A DNA stretch of 47,049 nt from a virus: positions 1 to 47,049 of IMG/VR virus record IMGVR_UViG_3300040801_001723; one strand, written 5' to 3'. How positions within the stretch are numbered: the first letter of the stretch is position 1; the number at the start of each line of letters is the position of its first letter. Positions 1-47,049 of the stretch are shown one piece after another. The position numbers and the translations under genes were made by a program. The notes under the pieces are model-generated. The model saw only the letters and a list, made by a program, of their open reading frames with translations. It was not told the DNA's origin and did no database searches.

Positions 1-857
1 CGGCCTACGCAGTTAAAAGCGCCGTCCCTGTTGTCGCCTACGTATTGTACGACGGTCGGGGCGTAGTTTCCGTCCAGGGTATCGTTAACCCCGGAAAACT
101 TTATAATTCCATTGGGCCGAATCTGCGGGAGTAAGAGGGTTGTAAAATCTACCTGGAGCGTCTTGTCCCTGGCATCGGAGCCCGTCTTCGAGCGCTTCTT
201 TTCCTCGTTCTCTTTGTACTCAGCCAACTTTATAAGGCCCGTTTCGTAATTCATATTTACGATATCGAAAAAAGAGGCCTCACCTTGATTAAATATAACT
301 ATTTCGTCGTTGTCGCGGTAAATACCTTTTTTGTTAAACTTGAGTATCTCGTCGACGTGGTTTAGGGCGTTCCGGGCCGTTGTGCACTCGGCCAGGCCAT
401 TAGGTAATGTAATCCCTGCTATGTTCTCCAGGCCGTACACCACCATATTAAGCAGCGCCGCCAGGTCGTTTATAACATCGGCGAGCCTGGAATCTGGAGC
501 GTACGTAAGTACCACCGGCGTACTGTTGAGGGTGCCCCGCTTTACGTTCGAGGCTTTTATTTTCATGGCCCAGGTAGCGGGCATTTTTTCCGGTACCGCT
601 TCTATTACATTTCCGCGAAAGATGAGCCCAGCGCCTCCGCTGTCCTTGTAACCGGCGTAAAACTCGAGGCCGGCGTTTTGTACCAGGATATCGTTACGTG
701 TGCTCTCGTTGGCTCCGTAGACCGTGAACTCGGCCAGGTTCTCCGAAACCGTGGTCGATCGAATGACATTAAACTCGAGGTCGAGGTCTGAAATAACGAG
801 CCCCTCGGTCTCTCCTGGAGCAGCGACCACGAGTCGTACGTCCTTCTTAAAAGCCAT
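1..857 (-). CDS. Baseplate hub protein (5' part; gene crosses the sequence ends)
   Basis: Tail hub-like protein, probably the central baseplate ring that joins tube to spike. The frame opens with ATG at 857..855 (MAFKKDVRLVVAAPGETEG) and stays open through base 1, giving 285 codons here. Rejoining the ends by collapsing the 12-base overlap continues it in frame (Arg-Ala-Asp-Lys-Leu, then TAA), about 290 aa in total. Its start overlaps the baseplate plug gene by 11 nt, and its stop overlaps the spike start as TAATG. Position between tape measure/Dit-like/plug and the Gp138-like spike is the canonical slot for the hub (gp27/gpD role) in Pam3- and Mu-like tails. The hub assignment rests mostly on synteny and length; no catalytic motif is visible. 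Confidence 0.75.
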   Translation of the reverse strand, partial: MAFKKDVRLVVAAPGETEGLVISDLDLEFNVIRSTTVSENLAEFTVYGANESTRNDILVQNAGLEFYAGYKDSGGAGLIFRGNVIEAVPEKMPATWAMKIKASNVKRGTLNSTPVVLTYAPDSRLADVINDLAALLNMVVYGLENIAGITLPNGLAECTTARNALNHVDEILKFNKKGIYRDNDEIVIFNQGEASFFDIVNMNYETGLIKLAEYKENEEKKRSKTGSDARDKTLQVDFTTLLLPQIRPNGIIKFSGVNDTLDGNYAPTVVQYVGDNRDGAFNCVG

Positions 858-1197
858 TCGCGGCCCTCCATTCGTCGGCCTCTTCCGCCGTAACTAAATA
901 CGGGTTCCAGCCATTTCCGAAATTATCGTACGTGAGCTCCGGGCCCACGGTGCCGTCGTCTTTGATAACCAGGATATCCCCGGAGAAATCAATAAACGCT
1001 TTGTTATTCTCGAGGAGGAGATAGTCCTCCACCATACGTATACCCTGTATACTTCCGCCCAGGCCGTCCTCGATATTCAGGAAGAAAGAGCCCGCCGGCT
1101 CGTCCCATAATATCGTTAAAGTTAGGAGGCGCTCCTCAAAGGTTACTTTCTGGGTTACGTTCGCGGATATGTCCGTCCGGGTTACAATTCTTTTCAT
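847..1197 (-). CDS. Baseplate plug-like protein (Pam3 gp18-like)
   Basis: Small 116-aa beta-rich protein. It begins MKRIVTRTD and contains the pattern LTILWDEP, a few residues, FFLNIEDGLGGSIQGIRMVEDYLLL, and a late GDILVIKDD strand. This matches the short plug family of simple contractile baseplates described for cyanophage Pam3, which sits at the tube-hub junction. Start and stop overlap the flanking genes (TAATG with the Dit-like gene, 11 nt with the hub gene), implying translational coupling. The family call is from pattern memory, not a search. Confidence 0.65.
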   Translation of the reverse strand: MKRIVTRTDISANVTQKVTFEERLLTLTILWDEPAGSFFLNIEDGLGGSIQGIRMVEDYLLLENNKAFIDFSGDILVIKDDGTVGPELTYDNFGNGWNPYLVTAEEADEWRAANGF

Positions 1198-1787
1198 TAT
1201 ATCGACCCTAGGTTCAATTTGGGGGCCCCCTGCCGGTTGTCCGGAGTCGTCATAGGTACGTCGACGCTCGAGCGGAGTATACCCTCCGCGGGGCTTATAA
1301 TTCGTGTCTCTTTAAAACTTATATTAAATTCCTGGGCCTGGCCGCTTTCAGAGTCCCGCTCGTAATCGAGGCTTTTAATAAGCACGTTTTCGTATTTACG
1401 CATAACGCTGTAGACCGTTACGAGTTCGCCAGCTCTGTAAATTCGCTCCAGCTCGTCCAGCGCCGTTTTAAACCGGTCCGACTGTATTAACCCTGTGGGG
1501 TCCAATATCGGCGGCGCATAAATAGAATGGTTAGAGACCTTACCGGTAAAGTTCCCCTCGCCCAAATTAAAATGTATATGGTCGGTTATGTCCGACCCAT
1601 TCTGTATGGCGTACTCGGTTACCTCCGCCTCCTGGTTAAAACTCTCTGAGATAGCCAGGTCGAAGAGAAACGAGGGTTTAAAAAATCCGTCCCCGCCGGT
1701 CTGCTCGATACCGTATCGGAAAGGGTTTAGGACCAAAAGCGCCCGGGTTATCGGGCCCGTTACGAGACCCCCTACACTGAAAGGCAT
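1197..1787 (-). CDS. Dit-like/LysM-position tail protein
   Basis: 196-aa tail protein between tape measure and baseplate plug. The stretch EAEVTEYAIQNGSDITDHI resembles the N-terminal segment of Dit-like phage tail proteins, which form the ring that starts baseplate assembly. The C-terminal part carries EFNISFKETRIISP, also typical of that group. In Mu/P2-like tails this slot holds a LysM-type tail protein that links tube and hub. The ATG at 1787 is one base away from the tape-measure stop. No enzymatic motif is seen. Confidence 0.65.
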   Translation of the reverse strand: MPFSVGGLVTGPITRALLVLNPFRYGIEQTGGDGFFKPSFLFDLAISESFNQEAEVTEYAIQNGSDITDHIHFNLGEGNFTGKVSNHSIYAPPILDPTGLIQSDRFKTALDELERIYRAGELVTVYSVMRKYENVLIKSLDYERDSESGQAQEFNISFKETRIISPAEGILRSSVDVPMTTPDNRQGAPKLNLGSI

Positions 1788-1788
1788 A

Positions 1789-3270
1789 TTAACTCCCTAT
1801 AGCTGCTGTGGTTAATTTGTTTAACTGCGACGCCCATAAAGCCGTCTGCGCTTTTCTGAGGGAGGCGTCGAGACCTTGGGCGCTTAAACCCGTGGTCCCG
1901 TCCTTCGCTGCCGGCGCGTTTATCTTGTTGGTCTGTTTGACGTCTATTTTAACGTTCTGTATACGTACTTTCCGCTGCGCTGCGAGCGTTTGGTTAAGGT
2001 TAGAGAACCCCTTACCCAGGGTCTCGCGTAATTCGTTTATACGCTCCCCTGCGGCCTTTCTCTCGCCGACTATATCTTCTTTGAATAAGTCCGCGAGGTC
2101 CTCTTTAAGTTTTACGTCTATCTGGGCGACCAGGCCCTCCTCACCTTTGATATAGGCCGATAACATACGAAAGCCTGCGGTAGCGATTTTTATCATACCC
2201 ACCCAGCCCCGGATTATCATACCTATTTTATCGACTACCCAGCCGACCGCCGAGAGGCTATCGTCCAGGGTTATAACGGCACCAACGGCCGTGTATATGG
2301 CATCGGCCACACTCAGCCACAGGTCAAGTACAGAGCTCGTTAACTCTTTCATGAGCTCTATTTCTGGGCCGAAAGCCTCGCCTATAGCCTGGACAAAACC
2401 AGGTAACGCCTTTAAAATCGTTTTAAGGTCCTCGTACATCCATACGAGCGGCTCGAGCGTATCGAACCATGCTTTCATTGCTGGGATTAACCGGTCCCGT
2501 ATACCGTTTATGGCATCGGTTAGAAACGCCTTAATAGTCGGCGAGAGTTTCTCCCCGATCATTATACGGACCCTGGTAACCATCCCCCATAAAGTCGACC
2601 AGATACCGCCTAGCGTTTCGCTCTGCTTTTGCATATTGTTAAAGAACCGGCCACCCTCCGAGGTCGCTATTTTGAACGCCCGAGCTATTTCCTGTACGGA
2701 GACTTTGCCCTTACTGACCCTATCGCGTAGCGCTCCCATAGACTCGCCGGTCTTTTCGGCGATAACCTGTAACGGGTTGAAACCCGCGTCTATCATTTGG
2801 TTAATATCTTCTAGGTTCGCTTTTCCAGCACTCGAGAGCTGACCGAAGGCTCGGGCCAGTGACATTAATTTGTTTCGGTCACTGCCCGCAACGTCTCCGA
2901 GCATACGTAACGTGCCCATTAAGTCTTTAGAGGCTATACCGAAATTCAATAACATACGGCTCGCATTCGCGAGGTCTAGCGCCTGAAAGGGTGTGAAATC
3001 CGACATATCGGTAAGCTCCGCCACGAGCTTTTTAGCGTCCTCGGCGTTACCGAGCATCACCTCGAAAGCAGCGTTTATACTTTCCATTTCTGCGGCGGAT
3101 TTAATAGAGGCGGCACCGATCCCGACGACGGCGCCGCCTACTGCTGCGATAGCCCCCAGGGCTAAACGCTTTACATTCCTGGCATATCTGCCCACGGCTT
3201 TCTCGCCTTGATTTAAGCCTCTGGTGTCAACCTTATAGCCGAGTCGGGTAATTAACGAGCGAATATCCAT
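1789..3270 (-). CDS. Tail tape measure protein
   Basis: 493 aa. N-terminal MDIRSLITRLGYKVDTRGLN, then a strongly hydrophobic Ala/Gly-rich helix (about residues 36-60) and a tape-measure signature around residues 85-215 (FTPFQALDLANASRMLLNFG; GMVTRVR). Further hydrophobic helices follow at about 290-380 and a coiled-coil-prone C-terminus. Tape measure proteins set tail length and leave with the DNA at ejection. At the usual ratio of about 0.15 nm per residue it would specify a short tail of roughly 70-75 nm (inference). No peptidase or lysozyme domain is evident. Its ATG overlaps the stop of the chaperone extension (TAATG), the usual arrangement downstream of frameshifted chaperones. Confidence 0.9.
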   Translation of the reverse strand: MDIRSLITRLGYKVDTRGLNQGEKAVGRYARNVKRLALGAIAAVGGAVVGIGAASIKSAAEMESINAAFEVMLGNAEDAKKLVAELTDMSDFTPFQALDLANASRMLLNFGIASKDLMGTLRMLGDVAGSDRNKLMSLARAFGQLSSAGKANLEDINQMIDAGFNPLQVIAEKTGESMGALRDRVSKGKVSVQEIARAFKIATSEGGRFFNNMQKQSETLGGIWSTLWGMVTRVRIMIGEKLSPTIKAFLTDAINGIRDRLIPAMKAWFDTLEPLVWMYEDLKTILKALPGFVQAIGEAFGPEIELMKELTSSVLDLWLSVADAIYTAVGAVITLDDSLSAVGWVVDKIGMIIRGWVGMIKIATAGFRMLSAYIKGEEGLVAQIDVKLKEDLADLFKEDIVGERKAAGERINELRETLGKGFSNLNQTLAAQRKVRIQNVKIDVKQTNKINAPAAKDGTTGLSAQGLDASLRKAQTALWASQLNKLTTAAIGS

Positions 3271-3623
3271 TATAGGTCCTTTTCCGGTTTATTGGCATCG
3301 TCTCGGGCTTTCTGTTCGGCTGCGGTCGTCAAGTCGTCCCGCATATCGAGCAGAGCGTTAAGCTCGTATACCTTGTACAGGTCCCAGACGCCAGGCTCTT
3401 TTAATTCGTTAAAGCTGGGGCCCTCCGGAGATAATATAAGGCGCCATAGGACGCCGTTACCTTCCAGAAGCGGGTCGAGTTCTCCTACTCTTCCGATCCG
3501 CTTTTCTCGTTCCTCGTTATCTTGCTGACCCCTAACGAGGAGAGAATTTTCTCGATTTGGTTTCCAGAGGCCAGAAGGTCGAAAGGGATAAAACCGTTTT
3601 CCTCCATAACCGCGAAAAGCAGC
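3270..3623 (-). CDS. Tail assembly chaperone extension reached by -1 frameshift
   Basis: An open phase one nucleotide back (-1) from the upstream chaperone gene. It is open from just after a TAA at 3626..3624 to a TAA at 3272..3270, with no ATG/GTG start near its beginning and no internal ribosome binding site. It encodes VLWRLILSPEGPSFNELK, then VWDLYKVYELNALLDM and an Ala/Lys-rich end. This tryptophan/leucine pattern is typical of the second chaperone of phage tails. The expected product fuses the N-terminal chaperone to this segment (as lambda gpG and gpGT). Candidate slip sites with partial heptamer match are TGGAAAC at 3566..3560 and CGGTTTT at 3596..3590; neither is canonical. The segment ends in TAATG with the tape measure start. 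Confidence 0.7.
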   Translation of the reverse strand, partial: AAFRGYGGKRFYPFRPSGLWKPNRENSLLVRGQQDNEEREKRIGRVGELDPLLEGNGVLWRLILSPEGPSFNELKEPGVWDLYKVYELNALLDMRDDLTTAAEQKARDDANKPEKDL

Positions 3624-3961
3624 TTATACAGCCCTGTTACTTTAAGGCCTACATTCGCTATCACGTCTCGAGAAGATAGCGGGAGCTCGTTGTCTCCCTG
3701 TACCACTTTGGTACATTGGAGCATTTCTACGCAGAAAGTCTCGAAAATGTCCGGGGTCATAGCCTCGAAAATTTTACGCAGCACTCCAGCAATGGCGGAG
3801 AGGTCGGCGTCGAGAAAGTTATCTTTTCCGTCTGCCATGGCCTCGATACCGTCCAAAATTGTGGGTATTAATTCCTGTATTTGGCGGTCTAGCTCGTTAG
3901 CCTTAAAGACATCGAGCTTCGCCACTTTAAAATTGATACCGTCTATTTCTCTTTTTAACAC
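3485..3961 (-). CDS. Tail assembly chaperone
   Basis: 158-aa mostly helical acidic protein in the slot between tube and tape measure, where the tail assembly chaperone that binds the tape measure lies. A GTG at 3961..3959 is chosen because AGGAGG sits six bases before it. A TTG 18 bases upstream would place that ribosome binding site inside the gene. The C-terminal region (about residues 113-158) overlaps a second open phase that continues to the tape measure gene, so a fraction of ribosomes probably shifts -1. Function is by synteny; no domain was recognised with certainty. Confidence 0.8.
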   Translation of the reverse strand: MLKREIDGINFKVAKLDVFKANELDRQIQELIPTILDGIEAMADGKDNFLDADLSAIAGVLRKIFEAMTPDIFETFCVEMLQCTKVVQGDNELPLSSRDVIANVGLKVTGLYKLLFAVMEENGFIPFDLLASGNQIEKILSSLGVSKITRNEKSGSEE

Positions 3962-3990
3962 GTTTCCTCCTGTGTTCAAAAGTTAAAGGG

Positions 3991-4407
3991 TTATACGTTA
4001 CCGCCGCAAATAAAAACGGCTGGACCCGTTCCGATATTCCACTCTCGAGACTCCATAGAATCCGAGAACACCATATCCGGACGTTTCATGATACGCGCCA
4101 CCGGTGCTATGATTTTGGAGTCGCCCTGGAGGTCGTCCATCATGTACGCGCCGATACCTGTATTAGACACTTTGTCCGCTTCGTGAATAGCATTAAGAGC
4201 GAGGTTTGTTTCGCTCGTCTGTTTAAGCGTATTCACGACGTCGAGGTCGTTAACGTTTTTGTTTACGTAGTCGATAGCTCCGTCGGACCCTCGGTCCTTC
4301 TCGAAACCATCCTCTGACGTAATAGATAGAAAAGTCCCGGAGGCGTAGCCGGTTATTTCTACGCCGAAGAAACTTTGTTTAATCTGTTTTGGGTCATAAG
4401 TTGCCAT
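3991..4407 (-). CDS. Tail tube protein (DUF3277-like)
   Basis: 138 aa, beginning MATYDPKQIKQSFFGVEITGYA and continuing FLSITSEDGFEKDRGSDG. This is the DUF3277 pattern of inner tube proteins of Pam3/Pseudomonas-type contractile tails. It polymerises inside the sheath to form the DNA channel. It directly follows the sheath gene (gap 16 nt) with a good ribosome binding site, as expected for the two most abundant tail proteins. It is the usual length for the family. Confidence 0.85.
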   Translation of the reverse strand: MATYDPKQIKQSFFGVEITGYASGTFLSITSEDGFEKDRGSDGAIDYVNKNVNDLDVVNTLKQTSETNLALNAIHEADKVSNTGIGAYMMDDLQGDSKIIAPVARIMKRPDMVFSDSMESREWNIGTGPAVFICGGNV

Positions 4408-4423
4408 ATTTCAGAGCCTCCTA

Positions 4424-6136
4424 TTAAGCTGTGATTATGAAGCGTACTTTTACTTTTTGTATCGCTCGCTGGATTTTTGCCTCAACCACAATTCCCGAGA
4501 AGATACCGGCGTTACGGTCGGCCTCTGGTAACTCGTCGAATCGTGGATACGTGATAGTGGTCGACCCTGGAACGATAGCGCCTTTACTTTCCGCCTCGTC
4601 CATTGCCGCGCTAATTTGACCGATTACGGTTAACATACCGTTATCGTTTAGCGGTACCGCTCTTTTGTTTAAAAGGAGGGTAAATACGTTACGCTGAATA
4701 AGGTATACAGTCCAGTCGCGGTTAATGATCGCCTCGATAGGCTCGCCGGTCGCTGTTCTGTTCCATAGCGTTAAGTTTGTACCGCGTTTCGATACATAAA
4801 CATTGTACGCATTACTTTCGAGATTAGAGCGCTCAGAAGTGCTATAACCGCGCGGTGCAATGTTGGTACCTTTAGGTGCTTTAAAGCTCCAGGTGTTCGC
4901 CGAGCCGTCCATAGCTGGACCGTACGGGAGGTTCTCGCCTGCCCATGCTGCGTCGAGGTCACTACCCACGATACCTTTATCGAAAATACCGTACGATCGC
5001 TCGTTCGTCGTACTTTTGAAGTACGCGCCGAGGCACGGCTGAGGATTGGCCCCGGCGTCGTACGGAGACGAGCGGGCGCTCGAGTTGTCGTCCGCATAGC
5101 CGTAGATACGCTCATTAGCGAGAGCCCAGTCTCCGGCCTGGCGGAATTTATTATCCTCTGGAGTCGATAGCGGTACCGGAGCGAAAGTGCCGGTCGCTGG
5201 CGATACTGCAGTGTTAGTAGGTACCGCCTGGTTAGTTCCGCCGGTAACCACATACGTAAGGCTAACGCGGTCCGCTGTAGCCAGAGACGTATTAACGCTC
5301 AATCCCACAGAGTCCACAGTCACGACCGAACCTGTTAAAGCCGACTCGATAGCTGTTTCTATGTCGCCGTAAGTTGTAGCGTTGTCGGTGTTGAAAGGTA
5401 CGGTAACCGTAGGGAGTACGGTGTCCGCAGCACTTCCGGAACCGAAAGCGATATCGATAGCTATAGAGTTACCCGCCTCGAAATCTATATCGAAAACGGT
5501 AGTCTCAGAAGCTCCGCCGGTAACCTCCATTGTAACGCCTACAATGTTTTTACCCGTTGCGTTTATCTCGAGCGTACCCGCTACCGAGTCCGTAGTAACT
5601 GTTGAACCAGGGAGCGCCGCTTCAATGGCGGCTTTGAAAGCTGTGTACGTTGTAGCCGAGTCGGTGTCGAAAGGTACCGGCGCAGTAGTTACGGTAGTGA
5701 GACCGCCAGTCTCAATCGTAAAAGTGTAGCTCGCGTCCGGAGAAACACCAGGGGCGATAGTAAAAATACCGTCTCGCTCGAGGGTGTAGTGTAAGTCGTA
5801 AAATTCGGGCTGCTCGTCTGCGATAGCGTTAAGCGTCTCGGTGATAGACGTGTCGCCAGCGTCCTCTCTGCCGATAAGCACTTTTTCCACTCTGCGCGGA
5901 CTCTGCGCGACAAGTGCGCGGAATTTTACGCGTGCGATATGATCCACAGGGAAGCCGTCGTCCCCCATTTCCGAATCTGTCGCGTAGTATTTCGCTCGTT
6001 GATCTGCTGCCCAGCCCGGTATATCCGCCTCGTCAAATAACGCAACTATCGCCGCGATACTGAAAGACGGCTCCGCTAGGGCCGTGGTTTGTTGGTCTAC
6101 CTGGACCTCCACTATTTCGTCGTATTCCTGTGCCAT
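4424..6136 (-). CDS. Contractile tail sheath protein (DUF3383) with duplicated inserted domain
   Basis: 570 aa. N-terminal and C-terminal parts match the DUF3383 sheath family: an N-terminal FSIAAIVALFDEADIPGW region and a C-terminal domain around YLIQRNVFTLLLNKRAVPLND ending in KVRFIITA. The sheath contracts at infection and drives the tube through the envelope. Between about residues 140 and 302 lie two tandem copies of a Thr/Ala/Val-rich beta module. They carry the signatures PFDTDSATT and PFNTDNATT, each followed by an AIE-AL helix and ending in VTGG. The same module occurs in the head cement protein at 9785-10498. The insert makes the protein longer than a plain DUF3383 sheath and would project from the tail surface (inference). 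AGGAGG precedes the ATG. Confidence 0.88.
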   Translation of the reverse strand: MAQEYDEIVEVQVDQQTTALAEPSFSIAAIVALFDEADIPGWAADQRAKYYATDSEMGDDGFPVDHIARVKFRALVAQSPRRVEKVLIGREDAGDTSITETLNAIADEQPEFYDLHYTLERDGIFTIAPGVSPDASYTFTIETGGLTTVTTAPVPFDTDSATTYTAFKAAIEAALPGSTVTTDSVAGTLEINATGKNIVGVTMEVTGGASETTVFDIDFEAGNSIAIDIAFGSGSAADTVLPTVTVPFNTDNATTYGDIETAIESALTGSVVTVDSVGLSVNTSLATADRVSLTYVVTGGTNQAVPTNTAVSPATGTFAPVPLSTPEDNKFRQAGDWALANERIYGYADDNSSARSSPYDAGANPQPCLGAYFKSTTNERSYGIFDKGIVGSDLDAAWAGENLPYGPAMDGSANTWSFKAPKGTNIAPRGYSTSERSNLESNAYNVYVSKRGTNLTLWNRTATGEPIEAIINRDWTVYLIQRNVFTLLLNKRAVPLNDNGMLTVIGQISAAMDEAESKGAIVPGSTTITYPRFDELPEADRNAGIFSGIVVEAKIQRAIQKVKVRFIITA

Positions 6137-6144
6137 GAGGCCTC

Positions 6145-6675
6145 CTAAATTTCGTTAAGGGTGTACTTAACGTCGGTTATTTTGTTCGCTGGTTGTGTGA
6201 GCCTGTAAGAGCCGGCGAAGATAAACTCCGCCATACAGTCCGGCCCCCAGCGCTCGTTAACTTCGTTATACATAGGTATGGTTTGATTTACCCGTCTGCA
6301 CACTATACCGGCCGTTCTCATAAGGGCCACAGTACTATCGAGTTCAACGCCGGCGCGTAGCTTCTGGAGAAGTTCGCCTCGCCCGCCTACCTGGTGTATA
6401 TTAAATATCGCTTCGTAATCTTCTTTAGCCTGGGAGCTACCGCCCACGCTCGAGGGGCTGTCCTCAACCCACTCGGATACGTCGGCGCGTCCCTGGCTGC
6501 TGGAGGTTGGTATCTCTTCGATTACGATAACGGTGTCCGTGGGTCTGCCCAGGTCGTCGCGCCCTACTGGTGCGCCTACGTTCTGGTACCCCCCGCGTAT
6601 GGTAACGCCTGGTAATAAATTTGCTACCACGTTGTACACTTCGACATACATCTGGCTAACGTCAATATCTGGCAT
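6145..6675 (-). CDS. Neck terminator / tail terminator-like protein
   Basis: 176 aa, directly upstream of the sheath gene. It contains MYVEVYNVVANLLPGVTIRGG, an acidic Ser-rich stretch, and a C-terminal MAEFIFAGSYRLTQPANKI strand. This fits the neck or tail terminator proteins of contractile tails, which cap the tube-sheath end and dock it to the head. The start overlaps the previous stop by one base (TAATG), preceded by GGGGAGA. Assignment is by synteny and general pattern. Confidence 0.6.
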   Translation of the reverse strand: MPDIDVSQMYVEVYNVVANLLPGVTIRGGYQNVGAPVGRDDLGRPTDTVIVIEEIPTSSSQGRADVSEWVEDSPSSVGGSSQAKEDYEAIFNIHQVGGRGELLQKLRAGVELDSTVALMRTAGIVCRRVNQTIPMYNEVNERWGPDCMAEFIFAGSYRLTQPANKITDVKYTLNEI

Positions 6676-7016
6676 TATATCTCCCCTAGGTACTGCGCTA
6701 CGTAGCGAAAGTGGTTAATTATTCCCTGGTTACGGGTTAACTCCCGTATGAGTTCCCAGCGGCCCCCATCGAAAAAGATAATATCGCCTTTCTCTGTGGA
6801 GCCGTTTTTTGTAACCTGGAGCTGGTCGTCGCAAAAAATTTGTATGAGCCCTTTATCCTTACGCAAAATAGGGTAACCCTCCGTTTCTTTTCCGGAGAAA
6901 GGCTGTATACTGCCCTGCGTAGTTATAGGGACCGTGCCGTCTATCTGGGCTATACCAGCGGTGTACGATATTTGCAGGCGCTCGCCTGTGATCGGTTTAG
7001 GAAATAAAGAACCCAT
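6675..7016 (-). CDS. Head closure / neck protein, small
   Basis: 113-aa beta-rich protein (LFPKPITGERLQISYTAGIAQ; GDIIFFDGGRWELIRE) between the gp10/gpG-like protein and the neck terminator. Genes of this size and position usually encode the head-closure or stopper subunit at the connector. It shares one-base start/stop overlaps with both neighbours, so translation is coupled. No definite family was recognised. Confidence 0.5.
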   Translation of the reverse strand: MGSLFPKPITGERLQISYTAGIAQIDGTVPITTQGSIQPFSGKETEGYPILRKDKGLIQIFCDDQLQVTKNGSTEKGDIIFFDGGRWELIRELTRNQGIINHFRYVAQYLGEI

Positions 7017-7642
7017 TATCGCAACAACCCCCGACGGCGTTTAAGTACTACCTTACTGGTGATACTGTTAACCATTCCTTTAGTGTCGTGTAGTGGTACC
7101 GAGCTGGCGCGACCTTTTCTTCTGCGCGCTTCAATCGTAGCCCGTGCCAAGGGTCTAAAAGGCCCTTTTCTGTACCCCAATTTCAGTTTACCCTCATACC
7201 ATACGCCGAGCTCTGCGAGGGCTTTCTCCACAGGCATACCGCGCAGCACTTTACCATATAGGGCTTTGCTGCGTCTGGCGATAATCTCGAGGTTATTGTC
7301 GTACGTCATACGGTTAGCCGGTCGTGCCGGTATCTTCGGCTCGCGTTGCGTGCCGAGTTCGTGAACGATAGCGAGCTGTGCTACTCCCATACGGCGGAGA
7401 GGTTCTGTACCTTTGTACTGTGCTCCCTCTGGAAAGCCGATCTCGACGGAGCTACCGTCCAGGAGTGCGAGCGATTTAGCTATCCGCTTCGCTCCGTGGT
7501 CTTTACGCTCGAAACGTACTGTACCCTCCATTTTCATACCGGAGGAGCCACCCTGGGCTATTAACTTCGATAATTGGGCAGCACTAGCAACGGCTTTTTG
7601 AGAACCTTTCGTTACTGCTGCTAATAAGAAGTTAACCGCCAT
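7016..7642 (-). CDS. HK97 gp10 / Mu gpG-like tail completion protein
   Basis: 208 aa. The centre contains VEIGFPEGAQYKGTEPLRRM, AQLAIVHELGTQ and KIPARPANRM. The pattern 'IHEFGT ... IPARPF' is the hallmark of the HK97 gp10-like / Mu virion morphogenesis (gpG) family, which completes the tail end and joins it to the head. The C-terminus is very basic (VVLKRRRGLLR). No strong ribosome binding site precedes the ATG at 7642, so it may rely on coupling to the gene five bases upstream. Confidence 0.75.
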   Translation of the reverse strand: MAVNFLLAAVTKGSQKAVASAAQLSKLIAQGGSSGMKMEGTVRFERKDHGAKRIAKSLALLDGSSVEIGFPEGAQYKGTEPLRRMGVAQLAIVHELGTQREPKIPARPANRMTYDNNLEIIARRSKALYGKVLRGMPVEKALAELGVWYEGKLKLGYRKGPFRPLARATIEARRRKGRASSVPLHDTKGMVNSITSKVVLKRRRGLLR

Positions 7643-7646
7643 TTAT

Positions 7647-8024
7647 TTAACACCCTTTGTCACACCCGCCGGTAACACCGACGGCCGCTATATTTCCATT
7701 TATAAGCCCCTGGAGCTGTCTACCGTATTTAGTGAGCCCTAGGTCGCTGTCGTCGTCGTTCTTGCCTGTGGAACCGTAAGAGATAGAGAGCTGGCCCTCT
7801 TTCTTACTGGTAACAGGACCGGCCCCTCCGCTTCCGGAGTGGTCCGTCCCTTTAGCTAGTTCGATCATGTGAGCCGCACGCAGCGCGACCGCGTAATTAT
7901 AATTAGTCCCGAAAGAGCACGTACTGGTACGCATTTCTGCGAGCGCCAGGTAAGTATCTTTGTCCGGGTCCGTTGCGTAGCCAGGGGCTATCGCGTTAAA
8001 AATTTGTTCCGCGCTGAGTGCCAT
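7647..8024 (-). CDS. Head-tail connector, DUF4054-like
   Basis: 125 aa. The pattern of an N-terminal helix (ALSAEQIFNAIAP), a helical bundle with ALRAAHMIELAKGTD, then GPVTSKKEGQLSISYGS and a C-terminal YGRQLQGLI is that of DUF4054 connector proteins, which form a ring below the portal. A small C-terminal Cys cluster (GGCDKGC) is present. Located after the major capsid gene and before the gp10-like gene, as expected for a gp6-type adaptor. Confidence 0.75.
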   Translation of the reverse strand: MALSAEQIFNAIAPGYATDPDKDTYLALAEMRTSTCSFGTNYNYAVALRAAHMIELAKGTDHSGSGGAGPVTSKKEGQLSISYGSTGKNDDDSDLGLTKYGRQLQGLINGNIAAVGVTGGCDKGC

Positions 8025-8027
8025 TTA

Positions 8028-8657
8028 TTACGCTCCCGGTTTCCAGTTGACTATCTTCGAGATACGCTCAGTAACCACAGACATAACAGAAGCGTCGAGC
8101 CCTGGAAGAGTTTTCCAACGTTTGAGCGCTTTAATGTCGTTACTGTTACGTGCGATTATGAGCTGTTCTTTAGGGTCGAACTCGTTAAACTGCTTCGCGG
8201 TTACATTGCCTTTAGAGTCTACTTTCCGGCCATGCTCTGTGAAGCCGTTTTTGAGACACTCTTTTCGCATGGCTTCCCATACTGAAAGTATCACCTCGTT
8301 ATACCCTAAATGCGTGAACATAGAGCGGCTCTCTGCGCTTCTGTTGAGTTCTTTAGGGTTACCCATAGGCATACCGTATACAATGCCTTTATACTTGCTC
8401 TTAACGATTATCATAGGCTCGCTAGGGCCCTCGTCGTCCTCTTCGTCGAGTACGTCGTCGATAATGTTGTCGTCTCCTGTGATTTCGTCGTCTTCGATAT
8501 CTGTAATTTCGTCGGACGTATCCTCCTGGACCGCGTCTCCGTCTTTTATCTTCGCGAGCAGCTCTTTAAGCTGGTCGACTGTTAATCCCTCTATCTCAGC
8601 CGAGGAATTAATCGCGAGTATCTCGCTTTGTAAATCTGATTTCGTAGGCTTTGCCAT
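8028..8657 (-). CDS. Uncharacterised virion-module protein with acidic middle
   Basis: 209 aa. The first 40 residues resemble a short LEM/HeH or Rho-N-like helix-extension-helix (EIEGLTVDQLKELLAKI). This is followed by an extremely acidic segment (about residues 45-80, mostly Asp/Glu) and a mixed C-terminal domain with MFTHLGYNEVILSVWEAM. Comparable Rho-N-like proteins often sit just after the capsid gene in tailed phages, but their role is not established. It is the first gene after the capsid terminator, so it is likely made in lower amounts than the capsid. Confidence 0.6.
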   Translation of the reverse strand: MAKPTKSDLQSEILAINSSAEIEGLTVDQLKELLAKIKDGDAVQEDTSDEITDIEDDEITGDDNIIDDVLDEEDDEGPSEPMIIVKSKYKGIVYGMPMGNPKELNRSAESRSMFTHLGYNEVILSVWEAMRKECLKNGFTEHGRKVDSKGNVTAKQFNEFDPKEQLIIARNSNDIKALKRWKTLPGLDASVMSVVTERISKIVNWKPGA

Positions 8658-8701
8658 TGTTTCGTCTCCGTTTGAAAGTTGAGTCGTATTTTAATTTAGA
8701 A

Positions 8702-8732
8702 AAAAGCCTCCCCGACTCGAGGAGGCTTTTTC
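8702..8732 (-). terminator. Intrinsic terminator after the major capsid gene
   Basis: Perfect 11-bp inverted repeat, AAAAAGCCTCC paired with GGAGGCTTTTTT on the minus strand, with a 9-base loop and a T-run. It starts 15 bases after the capsid stop codon and could work in both directions. It probably lets most transcripts end after the capsid while some read through into the neck and tail genes. Confidence 0.9.
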
Positions 8733-8746
8733 GAGTTTCTGAACGA

Positions 8747-9769
8747 TTACACGCCGTCCATATACGCCACAGATTGTGGGTAATAAACAAGTACTCCGCC
8801 TGTACGTACTTCACAAGGGATAACCCACGAGAGGTTACGTACCTGTGCGCTGTACGCTGTGAAAGGTAGAGGTAAGTGTAATTCTACATTCATAGGGTTA
8901 CGGTCGTAAATCATCATACGATCGGTTCCACCCTCTCCAGCTCCCGCGAGCTCCTGTGCCCATTCCATCATTGTGATTTCTGGGAAGTTCTCACGAAGGT
9001 AAGAGAGTACAGAAACACCGGTGTCGGTTAGACGAGTGTGTCTGAGTATGTTGTAGATTTCCAGAGGCATAATAACGGTATTTGGTTTCTCTACGCCGTT
9101 GGTAGGAACCGAAACCGCATTATAAAGCACTGAGAAAGTTTTGATAATCTCGTCCGGAGTTTTTTGAGAGATTTTATCTCCGCCAACACCCGAAGGGTTA
9201 AGTGCTTTTGTGATACCAGGGAAATTGATAAACCCAGGAATACCGAGTTTTTTGTAACCGTTGAACGCCGCAGTGTTAACCACTTCGTCCGCAGCTCGGC
9301 GAGCCGCCATAGCTTTACGATCACTCAAACGAGGATTTCTGCCGGTTGTTTTAGCTGCGAGAGCGTTACGGCGGATTTCCTGTACAGACCAGCCATAAGA
9401 AACGCCGAAACCTTTGATAGTAGCGGTTTTCTCTTCGCCGTATACGTCTGCGCGTGGGAAGTCCTCCGCGTAGTCTGCAATAGCTTTCGCAGTACCGTAC
9501 ATGGTGTAACCTTGATACGCGAAAGTGTCCGCGCCTGGGTCAACTTCACGAGATACAGGAAACAGGCGCGCAGCTCTGAGCTCTTGCTGTTTTGTATCGT
9601 ACGTGTTCTGGAGAATGTAAAGGAGTGAACGCTCCCAGAAAGCGGTAAGGTCGTCGTCGCTGAACTGCGCGTCAACAACACCCGCAGAGAGGTGCTCCGC
9701 GAAGTCCGCAGAGTCGAAAAGCTCTACCGACGCCGGTACCTGTTTGAATTGTGATAGATCAAATTTCAT
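8747..9769 (-). CDS. Major capsid protein (DUF2184-like, HK97 fold)
   Basis: 340 aa. It begins MKFDLSQFKQVPASVELFDS and shows TKQQELRAARLFPVSREVDPG, IADYAEDFPRADVYGEEKT and TNGVEKPNTVIMPLEIYNIL, a pattern I associate with DUF2184 major capsid proteins. The protein forms the icosahedral shell. The context is decisive: it is preceded by protease/scaffold and cement genes and followed by a strong terminator. A consensus GGAGGT ribosome binding site lies before the ATG, as for a very abundant product. Confidence 0.88.
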   Translation of the reverse strand: MKFDLSQFKQVPASVELFDSADFAEHLSAGVVDAQFSDDDLTAFWERSLLYILQNTYDTKQQELRAARLFPVSREVDPGADTFAYQGYTMYGTAKAIADYAEDFPRADVYGEEKTATIKGFGVSYGWSVQEIRRNALAAKTTGRNPRLSDRKAMAARRAADEVVNTAAFNGYKKLGIPGFINFPGITKALNPSGVGGDKISQKTPDEIIKTFSVLYNAVSVPTNGVEKPNTVIMPLEIYNILRHTRLTDTGVSVLSYLRENFPEITMMEWAQELAGAGEGGTDRMMIYDRNPMNVELHLPLPFTAYSAQVRNLSWVIPCEVRTGGVLVYYPQSVAYMDGV

Positions 9770-9784
9770 TGTCTATACCTCCGG

Positions 9785-10498
9785 TTATGGGTTGTTAATA
9801 ACAACAAGCGCGAGGCCCGCTGCGTCGAGGTTAGACTCAAAAAGCATACCCGCAATAGCTGTGCCCGCGTTCGCGAACTCGCCGTTAGCGTTGTACGATA
9901 CAGCGTCGCCAGCTTGACACGCAGTCGCACAGTATACCCAGATACGGCCCTCTGTAAGGATATTAACCATATCCCCAGATTTGTAAGGTACTGGGTCTTT
10001 TTGAGTGAGTTTAGAAATACCGCGGAAAACCTGGTTACCGCTGTTTTGAGCTGTAACTGTTACAGAGGGTTGAGAAGCTCCGCCAGTTACTACAGACTCC
10101 ACAGTGATAGCGGCGCCGTCGTCCGAGCTTACTGTGATCTGGTTAGCTGCTTCGCTCGCACAGTCGATACCGTCGATACCATCTACCGCAGCAACGAGAG
10201 CCGCCAATGTGGTAGCCTGGTCGGTGTCGAAAGTTGTAGACACTTCGGTGGTAACTGCCGCGCCGAGTGGTCCTGGGCGTGTAACTGTGACGCTGATAAC
10301 GTTACCTGTGATAAAATCCACAGAGTAGTCGACGAGCGCTTCGTCATTGTTAAGGAGTGCGATAGACTCGTCCTCTCCTTTGAGTTGAAATAGTGGGTAC
10401 CCGAGTGGCAAGTCTTCCGCAGCTATGCGAGACATAACGCGGCTTTCTGTGCCATACTGGAGACCCGCTACGGCTTTTTCAATATTTCCGTATTGCAT
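9785..10498 (-). CDS. Head cement/decoration protein with inserted beta module
   Basis: 237 aa. N-terminal (to about residue 65) and C-terminal (from about residue 145; YKSGDMVNILTEGRIWVYC, GDAVSYNANGEFANAG, ending ALVVINNP) halves resemble structural cement proteins that stabilise capsids. Between them (about 70-141) is a module with TTFDTDQATTLAALVAAVDG and a closing VVTGGASQPSV, clearly similar to the two modules inserted in the tail sheath. The gene lies between the protease/scaffold gene and the capsid gene, the usual slot for decoration proteins. The module would be displayed on the head surface (inference). Confidence 0.75.
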   Translation of the reverse strand: MQYGNIEKAVAGLQYGTESRVMSRIAAEDLPLGYPLFQLKGEDESIALLNNDEALVDYSVDFITGNVISVTVTRPGPLGAAVTTEVSTTFDTDQATTLAALVAAVDGIDGIDCASEAANQITVSSDDGAAITVESVVTGGASQPSVTVTAQNSGNQVFRGISKLTQKDPVPYKSGDMVNILTEGRIWVYCATACQAGDAVSYNANGEFANAGTAIAGMLFESNLDAAGLALVVINNP

Positions 10499-10500
10499 TG

Positions 10501-11067
10501 TTACTCCTCTCCTACGTTAGCGTAGGCGTCGTGTAACCCGTCGTGGAAGCTCTGCTCGAGCGACGCTGCGGTTACTTTTTTGTTTTTGTCTGTTGACACG
10601 TCCGCACCGTCTTGTAACTGTACGCCGGTCATTTTCTTACGGTTTGAAACCGTTTTATCTTTACGCGATTCGAGTACCTCGAGCGACGCAGAGAAAAACG
10701 ACGATACATCGGACTCGCTGTCGTCTTTAAAGTCCGCTTTTGGCATTACTGCCTTAATCACTGCGACTTTAATAGCCTGCTCGTCGTCTTCGTCTTTGAA
10801 GTCGACGCCCGCGTCCGTTGCTGTTTTACGTACCGCGATAAGGCTGTTAGCTGCTGCGATAACATCCTCGTGGGACGGCTGCGCGTCTGCGCTGTCCTGG
10901 AGTTGTGTTTCCGCTGCTGCCAACTTTCCTTTATAATCCGATACCGAGGCCTCGAGAGCTGTTTTATCGTTCTCGAGGGTAACGTTTTGGTCGAGTAGCG
11001 CCGTATAGCTATCGATAAAAGCCTGGTCGGCTTCCACTACTTGACCGTTTTTGAGTTGATACTTCAT
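10501..11067 (-). CDS. Nested scaffolding protein from internal start
   Basis: In-frame internal ATG at 11067..11065 (MKYQLKNGQVVEADQAF), preceded on the minus strand by GGAGGAG at about nine bases. The product would be the 188-aa C-terminal helical half of the protease-scaffold polyprotein, as lambda Nu3 is nested in gpC. The site is stronger than chance for a coding interior, and the break falls exactly at the protease/scaffold domain boundary. Free scaffold would be in excess over the fusion. Confidence 0.65.
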   Translation of the reverse strand: MKYQLKNGQVVEADQAFIDSYTALLDQNVTLENDKTALEASVSDYKGKLAAAETQLQDSADAQPSHEDVIAAANSLIAVRKTATDAGVDFKDEDDEQAIKVAVIKAVMPKADFKDDSESDVSSFFSASLEVLESRKDKTVSNRKKMTGVQLQDGADVSTDKNKKVTAASLEQSFHDGLHDAYANVGEE

Positions 11068-11757
11068 GAGCACTACTCCTCCGGTTTGTTGGTTTGGTTC
11101 TGTTGTTTCATCTGCGAACGATAGCGAGGTGTCGATATCGTCCATAAGCATAAGGTCGCACTCTTCCGCGTTAATCTCCTGGTCGGAACCATCCGCCAGA
11201 ACAAACGACGCCGCCTTTCCAGCGCGAGCACGTTTTACGATAGCCAAATGGTTACCGCGTATATTTACCTGGCGAGCGTCGTACTCCTGGTTCTGCCAGG
11301 TGCCGCTCTCCATTAATAGGCCGGCTTTGTACCCGACCGATAGTTCTTTCATCTCTCCCGACTCGATAACCTTCTGCGCTTTCGCAGTGGTCACCGTGAT
11401 AGGAGCGTATAGGTAGTACGCGTCGTTAATTATGCGCTCGCCTGTACTGCCGACCTGTTTACCCTGGAGGGTGGCCGGGTCGAAATTCTTTTTAGGGTGC
11501 CGTATAACGAGAGGCAGCATACCGAGGGTGGCCATACTCTCAGAGTCGAAAACATCGTCCGGGTGTCGCAGCACTCGAAGCGTTTTACCGTCTTTCATGC
11601 GGTAATTCTGCACACCTACGGCCGCGATAATCGCCTGGCCCTGTAGGTACCCGTTACCGTCACGTTTAAAGGGTATAATGTTCTCGTTTGTTCCCTGGGA
11701 CGATACCGCGAACGATACCACGTCCATAAAAACCATATCTTTAACGTCTGTATACAT
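10501..11757 (-). CDS. Prohead protease fused to scaffold (DUF2213-like)
   Basis: 418 aa. Residues about 20-200 carry the DUF2213 prohead protease pattern: GNGYLQGQAIIAAVG, LPLVIRHPKKNF (conserved His near residue 85) and GEMKELSVGYKAG (Ser near residue 139 in the E-L-S-V-G-Y context of the family). From about residue 231 the protein is helical, coiled-coil and Lys/Glu/Ala-rich, typical of scaffolding, ending HDGLHDAYANVGEE. The protease matures the prohead and removes the scaffold. An in-frame internal start with a strong ribosome binding site lies at 11067. Confidence 0.82.
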   Translation of the reverse strand: MYTDVKDMVFMDVVSFAVSSQGTNENIIPFKRDGNGYLQGQAIIAAVGVQNYRMKDGKTLRVLRHPDDVFDSESMATLGMLPLVIRHPKKNFDPATLQGKQVGSTGERIINDAYYLYAPITVTTAKAQKVIESGEMKELSVGYKAGLLMESGTWQNQEYDARQVNIRGNHLAIVKRARAGKAASFVLADGSDQEINAEECDLMLMDDIDTSLSFADETTEPNQQTGGVVLMKYQLKNGQVVEADQAFIDSYTALLDQNVTLENDKTALEASVSDYKGKLAAAETQLQDSADAQPSHEDVIAAANSLIAVRKTATDAGVDFKDEDDEQAIKVAVIKAVMPKADFKDDSESDVSSFFSASLEVLESRKDKTVSNRKKMTGVQLQDGADVSTDKNKKVTAASLEQSFHDGLHDAYANVGEE

Positions 11758-12821
11758 TAATCTTCGCCCGCAAATTCAATTGATAGTGAACCAGATAACG
11801 AGAGTATATCGTCTCCGGCGTTTTTCGCACCAATAGAGATTGTGTGCGGTCCTGGCGCGAGTAATGGCGTAACCCCCTCCATAGTAAACGACACTGTATT
11901 TCCGACGCCGTCTCCAGAGCGGCTCGTATCTTTTTGCAGAGGGAAGGCCACACCGTCGACCAGGAAAGCGAAATCGAAATCCGCGTTCGAGAATGCGGTC
12001 ATACTGCCGACAAATAATAGCCGGTACCGTAAAGGTATAGACACCGATATGTCTTTGCTGTTCCCTATCGATATGTTATCGGTAGAGCTATAAATGTGAT
12101 CTGCGTCGTCTACGTTCCACAGCGGTAAAGACTGGTAACTCGACGAGGTAGTAAATGCCTGTGTCAACGCGCCGCGTATAAACGCGAAAACACGTACCGC
12201 TGCCGTTATGCCTGCCAGTGAGGAGGTTTTTAACTCTTTCGCGGTCTTGTCGTATATTAGCGCTATGTCCGTGGATATAGGCTCGTACAGCGTAGGCGTA
12301 GCGCTTCGTGCGTTCGAGTCGTTTGATCTTAACGACTCCGTTACTACGGCTCCAGGTCGTATACTTACGATAATTTTAGAGTTATTTGTTAAAGAAGGGC
12401 TGGGCGAAGAGTCTAAAAGTGTAATAGCGTACTCTTTGTACCCTGACTGGTTTGTGACTGTGTCTATTCCCCAAAACTGCCACGCGCTAGAGTCGTCCTG
12501 TTGCTGTAGATACAGCCCGTCTCCGACTTGTACCTGTTCTAGGAAGTTAGCGAGGTCCGAGCCGTCTACGTCCGTGGTAGATAAGTATAAAACGGTCGAC
12601 GTCGGCTGGTCTGCCTGGTTAAGTTGTATACGTCCTGGTGGCGGTGGCGGTGTTGTCGCAGAGGCGAAACGCCAGACGCCGGAGCCTGGACTCCGTGAGC
12701 TCTGCATAGCTTTCGAGCCGTCGGCCAATTGGGTAGGTACGTAGCCGGTCTCGCCGTTCGGTACGGTCGTATAGTTGACTGCTCCGTCCTGGTTCTGTAG
12801 TAGTTCTCCTGGCTGTGCCAT
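11757..12821 (-). CDS. Fibre-like structural protein in the head module
   Basis: 354 aa, not assigned to a named family. A Gly/Gln-rich N-terminus (MAQPGELLQNQDGAVNYTT) resembles phage fibre/neck-whisker N-termini. A PPPPPG hinge lies near residue 60, followed by two beta-rich regions. The C-terminal domain (about 210-354; LPLWNVDDADHIYSST, DFDFAFLVDGVAF, GPHTISIGAKNAG) looks like a jelly-roll or C1q-like head. Placement among capsid genes suggests a head fibre or decoration protein rather than a tail fibre (inference). An AAGGAG site precedes the ATG; the stop overlaps the protease start. Confidence 0.6.
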   Translation of the reverse strand: MAQPGELLQNQDGAVNYTTVPNGETGYVPTQLADGSKAMQSSRSPGSGVWRFASATTPPPPPGRIQLNQADQPTSTVLYLSTTDVDGSDLANFLEQVQVGDGLYLQQQDDSSAWQFWGIDTVTNQSGYKEYAITLLDSSPSPSLTNNSKIIVSIRPGAVVTESLRSNDSNARSATPTLYEPISTDIALIYDKTAKELKTSSLAGITAAVRVFAFIRGALTQAFTTSSSYQSLPLWNVDDADHIYSSTDNISIGNSKDISVSIPLRYRLLFVGSMTAFSNADFDFAFLVDGVAFPLQKDTSRSGDGVGNTVSFTMEGVTPLLAPGPHTISIGAKNAGDDILSLSGSLSIEFAGED

Positions 12822-12830
12822 AATTTCTCC

Positions 12831-12983
12831 TTAAACTAAATATACTGGGCCTACGCCGTCCACGGTTATAGGTGTGGTGTCCAACGTTATAGGGTCGGTA
12901 GGCGGCTGCGGCTGTGGGATAACCTCGAAAATACTCTCGAAAATGTCTTGTTTTTCATCCTCGAAGATACTCACGTCTGCCAT
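12831..12983 (-). CDS. Small 50-aa virion-module protein
   Basis: Short frame beginning MADVSIFEDEKQDIFESIFE with a Pro/Thr-rich second half and stop TAA at 12833..12831. It fills the gap between two larger genes; its start is one base past the preceding stop and its end lies nine bases from the next start. The ribosome binding site is weak, so it depends on coupling. Function unknown. The acidic helix followed by a Pro-rich tail could be a linker or accessory subunit of the fibre-like protein downstream. Confidence 0.55.
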   Translation of the reverse strand: MADVSIFEDEKQDIFESIFEVIPQPQPPTDPITLDTTPITVDGVGPVYLV

Positions 12984-12984
12984 T

Positions 12985-13305
12985 TTAATGCGTCCCGTTT
13001 AAATGTGCTTTACCGGCTCCAGTCGTTACCAGGCGGATAGCGACGGCGTTACGTACGAGGGCCTCTGTTACATCTACAACGTCACCAGGGGGCCACGATA
13101 TTTTCGCGGCGGTGTCGTTTTCGAGTTTATCGAGGTCGTTTTCGAGTGTCACCTCTATACGCGCCCCGGTTGTTGGCTCTGCCATGACGCCGAGTTTATC
13201 GATACCAGAAGGTATAAGGAACCAGTCGGAGGTACCCGAGCCGGTATTTTCGATAGTATAGCGTAGATCCGTCAATCCGTCGGCTTTTAATCGCTGTAAT
13301 GCCAT
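12985..13305 (-). CDS. Hypothetical 106-aa virion-module protein
   Basis: Beta-rich small protein (LTDLRYTIENTGSGTSDWFLI; RIEVTLENDLDKLE; AVAIRLVTTGAGKAHLNGTH). It is the first gene after the leader/terminator hairpin in the late operon. A small head decoration or fibre-base protein is possible from its position, but no family was recognised. Confidence 0.6.
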   Translation of the reverse strand: MALQRLKADGLTDLRYTIENTGSGTSDWFLIPSGIDKLGVMAEPTTGARIEVTLENDLDKLENDTAAKISWPPGDVVDVTEALVRNAVAIRLVTTGAGKAHLNGTH

Positions 13306-13323
13306 AGTTTCTCCAAAATAGAA

Positions 13324-13372
13324 AGGGCTTACGGTCCCGGCGGTAGGAAACTACCACCAATACGTAAGCCCT
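13324..13372 (-). terminator. Two-tier hairpin, terminator or 5' leader structure
   Basis: A perfect 10-bp outer stem (AGGGCTTACG / CGTAAGCCCT) encloses a second 5-bp hairpin (13342-13355, four-base loop). On the minus strand it is followed by TTTCTATTTT, and on the plus strand by TCGGTTTTT, so it can act as an intrinsic terminator either way. It lies in the only sizeable gap of the head gene cluster (13306-13452). A TAGAAT -10-like hexamer just upstream would place the same hairpin near the 5' end of a transcript for the capsid genes. Confidence 0.75.
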
Positions 13373-13389
13373 CGGTTTTTCCGTCGGGT

Positions 13390-13418
13390 ATTCTAATGTA
13401 CCCATAAAATAAGTTAAA
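13390..13418 (-). promoter_or_regulatory. Candidate promoter upstream of the capsid gene block
   Basis: On the minus strand, TTTAAC and TAGAAT (13395..13390) are separated by 17 bases in an AT-rich stretch of the 147-bp gap. The -10 matches five of six consensus bases, the -35 only three. It would start a transcript about ten bases before the two-tier hairpin at 13372-13324 and drive genes from 13305 downward. Confidence 0.3.
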
Positions 13419-13452
13419 AATACGAGCGGGAGGGGTATTTTTTGAAAAAACC

Positions 13453-13647
13453 TTATCGCTCGAAGCGTTTTCTCTGCTTCGTGACCACGTCGATAGGTGC
13501 TCCGGAGCCATTGAGTACGAGCTCTATAGTGCCGTGCTCGAGGCTGGACGCGCTCTCCTGAATGTGCAAAAGTAGGTTTATAGGTATGGGGCCCTCGACT
13601 AATTTTTTAGCGAGTTTAAGCTCCTGGGGCGTTATAGTCTCACTCAT
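13453..13647 (-). CDS. Hypothetical 64-aa protein
   Basis: Helical small protein beginning MSETITPQELKLAKKLVEGP and ending in a basic KQRKRFER. ATG at 13647 is chosen because AGGAG lies upstream and its first base overlaps the previous stop (TAATG); a longer frame upstream lacks a better site. It is the last gene before the leader/terminator hairpin. Function unknown. Confidence 0.6.
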   Translation of the reverse strand: MSETITPQELKLAKKLVEGPIPINLLLHIQESASSLEHGTIELVLNGSGAPIDVVTKQRKRFER

Positions 13648-13820
13648 TAAAAGCGCTCCTCGTCTGTAAGCTCGTCCCATTTCTTGCCGTTTTCGTAGTG
13701 CCTGTACTCGGGGTGCGGTTCCGCTCCGGACATTATCCGGGCGGGTATGTTTCCGTCGAAAAACGGGCAGCGTGCCTCGCCCTCGTAGTGTTTACATGTA
13801 TTGCACTGTGCGCCTGTCAC
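13647..13820 (-). CDS. Small Cys-containing protein (57 aa)
   Basis: Starts with GTG at 13820, with GGAGGT six bases upstream inside the end of the MuF gene. Begins MTGAQCNTCKHYEGEARCPFF, a C-x2-C-x8-C arrangement that may bind a metal, and ends DELTDEERF. Small proteins with such CxxCxHY starts are common next to minor head genes in phages, function unknown. It overlaps the previous stop and the next start. Confidence 0.7.
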   Translation of the reverse strand: MTGAQCNTCKHYEGEARCPFFDGNIPARIMSGAEPHPEYRHYENGKKWDELTDEERF

Positions 13821-15751
13821 TGGTCGACCTCCTCTTTAATCCATTGTACTATTTCTTTCGGTAATTTGCCACGCTCTGAGGGCTGTACGTATGCGGACCA
13901 CGCCTCCGCCCAGGCTTCCTCGTCGTTTGTGCGTGCATATTCGCCTTTATCGAAATTTTCCCGCGCTTTCTGCCACTCCCGTACGCCCTCCCTGGTGTCT
14001 GGGAAATCGTCTATATTCGGACCGCTCCAGTACTTACGGTTTGTACGTTCCCAGGACGCGCGTAACTCTTTATTACGTTCGCTCCCTACGCCGTGCTTAT
14101 TGTAGTACACGAAGTGCCCTACCTCGTGGTGCGCCGTGGCGAATTTATCCGACGACATTATGTACTCGTGTCCCCTGCGTTTGACGCTGGTTTCGTTTGC
14201 TCTCCTCCAGGTATCGGCCTGCGCCTCGAGAGTCTTTCCGTACTCTTTGCCGGTATTCCAGAAAATACCCTGGTTTTGGAGCTGCCCTGTAAAAGCGTTA
14301 TTGCTGCGTATGTATATCCCGTTCGCTCTGCCGCCTCCGGTGTTGAAAGACTTTTTAAGCTGTGTAAAGTTACCTATACCTGACACTCTCTCGAATTTTA
14401 TGTCCTTCGGTACCCGGTCCAGCGCTGTGTACATACCGTTCGCGAACTCTACAGGGGCAGTCCCAAAACTTACGGCCGCGGCTCCTGTTAGCTCTTTTAT
14501 CGCTGCCGAGGCCTCTTTGTTGTTTTTGAAATTCGCCTCTTTCGGCGGTTTGTCTCTCGGGTCCTCTTTTTTCTTTTCTGTTTTTGGGGCGGCGGCCTTT
14601 CGCGTACTGGCCCGCGCTGTTACCGCACTTAACCCCCTTCTGGTTCCTCTCCCCGGTGCTATGCCTGGGTTAGCTGCCTCCTCGGCTGCTATAAGTTCGT
14701 CGGCTTCTGCCACTATGTCGTCGAACGCTGGCAGAGCTGTACACCTACATTGGATATCCGACCCAGGTATTTTCCCCTGCATATCGGAGGGCCTTTTCCT
14801 AAATTCTGTCTCACCTCGAGGGGTATATACGGACCGGTCGTTCCACTTGTTTATGGAGCCCGCCATTCTGCGGTGTGATTCCCGGACTCTCTCGTCCAGG
14901 GCAGTAAGCCAGGAATAATTATCGACGCCGGCGTCCACCATGCGGCCCTCTGTGAGGGTGCCGTTTAGCTTTCCGATCTGGTCACGGGATATGAGCTCGG
15001 CCCTGTACTCCGTCATATTGGAGTCCATTTTCCGGAGCTCCGCCATAATGTCCGTGTATCTGGCTCCCTGCTGCACTCCCTCGGCCACTATCGTATTAGT
15101 CTTTTTGATATACTCGTCTGTGAGTGATTTAATCAGAGTGAAATTTAAGTCGGTCCATGAGCGTAAAGTCTGCTGCACCCAGCCGGTATCCACGTCGAAA
15201 GCCGTACCTATGGCTAACGTCGTGATTCTAGACCACTGCTCCGCGTTTATGCGGTTTACGGCCCCTCCATACCCGAAGATATCGGCCCGTACCTCTTCCT
15301 CATTCTCTACGAAAATGGTCTCCTGTTGCTCGCGGAGCCTATCGAGGAGCTCGTTAAATTCGTCCTCGTACTCGTCCATTACCATAAAGTCGTCGTCGAC
15401 TGCGTCGATAAACTCCTGGTGCAGCTCCTCCGATCCCTTGTCGTCTGGTGTGGAGTGCGCCCACTCACAGAGCGCCCCGTCCATAAAGTCGAGACCGTCG
15501 AAAATGTCCGTTTCCTCGAGCCAGCGCTGTAGATTCTCCCGTATAACTGGCATAGCTATGCGGGAGAAACTCTCCATAATCCGCTTAATGTATACAGAGT
15601 ATTCCCTTTCTACCCGTATAGGGTATAACCAGGTATTAGGCGTCCGTAGCTTTTTATTTCGCTCCCTGGCCGCCGGGCTCATCTCTGCGCGCTTCTGCTT
15701 AACAAACTGCTTAAAAAGCGCTCGGGTCTCTCTGCGGGTTATACTCGCCAT
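13817..15751 (-). CDS. MuF-type minor head protein fused to a zincin-like metallopeptidase domain
   Basis: 644 aa. Residues about 200-340 match the SPP1 gp7/Mu gpF head morphogenesis domain: AELISRDQIGKLNGTLTEGR, then WLTALDERVRESHRRMAG and the terminal Cys motif SDIQCRCTALP. A Lys/Ala/Glu-rich linker (about 380-405) leads to a C-terminal domain with ATAHHEVGHFVYY. Its HEVGH (about 541-546) is a canonical zincin HExxH motif, and the downstream NDEEAWAEAW (about 607-616) could give the third Glu ligand. MuF proteins go into the prohead near the portal and some carry exchangeable C-terminal toxin or enzyme domains. This one may process head proteins or be injected into the host (inference). Start ATG overlaps the portal stop. 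Confidence 0.85.
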   Translation of the reverse strand: MASITRRETRALFKQFVKQKRAEMSPAARERNKKLRTPNTWLYPIRVEREYSVYIKRIMESFSRIAMPVIRENLQRWLEETDIFDGLDFMDGALCEWAHSTPDDKGSEELHQEFIDAVDDDFMVMDEYEDEFNELLDRLREQQETIFVENEEEVRADIFGYGGAVNRINAEQWSRITTLAIGTAFDVDTGWVQQTLRSWTDLNFTLIKSLTDEYIKKTNTIVAEGVQQGARYTDIMAELRKMDSNMTEYRAELISRDQIGKLNGTLTEGRMVDAGVDNYSWLTALDERVRESHRRMAGSINKWNDRSVYTPRGETEFRKRPSDMQGKIPGSDIQCRCTALPAFDDIVAEADELIAAEEAANPGIAPGRGTRRGLSAVTARASTRKAAAPKTEKKKEDPRDKPPKEANFKNNKEASAAIKELTGAAAVSFGTAPVEFANGMYTALDRVPKDIKFERVSGIGNFTQLKKSFNTGGGRANGIYIRSNNAFTGQLQNQGIFWNTGKEYGKTLEAQADTWRRANETSVKRRGHEYIMSSDKFATAHHEVGHFVYYNKHGVGSERNKELRASWERTNRKYWSGPNIDDFPDTREGVREWQKARENFDKGEYARTNDEEAWAEAWSAYVQPSERGKLPKEIVQWIKEEVDQ

Positions 15752-17133
15752 TATTCGCCGTCCTGTTCTCCGTTAGGCTGCTGCTTATTGCTATTTACTG
15801 GGGCCTCCGGGAGGTCCGCCTCGTCCATAAGTGTAATGTTGAACACCGTACGGCCAGAGCCGAAAGTACTTTGTCGCACCTCTTCCGCTGTCACAATGCC
15901 CAGGGTTATAGCTTTCTCCATAGCGTTCATCCAATCGGACATTAATTTCACTTTTTCGGACGCTGGAGGCTCCCACACTGGGTTAAATTCAATCACGATA
16001 GGTTTATCGGCCGGCAGTATTTTAACGTCACTATTGACCCACGACACTATACGCGTTAAGGGGTGATACATGTCTCTGCGCTGTTTCGCCTCGATATCCG
16101 TGTAATAATTCTGTAAGCTGGCGTTATCGTTATTCGATAGCCCGCTCTGTTGCTGGCCTGTGAGCTTCGTCATAGGGATATTAGACGAGGCAGACACTCG
16201 GATATACATACGGTCCACCACTTCCGGTACGTTCGTTAACGATACCTGGTCGCGGCTGAACTCCTCGTCCGATCCGAGTAAAAGCATGTTGATAACGGAC
16301 TTTTGTACGTTGATAACCTCCATACGGTCGTACAGGGCTTTCGAGTTGTTCTCGGCGAGTATCTCGCCCAGGTTCCCGAGCTTGAGCTTTCCTATAACCA
16401 TTTCGAGCATCACGTTAGCGAGTGACTGGTTAGTGGTCCCCAGGGCGGCGACGTCGTCTATAATGGCCTGGAGCGCAGAGCTCCCCCAGAAATACCGGTT
16501 TATGTCATTTGACGCCGTGGCGTTTTTGGGTAATGGCTCACCTTTGAACCAGGCGCAGCGGCTCTCGTGTACTGTAAACTGGGCGCTGTTCATGCCCTCA
16601 CCCGATACGCCGCCGAGTACTGGAGTAATTACAAATTTTTCCGGCTCCCCTGCGTTCGGGCTCTCGTCTCCGTATAGGTACTGGGTCTCGATACGTACCT
16701 GGGTGCGGTCGTATAGTCTCAGCTTTACGACTTTGCCTGGGTTATCTGGGAGGGGCTCCTCGAGGTCCGAGCTGTCGCCCTCGAAGTCCGCGACAATGAT
16801 AGACCCGGCGTACAGCCTGGCCCAGTACATAGCCTCGTTGAGTAAGGCGTACAGATTTAAGTCTCTGAGCTCGTCGAGGATAACGTTTTCCTCGTCTCCG
16901 GAAATAGTGAAACCGGCGCGGGTCATATCGTCGGCGACTACGGTAATAATCTTCCGGCTCATTCCTTCGCCGTACCAGGCGTTCGTAAGTACGCGGTCGG
17001 TAAGTAGGTTTTTGTACGCTATCTCTGAGTATTTCGTTTTGTCGGCGTACTTGTCGAGGCCGGCCATAACGTTACCCCAGGCGTCCTGTATCTCGTAAAA
17101 TCGTTGTTGCTTTGCGGTTAGTTTATCACCCAT
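15751..17133 (-). CDS. Portal protein (DUF1073-like)
   Basis: 460 aa from ATG at 17133 (MGDKLTAKQQRFYEIQDAW). A longer frame to 17202 would overlap the terminase by 59 bases, and a short AAGG precedes the chosen start. It contains NAWYGEGMSRKIITVVADDMTR, LNEAMYWARLYAGSIIVADF, SNIPMTKLTGQQQSGLSNND and LTRIVSWVNSDV, the diagnostic motifs of DUF1073-type portals. The dodecameric portal is the DNA gate and docking site for terminase. It lies directly between large terminase and minor head gene, the standard order. Confidence 0.9.
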   Translation of the reverse strand: MGDKLTAKQQRFYEIQDAWGNVMAGLDKYADKTKYSEIAYKNLLTDRVLTNAWYGEGMSRKIITVVADDMTRAGFTISGDEENVILDELRDLNLYALLNEAMYWARLYAGSIIVADFEGDSSDLEEPLPDNPGKVVKLRLYDRTQVRIETQYLYGDESPNAGEPEKFVITPVLGGVSGEGMNSAQFTVHESRCAWFKGEPLPKNATASNDINRYFWGSSALQAIIDDVAALGTTNQSLANVMLEMVIGKLKLGNLGEILAENNSKALYDRMEVINVQKSVINMLLLGSDEEFSRDQVSLTNVPEVVDRMYIRVSASSNIPMTKLTGQQQSGLSNNDNASLQNYYTDIEAKQRRDMYHPLTRIVSWVNSDVKILPADKPIVIEFNPVWEPPASEKVKLMSDWMNAMEKAITLGIVTAEEVRQSTFGSGRTVFNITLMDEADLPEAPVNSNKQQPNGEQDGE

Positions 17134-17143
17134 AATCGCGCCT

Positions 17144-18487
17144 TTATCGTTGGTTAATAATGTCGTACTCTCTGCTTTTCGCGGTAGAGAAGAAAGCTGC
17201 ACGGAGTATAGACGCTAGAGAGTCGGGCGCGTCGTCGGGTTCCTCGCCCTCTACATAGTCGCATACCTGGGAGAGGTATACGTCGTCTGTATCGTCCGTG
17301 AATACTATGTCGTTCCAATATTCCGAGATATAGGAGACTATCTTCTGGTGCTTTTTCATGGACTCGCTGTACGACTCCACATTCAGACCTCGGATACCTC
17401 CGTCTTTCTCCCGTAGTTTCTCTGGTAAGTACTCCATTTGGTCGTTGTTATTCTCACAATATACTTTTTTAGCGCCGTACTTCCGGCACATTGTTTTAAT
17501 AAAGGAGAGTTTCTGCTTAATATGCCCTGTAAAAGTCCAGCCCCGTACCTGTATTTTACCGTCGGACGGCCTGCGGGCCGCCAGGGTAAAGGCGATAGTA
17601 TCCTCCCCACTGTACGCGGCGTCGATATGCGCCACCACTCGAGAGGAGCCTTTCTCCCAGGTGTCGAATATTGGGTCCTGGAATAGGAGGTCCTCGTCCG
17701 ACGTATGCTCGAGGTAATAGTTAGCCATCCAAAGGGAACGGGTCGTCGTCTTGAGCTTCTCGAGGAGGTCCTCTTCCGAAAGTATGCCCACTTTCTCGAC
17801 TGAGTACTTTTTAATGATAATACCCATTTTCTCGAGCTCCGACCAGGCGTCGTCCTTGTGCCAGGGAGTACCCACCATTGATACGGGTTTCCCTGGGTCG
17901 ATAATGTTAGTTATGATCTCGCGAAGGTTGTTTATAGTCTTCTCGCGCTTCGCCGGGGAGTACCGGTCCTTTATCGAGATTACGTCGTCGCACAGTATTA
18001 TGTCGTAGTGGGTACCGGTCGGGACCGTGTCGATACCGTACGCGTCGATATTCCCTTCGTTTGTTGCTCTGGCTTTGAAATTATACGATACGTGGTCCGC
18101 ACGGTCTGTTACTGCTTTCGGCTGCATACCGTGAGCGAATGCAAAAAGGGCGACGATAGCGGGGGTTTTGAGCCCGCGCTTAATCGTCAATAGCGTAGAG
18201 GTAGCGACTTTCCAGGTCTCCCGAATGAGACCTATACGGTCGTTAGGGTGAAATAGGAGCCACCATATCGCCCCGACGACCGTAATAGCGGAAGTCTTGT
18301 AACTTCCTCGGTGACACTGCATAGCCGGGTGGTCCTTTACGCTTTTTACACCTTCGACCCAGGCCTCCTTTATCCATTTGCTATGGATAGGGCGGAGGTC
18401 CTTAAAACCGATAAGGTGCCCTATTAAATGCGGCTCTTTACGTATTCGACGTAAGTGTTTTTTCGTGAAATAAAAACCTAGAGCCAC
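17144..18487 (-). CDS. terL: Terminase large subunit
   Basis: 447 aa from GTG at 18487, with GGAGG upstream and a one-base overlap with the preceding stop (TAGTG); the longer open frame upstream overlaps the previous gene. ATPase domain: Walker A-like CHRGSYKTSA (about 56-65) and Walker B-like DIILCDD (about 159-165). Nuclease domain: HIDAAYSGEDT (about 283) and a late acidic DDAPDSLASIL (about 416). The protein packages DNA through the portal and cuts it. The Walker A carries R-G-S-Y-K-T, a variant typical of terminases of this group. The DNA end type cannot be read from it. Confidence 0.92.
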   Translation of the reverse strand: MALGFYFTKKHLRRIRKEPHLIGHLIGFKDLRPIHSKWIKEAWVEGVKSVKDHPAMQCHRGSYKTSAITVVGAIWWLLFHPNDRIGLIRETWKVATSTLLTIKRGLKTPAIVALFAFAHGMQPKAVTDRADHVSYNFKARATNEGNIDAYGIDTVPTGTHYDIILCDDVISIKDRYSPAKREKTINNLREIITNIIDPGKPVSMVGTPWHKDDAWSELEKMGIIIKKYSVEKVGILSEEDLLEKLKTTTRSLWMANYYLEHTSDEDLLFQDPIFDTWEKGSSRVVAHIDAAYSGEDTIAFTLAARRPSDGKIQVRGWTFTGHIKQKLSFIKTMCRKYGAKKVYCENNNDQMEYLPEKLREKDGGIRGLNVESYSESMKKHQKIVSYISEYWNDIVFTDDTDDVYLSQVCDYVEGEEPDDAPDSLASILRAAFFSTAKSREYDIINQR

Positions 18488-18789
18488 TAGTCCTCCAGTC
18501 CTTCTGACTGCGCCCACTGGCGTACCGACTGTAGTATATGGCGGGCGGGGTCGCTCGAGTTCTCTAAATGACATTTAATGTCCGCCAGTAACCCGTTACG
18601 CTCTCCCCATACATCTATCGGTACGTACTCGAGGCGTTTACGCGCTTCTCGCTTTATGCGTTTAGCGTTACGCTTCTCGGCGCGTTCCTGTTTCCTCCGC
18701 TCTGCACGGCTTACACTCATAGAGTTAAAGGCCTCGACTACAGGGAGCTCGCGCTCCTCTAGCTTTTTCATTATACGGCTGTTATCCAT
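18487..18789 (-). CDS. Hypothetical basic 100-aa protein
   Basis: Arg/Lys/Glu-rich helical protein (SVSRAERRKQERAEKRNAKR) followed by a more globular C-terminus ending QWAQSEGLED. It lies one base after the 58-aa gene and overlaps the terL start. The basic coiled-coil centre suggests nucleic-acid contact or partnering with terminase (inference). No family recognised. Confidence 0.6.
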   Translation of the reverse strand: MDNSRIMKKLEERELPVVEAFNSMSVSRAERRKQERAEKRNAKRIKREARKRLEYVPIDVWGERNGLLADIKCHLENSSDPARHILQSVRQWAQSEGLED

Positions 18790-18790
18790 A

Positions 18791-18967
18791 TTACCCCCTT
18801 ACGGCTCCGCTCGCTCTGAGTGTGGCGAGGTTAGGGGGTATACGTTTCTTTTTCTTTCCTGGGCGCTTTCTCTTTAGGTTCTGCTTTTCAGACTCCTTTA
18901 TCATGCGCTTAATTCTTTTCAGCTCCGAGAGGTTGCTGTCCTGTTCTGCTTTATCCGGGTCTCTCAT
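18791..18967 (-). CDS. Hypothetical very basic 58-aa protein
   Basis: Begins MRDPDKAEQDSNLSELKRIK, contains a Lys/Arg run (KRKRPGKKKKR) and ends ASGAVRG. Start overlaps the upstream stop as ATGA, and the next gene starts two bases after its end, so it fits the tightly packed operon. Such a basic peptide could bind DNA or RNA, but that is only charge-based inference. Confidence 0.6.
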   Translation of the reverse strand: MRDPDKAEQDSNLSELKRIKRMIKESEKQNLKRKRPGKKKKRIPPNLATLRASGAVRG

Positions 18968-19458
18968 AGTCTAGGCCCTATCTCTATAGGTTGTCTGGGC
19001 TGGCATACGCACTCCGCCAGAGGCTTTTTACAGAAACCGCACTCGGTAACCCGCATAAAACCGCTACGCCGTACCCTGCCTTTGATATCCGCTCTCTTTG
19101 CGGTGCCCGGTACCTGGGCTCTAAATTCTGCCTGCGCTATGTAGCTCGCAGCGTCTCCGGCGTCCGCTACCCGCACACCTTTCGACTCTTTGTTCCGGAA
19201 CTCCTGGAGCTGCTCGATATACGCCTGGCGGTGTCCCCATAGAGAGCTCGGCCGATTGTCGTATACTTCGTCCGGGTCCTCGTCTATTTCCCAGCCCTCG
19301 AGCTCTCCGTCCTGGAAGTCGTCGGCGGTAATCTTGTCGTCGACCTCTCCCTCCTCCGGCCAGTGTAGCGCCTGGCTCTTTGCCACTGAGCGCACCAGGC
19401 CGGCGAAGCCTGCTAACATTATGATTATGGTTAGTCCGATTAACATTAAGGTGTCCAT
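18964..19458 (-). CDS. Membrane-anchored protein with C-terminal zinc-ribbon-like motif
   Basis: 164 aa. One N-terminal transmembrane helix (about residues 4-22, LMLIGLTIIIMLAGFAGLV), an acidic linker, a middle region rich in Ala/Glu/Gln, and a C-terminal CGFCKKPLAECVC motif (C-x2-C-x6-C-x-C) that probably binds zinc. It lies in the terminase cluster together with a 35-aa membrane protein, an unusual place for membrane proteins. Function unknown; localisation of packaging or an accessory membrane role are possibilities. Confidence 0.65.
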   Translation of the reverse strand: MDTLMLIGLTIIIMLAGFAGLVRSVAKSQALHWPEEGEVDDKITADDFQDGELEGWEIDEDPDEVYDNRPSSLWGHRQAYIEQLQEFRNKESKGVRVADAGDAASYIAQAEFRAQVPGTAKRADIKGRVRRSGFMRVTECGFCKKPLAECVCQPRQPIEIGPRL

Positions 19459-19565
19459 TAGTCGTCCTTTTTCTTATCGAGTATTTTGTAGAGCGCGTAC
19501 ATTATCACTGCGGAGCCTACTACGGCGTAGGCCGTAACCATTATTTTAAGTCCTGTATCCACCAT
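19458..19565 (-). CDS. 35-aa single-pass membrane peptide
   Basis: Short frame with both ends coupled: ATG at 19565 overlaps the small-terminase stop (TAATG), and its TAA at 19460..19458 overlaps the next ATG. Sequence starts MVDTGLKIMVTAYAVVGSA, continues hydrophobic to about residue 28 and ends with a basic-acidic tail DKKKDD. The exact fit between two coupled genes supports it being real. It may pair with the next membrane protein. Confidence 0.65.
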   Translation of the reverse strand: MVDTGLKIMVTAYAVVGSAVIMYALYKILDKKKDD

Positions 19566-20320
19566 TAATCGTCCTCCGCGAATACGTCGCGAAGCTGCCG
19601 CGCTGTATCGTCTGTTATGTTCGGCTGGTCGTCGGTCTTTTTCTCGAAGAGACCCATATACTCGTTAAGTTGACGTAAACAAGCGTTTTGGTCCTTGAGC
19701 TTAACCGTAGTTATTACGCCCAGGCCCTTAACCCCTTTCCGTTCTATACCGGATATGCACCTCCGGAGCTCCGGGGGTATGTCTGAAAGCTCGGAGGGTA
19801 TAAACTCGTAACTCTCCATACTGCCCGGCTCTGCGTCCTTGTCGTACTTCGGGTTCGGCTTCATGCGGAAGTTACCAGACGCGTTAATAATGTCCGCCGG
19901 GTCGTAAAAAGCCTGTGTCGCTAACATCTTGACGGCCTTGTCTCTGCACTGCTGGCGGATATCCTCGAACCACTCCCGGCGCCACAGTTCTATCGCGTCC
20001 TGGACGTTGGGGCGCTTGAGCATAGCCGAACCCTTGCGCCCTGCAGTCTGTCGCGTCACTCTGTTATGTACGGACTGGTACGCCTCTGTGGCGTTCCCGT
20101 CGTGAAATATGTAATAGGCTGAAAATTTTAATTCAGATAGCGAGAGGCCGAGACTCTTGTACTCTGGTACCAGCTCGACCATATCCGCTTTCGATAAAAT
20201 GGGTAATTGCTTATTTTCGGGCGTTTTGGCCTTTTTCTTTTTGGCCTCTGCGGCTTTCCGCATAGCTTTTAGCTTTTGCTCGGCGGGTTTACGCTTTTTA
20301 CCTTCTTTGATTTTTTGCAT
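19565..20320 (-). CDS. terS: Terminase small subunit
   Basis: 251 aa. Lys-rich N-terminus (about 1-35), then a helix-turn-helix-like region and the terminase_2 signature NATEAYQSVHNRVTRQTA with GSAMLKRPNVQDAIELW (about 77-115). C-terminal half contains YDPADIINASGNFRM and KLKDQNACLRQLNEYMGLF. TerS binds the packaging start site and recruits TerL. It is the first gene of the late operon; the ribosome binding site AGGAGCC lies before ATG at 20320. Confidence 0.88.
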   Translation of the reverse strand: MQKIKEGKKRKPAEQKLKAMRKAAEAKKKKAKTPENKQLPILSKADMVELVPEYKSLGLSLSELKFSAYYIFHDGNATEAYQSVHNRVTRQTAGRKGSAMLKRPNVQDAIELWRREWFEDIRQQCRDKAVKMLATQAFYDPADIINASGNFRMKPNPKYDKDAEPGSMESYEFIPSELSDIPPELRRCISGIERKGVKGLGVITTVKLKDQNACLRQLNEYMGLFEKKTDDQPNITDDTARQLRDVFAEDD

Positions 20321-20350
20321 ATTGGCTCCTATACTCCAAAAAATGTAAAC

Positions 20351-20379
20351 ATTTTACCAACACTTTGTTGATAATTTTT
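20351..20379 (-). promoter_or_regulatory. Candidate late promoter with operator dyad
   Basis: On the minus strand a TAAAAT -10-like hexamer (20356..20351) lies about 30 bases before the terS start. The place for a -35 (20379..20374) has no good match. The 17-base spacer is filled by a dyad, TATCAAC-AAAGT-GTTGGTA (20373..20355), matching at six of seven arm positions. A poor -35 plus a spacer dyad is what an activator- or repressor-controlled late promoter would look like; no regulator protein has been tied to it. Confidence 0.35.
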
Positions 20380-20602
20380 ATAAAAAATATAAATCCTCCA
20401 GGCTGTCACACGGTGTCTGCGGAAAATCGCCGTTTTTTGAAGTCTGAAAGTCGACTTAAATCCTTATAATTCAAAGAGTTACGAATCTGACATAGTCGTG
20501 TCTCGAAGAAACGCCCCTATACCCTATATATAAACCTGTTTTTTTTGTTTGAAATATCTTTCTTAAACAACAAAATTGCCTCTCACGTTATATATTAGGA
20601 GA

Positions 20603-20720
20603 ATCTAACAAGACACTATGACACTATACTCGTAACTATATGATTTTAAACGTTTTACGCTGTCTTTAAAACTGTCTCGTTAGGCCTTTTTGCCTGTGAC
20701 AAGGTGCTCTAACAAGACAA
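20603..20720. repeat. TCTAACAAGACA repeats (two direct, one inverted near-copy)
   Basis: TCTAACAAGACA occurs at 20603-20614 and 20709-20720, and the inverted form TGTCTCGTTAG (one mismatch) at 20673-20683. They are clustered in the non-coding region next to the primase-helicase gene and could be iterons or protein-binding sites. Confidence 0.5.
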
Positions 20721-20751
20721 AAAGAAAGCCCAGGTAATTAATACCCAGGCT
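20715..20751 (-). terminator. Intrinsic terminator of the primase operon
   Basis: On the minus strand a 10-bp stem AGCCTGGGTA / TACCTGGGCT (two G-T wobbles) with a 5-base loop is followed by TTTCTTTTTGTC. It begins 35 bases after the primase-helicase stop and separates that operon from the late operon on the same strand. Confidence 0.85.
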
Positions 20752-20785
20752 GTCGTCACCGTCGCGGCCACTCTGTACGCCACTA

Positions 20786-23074
20786 TCACTCATGTAAGTG
20801 TTGTCTGAGTATTTGCGGGTCGTCTTTCACAAAATTAGGATTATAGTACACTCTCGGGCGTCTGCCGTCCTCTGTACGTATCTGTTTTGCGTGATACCCC
20901 CTATCTCTCAGCTTACGACCGAACGTCCGTATATCCATCGAGAACGTACCGAAGTCCTCGTCGTCACCTCCACAGAAAGAGACTATCGACCGTATAGCGA
21001 ACTCGTAAGTAAACACCTTCGGCGCCTCCTCTGCGAGCCATACCATGAGCGTATCGCCCTCCTCTCCCATAGACGCCGCAACCATCTGTATTTTAGTGGC
21101 TGACACCGGCGCACGCTTGAACGCAGAGGGGTCGACTTTCAGGTCTTTAAGATAGTGGAACAGCGCCGCGATATTCGCGTCGTTACTCCTCCAGGTGTTG
21201 AGCCTGTCTATCTCGGCCGTAGTTATCGGCTCCGCCGCTCCTTTCATGGCATATATACGCCGCTCGTTCACGTCGTCGATAGGTAGCGCGTCGATATTAT
21301 TCGAGAACATGAGGAAATTAGCGTACACCGGTGCGGTGTAACTGTCCTGTCCTTTCATCTGTATATTAGCTGTTGTATCGGCGAGTAAGGATTTCATACG
21401 CTCCCACGCCTGGTACTTGTGCTCTCCTGTGGCCGCTTTGATCTCCTGGACCACTGCGAGTATACACTTGTCGAGAAAGCCGTTAAAACGCCCCTCCATA
21501 TCGTCCTTAGATACATCGTGGGTATTATGGCCGCCGACAAGCTGCTGGAGTACCTCGAACAGTAGGCCCCGTCCGGTACCGGTAACTGAGGTAACGTTAA
21601 CAGGTGTCACGAACGAGCGTACCGAGGGGTGCTGTATCAGACGCGCCAGCCACATAATGAACCACTCGCGCTCCGCGTCCTCCGGAAACAAATGTTTAAG
21701 GAAGTCGAAGAACACCTCGAGGCGCGACTCGTCCTCCATACCGTCGTCAACGTGCGGCGGGAAGAAAAACGAGTTTATGTACTGCGCGTCGTCGTCATAG
21801 GCTGCGGGGTTAGTGCAGAACCGCCCGGCGCCAGGGTTGTACAGAAATCCGGAATAGTGCCGGGTGTCGTGTGAGGCTTTCCAGGCTTCGACCATTGACT
21901 CGGATTTTATATCGCCGTTCTCGTCTTGATAGGTGTATATGTACGCCGCGTTATGCTCTTTGAATGCGCGGAGTGTACGACGCTTTGCTCTGTGCATAGG
22001 GACGCCGCAGTCGTGTACCTCTGTGCCGTCCTTGAGCTCAACCAGGGCGAAACGTTTAACCCACTCAGAGAGCTTTACAGGGCGTTTTCTGAGTGTCGGG
22101 TCCTCTTCCCCTCGCTCGTCTGTGATCGCGTTGTACATCGATATGATAGTCGCCGCTGTTAACGGTTTCCCGCCATACGTACCAGCTCCCCAGGACGGCC
22201 AGCGCGCGTCGATCTCGTTTAAATCATAGTCGACGGATTCCTGGCTCCACTCGATAAAGAGCTCTTTACCCTCGTCGCTGCCCTCGAATTGGTGGTACAG
22301 CGCCATACCAACGGAGCGCCAGCCGTAACCGTTGATAGTCCCGTCCGGATCAATCGCCGCCAGCATACGGCGGAGGTCGTCGGTCGATATATTAATCGGC
22401 GGGGTGTAATTCTCGAAGGGGTCAACACCCACAACATTACCCAGGGCGTCCAGGCCGCCGGTACGTTGTCGGGTGCGCCCCTTACCTTTGAGCTCCCAGT
22501 CGTCGGGTACAATACTCTCGAAGTACTTAAAGAGCGCCTCGATTTTTTCACCAGTGAGGACCGGTAAGAAATCCGCGTCCAGGTCCGTAAGCTCTCCACC
22601 CTCCCAGGCGTAGCGGTTACCGGTACCAGGGTGTACACCGTAGGCGACCCACTGCTGGCCCGTTGCCTTGATTTCCACCTGGTTAATGTTCCCCATAAAG
22701 TCCTCGTATTTCGGGGAATTATCGGGGCCCAGGCCTCCTGGAGGAGCTGCACAGGGTAAAAGTACTCGCGGCGCATTTCCGACCCGTACGGGGGTTACGC
22801 CTATGTTTTCTCGGCACCAGGTGACGAGCTTGTCGACTATCTCTTTATCGAATACGTCGATATCGATACCAGGCGTTACTCTGCCCAGGCACCCCAGCCC
22901 GTCGTAATAGCTCGAGCGTATCCAGCTCGCGAGCTGTTTCTCGTCGGCTTCGATCGACTGCCAGTTCCGCGTACCTGGGTGTTTCTCTCCGCGCTTGATA
23001 GGTACGATAGCGTAGCCGGCCTCGAGGAGACCAGGTCCGTACGTGCGTTTAAAGTTTATCCTACCTTTCGCCAT
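20786..23074 (-). CDS. Primase-polymerase / DUF5906-like helicase
   Basis: 762 aa. N-terminal primase-polymerase (prim-pol) domain: LEAGYAIVPIKRGEKHPG, TPGIDIDVFD (catalytic Asp pair about 72-76) and VEIKATGQQWVAYGVHPGTG. A PriCT-2-like linker (about 230-285; GYGWRSVGMALYHQFEGSDEG) and a superfamily 3-type helicase of the D5/DUF5906 kind follow: VTSVTGTGRGLLFEVLQQLV (about 493-512), AVVQEIKA as Walker B, and FLMFSNNIDALPIDDVNERR as the sensor region. It should make primers and unwind the origin. The P-loop has Arg where Lys is normal (TGTGRG). It overlaps the upstream gene by 14 bases and ends before a strong terminator. Confidence 0.88.
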   Translation of the reverse strand: MAKGRINFKRTYGPGLLEAGYAIVPIKRGEKHPGTRNWQSIEADEKQLASWIRSSYYDGLGCLGRVTPGIDIDVFDKEIVDKLVTWCRENIGVTPVRVGNAPRVLLPCAAPPGGLGPDNSPKYEDFMGNINQVEIKATGQQWVAYGVHPGTGNRYAWEGGELTDLDADFLPVLTGEKIEALFKYFESIVPDDWELKGKGRTRQRTGGLDALGNVVGVDPFENYTPPINISTDDLRRMLAAIDPDGTINGYGWRSVGMALYHQFEGSDEGKELFIEWSQESVDYDLNEIDARWPSWGAGTYGGKPLTAATIISMYNAITDERGEEDPTLRKRPVKLSEWVKRFALVELKDGTEVHDCGVPMHRAKRRTLRAFKEHNAAYIYTYQDENGDIKSESMVEAWKASHDTRHYSGFLYNPGAGRFCTNPAAYDDDAQYINSFFFPPHVDDGMEDESRLEVFFDFLKHLFPEDAEREWFIMWLARLIQHPSVRSFVTPVNVTSVTGTGRGLLFEVLQQLVGGHNTHDVSKDDMEGRFNGFLDKCILAVVQEIKAATGEHKYQAWERMKSLLADTTANIQMKGQDSYTAPVYANFLMFSNNIDALPIDDVNERRIYAMKGAAEPITTAEIDRLNTWRSNDANIAALFHYLKDLKVDPSAFKRAPVSATKIQMVAASMGEEGDTLMVWLAEEAPKVFTYEFAIRSIVSFCGGDDEDFGTFSMDIRTFGRKLRDRGYHAKQIRTEDGRRPRVYYNPNFVKDDPQILRQHLHE

Positions 23075-23363
23075 GGCGGTACCTCTTTATAGCGTCGGCG
23101 AGCTGGTGCGGCGTATATGCTTTACACTTTCCGGAATACTGCCGGACGTCTGCCGGGTTTATAAGGAAGAAAGACGGGTTACCCTCTTTACGGTGCCGTA
23201 TGACGGCGCACGACATAACGTTCCGCGAGCGTAGGTTACGCACTATTATGTCACGGTTACGCTCTGCGGCAATGTACACCAGGTTTATTTCTAGGTTAGA
23301 GAGCGCGGGTGTGATATTGAACTCGTATTCGGGGTCGAGATTTTTTCGGCTATTGATATCCAC
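23061..23363 (-). CDS. Hypothetical 100-aa protein upstream of the primase
   Basis: Begins MDINSRKNLDPEYEFNITPA, contains a central NLVYIAAERNRDIIVRNLRS strand-helix and ends basic (ADAIKRYRHGER). It is coupled to the primase-helicase gene by a 14-base overlap and follows a 52-aa gene by three bases, so it is part of the initiation operon. It may be a small origin-binding or helicase-loading factor (inference from context only). Confidence 0.6.
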   Translation of the reverse strand: MDINSRKNLDPEYEFNITPALSNLEINLVYIAAERNRDIIVRNLRSRNVMSCAVIRHRKEGNPSFFLINPADVRQYSGKCKAYTPHQLADAIKRYRHGER

Positions 23364-23366
23364 GTC

Positions 23367-23525
23367 CTACGCCTCCGCTTTAATTTTGTCGTAATTGGCT
23401 TTCTCTGCCGCCTTGTCGATAATCTTACCCAGGGCCTCTCCGTTGGTTTTGCTACCGTTGAGACCTTTTAGAAACTTAAACTTTTCGTTTTGCTCCTCGG
23501 ATATATCGCCGAATAATCTAGGCAT
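23367..23525 (-). CDS. 52-aa first protein of the primase operon, possible regulator
   Basis: ATG at 23525 (MPRLFGDISEEQNEKFKFLK) has AGAGGAG upstream. A longer frame from 23621 would translate the AT-rich control region and is rejected. The protein is basic-helical with GSKTNGEALGKIIDKAAEKA, faintly like a ribbon-helix-helix or antitoxin-type DNA binder. Being the first gene beside the divergent promoter region, an autoregulatory role is plausible but unproven. Confidence 0.55.
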   Translation of the reverse strand: MPRLFGDISEEQNEKFKFLKGLNGSKTNGEALGKIIDKAAEKANYDKIKAEA

Positions 23526-23721
23526 ACGTACTCCTCTGTTAAATTGTGATACTTTACCGTAGGGAAAATAGTAATAAATCAGATAAAAGTGATAAAAATT
23601 ATATTTTTTATATTTTTTCACTTTTTTATAAAAAATCTATTGACGGGCAATTCTCATTGATTTAGCTTTAAGATCATACAAGGCAAAACATCTAAAATCT
23701 AACATCTACAAAGGAGCCAAT
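23526..23721. promoter_or_regulatory. Divergent AT-rich control region between early and primase operons
   Basis: Non-coding, very AT-rich 196 bp. Plus strand: TTGACG (23640-23645) with TAGCTT 17 bases on (23663-23668), or TAAGAT slightly further (23669-23674), then short repeats of ATCTAA (23690-23707) and the AAAGGAG site before 23722. Minus strand: a perfect TATAAT at 23603..23598 without a clear -35. The sequence AGGAGCCAATATG at the first early gene is identical to the leader of terS (20332..20320 region). Confidence 0.45.
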
Positions 23722-24222
23722 ATGTCTAACCAAAAACCCTACGTTTTTTCAGAAGCGGCACGGTCCGCACTAATCGACGCAGAGGTACACCTCTCCGACG
23801 ATTCGCTAAAAGAAATTTTTCAAGTGACCTTCAACGCGATACACAAAGACGTCGACCCCGACACAATAGCAGACCCAGAATACCAGGAGGTAGCGAGAGC
23901 AGACCTCGCAGCCGCGAGCCGCTGCCTCCAGGTTCTCGCAGACGGTCCGAACGTATCGACTATTCTACGTACAGGAACAGACGACAATATCTTCGAGGCT
24001 GTATCGGTTAGAGTCCCAGGAGAGGCAGTAAACCCCACAGACGGAAAAGTATACGCCGACGTGTACTCCAAAGTAGTAGAGGCCGCACGCCAGGACCTTA
24101 CAGGTTTTATCCTAGAGGCGCTCCAATTGCACAGCCGCGAGCCTATCACAATAGGCGAGGCGGACATTATCTCGAAATACATCGACGAGTGTAGAAAGGT
24201 AGTAGGTATCGACAATGTATAA
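23722..24222 (+). CDS. Hypothetical first early protein (166 aa)
   Basis: Helical acidic protein beginning MSNQKPYVFSEAARSALIDA, with a repeat-free body and C-terminal IGEADIISKYIDECRKVVGI. It has a strong AAAGGAG site and is the first plus-strand gene after the divergent control region, so it is likely expressed very early. No family recognised; host takeover or replication control are only guesses from position. Confidence 0.6.
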   Translation: MSNQKPYVFSEAARSALIDAEVHLSDDSLKEIFQVTFNAIHKDVDPDTIADPEYQEVARADLAAASRCLQVLADGPNVSTILRTGTDDNIFEAVSVRVPGEAVNPTDGKVYADVYSKVVEAARQDLTGFILEALQLHSREPITIGEADIISKYIDECRKVVGIDNV

Positions 24223-24745
24223 AAATTTAATGCTCGACCTCGAGACCATGGGTACCAATAGCCAGGCGCTTATCTGCCAAATAGGCGCGGTATACTTCGA
24301 CAAGAAAGGCCCGTCCGAAAACGAGGACGACCAGTTCAACGTCGTTATAGATTTTCAGTCGTGTATAGACGCCGGGCTTAAAATCGACGGAGGTACACTC
24401 GAGTGGTGGCTCCGCCAGAACAACGCCGCACGCTCGAGTATATGCGACGCTACGCACAGCCTAAAGGACGCCCTTACCGAGTTCTCAATGTTCTTTAAAA
24501 ACGGTACCCGTATCTGGGGGAATGGTGCCGACTTCGACGTGGCCCTCCTTAAAAACGCATACGACGCAGTCGGCCTCCAGATACCGTGGAAATACAGTAA
24601 CGTTATGTGCTTCCGGACCCTTAAAAACCTACGCCAAGGGATAGAGAAACCACTTACCGAGGGTACAGTACACAACGCTCTATACGACGCGAAATGGCAA
24701 TCTAAATACTATTCAAACATCATTAACAACAAAAAGGAAAAATAA
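24215..24745 (+). CDS. DEDD-type 3'-5' exonuclease
   Basis: 176 aa. All three exonuclease motifs of the DnaQ-like superfamily can be placed: LMLDLET (D8, E10), NGADFDVALL (D106 or D108) and TVHNALYDAK (H153, D158). Overall length and the EWWLRQN segment fit the phage 3'-5' exoribonuclease/DexA-like group (Rv2179c type). It may process DNA ends or degrade host RNA/DNA. It overlaps the upstream gene by eight bases. Confidence 0.85.
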   Translation: MYKNLMLDLETMGTNSQALICQIGAVYFDKKGPSENEDDQFNVVIDFQSCIDAGLKIDGGTLEWWLRQNNAARSSICDATHSLKDALTEFSMFFKNGTRIWGNGADFDVALLKNAYDAVGLQIPWKYSNVMCFRTLKNLRQGIEKPLTEGTVHNALYDAKWQSKYYSNIINNKKEK

Positions 24746-24748
24746 GTT

Positions 24749-25042
24749 ATGTCACAAGAAAACAACAAAGCCGAAAAATTCGCTCTCGACGAGTCTATCG
24801 TACCAGAGCTCCGTAAAATTAACGAAGCGGTTAAAGAGCATAAACGTGAAAAGTCAATGGCGGAGCGCCGTATCAAAATGGGTAAACTGAAAGTACACGA
24901 CATTATCGAGACCATGCACCCAGAGCTCGCGGATAAATGCTATTCTGTTGATTTCGAGAACGGTGTGGTTACTCTCGACTGTGACTGCGACGACTCGCAC
25001 CCACTCAAAATGGCACTAGACAAAATGTTCGGAGGTAAATAA
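24749..25042 (+). CDS. Hypothetical 97-aa protein
   Basis: N-terminal coiled-coil-like half (LRKINEAVKEHKREKSMAER), then KVHDIIETMHPELADKCYSV and an acidic Cys/Asp-rich C-terminus (LDCDCDDSHPLKMALDKMF). The DCDCDD cluster could bind metal but is not a known motif. Part of the early operon; function unknown. Confidence 0.6.
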   Translation: MSQENNKAEKFALDESIVPELRKINEAVKEHKREKSMAERRIKMGKLKVHDIIETMHPELADKCYSVDFENGVVTLDCDCDDSHPLKMALDKMFGGK

Positions 25043-25044
25043 CT

Positions 25045-25830
25045 ATGAGTTTAGAACAGAGATTACAGGAAAACACCGAAGCAATTAAAGCGCTCACCAT
25101 GACTATATCGGATATGCTCTCAGCACAGGCAACGCACGGACCAGAGCCAGAAATAAACGTAACCGACGAGCTCGCAAAACTTAACGAGGAAGTACTCGCG
25201 GACGCTGGCGCGACTCCGGAGCCAAAAGCCAGCGAGCCAAAAAACAAGAACCTCGCGGCTAAAAAGACCGCTACCAAAAAACCTGCACCCAAAAAACCAG
25301 AAGCGAAAAAACGTGTACACGAAGTCGAGGACCCTATCGACGCAGACGAGGAAGTTAAAAGCGAACGCCTGGACCGTATCCGTACTCGAGTAAAGCTCGT
25401 ACGTAACGGTATGGGTACCGAAGCTGCTAAAGACCTCCTCGAGGAGTTCGGGGTAAGTAAGGTGTCGCAGCTCACAGAAAAGCAGTACACTTTTATCGAG
25501 AAGCGCCTCGACCAAATACTCCAGCCGGGAAAGTCTGTACAGTCTGCCGAGGAACAGGACGAGACGTCGTCGACCGCGGAGGAGACCAAGACGAGTGTAG
25601 CTGGTGCGGAGGGAGTGGAAGAGAGCCAGAAAGAAAATGTTACCTATGAGCAAGTGCGCGAACTCCTGGTAAAAATCATTAACCACAACGACCAGGGTAA
25701 AGAAATCGCCCGCGGTATTGTTGAGGACCAGGGTGTTAAGAAAATGACCGAGCTCACAGAGGGCGACTACGCAGAGGTGTACCGCGTCGCTAGAGCTCAG
25801 TTAATCGAGTTCGGTGTCGAGGTAGACTAA
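25045..25830 (+). CDS. Hypothetical early protein with Lys/Ala linker and two related C-terminal units
   Basis: 261 aa. Short helical N-terminus (about 1-60), a Lys/Ala/Pro-rich linker (about 65-95; KNKNLAAKKTATKKPAPKK), then two similar helical units (about 110-160 and 200-257). Each carries a pattern of the type V-x-L-V-N/K, E-A-K/A-R, GV-K-M/V-L-T-E-Y. This unit occurs in many phage replication operons (sometimes labelled rrp5-like) without known function. Possibly an accessory recombination or ssDNA-annealing partner for the neighbouring genes (inference). Confidence 0.6.
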   Translation: MSLEQRLQENTEAIKALTMTISDMLSAQATHGPEPEINVTDELAKLNEEVLADAGATPEPKASEPKNKNLAAKKTATKKPAPKKPEAKKRVHEVEDPIDADEEVKSERLDRIRTRVKLVRNGMGTEAAKDLLEEFGVSKVSQLTEKQYTFIEKRLDQILQPGKSVQSAEEQDETSSTAEETKTSVAGAEGVEESQKENVTYEQVRELLVKIINHNDQGKEIARGIVEDQGVKKMTELTEGDYAEVYRVARAQLIEFGVEVD

Positions 25831-27245
25831 TGGCAGTACACGCAACTCTCGGCGCCTCGAGCGCCGATAAATGGTACAACTGTGCAGCGTCGGCAGCAAT
25901 GGAGGAGGCATACGCCGAACCAGAACAGCCACGCGATAGCACAGACGAGGGCTCCGCTGCCCACTGGGTCGGCGAGCAGTGCCTCCGAGGTCGCCACAAG
26001 AACGTACGCCCGGAGCAGTTCCTCGGGTATATGGTAAAGGTAGAGAACGGCAGCAAAGAGGAGGGGACCTACTACGAGCGCGAGATAGAGTGCGACGAGG
26101 AAATGGTACGTAACGTAGAGATTTATGTTAACTACGTTCTATCCCTCGGCGGTATGCTCTTTATCGAGGAGCGCGTAGATTACTCCCGTTGGGTCCCCCA
26201 GGGTTTCGGTACCGCCGACGCTATAGTCGAGGTCGAGGAAACCATGCCAGACCGCGAGGGTAATGTACGTCCAGTTAATACCCTCCACGTAAACGACTTT
26301 AAGTACGGTAAAGGGATTGTGGTATCCGCTTTTGAGAATAAGCAAGGTATGCACTACGCCCTCGGAGCTCTCGAGTCTCTCGACTTTATGTTCTCTAAAC
26401 CTATCGAACGTATCGTCGTAACCATTATACAGCCCCGCCGCGATAATATCTCCGAGTACGAGATATGGGTCGACGACTTGCTTAACTGGGCAGACGAAGA
26501 GGTCGCACACCGCGCCGCTCGTGCCTGGGAGCTTCTCCAGAAGTATAAGAAAAATACGAAGGCAGAAGACGGCGACGAGTTCTCGACACTATCATACCTC
26601 ACCGAGGCGGATTTCTGCCCAGGTAAAAAGACGTGCCAATGGTGCAAAGCTCGCCCACGCTGTAGAGCTTCGGCGGAAATGGGTTACCGTATCGCTCTTG
26701 ACGGTTTCGAGGACGAGACTATCGAGAACCTGGCGGAAGTGGAGGTCGTAAAACCTAAAAAAGCCACGAAGACAAAACCCGAGGTAAAAGGTAACCTCCG
26801 CTCATACGCCGGGCTCTCTAACGAGGAGCTCGCTAAAATCTACCTGGAGCACTGGCCGATTTTCAAAGCCTGGGGCGAGAAGTTGAAAGACTACATACTC
26901 CCTCGAGCGATCGCCGGCGAAGAGTTCCCAGGGCTTAAACCTGTGGACGGTCAAGCCCGGCGCCAGTGGAAAGACGAGGCCACCGCTATAAAGGCTCTAC
27001 GCTCTGCCGGATTATTGAAAGCAGACTACGAGCTTACGAGTGTAATCTCTCCTAACCAGGCAGAGGAAGTACTGAAAGAGAAGAAACCAAAAGACCATAA
27101 AAAGCGTTATGCAACCCTCGAGGAAGCCGCTGTCGTTCTGGTCCCAGGTAATCCGACCCTGGCTAAATCTTCGGATAAACGCGAGAGTATCGCAGAAGTA
27201 CAAAACCTAGAGGATATCGAGGACGACCTCAACTTTCTCAACTAA
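25830..27245 (+). CDS. DUF2800 PD-(D/E)xK nuclease-like protein
   Basis: 471 aa. N-terminal HATLGASSADKWYNCAAS and GSAAHWVGEQCL match DUF2800. The nuclease core shows FGTADAIVEV, then LHVNDFKYGKG (Asp and Lys of the D-x-K motif) and QGMHYALGAL. Further on a Cys cluster FCPGKKTCQWCKARPRC (C-x5-C-x2-C-x5-C, about 270-286) resembles the iron-sulfur site of AddB/Cas4-like nucleases. The C-terminal third is unrelated and helical. It starts on the last base of the upstream gene (TAATGG). With the DUF2815 partner it forms a widespread phage recombination/replication pair. Confidence 0.82.
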   Translation: MAVHATLGASSADKWYNCAASAAMEEAYAEPEQPRDSTDEGSAAHWVGEQCLRGRHKNVRPEQFLGYMVKVENGSKEEGTYYEREIECDEEMVRNVEIYVNYVLSLGGMLFIEERVDYSRWVPQGFGTADAIVEVEETMPDREGNVRPVNTLHVNDFKYGKGIVVSAFENKQGMHYALGALESLDFMFSKPIERIVVTIIQPRRDNISEYEIWVDDLLNWADEEVAHRAARAWELLQKYKKNTKAEDGDEFSTLSYLTEADFCPGKKTCQWCKARPRCRASAEMGYRIALDGFEDETIENLAEVEVVKPKKATKTKPEVKGNLRSYAGLSNEELAKIYLEHWPIFKAWGEKLKDYILPRAIAGEEFPGLKPVDGQARRQWKDEATAIKALRSAGLLKADYELTSVISPNQAEEVLKEKKPKDHKKRYATLEEAAVVLVPGNPTLAKSSDKRESIAEVQNLEDIEDDLNFLN

Positions 27246-27279
27246 CCGCCATTAATCTACAAACTAAGGAGTAAACACC

Positions 27280-27879
27280 ATGGCAAAAACTAAAGACGGT
27301 CACTATATCATTAAAAACGTACGTTGTAGCTTTCCTCAACTATGGCACGAGGACGACAAGGGTAACGGGGACGTATTTTCGCGCAGTATCACAATACTGT
27401 TAGACCCAGAAGACCCAGCACACGCCGCGCATATCGCCGAAATTAAAGGCGCTATCGCTGACGTTATGAAGGATAAGCCGAAGATCGCGGCAGTAGTGAA
27501 AAAGAAACCAGAGCGCGTATGTCTGCGCCCAGGTGATCGCGACGAGTTCCCAGACGGTCACAAAATGGTTAAAGCGACCAGCCGTAACAAAATCCTGGTA
27601 CTACACAAGAACGGGACGAAAGCTACCGAAGACGACGACCCAATTTATAGCGGGTGCCGCGTTAACGTTAAGCTCGATTTCTGGGGCCAGGACAACCAGT
27701 ACGGGAAACGTATTAACGCTACTGTACTCGCTGTACAATTCGCTGGAGACGACGAGAGCTTCGACGGCGCGTACGTATCAGAGGAAACAGCGGCCGATGG
27801 CTTCGAGTCTCTGGACGATCTCGACGACGGTTTCGCAGAGGAAACAGCTACAGAGGAGGACACCGACTTCCTAGACTAA
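27280..27879 (+). CDS. DUF2815 ssDNA-binding protein
   Basis: 199 aa. N-terminal part (YIIKNVRCSFPQLW; FSRSITILLDPEDPAH), then DEFPDGHKMVKATSRNKILV and SGCRVNVKLDFWGQDNQYGK. This is the DUF2815 pattern, related to T7 gp2.5-type OB-fold proteins. The acidic C-terminal tail (TATEEDTDFLD) is the kind used to contact polymerase and helicase partners. It protects ssDNA at the fork. Own ribosome binding site AAGGAG; followed by a 96-base structured gap. Confidence 0.82.
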   Translation: MAKTKDGHYIIKNVRCSFPQLWHEDDKGNGDVFSRSITILLDPEDPAHAAHIAEIKGAIADVMKDKPKIAAVVKKKPERVCLRPGDRDEFPDGHKMVKATSRNKILVLHKNGTKATEDDDPIYSGCRVNVKLDFWGQDNQYGKRINATVLAVQFAGDDESFDGAYVSEETAADGFESLDDLDDGFAEETATEEDTDFLD

Positions 27880-27975
27880 CCACAATAGCCTCGCCCACAA
27901 CGGGGCTTAACAGAGGCTCTCGGGTTAAACACTTTACCGGGGGCCTCGATTAAGCATCGAATACTAGGAGGAACT
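27880..27975 (+). other. Structured intergenic leader after the SSB gene
   Basis: The 96-bp gap holds three possible small hairpins: AGCC..CCC with GGGGCT; GAGGC..CGG with CCGGGGGCCTC (imperfect); and CGAT/ATCG just before the ribosome binding site TAGGAGG. None is followed by a T-run, so it looks more like an mRNA stability or translation control element than a terminator. Confidence 0.3.
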
Positions 27976-28542
27976 ATGGACATTAGAGGTAAGAAAACCA
28001 GATTTAAAGGCGGAACCCCGCTAGAGCGTGTACTTGAGGCTGAATCGCTCATAGACTCGACGGACGATAGCCACCCCTTAATGGACGGGGAAATCGACGA
28101 AATTTACAGACTCGAGCAGTACATACGTCATAACGACATAACTATACGGAACGCAGCGCAACGCAGCGCAGCCGACACGATACTGGCGTACGTGAACAGA
28201 GCCGAGGCCGACGTATTAAAGGGGGCCTCCGAGGGCATAGACGGCAGCATTAAAGAGATAGGACTCTCTATACTCGCCGAAGCGAATAACCTTATTTACG
28301 GAGACCGCGCGCAGTCGTACGGACCGGCTAAAGAGCAGTTCGAGAAGATCGGGAGAGTAACTGTCGACATTCTCACGAATGACGAAATCATAGACCTACG
28401 ACACGGCCGGTTAACAGCCCCTATCGTCGCTAAATTTATGATAGCTACCAAACTAGTACGCGATAGCTTTAAACCTGGCAGAGACAACCGCCGCGACGCG
28501 TGCGGGTATATGGGTCTGCTCGACGATATGCTGGAGGGGTAA
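27976..28542 (+). CDS. MazG-like/DUF6378 nucleotide pyrophosphohydrolase-like protein
   Basis: 188 aa. The C-terminal half reads LAEANNLIYGDRAQSYGPAK, FEKIGRV, then IVAKFMIATKLVRDSF and DNRRDACGYMGLLDDML. This 'EA..LI.GDR...YG...F..I ... K..R....P..DN..D..GY' pattern is that of DUF6378, an all-alpha MazG-like family thought to hydrolyse nucleoside triphosphates. The N-terminal 90 residues are phage-specific. A Z-genome role was considered and rejected because no PurZ-like gene is present. Likely adjusts nucleotide pools (inference). Confidence 0.65.
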   Translation: MDIRGKKTRFKGGTPLERVLEAESLIDSTDDSHPLMDGEIDEIYRLEQYIRHNDITIRNAAQRSAADTILAYVNRAEADVLKGASEGIDGSIKEIGLSILAEANNLIYGDRAQSYGPAKEQFEKIGRVTVDILTNDEIIDLRHGRLTAPIVAKFMIATKLVRDSFKPGRDNRRDACGYMGLLDDMLEG

Positions 28543-28805
28543 TGGATATCGAAGACGGATACCCAGAGCTCGGCCTTAACGATAAAATCCGTTTTGGCAA
28601 ATGGAAAGGCGCGTCGATACGTGCCGTTATCTCCGAGGACGTAAAGTATATAGAGTGGGCCCTCGCGAACGTCGCCGGCTTCCGGATAGACGAAGAGGCG
28701 AAAGCTATGTACTGGGAGTATCTCGACATACACGACACCAGCGCTATGTACGAGCAACACGACTACTACGAAGACCTCGGCCTGGGTCCGGAAGACGTAT
28801 TTTAA
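28542..28805 (+). CDS. DUF3820/ExoX C-terminal-like protein
   Basis: 87 aa, start ATG at 28542 overlapping the previous stop (TAATG). Contains IRFGKWKGASIRAVISEDVK, then YIEWALANVAGF, the signature of the small domain found at the C-terminus of exodeoxyribonuclease X and as stand-alone DUF3820 proteins in phages. It is thought to bind nucleic acid. The remaining acidic C-terminus is non-conserved in appearance. Its stop overlaps the HNH start. Confidence 0.7.
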   Translation: MDIEDGYPELGLNDKIRFGKWKGASIRAVISEDVKYIEWALANVAGFRIDEEAKAMYWEYLDIHDTSAMYEQHDYYEDLGLGPEDVF

Positions 28806-29146
28806 TGGAACCACCGATAAAAGAGATACCAGGGTACGGCGGCCGGTACTGGGCGTACGAGGGCGGGCTTATACTAACGACCGTTAAAGGGGAGCTGGTA
28901 CCCTTAAAAAGAGCCAGGGACGAAGACGGCTACCTGGTTGTATATTTCAGCCAGAACAGTAAGACCGTCAAAAAGAAAGTACACCGGATTATAGGAGAGC
29001 TGTTTGTGTCCGGACGTACCAGGCTTAAAAACGAAGTGGAACACAAAGACCGGGACCGCAGCAACGCCGCAGCGTATAACCCGGAGTGGGTTACTCGTAA
29101 GGAAAATATGCGGCGAATGTGGGAGGCTCGGAGAAAATGCTCATAA
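28805..29146 (+). CDS. HNH homing endonuclease-like (NUMOD4-HNH)
   Basis: 113 aa from ATG at 28805 (TAATG overlap). N-terminal NUMOD4 motif EIPGYGGRYWAYEGGLI, with VPLKRARDEDGYLVVYF, then HRIIGELFVSG and VEHKDRDRSNAAAYNPEWVT plus ENMRRM, the HNH_3 signature (His-Asn-related core with the terminal 'W.T..EN'). Such enzymes cut DNA and spread by homing. Here it sits in frame with coupled neighbours rather than interrupting a gene, so it may be domesticated. Confidence 0.85.
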   Translation: MEPPIKEIPGYGGRYWAYEGGLILTTVKGELVPLKRARDEDGYLVVYFSQNSKTVKKKVHRIIGELFVSGRTRLKNEVEHKDRDRSNAAAYNPEWVTRKENMRRMWEARRKCS

Positions 29147-29481
29147 CTAGTATACCGGCCAGATTTCTAGAAGACAAGCCCAAAGCGGAGGAGCCCTGCA
29201 AAGGACGTATATACCGCGCCCAGGTAAGCTCCTGGGCAAATACCCACTTACTCGGCGCCCGTACCAGGCTCTCGCTTTTAAAGCGTGATAGCTGCCCAGG
29301 GTGCGAGAAATGCGGCTGGCTTGACGAGGCCCTCGAGGAGGTCGGTAGCGACTGGCCTATACAGAACATCGACACAGTACAGGACGGTAAAAAATATAAA
29401 TTGCGGGCGTGTAATTTTTCGTACGATTACGAGAGCGGAATAACCGACGGTTACGATTTAGGACTTTTCGAGGTCGAGTAA
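29137..29481 (+). CDS. Hypothetical 114-aa protein with CxxC
   Basis: ATG at 29137 with GGAG upstream is preferred over a GTG at 29119. Starts MLITSIPARFLEDKPKAEEP and contains SCPGCEKCGWLDEALEEVG (C-x2-C-x2-C, possible metal site) followed by YKLRACNFSYDYESG. Early operon member, overlapping the HNH gene by ten bases and the next gene by one (TAATG). Function unknown. Confidence 0.6.
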   Translation: MLITSIPARFLEDKPKAEEPCKGRIYRAQVSSWANTHLLGARTRLSLLKRDSCPGCEKCGWLDEALEEVGSDWPIQNIDTVQDGKKYKLRACNFSYDYESGITDGYDLGLFEVE

Positions 29482-29783
29482 TGTCATACAAAAACCCGAA
29501 CTATAGAGAGATACTCGAGCGCAGCTCCGGAGATATCGGGGAGCACTTCGGTAAAAGTTACGCTAACCTGGCGAAAGGCGCTTTTTACAGGCAGTTCAAA
29601 AGACGCGCCACTCTGGACGACTGCCAGTGGCTCCGCGACTACTTCGAGGACCAGTGGGGCGACTACTACAGCCCGGAGAAAATAGCCCAGAGAAAGCGCG
29701 AGAGCGACGAAATACTTAAAAACTTTACACTCTGTTCAAATAATTTTTACAGCCCACACGGGCCTTACCAGGAGTTTATATAA
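29481..29783 (+). CDS. Hypothetical 100-aa protein
   Basis: Begins MSYKNPNYREILERSSGDIG, contains KSYANLAKGAFYRQFKRRAT and a Tyr/Asp-rich middle (FEDQWGDYYSPEKIAQRKRE). Coupled to both neighbours by one-base TAATG overlaps and directly precedes the DNA polymerase gene. No family recognised. Confidence 0.6.
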   Translation: MSYKNPNYREILERSSGDIGEHFGKSYANLAKGAFYRQFKRRATLDDCQWLRDYFEDQWGDYYSPEKIAQRKRESDEILKNFTLCSNNFYSPHGPYQEFI

Positions 29784-31870
29784 TGCGAGAATTACATATC
29801 GATTTCGAGACCTACTCCGAGGCTAAACTTACAGGCCCGGACGCTGTGGGACCCTGGGCGTACTCCAGGCACCAGAGTACTAGAGTTTTAATGCTCGCCT
29901 GGGCATTCGACGACGACGTACCGGTTATATGGTTACCAGGTGAACCCCTCCCCGACTGGCTCGACGACATACGCCGACACGTAGAGTGCGGCGACCCTCT
30001 CGACTTTCAGATAAACGCCTTTAACGATTTTTTCGAGTACTGTATATGGCTGAATGTACTTAACTGGTATATGCCAGGCGTACAGTATTGGTACGATATC
30101 GCGGCAGACGCGGCAGCCCTGGCACTCCCTCGACCTCTCGACGAGTGCGGGGAAGTGATCGGGCTAGACGTTGAAAAGCTGAAAGACCCAGCCGGTAAAA
30201 AATTAATACAGTGGTTTTCCCAGCCGTACACCTCGAAGGGTGTTAAAAAGCGCCGGTTACCTGGAGACCACCCCGAGAAGTTCCTCGACTTCCAGAGCTA
30301 CTGTATACAGGACGTTGTCGCCCAGCGTGCGATTAAAAGAAAACTCCGCCCTCTCTCGAAATCAGAGCGTAAGGTGTGGGAGCTTGACCGTACAATTAAT
30401 TTGCGCGGCGTACGTTTCGACGTACCAAAAGTTCACCACGCCATAACAATACGGGACGAGGTCCAGGCGGGGATACTCGAGCGCTTAAAAGAGCTCACCG
30501 ACGGAATGCTCGACAATATCAAAAGCCCGAAACAGATTACACAGTACATGAAAGATGTACACGGTATCACTCTCCGGAACGCCCAGGCCGAGTACTTGAA
30601 AACTGTTGCCGATAATCCGGAGACGCCAGAGCTCGCGCGCACGGTGTTAAAGCTGCGCCTCGAGTACGCTAAAACCTCCCTGGCTAAATACGATAAGCTG
30701 CTTTTGATCGTGGATAAAATCACGGCGTGCGCGTATGGCCTGTTACGGTACCACGGTGCGTCGACTGGTCGCTGGTCGGGTAGCTTATTCCAGCCACAGA
30801 ACCTCCCGCGGCCGAGTTTCGACGATACAGACGCGTGTATCGAGCTTTTCCACCACGAAGACCCAGAGCTTATCGAAATGCTTTACGGGGACGTACTGGA
30901 GGCCCTCTCGTCGTGCCTGCGCGGTATGATCGTAGCGGACCCAGGGCACCGCCTCATAGTGTCGGATTTCTCCCAGATTGAGTCGCGTATGCTCGCCTGG
31001 TTAGCGGGTGATTTTAAAAAGCTCGAGGCATACCGTAAAGGTCTCGATATCTATAAAGTTAATGCGGCGGCAGCGTTCGGCGTAAAATATGAGGACGTTA
31101 CGCCGGCACAGCGTAAAGTCGGAAAGGTTATCGAGCTCGCCTGCGGTTACCAGGGGTCGGTCGGAGCGTTCCAGCAATTCGCGGTAACTATGGGAGTTGT
31201 AATTCCTGACAAACAGGCAAAAGTATTAATAGATAAATGGAGACTAGGTAACCCAAAAGTAGTATCTTATTGGTACAACGTAGAGGCGACGGCGATAAAA
31301 GCCCTCGAGGAGCCAGGAACCGTACAGGATATTCGCGGTATTAAATTTAAAGTAGTTGGCAAGCCCTCGAGAGTTAAGCATAAAGCGAAACGTGTTTGTA
31401 AAGGTAAATGTAAGTGCGAAGGTAACCAGGGCAAAAAGTGTAAAGGCTGGTACGTAACGGAATATTACGACGCTGTCGGAGAGTTCCTATACTGCAAACT
31501 GCCGAGCGGCAGAGTTATCGCGTACCATAAGCCGCACCTCGTCGAGGGTAAATATAAAGAACAGGTCGGGTTTTTTGGCGTGGATTCCAAAACCAAAAAG
31601 TACACGCACCAGGTAACGTACGGAGGGTGTTTAGTGGAGAACATAACCCAGGGAGCGAGCCGCTGCGCTATGGTGCCGGCTATGTTCAAGCTCGAGGAGA
31701 AAGGATACCGTATCCGCCTATCTGTACACGACGAGCTCGTTACCCAGGCAAAGAAAGGCCAGGGCAGTATCGAGGAAGTTAATAAAATAATGAGTGTAAC
31801 CCCTAGCTGGGCTCCAGGTCTGCCAATAGGTGCAGCCGGATACGAGGCCCCGCGGTACAAAAAGGACTAA
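29783..31870 (+). CDS. Family A DNA polymerase with 3'-5' exonuclease and Cys-rich insertion
   Basis: 695 aa. N-terminal exonuclease motifs: LHIDFETYSE (Asp, Glu), AFNDFFEYCIW and YCIQDVVAQ. Polymerase motifs: motif A VSDFSQIESRML, motif B RKVGKVIELACGYQG, motif C LSVHDELV, with GRWSGSLFQPQNLPRP in the thumb/palm. It replicates the phage genome with proofreading. Between motifs B and C sits an insertion with C539, C543, C545 and C553 in a Lys/Gly-rich stretch, which looks like a small zinc-binding knuckle not expected in this family. It overlaps the previous stop (TAATG) and is followed one base later by the next gene. Confidence 0.9.
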   Translation: MRELHIDFETYSEAKLTGPDAVGPWAYSRHQSTRVLMLAWAFDDDVPVIWLPGEPLPDWLDDIRRHVECGDPLDFQINAFNDFFEYCIWLNVLNWYMPGVQYWYDIAADAAALALPRPLDECGEVIGLDVEKLKDPAGKKLIQWFSQPYTSKGVKKRRLPGDHPEKFLDFQSYCIQDVVAQRAIKRKLRPLSKSERKVWELDRTINLRGVRFDVPKVHHAITIRDEVQAGILERLKELTDGMLDNIKSPKQITQYMKDVHGITLRNAQAEYLKTVADNPETPELARTVLKLRLEYAKTSLAKYDKLLLIVDKITACAYGLLRYHGASTGRWSGSLFQPQNLPRPSFDDTDACIELFHHEDPELIEMLYGDVLEALSSCLRGMIVADPGHRLIVSDFSQIESRMLAWLAGDFKKLEAYRKGLDIYKVNAAAAFGVKYEDVTPAQRKVGKVIELACGYQGSVGAFQQFAVTMGVVIPDKQAKVLIDKWRLGNPKVVSYWYNVEATAIKALEEPGTVQDIRGIKFKVVGKPSRVKHKAKRVCKGKCKCEGNQGKKCKGWYVTEYYDAVGEFLYCKLPSGRVIAYHKPHLVEGKYKEQVGFFGVDSKTKKYTHQVTYGGCLVENITQGASRCAMVPAMFKLEEKGYRIRLSVHDELVTQAKKGQGSIEEVNKIMSVTPSWAPGLPIGAAGYEAPRYKKD

Positions 31871-31871
31871 T

Positions 31872-32153
31872 ATGTTTCCGGAAATACCCGATTTCGGCCT
31901 CCCTCCGGGCCTCGAGGATATGCTCCCGCCGTTCGTGTGGGACGCTACTACAGACCTGGAGCGAGCAATAAACGACGACCATATAATGTACTTAGCGGTT
32001 AACGCTCTGTGCGCTCTCCGGATACCGATAAAAAATAATAAGCTATTCGATACGGCTAAATTTTTTATCGACGAGGGGTACATAAATGTGATACTCGACA
32101 CAGACAACAAAGATATAGAACTCTTAATTTTAATACCGGCACCCAGGAGGTAA
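31872..32153 (+). CDS. Hypothetical 93-aa protein after the polymerase
   Basis: ATG at 31872, one base after the polymerase stop; longer frames overlap the polymerase. Starts MFPEIPDFGLPPGLEDMLPP and contains AVNALCALRIPI and FFIDEGYINVIL. Mixed alpha/beta, acidic, no known family. Possibly a polymerase accessory by location only. Confidence 0.6.
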   Translation: MFPEIPDFGLPPGLEDMLPPFVWDATTDLERAINDDHIMYLAVNALCALRIPIKNNKLFDTAKFFIDEGYINVILDTDNKDIELLILIPAPRR

Positions 32154-32154
32154 T

Positions 32155-32460
32155 ATGTCACCGGAAGAATACGCAGAAGCCAGACGAAACGCGAGAGACG
32201 AGTATGTCGAAAAAGTCAACGACATAGCCCGGAAGTACGCAGAGGAAAACAACCCTTTCAAACACGGCGACATTATAACCGACCACATGATAACCATACG
32301 TATAACCGGCTGGGACCTACACTCGGGGGTAGACCACTCCCTCCCCTCGCTGCGTTATAGCGGGCCGAGACTCCGTAAGAGTGATTTAAAACCAGTAAAG
32401 AGTCACGAGAGAGGCTACGTGTACCAAAACAATATCGAAAGCAGTAAAAAAGGGAGCTAA
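32155..32460 (+). CDS. Hypothetical 101-aa protein
   Basis: N-terminal helix (MSPEEYAEARRNARDEYVEK) followed by KHGDIITDHMITIRITGWDL and a Ser/Lys-rich C-terminus. AGGAGG precedes the ATG. No family recognised; early replication operon. Confidence 0.6.
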   Translation: MSPEEYAEARRNARDEYVEKVNDIARKYAEENNPFKHGDIITDHMITIRITGWDLHSGVDHSLPSLRYSGPRLRKSDLKPVKSHERGYVYQNNIESSKKGS

Positions 32461-32461
32461 T

Positions 32462-32674
32462 GTGGAAGACTTCGTCGTACATATAACGGTAGAAAACGAA
32501 AACAAAGATAAAGCCGTCCGTTTGAAAATAGAGAACACCACCGCGAGCGGCGGGGTGTGGAAAGTTACTACAACGTTCGAGCCTGCTATACCTGGCGGTA
32601 TGGACGCGGCGCACAAAGTAGAACCCTACGAGGGTATAGCGTCGGCTATCCTGAATATGTTATCGGAGGATTGA
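32462..32674 (+). CDS. Hypothetical 70-aa protein
   Basis: GTG start at 32462; an overlapping ATG at 32460 gives only a short frame. Beta-rich N-terminus (VEDFVVHITVENENKDKAVR with initiator Met) and GMDAAHKVEPYEGIASAIL at the end. Stop overlaps the VRR-NUC start (TGATG). Function unknown. Confidence 0.55.
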   Translation: MEDFVVHITVENENKDKAVRLKIENTTASGGVWKVTTTFEPAIPGGMDAAHKVEPYEGIASAILNMLSED

Positions 32675-33021
32675 TGCTCGAGGAAGTAGTAGAGAGTAAA
32701 TCTGTAGAGTTCGCCCGCCGTCTGGGCTGGAAGTGTTACAAATGGACCTCCCCAGGTAACCGAGGATTACACGACCACCTCTTTTTTAAAAACGGCGTGG
32801 CGTTCTCTATAGAGTTCAAAGCCCCAGGGAAGAAAGCCTCCGCTCTCCAGCGCAAAGTCGCAGAGGAGCTCGTCGAGTCTGGAATACCGACCAGGTGTAT
32901 AGACCACATATACAAGGCTAAAGAGTTCATTATCGAGATGAACAATATGGCAGAAGAGGCCGGCCCCCGATTCGGGGATAAATTCACGTTCGAGCAAAAC
33001 CTGGGGACTTTCTACAAATGA
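32674..33021 (+). CDS. VRR-NUC nuclease
   Basis: 115 aa from ATG at 32674 with a GGAGG site. Contains FARRLGWKCYKWTSPGNRGL, HDHLFFKNGVAFSIEFKAPG and ALQRKVAEELVESGI. The Asp/Glu-x-Lys core of VRR-NUC domains (D of HDH, E and K of IEFKAPG) is intact. This compact restriction-like nuclease often sits beside an SNF2-type helicase in phage replication cassettes, as here; it is thought to resolve branched DNA. Overlaps the helicase start by four bases. Confidence 0.87.
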   Translation: MLEEVVESKSVEFARRLGWKCYKWTSPGNRGLHDHLFFKNGVAFSIEFKAPGKKASALQRKVAEELVESGIPTRCIDHIYKAKEFIIEMNNMAEEAGPRFGDKFTFEQNLGTFYK

Positions 33022-34619
33022 CCCAGGACCTACTCTCCCCCGACCTTTTAAGGCTCTCACAGCTCGACACAGTCGATTTTATCAAGTCGACGCCGTACTG
33101 TGCTGTTTTCTGCGACCTGGGCTTTGGTAAGACGGTAACGTCTCTAACCTCTGCCCGTGACCTCCTGGACTCCGGAGAAATTAAAAAAGTCCTGGTCGTT
33201 GCGCCGCTACGTGTTGCGCGCGATACCTGGCCGGACGAGATAAAGGAGTGGGAACACACCACGCACATATCGTTTAAATTCATAGAGGGCAACCCGAAGC
33301 AACGCCGCAAAGCTGCGAAGGGGCGCGAGAAAATCCACGTAATTAACCAAGAGAATTTCGTCTGGCTCGTAACGAAAGCCGGCCGTACCTGGCCGTATGA
33401 TATGGTTATATTCGACGACACTAAAGGGTTCAAGACCTCGAAGATAAAGAACAAGGCGTCGAAAACTATTTGTGAAGATTCCAAAGAGTGCCCACTGTTC
33501 GAGACCGAGCGGTCCGGGCATTGCCAGAAAGCCGGAGAGTGCGGCGCGTACGTTCCGGAGAAATACTCCGACGCGTGCCTGGTACGCTGTACAGATTTTA
33601 AACAAGTGCGCGACTCGTCGAAGTCGTGCGCGAACGCCTGCCGACATTTTAAGCCATTGCCAGCCAGGTACACCCGGTACGGGGCGCTTTTAGCCATAAG
33701 GCCGCAGATAAAGCGCCTCGTACACTTAACGGGTACGCCCTCGAGTAAGGAGCTCCTCGACCTCTGGCCGCTTATCCATACTATCGATATGGGTAAACGT
33801 CTGGGCCGTACGTACTCCGCGTACAAACGTAAGTACTTTACGCCCAGCGATAGTGGATTCAGTTTTTACCTACGCCCTGGGGCAGAGGAGGCCATACACA
33901 AAGCTATCGGCGATATCTGTATCGCTATCGAGTGCGAGGAGGAGTTAACCCCGTGCCACTCTATCGAGGAAGAAATCACACTCCCTCCGGAGGCGGCCAA
34001 AATGTACGACGAGTTCGAGCGCGATTTCGCTATACAGCTCGAGGAGAAAGACGAGGAAGTCTTCGCGCAAAACTCCGGAGTACTTGCCGGTAAACTGCTC
34101 CAGGTGTGCGGCGGCGCCGTTTACTATGGAGAAGCGGAGGAGAAGACCTGGGCGGAAATTCACGACGAAAAATTTAAACGCCTGGACAAGATACTCGAGA
34201 CCCACAAAGGAGAGCCGGTCCTGGTCGGTTATAACTTCGGGCATGAGCTCCAGAGGCTCAAAGAGCGGTACCCGCACGGAGTGGACATACGAGACCGGCG
34301 CGACGCTGTGAAAGCCTGGAACGCTGGAAAAATCCCGCTAATGTTCGCGCACCCAGATAGCGCGGGGCATGGGCTCAACCTCCAGAAAGGCCCAGGGCGT
34401 ACCCTGGTGTGGCTCGGGCTTAACTGGTCCCTGGACCTCAACCACCAGTTAAACAAACGGCTACACCGCCCAGGGCAGCTCCGGGACGTGTATATCTATT
34501 ACCTCATAGCGAAGGGCCGCGCGGACACTCGAGTCCGGCAGACTCTCGCCCGTAAAGATGCAACACAAAGAGAGCTTTTACAGGCCGTCCGGAGAGACGC
34601 CCGCAAAAAAGTTGCCTAA
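33018..34619 (+). CDS. SNF2/DEAD-like helicase with eight-cysteine insertion
   Basis: 533 aa. Helicase motifs: motif I CDLGFGKTVTSL (G35-T39), Ia VAPLRVARDTWPDEI, motif III HLTGTPSSKELLDLW (238-250), V HPDSAGHGLNLQKG and VI HQLNKRLHRPGQ (about 476-487). Motif II is IFDDTKGFK (131-139) where DE-x-H or similar is usual. Between motif II and III is an insertion of about 65 residues with eight cysteines (C152, C158, C169, C175, C187, C191, C204, C208). These could hold two zinc ions or one iron-sulfur cluster. Partner of the VRR-NUC upstream; probably a fork-reversal or branch-processing translocase. Confidence 0.87.
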   Translation: MTQDLLSPDLLRLSQLDTVDFIKSTPYCAVFCDLGFGKTVTSLTSARDLLDSGEIKKVLVVAPLRVARDTWPDEIKEWEHTTHISFKFIEGNPKQRRKAAKGREKIHVINQENFVWLVTKAGRTWPYDMVIFDDTKGFKTSKIKNKASKTICEDSKECPLFETERSGHCQKAGECGAYVPEKYSDACLVRCTDFKQVRDSSKSCANACRHFKPLPARYTRYGALLAIRPQIKRLVHLTGTPSSKELLDLWPLIHTIDMGKRLGRTYSAYKRKYFTPSDSGFSFYLRPGAEEAIHKAIGDICIAIECEEELTPCHSIEEEITLPPEAAKMYDEFERDFAIQLEEKDEEVFAQNSGVLAGKLLQVCGGAVYYGEAEEKTWAEIHDEKFKRLDKILETHKGEPVLVGYNFGHELQRLKERYPHGVDIRDRRDAVKAWNAGKIPLMFAHPDSAGHGLNLQKGPGRTLVWLGLNWSLDLNHQLNKRLHRPGQLRDVYIYYLIAKGRADTRVRQTLARKDATQRELLQAVRRDARKKVA

Positions 34620-34644
34620 AAGTTCTCAAAAAGTATGAAAGAAG

Positions 34645-34673
34645 TTGACACCGCAAAATACTATAGGTTAAAT
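34645..34673 (+). promoter_or_regulatory. Candidate sigma70-type promoter for the accessory sub-operon
   Basis: TTGACA (34645-34650, perfect -35) and TTAAAT (34668-34673, four of six) are separated by exactly 17 bases in the only gap (76 bp) after the helicase gene. A TSS near 34680 would lie just before the AGGAGGT site of the 76-aa gene. No terminator is seen upstream, so it adds to readthrough from the early operon. Confidence 0.6.
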
Positions 34674-34695
34674 TAGGGATATAGGAGGTAAGCAC

Positions 34696-34926
34696 TTGAA
34701 TATACCAGGTAAATTAAAAGTAGGGGCGCTCGATATACTCGAGTTCGGCTTCTATTGTAGCAAATTGAAACAAGCGGTACCGCTTAACAAACTGCACCGC
34801 ATCTATAAGAAAAATAAAAAGGGGTCGCGAGACGTCTTTAAAAAACTGTACGAGCAGCACTTCCCAGACGGGGAGACGTACGAAGAGTGGCTCGAGGCGA
34901 ACGCCGAGGACCGCGCAGAGGGGTAG
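34696..34926 (+). CDS. Hypothetical basic 76-aa protein
   Basis: TTG start at 34696 preceded by a consensus AGGAGGT. Contains KLKVGALDILEFGFYCSKLK, KLHRIYKKNKKGSRDVFKKL and a Glu/Ala-rich end. First gene behind its own promoter; basic helices suggest nucleic-acid or membrane-surface contact. Unrecognised. Confidence 0.55.
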   Translation: MNIPGKLKVGALDILEFGFYCSKLKQAVPLNKLHRIYKKNKKGSRDVFKKLYEQHFPDGETYEEWLEANAEDRAEG

Positions 34927-34959
34927 ACAAAACGATCACAATTAACAGAGGTTAAAACT

Positions 34960-35439
34960 ATGAGAAAACTAATTATCTTAACAATACTTTTACTACTAAG
35001 CTGCGCCAGAGAGTCACCAGTCGGGCCGGAAATCGAGCAGCCAGTCGACGAACCACAAACGTACACCGCTCCGGAAGCTGTGGTCCCCGCAGAGGTCCGC
35101 GGGAACACAGTGGAAGTTATTATCGACTCGGTAATAATCGAGAAGCTCGACACCATCGTACTACGCGATCGCGACACCATATTCATAGAGCAGCTTATAG
35201 AGCGTATAGACACTCTCTACGTCGAGAAAAAATCTGTACAGAGTTTCGGTATAGAGAAAGCCGCGGAGGGCCTGGACTCACTCGAGAGGTACATAGACGA
35301 GCTCGAGAGGGCGCTATACGAAAAAGGAGCTACAGAGAACACCGAGCAACTATGTACCGACGACCTGGACAATGACGCCGACGAGCTCGTGGACTGTGAC
35401 GACCCGGACTGTACCGATCTAGTAATTTGTAACCTATAA
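34960..35439 (+). CDS. Phage lipoprotein with Cys/Asp-rich calcium-loop-like C-terminus
   Basis: 159 aa. Lipoprotein signal peptide MRKLIILTILLLLSC, with lipobox LLSC and acylated Cys15, then a Pro/Glu/Val-rich extended segment. An alternating hydrophobic/charged region follows (about 45-95, VIIDSVIIEKLDTIVLRDRD), probably coiled-coil or beta. The C-terminus has C132, C146, C151 and C157 around DLDNDADELVD, an EF-hand/thrombospondin-3-like Asp loop. Phage lipoproteins (T5 Llp, Cor-like) commonly block the receptor against superinfection. That role is plausible here but not proven. Expressed from the early sub-operon. Confidence 0.75.
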   Translation: MRKLIILTILLLLSCARESPVGPEIEQPVDEPQTYTAPEAVVPAEVRGNTVEVIIDSVIIEKLDTIVLRDRDTIFIEQLIERIDTLYVEKKSVQSFGIEKAAEGLDSLERYIDELERALYEKGATENTEQLCTDDLDNDADELVDCDDPDCTDLVICNL

Positions 35440-35446
35440 CTCACCA

Positions 35447-35461
35447 GGGGCACGCCGCCCC
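35447..35461 (+). terminator. Small GC hairpin after the lipoprotein gene
   Basis: Five-base stem GGGGC / GCCCC around ACGCC, eight bases after the stop codon, with no T-run. Possible weak attenuator or mRNA 3'-end protector; the downstream gene has its own ribosome binding site. Confidence 0.3.
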
Positions 35462-35484
35462 GTAACCACATAAAAGGTATACCA

Positions 35485-35883
35485 ATGGCAAAGAAAAAAC
35501 CAGAGACGAAAAAGTCTACCAAAAAAGCGACTAAAAAGTCGGCTAAAAAATCAGAACCAAAAGCCGCAGCGCCAGAAGTGAAAGACGACCTCGAGGGGAC
35601 CGAAGCAGAGCGAGCAGCTCGAGCGAAGGAAGCCGAGGAAGAGGCGAAAGCGAAGGAAGCCGAGGAAGAGGCCAAAAGCCAGGAGACCCAGGAGGACTCG
35701 AAAGAGCCAGAACAGGTCGTACACCCGCTTTCAGAGCATCCCCTCGCCGACCAGGTGCTCGACTTTGTTAAACGTTCCGAGGAGCGCTTCAAAGGGAGTA
35801 AGACTAAATCGTCTCTTTCCTCAATGGAAACGACCCTAAAAGGTCATAAAGTTAAAGTACGTATTTCTGTGGAGGCTGCGTAA
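35485..35883 (+). CDS. Lys-rich/Glu-rich histone-like protein (132 aa)
   Basis: N-terminus is almost pure Lys/Ala/Thr/Ser (MAKKKPETKKSTKKATKKSA), followed by an acidic Ala/Glu coil with a direct repeat AKEAEEEAK (about 52-70). A folded C-terminal region follows (about 80-132; HPLADQVLDFVKRSEERF, HKVKVRISVEAA). Resembles histone H1-like or nucleoid-associated tails, but the acidic segment argues for a chaperone-like role. Overlaps the next gene by one base. Confidence 0.55.
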   Translation: MAKKKPETKKSTKKATKKSAKKSEPKAAAPEVKDDLEGTEAERAARAKEAEEEAKAKEAEEEAKSQETQEDSKEPEQVVHPLSEHPLADQVLDFVKRSEERFKGSKTKSSLSSMETTLKGHKVKVRISVEAA

Positions 35884-36485
35884 TGTCTGAGAATCAAGAA
35901 GAGAAAATCGTAGACGTACCAGATATGGCGCCAGCCGAAGAGGTAGAGAAAACACTGGGCGAACCTATCGAAATGGTACGATTAACCGGTTACATACCGA
36001 ACAAGCGTAAAAGCCTCATTATTACCGAGGACCATTTCACAGTACCGATTATCGAGAAAGCAATGTTTTTCCACGACCAGGAGTTCGGACCAGAGCAAAT
36101 GGATAAGATACTTATCGTGTCTAACAACGCGTTCGCGCCTATGGTCGGTTACATCTGTAAAAAATCAGATATGGCCGAGGGTATACAGTCGCTTAAAGAC
36201 TTCTACGTCGACGAGGCTTTCACCTCTGAAATGGCGAAGTTTAAAGCAGCCTGTACGGACGAGGCACTCGAGAAAGATATCGCCGAGACTATCGAGCGCA
36301 TGAAAGCAGACTACAAAAAACGTAGCTCGCGCCTGGCAGAAATCGAGGCGATTATCGCTTCCGGAAACGTGATAAACGAGGACATTACCGGTATGACTGC
36401 CGAGGAGCTCGCGAGACGTGAGAACGGGAACCGCGCAGAGCGTCGCAGCGTCGACACTCCTAAAGGCCAGGGTGCAGACCAGTAA
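35883..36485 (+). CDS. Hypothetical 200-aa acidic protein
   Basis: Begins MSENQEEKIVDVPDMAPAEE; the central FTVPIIEKAMFFHDQEFGPE and a helical segment EKDIAETIERMKADYKKRSS are the most structured parts. C-terminal Arg/Glu-rich tail (RRENGNRAERRSV). Coupled to the 35485 gene by an overlap and to the next gene by 14 bases. No family recognised. Confidence 0.55.
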   Translation: MSENQEEKIVDVPDMAPAEEVEKTLGEPIEMVRLTGYIPNKRKSLIITEDHFTVPIIEKAMFFHDQEFGPEQMDKILIVSNNAFAPMVGYICKKSDMAEGIQSLKDFYVDEAFTSEMAKFKAACTDEALEKDIAETIERMKADYKKRSSRLAEIEAIIASGNVINEDITGMTAEELARRENGNRAERRSVDTPKGQGADQ

Positions 36486-36792
36486 ACACCATTTGCGGCG
36501 CTGTAAAGCGTGCGGAAGAAACCCTATAATTTCCTCGCCCAGACGGGCGGGGACTTCCGAGGTAAGTACGATCGAGATACAGTGCCAGTGCGGCACGTAC
36601 TCGAAAGCCTCCGCGTATGATATAGACACCGCAACCCGTCGGGCTTTATCTATGTGGGAAAATAAAAACGTCACCCAGGAGGAGGAGGAGAGAGAAAGCC
36701 TACTCCGTAAACACATAACCAAAAGGAGAGTTTTTACAGCCCTCGCTATAATCGCAGGCATAGCGGCGGAAGTGCTCTACCTTTTAAACTAG
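36472..36792 (+). CDS. Lar-like zinc-ribbon protein with C-terminal membrane helix
   Basis: 106 aa from GTG at 36472 (AAGG upstream, 14-base overlap with the previous gene). It shows the restriction-alleviation Lar-type pattern: LRRCKACGRNPIIS, then IEIQCQCGTYSKAS and RRALSMWENK (two CxxC/CxC knuckles, and an A..W.N motif). A coiled segment and a hydrophobic helix (RVFTALAIIAGIAAEVLYLL) end the protein, so it is probably membrane-tethered. Lar relieves type I restriction in the Rac prophage; whether this one does is inferred only from the family. Confidence 0.65.
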   Translation: MQTSKHHLRRCKACGRNPIISSPRRAGTSEVSTIEIQCQCGTYSKASAYDIDTATRRALSMWENKNVTQEEEERESLLRKHITKRRVFTALAIIAGIAAEVLYLLN

Positions 36793-36800
36793 GAGGACCT

Positions 36801-37019
36801 ATGGTCAAAGATACCCCCCGACTGGGGAAAAACTATAACGTAACCACCAAAGACGGAAAAGTGTTAAAAGACGCTAAACTCATGGACCGCCAGGAACACG
36901 AGGGCAGCGTAACACATTTTATACTTTCCGTCCCTATCGTAGACGACGACGGCAACCAGACCGGTAAGGAAGCCATACGCGTACACTCGTCTGCGGAGTT
37001 CGAGCTCGTGGAGCGTTAA
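36801..37019 (+). CDS. Hypothetical 72-aa protein
   Basis: Beta-rich (NYNVTTKDGKVLKDAKLMDR; THFILSVPIVDDDGNQTGKE), with AGGAGG before the ATG. May be a small SH3-like or OB-like fold, not assigned. In the accessory sub-operon. Confidence 0.5.
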   Translation: MVKDTPRLGKNYNVTTKDGKVLKDAKLMDRQEHEGSVTHFILSVPIVDDDGNQTGKEAIRVHSSAEFELVER

Positions 37020-37021
37020 CA

Positions 37022-37330
37022 GTGCGGGAGAAATATTTAATAGGTATACCAGGGGAGGAGGACGCAGACGTCGGACTCCAGTACGACCGAAGTAACGAGG
37101 AGCTCATGGTCCGCAGTAATATAAATTACTCGGACGTTCTCGATAATCTGGTCGACTCCCTGGGCCTGGAGGATAAATGCCCGTTGGTCAAAGATAAAAG
37201 CGGCGTACACATGAGAAAGTACGCCCGCTACACCTTTCAATGTTGTTATGTCACGTTTCGCAGCGTTCGGGCAGAGCTGGAGAAACAGTCGTATAGCGTT
37301 GATAAAACACGTAAGCTATGGAGGAAATAG
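37022..37330 (+). CDS. Hypothetical 102-aa protein
   Basis: GTG start at 37022. Begins VREKYLIGIPGEEDADVGLQ (initiator Met), a strand-rich N-terminus, and SDVLDNLVDSLGLEDKCPLV; basic C-terminus (DKTRKLWRK). Function unknown. Confidence 0.5.
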   Translation: MREKYLIGIPGEEDADVGLQYDRSNEELMVRSNINYSDVLDNLVDSLGLEDKCPLVKDKSGVHMRKYARYTFQCCYVTFRSVRAELEKQSYSVDKTRKLWRK

Positions 37331-37334
37331 CATA

Positions 37335-37898
37335 ATGAGAAATTTAATACCGACCGAAAAAATGCTTAAAATAGCGGAGATAAAAAACGACTTCGCCGTA
37401 CATTTCGATCGCGAGTCGTCTTATATCGAGTTCATGAAAGGGACCTACCCTGTAAATGTTCTATCGGCTATGTGGCATAAATTCGGTAGAGAAACGTGTG
37501 TTTTCGTCCTGGACGAAACAGAAAAAGAAGGTACGCCACCGACTCGTATTTTAAAGCCTCGCGGCTTTGTGGAAGCCGAGCTCGGCCTGGCTATAGTGCC
37601 GCCTAGATTTGTGTACGAGTACCCTGTGCGGAGTCTTGCACTCTTCAAAAGAGCCGACCGCGTTATCGTGTGCGGTACCGGAAGCCAGGGAGTAATAACA
37701 GGGCTCAAAGCGAAACAGAACGAGGACGGCCTCTGGCTGTACGAGGTGTCTGTCGCAGGCCAGAAAGAGCACCAAGTTTTTACAGAGGACACCCTTAAAT
37801 TCAACGAAGACCACGCAGCGAATAAGCCGGAAACGGATTTTATTAACCGAGAAGTGGGGAGGGTTCGTGCTCCGGCCGGACAGAAAAAACCGGTTTAG
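37335..37898 (+). CDS. Hypothetical 187-aa protein
   Basis: ATG at 37335, chosen over a longer upstream frame that overlaps the previous gene. Begins MRNLIPTEKMLKIAEIKNDF and has a central ADRVIVCGTGSQGVITGLKA strand-turn region and a basic Pro-rich C-terminus. No catalytic motif identified. Its end overlaps the small membrane protein gene. Confidence 0.55.
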   Translation: MRNLIPTEKMLKIAEIKNDFAVHFDRESSYIEFMKGTYPVNVLSAMWHKFGRETCVFVLDETEKEGTPPTRILKPRGFVEAELGLAIVPPRFVYEYPVRSLALFKRADRVIVCGTGSQGVITGLKAKQNEDGLWLYEVSVAGQKEHQVFTEDTLKFNEDHAANKPETDFINREVGRVRAPAGQKKPV

Positions 37899-38034
37899 TG
37901 TGCGCCGGGCCATTGTCGCGAGGCTGTCTCTCAGAGCCCGCGTCTGGTCTGCGCTATACGGCGGCTGGCTCCTACTGGCAGGGGCCGCCGCTTTCATATT
38001 ACATTACATCATACTGAAAAAGTCCGGGTTTTAA
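37867..38034 (+). CDS. 55-aa single-pass membrane protein at the end of the early module
   Basis: GTG at 37867 with GGGGAGGG upstream. Basic N-terminus (LRPDRKNRFSVRRAIVARLS), one hydrophobic helix (GGWLLLAGAAAFILHYIIL, about 31-49) and a short basic tail. It overlaps the preceding gene by 32 bases and faces the lysis genes convergently. Small membrane proteins here may be holin/antiholin-like or a superinfection factor; undecided. Confidence 0.55.
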   Translation: MLRPDRKNRFSVRRAIVARLSLRARVWSALYGGWLLLAGAAAFILHYIILKKSGF

Positions 38035-38106
38035 CCGGCCTTTCTTTGTGGGGAGAGGAGGAAACCAGGGCCACAGATTGGAGAGAGGGCGCCCTGGGCT
38101 CTCCCT
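38024..38106. terminator. Hairpin-rich region between converging early and lysis operons
   Basis: Plus strand: CCGGGTTTTAACCGG (bulged) followed by CCTTTCTTTG. Further on, GGGAGAG (38051-38057) pairs with CTCTCCC (38100-38106) and CCAGGGC (38066-38072) with GCCCTGG (38091-38097), a nested hairpin. It would stop transcription from either side. T-runs are weak, so it may also protect 3' ends. Confidence 0.45.
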
Positions 38107-38536
38107 AGTGCAATACCTCAAAGTGCCAGCAATCGAAAAAGTCCTCCCGCTGGTTGTTGAGTATCCCGTCTCTGTTCCAGTCACCGCCCCAGCGTATGTC
38201 TATACGCAGAAGTTTAGCGAAAGCCAGGACGTAACCTGCTACGACTAACATCTGTTCCTTACTGGTGTATTTCGTTGGGAAAGGCACGATATCGACCGCG
38301 TCTGAAATATCAAAGGCCACCGCTTTAAGCGCTGGGTCCTCGGTTTTGTTGTGTTTACTGTCCGGCCACATTAGCTCGCTGGCCCCAGTGTTGTAATAAT
38401 TGTTTTGTGTCTCCTGGCTACGGAGGCCCTCTACGAGTGATATGTCGACATACTCGACGACCAGGTCGACGAGTAGCTGTAGTTTAGGGTGTAACGTCTT
38501 ATAGACTTGTCGGGAATTATGACCAAATTTAGGCAT
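38105..38536 (-). CDS. Endolysin, M15 peptidase (VanY/L-Ala-D-Glu type)
   Basis: 143 aa from ATG at 38536 (GGAGAG upstream); a longer frame overlaps the previous gene. M15 zinc-ligand motifs: DSKHN (H62), AFD (D76) and DCWHFE (H138 with E140). Starts MPKFGHNSRQVYKTLHPKLQ with LVEGLRSQETQ. This cuts the peptide of peptidoglycan. No signal peptide is seen, so it needs a holin or pinholin. Overlaps the upstream membrane protein by eight bases. Confidence 0.88.
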   Translation of the reverse strand: MPKFGHNSRQVYKTLHPKLQLLVDLVVEYVDISLVEGLRSQETQNNYYNTGASELMWPDSKHNKTEDPALKAVAFDISDAVDIVPFPTKYTSKEQMLVVAGYVLAFAKLLRIDIRWGGDWNRDGILNNQREDFFDCWHFEVLH

Positions 38537-38948
38537 TATCTCTCCGGGTGTAGTTGCGCCGCGCTGTTTCACAAAACGGGTGCGACACATATTTCTCTCT
38601 TATCTCTTTTATGTCCTCGACGATACTTTTAATAGCTTCGGAGGTCTGCTTCTCCACGCTTTTTATAGAATCCGAGGTTTTCTTCTCTACGTCGTCCGCG
38701 TGTACATGAGCTCTACGGATAGAGGCGTCTATACGGTCGCAGTCGGCGTCCTTCGTTTTTAGTACCTCGATCATTTTATCCATGACCGCGATAAAGGCCG
38801 CGTTATTGGCCTCCAGGCTGTTAAGCCTGCTCTCGTTGTTGTCTGACTTTGCTTTGTTGTTTTTAACGTTATGGTACAGCGAGAATACAAAGCTAATTCC
38901 CAGTATTATAGTACCGAGATTTTTTAACAAAAAATCGATTACAGTCAT
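38529..38948 (-). CDS. Membrane-anchored coiled-coil lysis protein (holin/spanin-like)
   Basis: 139 aa. N-terminal hydrophobic helix (about 5-25, DFLLKNLGTIILGISFVFSL) followed by a long charged coiled coil (about 30-130; DDVEKKTSDSIKSVEKQTSE). This layout fits an XhlA-type hemolysin/holin helper or an inner-membrane spanin. Directly upstream of and overlapping the endolysin gene, supporting a lysis function. No separate holin is recognised. Confidence 0.6.
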   Translation of the reverse strand: MTVIDFLLKNLGTIILGISFVFSLYHNVKNNKAKSDNNESRLNSLEANNAAFIAVMDKMIEVLKTKDADCDRIDASIRRAHVHADDVEKKTSDSIKSVEKQTSEAIKSIVEDIKEIREKYVSHPFCETARRNYTRRDNA

Positions 38949-38962
38949 ATTTTACACTCTCA

Positions 38963-38995
38963 GAAAAAGCGCGTACCCCTTCTGGCTAGGGGTAC
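38963..38995 (-). terminator. Intrinsic terminator between DUF1353 and lysis genes
   Basis: Eight-base stem GTACCCCT / AGGGGTAC with a 7-base loop, followed on the minus strand by GCGCTTTTT. The DUF1353 stop codon lies inside the hairpin, so ribosomes finishing that gene may influence termination. Confidence 0.8.
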
Positions 38996-39471
38996 ACTAG
39001 TTTTATTATTTCTTTGGGCTTCACCGCTGCCGCAGCTTTTCCGAAACGTGTACGCACACCGCGGTACCAGTACCAGGCTCGAGCTTTAACTCCAGCATAG
39101 CCGGCGCCTCGTCTGAAATGCTTAAACCACCCTTTCGCATTCGCTTTGCGTATGTAGTGGTTACCGCACTGTATCAGACGTTTTCGGAAAAATACGTCGA
39201 TTTGCTTACGCAAACTTTGAGGCAATAATCCCATATTCATAAGTAAATATAACATATCGTGCTCGGCTGTGGGAACCATTGTGTACTCACTATCGTAAGT
39301 AGGTCCGCTAGCACCATTGTAACCAAAACCTCGCCGCCCCTTGAGTACACCGTCCGGGGTTAAGCGTACGAACTCTGTGTCGATATCGTAACCCTTAATA
39401 GGTGTCTGAGAGACGAAGTCGTCCTCGAGGCGGTACTTAACGTCCACCTCTGAGTATGTTAAAACTGTCAT
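38986..39471 (-). CDS. DUF1353-like protein
   Basis: 161 aa. Contains YRLEDDFVSQTPIKGYDIDT, FGYNGASGPTYDSEYTMVPT and TAEHDMLYLLMNMGLL with RRLIQCG-type C-terminus, matching DUF1353 proteins, usually found near phage tail fibre and lysis genes, role unknown. The AEHD motif is conserved in the family. Basic C-terminus KARAWYWYRGVRTRF. Stop codon sits in the terminator hairpin. Confidence 0.8.
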   Translation of the reverse strand: MTVLTYSEVDVKYRLEDDFVSQTPIKGYDIDTEFVRLTPDGVLKGRRGFGYNGASGPTYDSEYTMVPTAEHDMLYLLMNMGLLPQSLRKQIDVFFRKRLIQCGNHYIRKANAKGWFKHFRRGAGYAGVKARAWYWYRGVRTRFGKAAAAVKPKEIIKLVYP

Positions 39472-39474
39472 AGT

Positions 39475-39795
39475 TTACTGACCCATATTTGTAGCTGCGC
39501 TCATCATAGAATCGCCTGTGTTCTCGCCCTCGCCTTCGAGTGGTGGTAGCTCGTCGAGAAGAATCATAACCCCGCCGCGTATCGTGTCGTACAGAGTGTC
39601 GATATGTGCCTGGTCTTCCTCGTCTGCTCCCGCAGCCGCCGCGCGGTTTTTGAGGTTAAGTATCTCTTTAGGAAAACCTTTCGCAGCCTCGAGGGTGCGG
39701 TACATGCGCTCCTTAGTGTTTTTGAAATCGAGCGCCACTGCGTCGACCGCTGCGTCTGCTTCTTGAGTACTTATTTTATCTTTGATAACTCCCAT
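39475..39795 (-). CDS. Hypothetical helical 106-aa protein
   Basis: Ala/Asp/Glu-rich helical protein (AVALDFKNTKERMYRTLEAA; LKNRAAAAGADEEDQAHI) ending in a Met/Gly-rich tail. Between the lectin-like protein and DUF1353 genes; perhaps a chaperone or accessory of the tail fibre, not recognised. Confidence 0.55.
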   Translation of the reverse strand: MGVIKDKISTQEADAAVDAVALDFKNTKERMYRTLEAAKGFPKEILNLKNRAAAAGADEEDQAHIDTLYDTIRGGVMILLDELPPLEGEGENTGDSMMSAATNMGQ

Positions 39796-39813
39796 TGTGT
39801 CTCCTTTTAATGG

Positions 39814-40950
39814 TTATAGAAAAGTTACTGTCGCCAGCCCCCCTGGGTTGTTCATGTTGTTGTACATCACGTCGACGAGGTCCTCGGAGAGGTTCTCGTC
39901 TATCATTCTGAACTCAGACAAACGACCGACGAGTCCGGACTCGTTACGGTCTGAGTCGTTGCCGATTACGACCTGGTTACCTGTTGCCTGTATCACTCCT
40001 ACGTTAGACGCCGCAGGGTGTAAAACCCCGTCCTGTATAATCCACGCGTCGCCGGAGTTGTTTATCTGTACCGCGTAATGGTGCCAGTTACCGTCCCATA
40101 CGCTCTGTGTCAAGAACACCACAGAAGAGTTACTCCCCTGACCTTGTATCTGTAGCTGGAACGGCTCATTAGGTACACACGTAACCTCGAAACCGGCCGA
40201 GTCTGAGAAACCGTTTTTATTCGATACTATTCTCTCGAAACCGGTTGCCGCATTGCTCGCGGGTTTTCTGAGCCAAAACATAACGCACAGGTCGCCGCTA
40301 AAATCATTCGCCAGACCTGGCACCTCGAGTACACTTTGAGTGGCGCTCGTGAATAGTTGGGCGTGCCCAGATTTGAAAGGTATGTCGGTGGTACTCTCGT
40401 ACGGCCCGTGGTTCGTGTAATCTGGTTTTATTATAGTATTGTTTTCCGAGCTCGAGTCGTTCATAGTGGTTGTTCCCTGCGTATGGCAGGCGAAATCCCA
40501 CTTTATACCGCCGGGTAGTTGGTTCCACACCTGGTCGCTACCGTACTGCGCATCTCTGGCCGGCTGAGTGTTGGAAGAGTTACCCCATACCAGGTAAATA
40601 TCTACGGAGCCGCCCACCGGCAGCTCTCCGACCTCACACCACAATTGTAAACGGCGGTTCCCTGCCGTCGCCGACTGTACAAAATTCTCTATTTCGAGAC
40701 CTACCCGCGTACTTTCGTCTCTCGGGTTGAGTAAGAGCCTTAAATCTCCGCCGTCACTTCTGCATGGGGTAGCGCTGGCGGGGTCCGTGAGCGCGTTAAA
40801 AAGTGCACTATCGAAGTCGTCATTTATCATATACGGAACGTCGAAAACGGTAGACGATAACCCTGTGGTGTCTATTGTTATTTTGACGCCGTACCTCGAC
40901 CCGAAAGCAAAGGTACGGTCATTACGTCTAACTGTTACTATTCTAGCCAC
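39814..40950 (-). CDS. DUF2341/LamG-like lectin protein (receptor-binding accessory)
   Basis: 378 aa, GTG start. N-terminal DUF2341 pattern (VPYMINDDFDSALFNALTDP; VGGSVDIYLVWGN at about 110) is followed by a concanavalin/laminin-G-like domain (about 180-370): SGHAQLFTSATQSVLEVPG, VMFWLRKPA, WHHYAVQINNSGDAWIIQDG and GRLSEFRMIDENLSED. Such two-part proteins bind carbohydrates. It follows the sialidase-like fibre protein by ten bases and probably is a second adhesion protein of the tail. Confidence 0.8.
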   Translation of the reverse strand: MARIVTVRRNDRTFAFGSRYGVKITIDTTGLSSTVFDVPYMINDDFDSALFNALTDPASATPCRSDGGDLRLLLNPRDESTRVGLEIENFVQSATAGNRRLQLWCEVGELPVGGSVDIYLVWGNSSNTQPARDAQYGSDQVWNQLPGGIKWDFACHTQGTTTMNDSSSENNTIIKPDYTNHGPYESTTDIPFKSGHAQLFTSATQSVLEVPGLANDFSGDLCVMFWLRKPASNAATGFERIVSNKNGFSDSAGFEVTCVPNEPFQLQIQGQGSNSSVVFLTQSVWDGNWHHYAVQINNSGDAWIIQDGVLHPAASNVGVIQATGNQVVIGNDSDRNESGLVGRLSEFRMIDENLSEDLVDVMYNNMNNPGGLATVTFL

Positions 40951-40959
40951 TCTCGCCCC

Positions 40960-43707
40960 CTATACGAAATCGATCTCGATTCCGACGAGCTGGAGCTCTC
41001 CGGAGAGGTTACCACCGACGGTATTGTCCCGGTCTATACGGACCTCGATATCGTCCTGGTCAATTTGTGAATAGGTAGCCACGTCCGCAACGTCGGACCA
41101 CGGTGTCGTCCAGTACGACGCCCCGGAGGCGTTTACGTTTACCTCTGCGTCTACAGGAAAAAACGGAGTTTGCAAGGTTACACCGGACGGTAGCTCCCTC
41201 ACTCCAATACTTATGCGTACGTTCCCGGTGTTGTTGTTCCCGGCTAAAACGAAAGACGCTCGAGCTCGGTACTTACCGGACCACCCTTTCGGAGGCTGTA
41301 ACGTGTAGTGCCAATAGTCGGTACCGGTAGAAAAGAATTGTAAGCCGTCATACCATCCGGTTATACCATTGGCTATCCCTACGGTCACGAATTGCCCCAC
41401 GTTTGAGGGCTGCGGCACGAATGCGCCGGCGGATATAAATACGTTAGGCTCGACCATTGCACGGGAGAAACCCTGCTGGTCTTTTTCCATTAAGCGGCCG
41501 GTCCACTTCTCGCGGTATATAGCTCCGTTCTCCGCTTCGCTATCCTCGAGGTACCCTGCTATGTCCTGGAGTAACTTTATCTGGTTACGTATAACCTCGA
41601 GCTCTGGGTCTCCCCAGTTAACAACGTCCCCGGAGCCTGCGTCCTCTTTCGCGACCGTCACCTCCATAGAGCCGTTGTACATTCTGGTGCGTACAGGTAC
41701 GTCGGTACTGTTCGGACCTGTTCCGATATCGCGCTGGAGTGCGAGCTCCTCTACGATAAAACCTTTACCGTCTGCGGAGTTGTTACGGATAAGATATATA
41801 GTTTTATACTTGTCGCTGTACGTCATATCATTAGTTAACGTCGCCGAATCCGCCGCGATTTCCCAGGTAACCCCGTTATCCACTGAGCGTATTACTCGAG
41901 TCTGGTACGCCGTACCACCTCGTATGGTGGCGTACACGACACCGTCTGGGGTTCCGAGAATTTTTAGAACCGAGGAGGCCGTGTGCGGTCCTTCCTCGTA
42001 CACCATAGACCAGGTAACGCCTTTATCGGTCGAGCGCATAATACGGGCGTACTCGTTCGCGCCGACCTCTCCGAGTCCTACGTATATGGTCGCACCATCA
42101 TTGAAAGCGCAGTCGCTCCACTGACCCCCGATAGTATTACCGTTTATGTACTCTATGAAAGTCCAGGTACCCCCGATAGTCGGGGCCGTATGGAATTTAG
42201 GGTACTGGTCTGTAGCTGTCCCCTTACCAGCAAACATATATGTCCCGTCGGGGTGTTTCATAAATACGTTGTGTATCTCTCCCACTGTAATAGAGCCAGA
42301 GGTCGCCGGGGACGCTTCTACGCCGTTACTCGATAGTGTCCAGGACAGACCGCCGTCGTCTGAATAGAGGGGGTATGCCAGGCCTGTAGAGCTGTAACGG
42401 GTAACCACCACACGCCCGTCGTCGTGCTGAGTTATACCGCCGGCAGCTTGAGCCCCTGCGCCCGTGTGTACTTTTGTCCAGGTCGAGCCGTCGTCCGTGC
42501 TTCTCCATATAGCGAAACCCTGGTTAAGTGAGGTCGAACTGTCGACCATAAGTATAGCGCTGTCGTCCGCGAGAGTTAACGCACTGTTCGGGAAGTCGTC
42601 CGACCAGGTCGATATATCTATCTGTGTCGTAGTGTCGTCGGCCGGGTTGTGGCGCGCTATATGTCCGGTCGCTGCCGTACCTTCACTACCGATACCGACT
42701 ATAAGACCGTTAGACTCGGTTACCGCCCACGATATAGAGTTCGATGAGGGGAGCGCGTTAAAATCTTCGTCTATCTGAGAACCGAGAATACTTTTAGTAC
42801 GGAAGCCTGAGCCCCATACGTCGTACAGTATACCTTTACCCGTCTGTAACGTCGCATAACGTCCGATACGGTTCTGGAACAGAGCGGCGTCTGTGTCGAG
42901 CCAGTCTGCGTCCAGGCCGTAGCCTATCTCCGAGTTAATCGCGAGAGGTCCGCCGATTTCCGACTTATCGTCGAATACGAGAAAAAAGTTAGTCGGCTCC
43001 AGCGCCACGTTATCCGAGATTTCCCAGACCGCCGCGAATATACCGTCGTTTTCGTTCATGGATATAGAGCTCGCGTTTTTCGTGGCGTCTATACGTACAG
43101 GGCCGGTCGGGGTCGTGTACTGGTTTTGCATAAGTTTTGTGGAGGTCGTTGTATTGCCTCCAGTAAGAAAACCGCCTTTACCGATCTGGAACCAGTCCGA
43201 GGTCGTTAACATGTTGGTCTGAAAATCCGGCTCGTTAGACACTACTCCGATATTGCCTGTAAAAGGCGCGTTCGTTCCGTCTTTGAAAACCACGTTCGAG
43301 AGGTCGAGCCCCTGGTAAAAATGCCATAGGCTGTTACTGTGGAGGATTGCGGTAAACTCTTCGCCGTTCGCCAGTACCGGTCCGACGAGGGTACCCGTAG
43401 TCGTTACGGTTCCGGTCACGTCGTAGTTAACTACTGTTATGGTACGGCCGTTCATTAGGTAGTTATTGAAAATCACCGTCATATTAGCGCCGAGGGTCTT
43501 ACAGATTATAACCACGTCACCACCGTAGAAATTAAGGTCTACTATAAAATTGTCGGTCGTGATCGTTATATATTTTGTGTTTATGTTGTAGAGAGGCACT
43601 TTCCGGTTACTCCCTGCACCGAACGGGAACCCGGCTATAGGTAGTACGGCGGTCTCGGCCGGTCTGTTATCTTGCGGGAGTCCGCTTATTGGTTTTCCTT
43701 CTGCCAT
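40960..43707 (-). CDS. Tail fibre/spike protein with sialidase-like (BNR) propeller
   Basis: 915 aa, the largest gene. N-terminal attachment and beta region (about 1-330), then four Asp-box repeats of the sialidase propeller: STDDGSTW (about 404), SDDGGLSW (about 450), STDKGVTW (about 560) and SVDNGVTW (about 610). C-terminal jelly-roll-like domain (about 790-915; YWHYTLQPPKGWSGKYRARA). Likely the main receptor-binding protein, binding or cutting glycans; catalytic sialidase residues were not traced. It lies between the tail-I-like and lectin-like genes. Confidence 0.82.
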   Translation of the reverse strand: MAEGKPISGLPQDNRPAETAVLPIAGFPFGAGSNRKVPLYNINTKYITITTDNFIVDLNFYGGDVVIICKTLGANMTVIFNNYLMNGRTITVVNYDVTGTVTTTGTLVGPVLANGEEFTAILHSNSLWHFYQGLDLSNVVFKDGTNAPFTGNIGVVSNEPDFQTNMLTTSDWFQIGKGGFLTGGNTTTSTKLMQNQYTTPTGPVRIDATKNASSISMNENDGIFAAVWEISDNVALEPTNFFLVFDDKSEIGGPLAINSEIGYGLDADWLDTDAALFQNRIGRYATLQTGKGILYDVWGSGFRTKSILGSQIDEDFNALPSSNSISWAVTESNGLIVGIGSEGTAATGHIARHNPADDTTTQIDISTWSDDFPNSALTLADDSAILMVDSSTSLNQGFAIWRSTDDGSTWTKVHTGAGAQAAGGITQHDDGRVVVTRYSSTGLAYPLYSDDGGLSWTLSSNGVEASPATSGSITVGEIHNVFMKHPDGTYMFAGKGTATDQYPKFHTAPTIGGTWTFIEYINGNTIGGQWSDCAFNDGATIYVGLGEVGANEYARIMRSTDKGVTWSMVYEEGPHTASSVLKILGTPDGVVYATIRGGTAYQTRVIRSVDNGVTWEIAADSATLTNDMTYSDKYKTIYLIRNNSADGKGFIVEELALQRDIGTGPNSTDVPVRTRMYNGSMEVTVAKEDAGSGDVVNWGDPELEVIRNQIKLLQDIAGYLEDSEAENGAIYREKWTGRLMEKDQQGFSRAMVEPNVFISAGAFVPQPSNVGQFVTVGIANGITGWYDGLQFFSTGTDYWHYTLQPPKGWSGKYRARASFVLAGNNNTGNVRISIGVRELPSGVTLQTPFFPVDAEVNVNASGASYWTTPWSDVADVATYSQIDQDDIEVRIDRDNTVGGNLSGELQLVGIEIDFV

Positions 43708-43717
43708 AATATATCCT

Positions 43718-44335
43718 TTAGTATACGAGTATCGGCGTACCCTCTGTTATGGACGAGTTCGCGCCCTCTAATAAAATGTATTGGTCTGTCTCCCCCTCGA
43801 GGAGCAGCCACCAGCCCTGGTAAGCTCCGACGCCGGCGACTGAGATAGCCTCGAGCTCTGCCTGTGTCGGGTCGCCTATACCGGCTGGGTCGCGCAGTAC
43901 CACTGCGTACGCTGCAGGCTCTGCCGTAGAGCCCAGGCCGTCCCATAACGGGTGTAATTTGATATCGCCGAGCTTTGCCCCTACGGTACCGTAACCCATT
44001 ACTTTAAGCATAAATATAATCTGATTAGTCGTTCCGGAGAGCTTTAAACCCCCAAAAGATATTATACGGGCGCGGAAAGTGTTATCCGACTCCCCCTCCC
44101 GTAACAGACCGAATTTATACCCTATAATATCGAGCTGCACACCTTCGGCTTTCAATATCTGAAAACCTTCTGAAATCTCTTTAAATGCCGTAAGTATCTC
44201 GTCTCTCGAGGCCCCGATACCGTCCATTAACTCCTGGAGCTTTTCCGCACGACCAAAACGCGCCAGGAGTTTAGGCGCGTACCAGTCCAGTAGGCTAAAA
44301 CCTTCCTGGAGTGCGGGTAACGTTCCGGCGGCCAT
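43718..44335 (-). CDS. Tail protein I-like (DUF2612-like) baseplate wedge protein
   Basis: 205 aa. N-terminal helical DWYAPKLLARFGRAEKLQEL; middle LDIIGYKFGLLREGESDNTF and RARIISFGGLKLSGTTNQII, typical of tail-I/DUF2612 proteins that cap the wedge and hold fibres; C-terminal GVGAYQGWWLLLEGETDQYI. Start overlaps the baseplate J stop by one base. It is the usual last baseplate gene before the fibre gene. Confidence 0.75.
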   Translation of the reverse strand: MAAGTLPALQEGFSLLDWYAPKLLARFGRAEKLQELMDGIGASRDEILTAFKEISEGFQILKAEGVQLDIIGYKFGLLREGESDNTFRARIISFGGLKLSGTTNQIIFMLKVMGYGTVGAKLGDIKLHPLWDGLGSTAEPAAYAVVLRDPAGIGDPTQAELEAISVAGVGAYQGWWLLLEGETDQYILLEGANSSITEGTPILVY

Positions 44336-45879
44336 TATGGTATATCCGCCACAGTTATGTCGGTCTCGTCCAGAGTCGCGACGCTTGTACTGTCTATAGG
44401 TATAGTATCAGAGCTGAAAGGGTCTCCGCTTCCCTTAATCCTGGCCTCGATTTGTACCTCGCCGACACCTTGTACCGCCAGGTAAATAGGTGGTATTAGC
44501 CGGCTGGTGATAACATCTTTATCGAGTACCCAGTTATCGCGGGCATAAGCGACGAGCGCGTCTTTTATTAGCTGGTCCCCGTTTGTAGGGTAGGGGTTGA
44601 ACTCTTCATATTTATCCCGGTACACGTTGACCTCAATAGCCACACCCTGTACTATGCTGTAATACACGTTTTGCTTTTCTCCGTCGTCGTCTTCTACTTC
44701 GATAGGACCTTCGGTACCGAAAATCTCGATACCAGCCGGAGCAGCTTTAAAAATGGCCTCTGCGAGTGCCTGCTGTACCTCTGTCGGCGGTCCGGATAAA
44801 ACACCCACACCGTCGACGTAGGTCTGAAAGCTCTTAGGCGCCTGACCGTTAAACGGTGCGCCGGCTGCGAAAGCCGTCATAGTCCGGTTTGATCGTACTA
44901 CGCAGGCGCTAACAGCTTGTACGTCGTTTAGTACCACTCTCCGTATAGCGTCCTCTGTCGCCAGGCCTGTACCTGTGATACTGAGCTGGAGACGTTTACG
45001 GTATGCTGGGTCAAGCTCCACACCGGTACCGGTACCGAGCGTTTTACTGTCGGTATTGTACACGCTTTTGAAGCCGGTTACACCAGTCGCTATCTCTGAG
45101 ATAAAACCGATACCCACCGCGACGAACCCCTCGAGGAGGGCTGTAACGTCCACAGGGGAGCCGAACTGGTCGACATTCATGTTTTGTGTAGCGCCTATAG
45201 CGAAAGTCGGTATGGGCTGACTCTCTGGTATGGTCTGGTCGTACCACACGCGGAGACGCGGCTCTCCGTCGTCGTTAAAAATTTTCTCTGCATTAAAAAG
45301 TTGAGGTACTGCAGCGTTAACCGCCGCCGCGAGCGCGTCGATAGGTTGTTCCTCGTTCGGAAAATCCCCGGTAATGGAGTAGACCTGGGCGTCCATAGTT
45401 ATAAGGTACTGAGCGAGCCCGGACTGTAAATCCACCTCGTACCACACCTCGCGAGCCGCGGCGGCGTCGATAGTGACGTCGGCGTCGGTCTCGAACGTAA
45501 CGCGGTCGGCGTCTAGCGTGGTACTGTTACGTACTCGAGTACCCGTGGGAACGATCGTTCCCTGGTCACCAAAACACACGACGTTACGTACTTGTGCTTT
45601 CGTGGCGTCCTCACGTAATACATTTATGAGCGCGCCGATATTGTTGTCCAGGGAAACGCCTACCGCGTTGCGTACGTCGTTCGCTGTCCAGGTGTCCTGG
45701 GCGACGTCCCACACTTCCGCGTCGGTAGATGCCAGATAGTCCAGGAGCGCGCCTGTAGCCTGCTCCGGGTCCAGGTTCACGTCGTCGCCGAAAACACTTT
45801 TAAAAATAGTGGTGTAGTATTCGACGAGGTCCTGGTACGTCCGTTTGTTAAAACCGGTTTCGGTTACATACTTTCCCAT
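44335..45879 (-). CDS. Baseplate J-like protein
   Basis: 514 aa. N-terminal NKRTYQDLVEYYTTIFKSVF and LDYLASTDAEVWD; VGVSLDNNIGALINVLREDA, GTIVPTGTRVRN and DPAYRKRLQLSITGTGLATE are characteristic of Baseplate_J. C-terminal QGVGEVQIEARIKG. It forms the wedge ring of the baseplate together with gp25-like and tail-I-like proteins. Slightly longer than P2 gpJ because of beta-rich inserts in the middle. Confidence 0.88.
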   Translation of the reverse strand: MGKYVTETGFNKRTYQDLVEYYTTIFKSVFGDDVNLDPEQATGALLDYLASTDAEVWDVAQDTWTANDVRNAVGVSLDNNIGALINVLREDATKAQVRNVVCFGDQGTIVPTGTRVRNSTTLDADRVTFETDADVTIDAAAAREVWYEVDLQSGLAQYLITMDAQVYSITGDFPNEEQPIDALAAAVNAAVPQLFNAEKIFNDDGEPRLRVWYDQTIPESQPIPTFAIGATQNMNVDQFGSPVDVTALLEGFVAVGIGFISEIATGVTGFKSVYNTDSKTLGTGTGVELDPAYRKRLQLSITGTGLATEDAIRRVVLNDVQAVSACVVRSNRTMTAFAAGAPFNGQAPKSFQTYVDGVGVLSGPPTEVQQALAEAIFKAAPAGIEIFGTEGPIEVEDDDGEKQNVYYSIVQGVAIEVNVYRDKYEEFNPYPTNGDQLIKDALVAYARDNWVLDKDVITSRLIPPIYLAVQGVGEVQIEARIKGSGDPFSSDTIPIDSTSVATLDETDITVADIP

Positions 45880-46278
45880 TTACAGTCCTCCAGGGGATAC
45901 AGATACCTCGGTCGTCTGCGAGCCGTTGCCCTCGGTCTCTCCTTCTATTAAGAGAGTGAGAGTCGCGGCGTACTCGGCCGTCGCGTTGTTATAGGTGTAC
46001 TCGTATCCGATTACCTCCTGTACATACGCAACTTTAAGCGCTTCGGCTTTAAGTACCGTTTCTATTATATTAAAATCTGGGTCCCCGTTAAGCACTTCGG
46101 TAAGGTAGGGGACCCCGATACCGCGGTCGCGGTACCACTCTCCGAGCCATAGCTCGAGCTTTGCTTTTACTGCGACCTCTACGTACTCCCGCTTTGTCTT
46201 CGTTAGACGTATCCCGAAATTTTCCGTCGTGAGGTCGTTGTTTTTAAAATCTGTGTACAATGTTTTTAGAATAGCCAT
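45880..46278 (-). CDS. gp25-like baseplate wedge protein
   Basis: 132 aa. LTTENFGIRLTKTKREYVEV, LWLGEWYRDRGIGVPYLTEV and a DPDFNIIETVLKAEALK stretch match the gp25/DUF2634-type lysozyme-like wedge family (structural, not enzymatic), with the GE-W-DR-GVPY region conserved. It lies between the spike and baseplate J, the canonical order. Confidence 0.85.
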   Translation of the reverse strand: MAILKTLYTDFKNNDLTTENFGIRLTKTKREYVEVAVKAKLELWLGEWYRDRGIGVPYLTEVLNGDPDFNIIETVLKAEALKVAYVQEVIGYEYTYNNATAEYAATLTLLIEGETEGNGSQTTEVSVSPGGL

Positions 46279-47022
46279 TTAGTCCCCAGCTTTTACGGTT
46301 ACGCTGCCGGTGTCTATTTTTCCGGTTAATGTGGTCGGCACAGGAGCGACAACTCCGAGCCCTGCCAAAACACTACCGGCCTCGGCTATCCACTCCCAGA
46401 ACACCGGGTCGTCTGCCGCGGTGCTGAGTACGAGGTCGTTTATACGTGCCACTCCATTAGAGCCGCCGTTAAGTACTATCTCGCTGCCGTCGACTTTAAC
46501 GGCTCCGGAGGCTGCTATCGTGTGGGTTTTAGAGGTTGTTTTGTGGTCGCCCTTCGCTTTGTGCTCTACGTTGTCGCCTTTCTGCTGCACGCCGTTAACG
46601 ATCTTCGGTACCTTTCCGTACTGCCAGAGTCCAGGTATAACCATGGCGTCGGTTAATTTAAACCTGGTCGGGCTGTCTGCGTCTGGTTGCTTCGCGCCTT
46701 TAAGCCATTGGCCTATACCGGCCTCCGAGAAATGGACCTCGCACGTAGTCCCGTCTGGTATCTCAAAGTCGAGCATATACTGGGCGCTCCCAGGAATGCA
46801 CACGGGTACGCTCTGTATTACTGGGGGCTCCAAAAATTTACCGCCAGGGAAAGGGAGGTTTACTGTCGGCTGTACGTCGCAGCTCCTATTTTTAGGGTCG
46901 TAGTTTTGAATAGTGCCAGGTACGGCAGTGTGTACCGCCAGTAGGCGGTTATTAAGCCAAAAATCGAGAGCCTCGGAGAGGTCGATAAATGGGTCTGTGC
47001 TGTCCTGTTTTTTCTCTTTCAT
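46279..47022 (-). CDS. Baseplate spike (Gp138-N-like) protein
   Basis: 247 aa. The N-terminal OB-fold segment (about 30-130; HTAVPGTIQNYDPKNRSCDV, VQPTVNLPFPGGKFLEPPVI, TCEVHFSEAGIGQWLKG) matches the Gp138 N-terminal domain of central spikes. The C-terminal half (about 170-247) has HKTTSKTHTIAASGAVKVDG and a repeated VNDLVLST-type beta region, a gp5/gpV-like triple beta-helix end. It punctures the envelope. Its ATG overlaps the hub stop (TAATG). Confidence 0.85.
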   Translation of the reverse strand: MKEKKQDSTDPFIDLSEALDFWLNNRLLAVHTAVPGTIQNYDPKNRSCDVQPTVNLPFPGGKFLEPPVIQSVPVCIPGSAQYMLDFEIPDGTTCEVHFSEAGIGQWLKGAKQPDADSPTRFKLTDAMVIPGLWQYGKVPKIVNGVQQKGDNVEHKAKGDHKTTSKTHTIAASGAVKVDGSEIVLNGGSNGVARINDLVLSTAADDPVFWEWIAEAGSVLAGLGVVAPVPTTLTGKIDTGSVTVKAGD

Positions 47023-47049
47023 TACAACTTATCCGCACGGCCTACGCAG
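47022..47049 (-). CDS. Baseplate hub protein (3' end across the junction)
   Basis: This is the C-terminal tail of the hub gene that starts at 857. Read on the minus strand, bases 47049-47038 repeat bases 12-1. After them come codons CGT, GCG, GAT, AAG, TTG and the stop TAA at 47024..47022, which overlaps the next start as TAATG. The frame is preserved whether the 12-base repeat is counted once or twice, because 12 is a multiple of three. Confidence 0.75.

Follow-up and report, generated by a model that had tools for sequence, protein, structure and literature searches.

One virus record of 47049 bases, analysed whole and called the window here, raises the question of why two proteins with unrelated cores, the tail sheath and the structural cement protein that decorates the capsid, should share a segment of sequence, and of how that segment came to lie in both. 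An earlier note on this DNA had proposed that a single module occurs twice in the sheath and once in the cement protein. The signatures, shuffling statistics, profile searches and closest relative described below all bear this out, and the three segments are very probably copies of one promiscuous, self-nesting insertion domain of tailed-phage virion proteins, spread by recombination.

Virion genes of the window

The window has no tRNA, and its structural genes lie mainly on the minus strand, to which all window coordinates given here refer. The tail sheath gene (4424..6136) encodes 570 amino acids, matches the tail sheath family phrog_205 across its entire length (E=1.5e-46) and carries two tandem copies of the module; its DUF3383 score of 32.5 bits falls just under the Pfam cut-off of 34.9. 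The cement gene (9785..10498; 237 amino acids, one module) is assigned by Pfam Phage_cement (PF22758, the family of E217 gp24 and Pam3 gp6) with E=2.4e-15 and 57.4 bits, compared to a cut-off of 27. AlphaFold2 models built from alignments of the window and its relatives had mean pLDDT values of 93 for the cement and 85 for the sheath protein. The sheath model superimposes on the Sf14 sheath with Z 34.2 and an rmsd of 2.4 over 320 residues, and matches the PhiTE sheath with Z 33.0. The cement model matches the Pam3 cement chain 8hdt_G with Z 16.4, its core resembling the capsid decoration proteins of Pam3, XM1 and E217.

Three further structural genes are module-free. The product of 6675..7016 (113 amino acids), a head-completion or collar-type protein, is an orthologue of the phrog_939 group with an empty site (group core HMM, 5e-12). 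A probable tail terminator is encoded at 6145..6675 (Phage_tail_terminator_9, E=8.8e-4, below the cut-off) and a baseplate wedge protein of the J type at 44335..45879 (Baseplate_J, E=1.2e-8; wedge core HMM, 7e-72). A module copy suspected by eye in this last protein was not confirmed, the module HMM giving E 0.035.

Three copies of one module

The seed module HMM, of which all three copies are themselves part, places the first sheath copy (S1) at residues 128-214 (5495..5755; HMM match to residue 215), with a degenerate N-terminal edge, the second (S2) at residues 215-307 (5216..5494), and the cement copy at residues 58-149 (10052..10327). The module is about 90 residues long, begins with D-x-D-F-V-x-x-N-x-I and finishes past V-T-G-G-x-x-Q. 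The earlier note had located it correctly, at about residues 140-209 and 240-302 of the sheath and 70-141 of the cement protein, but had underestimated its extent, the true start lying some 12-25 residues earlier. All three signatures are present, and they read VPFDTDSATT...AAIEAAL...VTGGAS in S1, VPFNTDNATT...TAIESAL...VTGGTN in S2 and TTFDTDQATT...VAAVDG...VTGGAS in the cement copy.

Smith-Waterman comparison against 2000 shuffles gave z 14.4 for S1 with S2, and z 5.9 for each of S1 and S2 with the cement copy; in none of the 2000 shuffles was an observed score reached, ruling out composition as the source of the likeness. With the iterated module HMM, no other part of the window scored E<0.01, and when all 3306 ORFs were shuffled it had zero matches.

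Predicted structure

In the AlphaFold2 models the order of elements is the same for all three copies, namely three strands, a helix and four strands. In S1 the strands are at 123-127, 136-143 and 148-150, the helix at 160-174 and the later strands at 178-183, 188-193, 198-206 and 209-215; in S2 the corresponding elements are 209-215, 224-232 and 244-247, helix 252-266, and 270-275, 280-285, 290-298 and 306-311; in the cement copy they are 53-58, 67-75 and 81-89, helix 94-106, and 111-117, 120-125, 132-138 and 146-151. S1 and S2 share the intervening strand. The sheath copies were likened to the cement copy through element order and sequence, and by this predicted measure the segments do not appear to be different folds.

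Fold comparison of the cement insert (residues 52-151) brought out inserts in the sheaths of other phages: PhiTE (Z 10.2, rmsd 2.2), A-1(L) (Z 10.1, rmsd 2.0; A-1(L) residues 94-185), Bas63 (Z 9.1) and Sf14 (Z 8.7). Outside the sheaths, the insert resembled a chain of the Bas63 baseplate (Z 9.9) and, with Z 10.9, the nozzle of P-SCSP1u. The sheath insertion domain of XM1 does not appear among the listed matches. The Z values for flagellin, FliD and GbpA domains, 5.5-8.6, include Pseudomonas aeruginosa FliC at 8.6 and FliD chains at 5.5-7.5, figures below the range of a safe match. Among Pfam families, Flagellin_IN (PF07196) is the commonest match to the modules, a weak one found in 4 of 49 (best E 0.0034) and not reported for a smaller set of seven. 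No canonical Ig family is among the Pfam matches of those seven modules, an absence from a match list that does not amount to exclusion of an Ig fold. No carbohydrate-binding or lectin family of Pfam matched the modules at E values up to 10.

Relatives and host proteins

Searches of IMG/VR and INPHARED with the cement or sheath protein as query returned nothing, or distant sheath cores only. The closest relative, L002 (here, as below, L numbers denote loci of related, uncultured environmental phages), was found through its capsid protein, which is 73% identical. It keeps all three module copies, its cement copy matching its own second sheath copy by BLASTP with E=6e-7 (search space 1e7). A profile built from seven copies retrieved 28 IMG/VR loci; a second, from which the window and L002 copies were left out, retrieved 75, partly overlapping the first set, and still recovered the L002 copy (L095, E 8e-7). 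Among 84,980 prokaryote genomes, the second profile matched two loci only, both metagenome-assembled. The clear sequence matches among INPHARED isolates are confined to Rhizobium phage RHEph12 and its relatives (E 2e-5), whose genomes are 192-194 kb long and whose matching gene is annotated only as tail sheath protein. A BFVD search gave mainly unnamed cement-like proteins and, more weakly, the tail sheath of Pseudoalteromonas phage J2-1, and PDB sequences gave chance matches only. A made-up consensus of a more generic NG-type insert had no match in phages; a separate HMM for that insert merged with the module family upon iteration.

Iterated HMM search over the collected loci yielded about 137 modules, carried by some 110 proteins, and 49 modules from very diverse phages have a mean column identity of 50%. 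Carriers were classed by the core that remains once the module is removed. They comprise 42 sheaths, 46 cement proteins, 10 baseplate wedge subunits, 7 phrog_939 head proteins and 3 tail terminators, together with one fibre-like protein without a family match, one portal with half a module and one fragment. In contig scans that read all of the DNA, there was no carrier with a match to a non-virion family. The earlier note's placing of the module in two virion surfaces therefore holds for sheath and cement and is too narrow, since wedge, terminator, head-completion and fibre-like proteins carry it too. All four of the sheath, cement, wedge and phrog_939 families carry it on a single contig, L039, which has several sheath copies. 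In L092:1-2112, at a contig end, half a module lies ahead of an SU10-type portal, a fusion that may be an assembly chimera.

In alignments of the cores, insertion sites of the module number about six for the sheath, at least three for the wedge, and two each for the cement protein, the phrog_939 protein and the terminator. Each of these five virion protein families has both occupied and empty members: the module is missing from 51 of 58 phrog_939 proteins and 40 of 43 terminators, from 16 of 26 wedges, and from 21 of 63 sheaths and 7 of 53 cement proteins, counts that do not estimate natural frequencies since the relatives were gathered mostly by module search. The cleanest pair is the empty L090 and occupied L049 phrog_939 proteins, with cores 56% identical and a gap at the module. 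Module-free sheaths (L005, L027, L085 and L102; 353-367 residues) and cement proteins (L060, L072 and L042; 150-167 residues) show that, as had been proposed, the module is inserted into unrelated cores and is the core of neither, and that such sheaths do not all possess it as a core domain. Where both genes were sampled, again among loci gathered mostly by module search, 21 contigs have the module in both, 14 in the cement protein only, 5 in the sheath only and 2 in neither.

Self-nesting

Nine proteins, seven sheaths and two wedges, contain one module inside another. The inner copy interrupts the outer after profile position ~24 in the seven sheaths and ~52 in the two wedges. When the inner copy was excised in silico, a contiguous, full-length match to the outer module (52-86 bits) was restored in all nine. 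The L039 wedge and the L022 sheath hint at a third level, in which a generic insert would enclose a module; we do not claim it, because iteration merges the profiles of the generic insert and the module.

Movement between genes

A tree of 116 modules shows 27 changes of the host-protein label, compared to a minimum of 5 and a mean of 55 when labels are shuffled. Since the changes are far fewer than with shuffled labels, much of the history is vertical, and the tree as a whole records vertical signal plus repeated moves between host proteins. Modules in different proteins of the same genome have a mean likeness of 0.383, as against 0.363 under permuted genome labels, an excess matched by 7 of 500 permutations.

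Exchange is visible at the DNA level in three relatives. In L031 a run of 79 identical nucleotides, which begins at the edge of the module, is common to the cement and sheath genes; its sister L025 lacks this identity, and it is a recent gene conversion between a head and a tail gene. In L027 the cement and terminator genes are ~80% identical in nucleotides over the module, unlike outside it, and L080 has a similar within-genome pair with ~75% identity over the module. Codon identity at shared amino acids lies above the codon-usage expectation in all three (z 5.3 in L031, 4.7 in L080 and 3.6 in L027); for comparison, just 0.26% of between-genome pairs exceed z 3. The window's own copies, with 63% nucleotide identity and z 0.5, give no sign of recent exchange in this codon test, and their duplication is therefore old. 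The pair S1 and S2, common to the window and L002, appears to have arisen by tandem duplication.

A separate kind of repeat was seen in L067, where identical stretches of 26 to 111 bases, in up to three copies, occur near 5655-5811, 8381-8537 and 14895-15061, apparently between structural genes.

The proposed mechanism of spread starts from a compact domain of strand, hairpin, helix and strands, some 90 residues long, that would be entered and left through its first and last strands and would therefore fit surface loops of many virion proteins, leaving the host fold undisturbed. Solved homologues and the secondary structure suggest that the ends of the module are adjacent and that it sits on the virion surface. 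It has probably spread through in-frame recombination, from one virion gene to another and from phage to phage, arrivals sometimes landing inside an existing copy, and gene conversion can overwrite copies within one genome. One may, tentatively, go further and picture the module as a mobile element at the protein level, which copies itself among head, neck, tail and baseplate genes and into itself, conversion then carrying one surface change across the whole virion.

Possible functions

Such a domain is presumably kept because it adds contacts between subunits, a docking point for fibres or some weak adhesiveness of the surface. That it stabilises the particle, making contacts between neighbouring subunits or holding fibres against the virion, is a reading we regard as possible though short of probable. 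The A-1(L) sheath has the matching domain described above, and the A-1(L) wedge contains an insertion domain of ~100 residues that in one subunit plugs the hub and in the other holds the long tail fibre (PMC10966104). The wedge of XM1 similarly has an inserted domain, of 92 residues, which covers gp12, another baseplate protein (PMC10457771). These wedge inserts are, however, precedents by description, and the sporadic presence of the module among relatives marks it as dispensable. For domains added to the sheath, either tail stabilisation or adhesion has been proposed in a study of sheath evolution (PMC9230969).

The idea of the earlier note that head and tail share a weak affinity for cell-surface or mucus glycans, as suggested for the Ig-like domains of phages, we consider rather doubtful here. 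It would suit both the restriction of family-matched carriers to virion proteins and the fold likeness to outward-facing domains of flagellin, FliD and GbpA; yet Z values near 8 to flagellar and adhesin-type domains are in the range of common arrangements, no carbohydrate-binding family matched the module, and low-copy terminator and wedge proteins carry it too. Trp and Tyr, the usual sugar-stacking residues, are absent from its invariant columns. The solved precedents appear equally compatible with docking or stabilisation and with adhesion, and on balance we lean slightly towards stabilisation or docking over glycan binding.

Patchy presence, in every combination of occupied and empty sheath and cement genes, self-nesting, and an exchange that begins at the module edge are what would be expected of a mostly neutral passenger, duplicated by recombination at its conserved ends and tolerated by surface loops to little benefit. 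Such a passenger should hardly be confined to virion proteins in scans that read all of the DNA, and the keeping of its motif across very diverse phages suggests selection, so that we hold this unlikely. Improbable too is separate acquisition of each host protein's copy from a large outside pool, for although the copies of the window and most relatives are no closer in codons than chance and the fold is widespread among solved phage and flagellar proteins, the recent within-genome exchanges contradict it in three genomes, and the S1/S2 tandem pair and the same-genome excess of likeness also stand against it.

Comparison with known systems

Two things were known beforehand: that optional, promiscuous domains, the Ig-like ones, occur in phage virion proteins (cited in PMC9230969), and that the XM1 tail sheath has an insertion domain, which its authors report to be similar to FliD D3 and call unique (PMC10457771). 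We liken the XM1 domain to the module by description, each being an inserted domain found in the sheath protein of a phage. The XM1 domain is described in the sheath only, whereas the module spans head, neck, wedge, terminator and sheath proteins and is found in tandem, nested and exchanged between genes. The inserts of PhiTE, A-1(L), Bas63 and Sf14 (PDB 9cba, 8kee, 9mt4 and 9c3b) match the cement insert in fold (with Z 8.7-10.2 and rmsd 2.0-2.5 over 84-94 residues) at only 12-18% sequence identity; from residue numbers we infer that they occupy an earlier sheath site than S1 and S2.

Like the module, Ig-like domains are optional surface domains found across many virion proteins and exchanged among phages. 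The module differs in its central helix of 13-15 residues, its flagellin- and FliD-like match, its position within loops, its self-nesting and its head-tail gene conversion, and from the predicted models its fold is apparently different as well. The flagellin hook IN motif and the D2-D3 domains of FliD and flagellin give weak Pfam and fold matches; the module is distinguished from these flagellar domains by its residence in phage virion proteins and its own FDADFV...FxTDxATT...VTGG signature.

As far as the searched papers show, the spread across head, neck, tail and baseplate, the self-nesting and the recent head-tail exchange at the DNA level are new. They add to the promiscuous virion domains a second, apparently non-Ig, type, whose movement between head and tail genes has direct genomic evidence behind it, and thereby make testable the long-standing guess that optional surface domains serve adhesion, stability or nothing. 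They also suggest that the sheath insert once called unique to XM1 belongs to a large group. For annotation there is a warning, in that sheath, cement, wedge and terminator genes can match one another through the shared insert alone.

Other genes of the window

Amid the head genes, 11757-12821 encodes a protein of 354 residues with zero Pfam matches, and 13817-15751 a minor head protein of the SPP1 gp7 type (TIGR01641) whose C-terminal part has a zinc-metallopeptidase-like HHEVGH motif. At 40960-43707 lies the gene for a 915-residue tail protein that contains roughly four repeats of the Asp-box-like form D-x-G-x-T/S-W, and its neighbour at 39814-40950 encodes 378 residues that look LamG- or lectin-like by eye. 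For the binding of glycans, these two are likely to be stronger candidates than the module.
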